Source of the DNA: Muribaculaceae bacterium | GTDB taxonomy: Bacteria > Bacteroidota > Bacteroidia > Bacteroidales > Muribaculaceae | DNA: 5,022 bases | Reading direction: 5' to 3' | Assembly: GCA_017545095.1 (NCBI GenBank) | Contig: JAFYCU010000236.1 | Coordinates: forward strand, 1 to 5,022 | In this document: piece by piece, positions 1 through 5,022 of the stretch | Layout: each line of letters starts with the position of its first letter | Numbering within the stretch: the first letter of the stretch is position 1 | Made by a program: the position numbers and the translations under genes | The notes under the pieces: model-generated | What the model was told of the DNA's origin: nothing | What the model saw: only the letters and a program-made list of their open reading frames with translations | Databases searched by the model: none

Positions 1-1071
1 CACGATGGGTTTTCGGCCCTCGAGCGACTGCGCGTGGTGCTCAATAATCTGGTTGGCCTCGATGGTGATTTGACGGTCAAGCTCCTTGCGATCTTTGTTA
101 TACTGGTCGATTCTTTGGCTTATCTCGGCTGCCTCGGCGGGGTTGCGCGTCACCAGCAGCTCCACCGACTCCTGCCCCGACTCCATGCGGCCCGAGGCAT
201 TGATGCGCGGACCGATTTTGAAAATGATGTCGCTGATGCCCAAATCCTTGCCCGACAGTCCACACAGCTTGATGATGCTTTTCAGTCCCACATTGGGATT
301 GTTGTTGAGCCGCCGCAGGCCAAAAAAGGTCATCACGCGGTTCTCGCCCGTGAGTGGCACGATGTCGGCAGCTATGCTCACAGCCACCAGGTCGAGCATG
401 CACTCCAGGTCGTAGAGATTGGTGAATCCATTGCTGCGAGCAAAGGCCTGCATGAACTTGTAGCCCACACCACAGCCCGACAACCCCTTGAAGGGGTATC
501 GGTCGTCGACTTGCTTGGGATTGAGAATCGCCGCAGCATCGGGCAGCACATCATCGGGCACATGGTGATCGCACACGATGAACTCGATGCCCTTTTGCTT
601 GGCATATGCAATCTCGTCCACGGCCTTGATGCCGCAGTCGAGCACGATGATGAGTGTCACCCCAACACTCTCGGCATAGTCGATGCTCTGCCTCGAAATC
701 CCGTAACCCTCATCATCGCGGGTGGGAATGTAGAACACCATGTTGGAGTAGAAGTTCTGCAAATAGCGGTAGACAAGCGCCACCGCTGTCGTTCCATCTA
801 CATCATAGTCGCCATAGACCATGATTTTCTCTTTTGCCCCTAACGCCTGATTGAGCCGGGCCACCGCCCGGTCCATATCCTTCATCAGGAATGGATCGGG
901 CATTTGGCTGAGCGAGGGACTGAAGAATGCCTGCACATCGTCGGGCGTCTTCATGCCACGCAGTACCAAAAGCCGTGCGATGGAGGGACAGTTGGGATAT
1001 AGTTCGGCCAACTGTCGCTCTATCTTTTGTTCTTCGGGTGTCAGTGGTAAGTAATTCCATTTACTTATCAT
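1..1071 (-). CDS. recJ: Single-stranded-DNA-specific exonuclease RecJ (N-terminal 357 residues; C-terminus beyond window)
   Basis: RecJ is a cytoplasmic DHH-family 5'-3' exonuclease that degrades single-stranded DNA in recombination and mismatch repair, using divalent metals. The minus-strand frame shows the family motifs in order: YGDYDVDG (residues 86-93), the aspartate of VLDCGI (143-148), the signature CDHH (167-170), NPKQ (184-187), SGCGVGYK (198-205), DLVAVSIAADIVPL (227-240) and GPRINASGRM (287-296). All metal-binding residues of the DHH core appear intact. The start ATG at 1071-1069 is chosen because an in-frame TAA lies directly before it and the MISKWNYLPLTPEEQ beginning is RecJ-like. 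No Shine-Dalgarno is present, only an A-rich leader, as usual in Bacteroidetes. Family members are commonly about 570 residues, so roughly 200 residues (DHHA1 and OB-like part) lie off the left edge. It is transcribed leftward, divergent from the META-dnaG pair, and may be served by the upstream promoter at 1341-1371. Identification is secure. Confidence 0.97.
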   Translation of the reverse strand, partial: MISKWNYLPLTPEEQKIERQLAELYPNCPSIARLLVLRGMKTPDDVQAFFSPSLSQMPDPFLMKDMDRAVARLNQALGAKEKIMVYGDYDVDGTTAVALVYRYLQNFYSNMVFYIPTRDDEGYGISRQSIDYAESVGVTLIIVLDCGIKAVDEIAYAKQKGIEFIVCDHHVPDDVLPDAAAILNPKQVDDRYPFKGLSGCGVGYKFMQAFARSNGFTNLYDLECMLDLVAVSIAADIVPLTGENRVMTFFGLRRLNNNPNVGLKSIIKLCGLSGKDLGISDIIFKIGPRINASGRMESGQESVELLVTRNPAEAAEISQRIDQYNKDRKELDRQITIEANQIIEHHAQSLEGRKPIV

Positions 1072-1102
1072 TTATGTTGTTTTATTTATGTGCAAGTTAT
1101 CA

Positions 1103-1123
1103 GTCCCGCCCGCTGGCGGCGAC
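1103..1123. other. GC-rich hairpin between the ncRNA candidate and recJ
   Basis: GTC-CCGCC-CGCT-GGCGG-C-GAC forms an 8-bp stem with a tetraloop and a single bulged base. On the recJ strand it lies just after the 3' end of the structured RNA candidate and about 30 bases before the recJ start. No T-run follows it in either direction, so it is not a standard intrinsic terminator. It could be a processing, stability or partial-termination element separating the RNA from recJ. The stem is seen directly; its role is inferred. Confidence 0.45.
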
Positions 1124-1133
1124 GATTAGAGGG

Positions 1134-1335
1134 TATATAGGGGAGCCATAAGCATTCGGCCCTGCGGCAACGATGGTCATGCGCTCAACCATTATCTGTG
1201 CCTTGTCATGGGACGGTGCTCTTAACACCTGATTCCCAAATGGCTGGCTAAGCATTCGCCACATGTGGCCACACACACGATTCACCCCGTGCCCAAGCCA
1301 CGAATAATCGCCATAGGCCTTTCGGCTCCTATAAA
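1134..1335 (-). ncRNA. Structured non-coding RNA candidate, 6S-like architecture
   Basis: About 200 nt downstream of a strong minus-strand promoter can fold into a closed rod. Closing stem: 1333-1324 pairs with 1147-1136 (UAUAGGAGCC with GGCUCC/UAUA, two bulged C). Second helix: 1319-1308 (GGCCU, UGGCGA) pairs with 1170-1158 (UUGCCG, GGGCC), 11 bp including wobbles. The 3' strand then carries a hairpin, 1192-1187 with 1178-1173 (AUGGUU/GACCAU). The apex pairs 1238-1234 with 1213-1209 (UGGGA/UCCCA), topped by 1229-1224 with 1220-1215 (GGUGUU/AGCACC). Paired ends, a large internal bubble with a 3'-side hairpin, and about 200 nt of length are features of 6S RNA, which binds RNA polymerase holoenzyme; I do not recognise the primary sequence, so this is inference. 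An alternative 5' hairpin with a GAAA loop (1332-1314) competes with the first two stems. It may be a long structured recJ leader instead. The 61-codon frame across it has no protein-like features. Confidence 0.55.
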
Positions 1336-1340
1336 TTGCA

Positions 1341-1371
1341 CAAAGTTACAGAAAACACGCGGTTCTTCAAA
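1341..1371 (-). promoter_or_regulatory. Bacteroidetes-type promoter driving the structured RNA and possibly recJ
   Basis: On the minus strand, TTTG (1371-1368) and TAACTTTG (1348-1341) are separated by exactly 19 bases. The second box is a perfect match to the TAnnTTTG -7 element and the first to the -33 TTTG element of the Bacteroidetes primary sigma factor. The expected transcript start, about 6-10 bases downstream (1331-1335), coincides with the 5' strand of the RNA closing stem. That agreement of two independent signals raises confidence in both. Confidence 0.68.
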
Positions 1372-1445
1372 ATAAGCACCCCACAATTTAGATTTCTTGA
1401 ATGTTTTTTATTTATATTTAACATATTTAATGGATTATGATACAA

Positions 1446-1494
1446 CGCTCACAATGATATAACCGCGCCCCGACACACCACCCCTTTGTGAGCG
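1446..1494. repeat. 9-bp perfect inverted repeat in AT-rich spacer
   Basis: CGCTCACAA (1446-1454) and TTGTGAGCG (1486-1494) are exact reverse complements with a 31-base spacer. They lie between the two divergent promoters: about 50 bases upstream of the META-gene promoter candidate and about 75 bases behind the minus-strand promoter. The arms could be paired protein-binding half-sites or a long hairpin. No T-run follows, so a terminator is unlikely. A chance repeat of this size is possible. Confidence 0.4.
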
Positions 1495-1541
1495 AAAGAG
1501 CAATTTCACTTTTTCAAAAATTCTTAAAAGAACTTGCATGA

Positions 1542-1573
1542 TTTGCACAGTTGCTGGAAAATGCCGAAATTTG
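1542..1573 (+). promoter_or_regulatory. Candidate promoter of the META-domain gene
   Basis: TTTG (1542-1545) is followed after 20 bases by GAAATTTG (1566-1573), one mismatch from the Bacteroidetes -7 consensus TAnnTTTG. A transcript start near 1580 would leave a leader of about 20-25 bases before the ATG at 1603. This placement favours 1603 over the upstream in-frame ATGs at 1534 and 1561. Confidence 0.4.
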
Positions 1574-1602
1574 AACCCTTAAATCAAAACGCATCCCACC
1601 CT

Positions 1603-2460
1603 ATGACCGCAAAACAGTTCATCTGTGCTATGCTCGTGGCAGCGATGGTGCTTGCTCCCGCCGATGCCGAAGCACGCAAGAAGAAGAAAAAATATGAGAA
1701 AAAGACGGTGAACGTTGAGCAGGCAGTTGCTTCCGAGCCCACGCCGCAGCCAGTCACCGTCACCGACCCGGCCCGTCAGCTCTATGGCGAATGGAACATC
1801 GAGACCATTCGCCGCAAACCAGCGCTGACGCGCGAGCGTGCCTATATCTACCTCGACTTCAAGAGCCACAAGGTGTATGGCAACAACGGGTGCAACAGCC
1901 TGAACGGCAGCTTCAGCCAGCGCGGCACCGACATCTCGTTCCACGACATGATCACTACCAGCAACACGTGCCACAGCGGCACCAACGAGCGCACCGTGAT
2001 GAAGACGCTCGCCGAGGTGCAACGGTTCCAGCTCAGCCGGCAGGGCGATGTGGAGTGGCTCACACTCACCAACACCAAAGACCAGCCGCTGATGACCCTG
2101 CGCAGGCAGAACCTCGACTTCCTCGACGGTGTGTGGCTCGTGAGCGAGGCTGGCGGCAACGACATCACAGCGCAAAACGTGCGGCTTGTCATCGATGCCA
2201 ACATGCTCACCATTCATGGCAACACCGGATGCAACATCATCAACGGCATCATCACCATCGACCCCACCAAGCGCTTTGCTATACAATTCGAAGACCTGCA
2301 CTCCTCGGGCAACAATAGCGAGAACATCGATATTGAAACGGCTGTGCTCGTAGCACTCGAGCAGACCGTGACCTGCCGGCGGCTCGACGACCAACGGGCA
2401 GCACTCATCGACGAAAAAGGCAACACCACCATGGTGCTCACCCACATTACACTACGATAA
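1603..2460 (+). CDS. Exported protein with two tandem META/HslJ-like domains
   Basis: The 285-residue product begins with a signal peptide (residues 1-24: hydrophobic ICAMLVAAMVLAPADAEA, probable cleavage after AEA), followed by a lysine-rich stretch (RKKKKKYEKK, 25-34) and a short proline/threonine-rich linker. Two similar domains follow, about 60-168 and 172-283. Each opens with an L-x-G-x-W strand (YGEW, DGVW) and carries the family's G-N-x-G-C-N-x-x-N-G motif (GNNGCNSLNG 93-102; GNTGCNIING 206-215). The first also has TTSNTC (118-123), matching the usual threonine-cysteine motif; the second does not. META (DUF306) proteins such as HslJ are envelope proteins linked in other bacteria to heat shock and novobiocin resistance; the exact role here is unknown. 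The ATG at 1603 is preferred because it begins directly with the signal peptide and sits just after the promoter candidate; frames opening at 1534 or 1561 would put a polar extension before it. dnaG follows after 16 bases, suggesting co-transcription. Confidence 0.85.
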   Translation: MTAKQFICAMLVAAMVLAPADAEARKKKKKYEKKTVNVEQAVASEPTPQPVTVTDPARQLYGEWNIETIRRKPALTRERAYIYLDFKSHKVYGNNGCNSLNGSFSQRGTDISFHDMITTSNTCHSGTNERTVMKTLAEVQRFQLSRQGDVEWLTLTNTKDQPLMTLRRQNLDFLDGVWLVSEAGGNDITAQNVRLVIDANMLTIHGNTGCNIINGIITIDPTKRFAIQFEDLHSSGNNSENIDIETAVLVALEQTVTCRRLDDQRAALIDEKGNTTMVLTHITLR

Positions 2461-2476
2461 CACACAACAGCAAACC

Positions 2477-4651
2477 ATGATTGACCAGACCACCGTAAAC
2501 CAAATCCTAGACACTGCCGACATCGTTGACGTGGTGAGCGACTTCGTGAGCCTGCGGCAGCGTGGAGCCAACTGGGTGGGCCTGTGCCCATTCCACAACG
2601 ACCGCACACCGTCGTTCTACGTGTCGCGGGCCAAGGGTATTTGCAAATGCTTCAGCTGCGGCGAGGGAGGAAGCGCCGTCAACTTCATCATGAAGCACGA
2701 GCAAATGACCTATGTGGAAGCGCTGAAATACCTGGCCAACAAATACCACATCGAAATCAAGGAGCGCGAGCTCACCGACGAGGAACGCAGCGCACAGACC
2801 GAGCGTGAGTCGATGCTCGTGCTCAACGAGTGGGCGTGCCAGTTCTTCGAAGACCAGCTGTGGAACACCACCCAAGGGCAGGAAATAGGACTCTCCTACT
2901 TCCGTCAACGCGGCTTCAGCGATGCCACCATACGCCTCTTCAGACTCGGCTACTCTCCCGATAATTCCAACACCCTCTATCGCACGGCCACGCAGCAGGG
3001 CTACAGTCACGACCTGCTGCTCAAACTCGGCCTGTGCAAGATGAACCAGCAGGGGCGCCCATTCGATTTCTATCGCGGGCGCGTGATGTTCCCCATCTTT
3101 AACGTGGCCGGCAAGGTCATCGCCTTTGGCGGGCGAACGCTCAAGAAAGACGACAAGGCCAAATATTTCAACTCGCCCGAATCAATCATCTACACCAAGA
3201 GTTCCAGCACCATGTATGGCCTCTACCAGGCCAAACGCGCCATTGTGTCGGAAAAGAAATGCTTCATCGTCGAAGGCTATGCCGATGTGATTTCGATGCA
3301 TCAAGCCGGATTCCAGAACGTGATCGCCTCATCGGGCACAGCCCTCACCGAGGGGCACATCCACCTGCTGCATCGGTTCACCGACACCGTTACCGAAATG
3401 TTCGACGGCGACGAAGCCGGCATCCACGCCGCCCTGCGAGGCATCGACATGCTGCTGCGCGAAGGACTCAACATCAAGGTGCTTCTCTTGCCCGACGGCG
3501 AGGACCCCGATAGTTTCGCGCAAAGCCATTCGTCGAGCGAGGTGCAGCAATACATCGAGCAGAACGAGCAGGACTTCATCCGCTTCAAGAGCGAAATCCT
3601 GCTGCGCGGTGCCGGCAACGACCCCATCAGGCGAGCACAGGCCATCGAGGACGTGGTGAAGTCGATTGCCGTCATTCCACAGGAAATCACACGGTCGGTC
3701 TATGCCAAAGAGTGCGCCGCGCTGTTCGGCATTCAAGAGAGTGTGCTCCTGCGCGACATCTACCGACATGTGCGCAAAAATCTGGACGAGCAGCACCGAC
3801 GTCGGCAACAATCTGGCCAACAGCCAACCGAAACACCCGTCGCCGACCAACCACAAGACCAGCAGCCCCTGCAATCGCAGCAACCCGTCACCCAGCTGCA
3901 CACCGTGAAGCAGGATGCCACCCATCACGTGGCCATGCAGGAGCACGATTTGGTGCGCTACATCGCCAAATATGCCATGTGCTACCTGTGCGACACCATC
4001 GCCGACGATGGCTCGCAGCTGCCTTCCACCGTGATTGAATACATCCGCACCGAACTCGACATCGACAACATCCAGTTCACCGTGCCAGCCTACAAGAAAA
4101 TCTACGACATCGCTCTGAGCCTCATCGACACGTTCCGTAACGATTTGGCTCAATACGACCAAGAGACCCAGCAATGGATGCAGCAAGCCTATCGCGAACG
4201 GCTTAAAACCATCGACCCCACCGGGCTCACCAGCAACGAGCTGCAAAAGAAAGAAGAGGAAATCACCGCTGCGCTCACCCAGCAGGCACACGAACGCCTC
4301 GACCTCTACCGACAGTGCTATCTGGAAAAAATCCTGTGCTCACACCTCGACGATGAAGTGCGCAACACCGCTTGCGACCTGGTGAGCGACAAATACCAAT
4401 TGAGCAAAATCCACACTCAGCTCGCCCATATCACCACCGAGCGCGAACGACTCATCTCTCTGGTGCCTAAGGCCATCTGCACATGGAAAGACAGTCTGCT
4501 CAAGCAGCAAATCTACCAACTGTGCATAACCATCGCTCAAACCACCGACCAGCAACAGTGCGACCAGTTCATGCAACAGCTGCAACAGCTTTACCAAATC
4601 CGCAGCCAGCTGTCAAAGCTCATCGGCGACCGAGTTGTGGTGCCAAAGTGA
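2477..4651 (+). CDS. dnaG: DNA primase DnaG
   Basis: DnaG synthesises RNA primers for lagging-strand and origin replication, working with the replicative helicase DnaB. All functional parts of the 724-residue product are visible. The N-terminal CHC2 zinc domain has ligands C37, H40, C58 and C61 (CPFH ... CFSC) with the standard 17-residue gap. The RNA-polymerase core contains RVMFPIFN and IAFGGR (202-220) and YFNSPES (230-236). The Toprim domain has VEGYADV (265-271, acidic E266 and D270), FDGDEAG (309-315, D310 and D312) and LPDGEDPDSF (338-347). After about residue 440 comes a low-complexity glutamine/proline linker (443-475) and a long helical C-terminal region (about 484-720), where family members bind DnaB. 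The protein is longer than the E. coli enzyme (581 residues), mainly through this linker and C-terminal part. The start ATG has no Shine-Dalgarno, only an A/C-rich leader. The neighbours are a META-domain gene and an exported protein, so the classical rpsU-dnaG-rpoD arrangement is absent. Confidence 0.98.
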   Translation: MIDQTTVNQILDTADIVDVVSDFVSLRQRGANWVGLCPFHNDRTPSFYVSRAKGICKCFSCGEGGSAVNFIMKHEQMTYVEALKYLANKYHIEIKERELTDEERSAQTERESMLVLNEWACQFFEDQLWNTTQGQEIGLSYFRQRGFSDATIRLFRLGYSPDNSNTLYRTATQQGYSHDLLLKLGLCKMNQQGRPFDFYRGRVMFPIFNVAGKVIAFGGRTLKKDDKAKYFNSPESIIYTKSSSTMYGLYQAKRAIVSEKKCFIVEGYADVISMHQAGFQNVIASSGTALTEGHIHLLHRFTDTVTEMFDGDEAGIHAALRGIDMLLREGLNIKVLLLPDGEDPDSFAQSHSSSEVQQYIEQNEQDFIRFKSEILLRGAGNDPIRRAQAIEDVVKSIAVIPQEITRSVYAKECAALFGIQESVLLRDIYRHVRKNLDEQHRRRQQSGQQPTETPVADQPQDQQPLQSQQPVTQLHTVKQDATHHVAMQEHDLVRYIAKYAMCYLCDTIADDGSQLPSTVIEYIRTELDIDNIQFTVPAYKKIYDIALSLIDTFRNDLAQYDQETQQWMQQAYRERLKTIDPTGLTSNELQKKEEEITAALTQQAHERLDLYRQCYLEKILCSHLDDEVRNTACDLVSDKYQLSKIHTQLAHITTERERLISLVPKAICTWKDSLLKQQIYQLCITIAQTTDQQQCDQFMQQLQQLYQIRSQLSKLIGDRVVVPK

Positions 4652-4657
4652 TTTAAA

Positions 4658-4688
4658 AGATGCAAGAAGCAAGATGCAAGATGCAAGA
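4658..4688. repeat. Tandem heptamer repeat AGATGCA, about 4.4 copies
   Basis: Units AGATGCA (4658), AGAAGCA (4665), AGATGCA (4672) and AGATGCA (4679), then a partial AGA, run head to tail seven bases after the dnaG stop. The second unit differs by one base. Such arrays change copy number by slippage. They lie outside the coding frame, so variation would affect only the spacer or the 3' end of the dnaG transcript. Confidence 0.85.
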
Positions 4689-4713
4689 ACCGAGAGCACA
4701 ATCAGTCCGCAGG

Positions 4714-4734
4714 TCGCAAGGCACCGCCTTGCGA
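4714..4734 (+). terminator. GC-rich perfect hairpin downstream of dnaG, possible terminator
   Basis: TCGCAAGGC-ACC-GCCTTGCGA is a perfect 9-bp stem with a 3-base loop, 63 bases after the dnaG stop. No uridine-rich tail follows; the next bases are AAACCCTGCC. It is therefore not a canonical intrinsic terminator and may instead protect the 3' end of the mRNA or terminate weakly. It is the best 3'-end signal in the spacer after dnaG. Confidence 0.4.
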
Positions 4735-4765
4735 AACCCTGCCGCATTGCGCCTCTTTAGCGAAA

Positions 4766-4779
4766 AGAAGCAAGATGCA
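4766..4779. repeat. Second, dispersed copy of the heptamer repeat (two units)
   Basis: AGAAGCA followed by AGATGCA repeats, exactly and in the same order, units 2-3 of the array at 4665-4678, about 100 bases downstream. The hairpin at 4714-4734 lies between the two arrays. Confidence 0.75.
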
Positions 4780-4794
4780 AGGCCGCATTACTAA

Positions 4795-4810
4795 ATTGTG
4801 CATTGTGCAT
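4795..4810. repeat. ATTGTGC tandem repeat, 2.3 copies
   Basis: Two exact ATTGTGC units (4795-4801, 4802-4808) plus AT. This is a second short repeat family in the same spacer. Nothing else convincing is visible between here and the gene at 4879 except a T6 run at 4830-4835 after a very weak 3-bp stem; no clear promoter could be assigned. Confidence 0.7.
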
Positions 4811-4878
4811 CGACAAAGGCTCGTAGCTGTTTTTTACACCTCTCCACCCTCTCCACACAAAAGCGAACTGATGCGACT

Positions 4879-5022
4879 ATGAAAACAATTGCTTTTTCAC
4901 TCCTTTTGGTGCTCACCTGCCTGTTCCCGGCTCAGTCTCAGGTGGTTTCTCAAATAGGCAGGGAAAACATGCGCATTCCCGCCGATGAACGACCCGAAGA
5001 AGAGCCGCCAACACCATCCACG
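4879..5022 (+). CDS. Exported protein of unknown function (N-terminal 48 residues; continues beyond window)
   Basis: Starting at ATG 4879 an open frame runs to the window edge. It begins with a clear signal peptide: a lysine at position 2, the hydrophobic stretch IAFSLLLVLTCLFPA (4-18), and likely cleavage by signal peptidase I near AQS-Q (18-21). The mature part seen so far (QVVSQIGRENMRIP, then an acidic, proline-rich segment DERPEEEPPTPST) matches no family I recognise. C14 sits in LVLTC, which is a poor lipobox because threonine occupies the -1 position, so lipoprotein processing is less likely. An ATG at 4871 in another frame stops after three codons and overlaps this start by ATGA. The gene is separated from dnaG by 227 bases holding repeats and a hairpin, so it probably has its own promoter. 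Function cannot be assigned from this fragment. Confidence 0.72.
   Translation, partial: MKTIAFSLLLVLTCLFPAQSQVVSQIGRENMRIPADERPEEEPPTPST

Follow-up and report, generated by a model that had tools for sequence, protein, structure and literature searches.

The recJ mRNA of a Muribaculaceae bacterium appears to begin with a conserved folded RNA that is probably not 6S RNA

The recJ locus and its upstream region

The window, by which we mean the whole stretch of 5,022 nucleotides analysed here, comes from a Muribaculaceae bacterium. The minus strand encodes the 5′ part of recJ. Divergent from it, the plus strand has a META-domain gene and dnaG (open reading frames and Pfam). Behind dnaG there are short AGATGCAAGA repeats (window 4655-4700). 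No tRNA or tmRNA was found in the window, and the window did not match any phage record.

Judged by RecJ, the nearest named relatives are Muribaculaceae or are labelled as related Bacteroidales, with 83-79% identity (loci L001-L009). One of them is Candidatus Sodaliphilus limicaballi (L003), whose RecJ is 81% identical to that of the window. The RecJ of genome G032 (loci L092 and L130) has 93% identity. Two contigs, L019 (titled Lachnospiraceae) and L042 (titled Staphylococcus), carry a Muribaculaceae-like recJ with 67% and 63% identity to the window, and their titles look wrong. The open reading frame after recJ reads as RecQ in L003, L004, L011, L020 and L053 (L016 ends within recJ). In L003, to which the Pfam check was confined, this reading frame has the helicase and the RecQ zinc-binding domains. 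We infer a recJ-recQ operon for the window as well, where recJ is cut off.

The recJ gene and the features upstream of it are the following:

1341 to 1371, minus strand: promoter TTTG-N19-TAACTTTG (sequence; the same promoter type in the leaders of relatives)
1324 to 1333, minus strand: 5′ strand of the closing stem P1, TATAGGAGCC, at the putative transcript start (sequence; own-versus-swapped pairing test)
1307 to 1319, minus strand: 5′ strand of the second helix, GGCCTATGGCGAT (window fold)
1201 to 1243, minus strand: core, CCATTTG-hairpin-ATGACAAGG (covariation; match of model R1 at 1185-1259 with 39.5 bits)
1158 to 1174, minus strand: 3′ strand of the second helix, ATCGTTGCCGCAGGGCC (window fold)
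1136 to 1147, minus strand: 3′ strand of P1, GGCTCCCCTATA (sequence; window fold; own-versus-swapped pairing test)
1103 to 1123, minus strand: start-proximal hairpin with loop AGCG, which lies 43 nt upstream of the recJ start codon (sequence; search and covariation in relatives)
1069 to 1087, minus strand: A-rich stretch that runs up to and includes the start codon of recJ (sequence; similar in relatives)
1 to 1071, minus strand: 5′ part of recJ, cut by the window end (open reading frame; Pfam DHH with 95.5 bits; 79-83% identity to L001-L009)

An initial annotation of this DNA had proposed a promoter-driven structured RNA upstream of recJ, possibly of the 6S type. The promoter on which it built is indeed there: TTTG, 19 nt and TAACTTTG are found at 1371-1341 on the minus strand, an arrangement that we take to be the Bacteroidetes-type promoter consensus. 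The -7 element TAnnTTTG is present in 46 of the 47 leaders that bear the core, the window included, and an exact TTTG lies 17-23 nt upstream of the -7 element in 28 of the 47. Judging from the position of the promoter, transcription of the window leader would start at the 5′ strand of P1. The first nucleotides of the transcript would then be locked in P1, with the partner strand about 190 nt downstream.

Conserved pairing in the recJ leader

The closing stem and the second helix had also been proposed from the sequence. Both strands of P1 lie in the expected places, and the strands of the second helix are present as described, with the helix appearing in the minimum-energy fold of the window. 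The 201-nt fold of the window is weakly better than those of shuffled sequences (z = -1.72; 11 of 200 shuffles are equal or better). Because the window's own fold is not exceptional, the case rests on the relatives.

For P1, we calculated the duplex energy between the first nucleotides of each transcript and its own 3′ part and compared it with the energies obtained with the partners from swapped leaders. The test covered 46 leaders with a recognised promoter; L136 was left out of the 46-leader tests since its promoter was not found. Leaders pair their own 5′ and 3′ ends better than swapped ends: at 14, 18, 20 and 24 nt each, 0 of 20000 permutations were as good. For the 15 later-found leaders alone, 35, 24 and 2 of 20000 permutations were as good at 18, 20 and 24 nt; for 28 representatives the numbers were 11, 7 and 0. 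A control with the 5′ strand reversed gave 2067 of 20000. With the promoter positions as they stood before correction, the test yielded 0.0131, 0.0022 and 0.0003 for 31 leaders, 0.0239, 0.0059 and 0.0014 for 22 leaders, 0.031 for the 15 new leaders and 0 of 20000 for the 46 leaders (reversed control 0.49, mid-leader control 0.27). Among six subgroup consensus folds, that of group I contains P1 with compensatory changes, and P1 is absent from the other five. As a predicted stem, P1 is well supported across the leader set, though not for each subgroup.

The apical region (1243-1201) is the best conserved part of the leader. The core shared within the Muribaculaceae is CCAUUUG-hairpin-AUGAYAAGG, flanked by covarying stems. 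We aligned 29 of the 31 leaders then available (alignment A1; L110 and L113 were excluded for their long inner loops). In these 29 leaders, 81.2% of the positions in the core-flanking stems form standard pairs compared to 64.2% after shuffling, and the covariation score is 0.514 compared to 0.193 for shuffled alignments and at most 0.180 for slid registers. The pair beside the invariant G-C is formed in all 29, by five different combinations (GC 16, AU 7, UA 4, CG 1, GU 1). When the leaders are folded singly, the inner G-C pair reaches a probability of at least 0.5 in 25 of 31 and the outer CC/GG pairs do so in 19 of 31. Read from A1 and from the predicted fold of L086, the conserved letters of the core could pair in one continuous helix from which a U and an AA bulge out.

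The start-proximal hairpin (1123-1103) falls outside the interval of the initial annotation. We searched the 110 nt that precede recJ mechanically for hairpins with an AGNG loop and four pairs or more. Such a hairpin occurs in 31 of 46 leaders, where 1.09 would be expected from mononucleotide shuffles, and 28 of the 31 are located at -38 to -49. In 11 of the 46 leaders it is absent by this search, and in four it has just three pairs. Covariation was scored on alignment A2, for which 33 of the 47 leaders were picked for a correctly placed loop, so that the paired fraction is conditioned on this choice and 31 of 46 is the unconditioned count. Across these 33 loop-selected leaders the loop begins 39-48 nt upstream of the start codon and the letters of AG[AC]G are constant. 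All six pairs vary on both sides (covariation 0.709 versus 0.206).

The same hairpin test on L018-L080 gave four matches, one in L026 at -66 and three, with an AGTG loop, near -50 in the Bacteroides loci L062, L065 and L071. We also considered whether gene starts in general have this hairpin and rejected the idea, since the hairpin is nearly absent elsewhere in about 359 kb of two relatives. At that distance from a start codon it was found only for recJ of G011 and in one weak case with four pairs; the scan missed the recJ of G091 itself.

Covariation of stems does not by itself name the molecule, and the conserved element could also be DNA, either a protein site or a cruciform. We find this hardly credible: P1 has its 5′ end at the putative transcription start, and on the recJ strand G-U outnumbers A-C. 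The eight best core pairs have 28 G-U and 6 A-C cells, and the hairpin has 12 and 5. The excess fits an RNA of the recJ strand. It is a weak argument, because G-U (36) and A-C (15) are both below their shuffled means (45 and 28) when all 11 core pairs are counted.

Distribution of the core and a second leader class

A BLAST search with the leader against 80 recJ loci returned just two chance matches. BLAST misses the relatives because the leader diverges too fast. The core motif was first spotted by eye in leaders and then searched for as the pattern CCATTTG-hairpin-ATGAYAAGG, which is present in 33 of 101 genomes of the genus of G003 (reversed pattern: 1 of 101). We retrieved 30 of the 33 matches. 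According to tblastn, 24 are upstream of recJ; two are at contig ends (L085, where the recJ start is still visible, and L096), and the four elsewhere we read as chance.

The covariance model of the core, R1, counts the window itself among its 29 training sequences, and a second set of 16 leaders was found by R1 itself. At E≤0.01 the model has 41 matches in 40 of 397 genomes of the family, under strict filters with which misses are likely. Directly upstream of recJ are 38 of the 41 (37 loci and L113). The remaining matches are two at contig ends (G019 and G002) and one away from recJ (L154, 25 bits). At E≤0.05, R1 matches 44 of the 101 genomes of the genus. There is one core match per genome, save for one weak second match in G091, and we rejected a regulon on this ground. 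In 295 genomes of the order, the only strong match is in the seed genome; five weak ones (E 0.004-0.008) are not beside recJ. Hence, in the R1 searches of 397 family and 295 order genomes, the leader is restricted to one family.

Some relatives have a different structured recJ leader, GGTGGCA...GGCTTNTTAAAAAYCG with a closing stem:

about 3838 to 3925 in L004-L010, and about 1501 to 1585 in L178-L207: second leader class (model R2)

Rfam gave one chance-level match for the leader of L004, and the AGNG hairpin test found none in L004-L010. R2, the model of this second class, matches 36 of the 101 genomes of the genus. In all 30 of the 36 that were retrieved, recJ is just downstream. The stems of the second class covary on alignment A5, which was fitted to the structure of R2 (0.323 versus 0.180); after realignment with MAFFT, the consensus fold keeps the middle helices only and the closing stem is lost. 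The second class fills the position that the core type has elsewhere, between promoter and recJ start. None of the 101 genomes carries both classes: 44 have the core type, 36 the second class and 21 neither at these thresholds. If the two were independent, and with kinship ignored, zero overlap would have a probability of 7e-13. A tRNA gene is located upstream of the recJ leader in L004 (Rfam), and a near-identical sequence can be seen by eye in L006, L007, L008 and L009.

Other recJ leaders differ again. A CTCTCC segment flanked by complementary arms (for example CCGGCTCTC...CCGGAAGCC) can be seen by eye in the leaders of L021, L026, L029, L038 and L040, and the Muribaculaceae leaders with this segment are possibly a third type. 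The leaders of Bacteroides and Prevotella look far shorter by eye. In Bacteroides (L062, L065 and L071; recJ at 4001) a hairpin, TTGTTGGAAAGAAGTGCCTTTC, lies right behind a promoter-like TAnnTTTR.

A structured 5′ UTR might also act without any trans-acting partner and do no more than shield the 5′ end or keep the start region open. P1 would hide the first nucleotides of the transcript, leader types have been swapped between species, and Bacteroides and Prevotella manage with leaders that look much shorter, all of which would suit such a passive role. Yet the letters of the core are invariant while the surrounding stems change, and so are those of the AG[AC]G loop. Because stability alone requires no fixed letters, we consider a purely passive structure improbable.

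Known RNA families and possible function

One part of the initial annotation stands: upstream of recJ, a Bacteroidetes-type promoter is followed by an RNA that is structured and conserved. Its suggestion of 6S RNA finds no support: Rfam has no match in the window, the 6S family RF00013 is absent from 18 relatives, and Bacteroidales-1 is present separately in 15 of them. Searched with Rfam at E≤10, the leader reaches chance level only (15.4 and 10.4 bits versus cut-offs of 41 and 55). The whole window gives two chance-level matches at this threshold, with RF00013, RF01685 and RF01693 unmatched. No known Rfam leader or riboswitch class reaches its gathering cut-off in the window, no family does so in the leader of L003, and the same is true for the recJ leaders of 14 of the 80 recJ loci.

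Among 18 relatives, RF00013 was found in none (its control was positive in 5 of 14 genomes), and neither was RF01685 (6S-Flavo), whose control was silent too, so that this zero carries no weight. RF01693 (Bacteroidales-1) was found in 15 of the 18, and on another contig than the recJ leader in the 12 of these 15 that are comparable. RF01693 is regarded as the Bacteroidales 6S RNA, and the Bacteroides 6S RNA of the literature is presumably this same Bacteroidales-1. A Bacteroides 6S RNA is reported in PMC7366714, and in PMC2864571 Bacteroidales-1 is listed as an RNA with its cis-regulatory status left open.

Like the 6S RNAs (RF00013, RF01685 and RF01693), the RNA of the window has a length of about 200 nt, closed ends and its own promoter. 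The 6S architecture has closed ends and an open central bubble. Here P1 supports the closed ends, and the core takes the form of a stem that contains a small, conserved internal loop. Unlike 6S RNAs, the RNA runs towards recJ, includes a hairpin linked to the start codon and matches none of the three families. A free regulatory RNA, either 6S-like or a small RNA cut from the recJ leader, would account for the promoter, the closed ends and the length. It could also draw on the runs of at least six T that follow the core in 7 of 47 leaders, in which termination inside the leader is conceivable. Against it stand the unmatched Rfam 6S families and the Bacteroidales-1 of the 15 relatives. No terminator-like site was found at window 1000-1650, and the conserved hairpin is positioned relative to the recJ start. 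We judge a free RNA to be very improbable.

We conclude instead, with a probability of about 0.85, that the recJ mRNA (recJ-recQ in those relatives that were examined) carries this RNA as its structured 5′ leader, in cis and not as a separate RNA. A leader fits better than a free RNA because the conserved hairpin keeps a near-fixed distance to the recJ start codon. The conserved structure stands immediately before a single gene, after the promoter and ahead of the start codon. As far as comparison of sequences can tell, a folded RNA with evolutionarily conserved base pairs seems to stand at the beginning of the recJ mRNA, and it is probably not 6S RNA. No conserved leader peptide was seen by eye in the leaders that we read.

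That this leader regulates recJ in cis, whatever its partner, is a step further and seems to us rather probable. Control of recJ, or of recJ-recQ, would then act after transcription has started. The core would bind a trans-acting factor. A protein is the likeliest candidate, and it may be RecJ or RecQ itself, which would amount to autogenous control. Whether the leader is open or closed would then affect the start-proximal hairpin or the protected 5′ end, and would in this way set the translation or the stability of the mRNA. The choice of a protein as the partner is tentative and stays clearly below even odds.

Leaders of ribosomal protein operons are autogenously regulated. The recJ leader resembles them in that there is one operon per genome, the core sits in covarying stems, the distribution is restricted to a lineage and the structures differ by lineage. 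By this analogy, one operon per genome together with exchange between lineages may point to an autogenous leader. The target here is a DNA-repair nuclease, unlike in ribosomal protein leaders, and the binding protein is putative. PMC7247131 gives archaeal S15 leader candidates for an operon that includes recJ; their target is rpsO and they occur in archaeal taxa.

A small molecule could take the place of the protein. The core and P1 would then be the aptamer of a riboswitch, for instance for a nucleotide or an alarmone that signals replication stress. With the riboswitches of Rfam the recJ leader shares a domain closed by a stem (P1), a conserved core, invariant within covarying stems, and the position in a 5′ leader. 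It differs from them in having a single target operon per genome and in matching no class, and an alternative pairing, a terminator or another expression platform was not identified in the window. We think a riboswitch unlikely.

Most of the conserved leader RNAs described belong to ribosomal protein, amino-acid or cofactor genes. The literature that we searched contained no bacterial recJ leader RNA. PMC8040213 reports RNA candidates by the thousands from human microbiomes, and the recJ leader may be among them. A new cis-acting leader RNA is our best reading.

We can also imagine, at a little less than even odds, that Muribaculaceae control the recJ-recQ repair operon by at least two mutually exclusive leader classes. 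The same problem would have been solved twice by RNA, either through an enzyme that binds its own message or through an aptamer that senses a ligand. P1, the core and the AG[AC]G hairpin are defined elements that are open to mutation and test, and the swap of structured leaders between species of one genus is a natural experiment on the turnover of such elements. A leader class on an operon for a DNA-repair exonuclease and a helicase would connect recombination with control by RNA in common gut bacteria.
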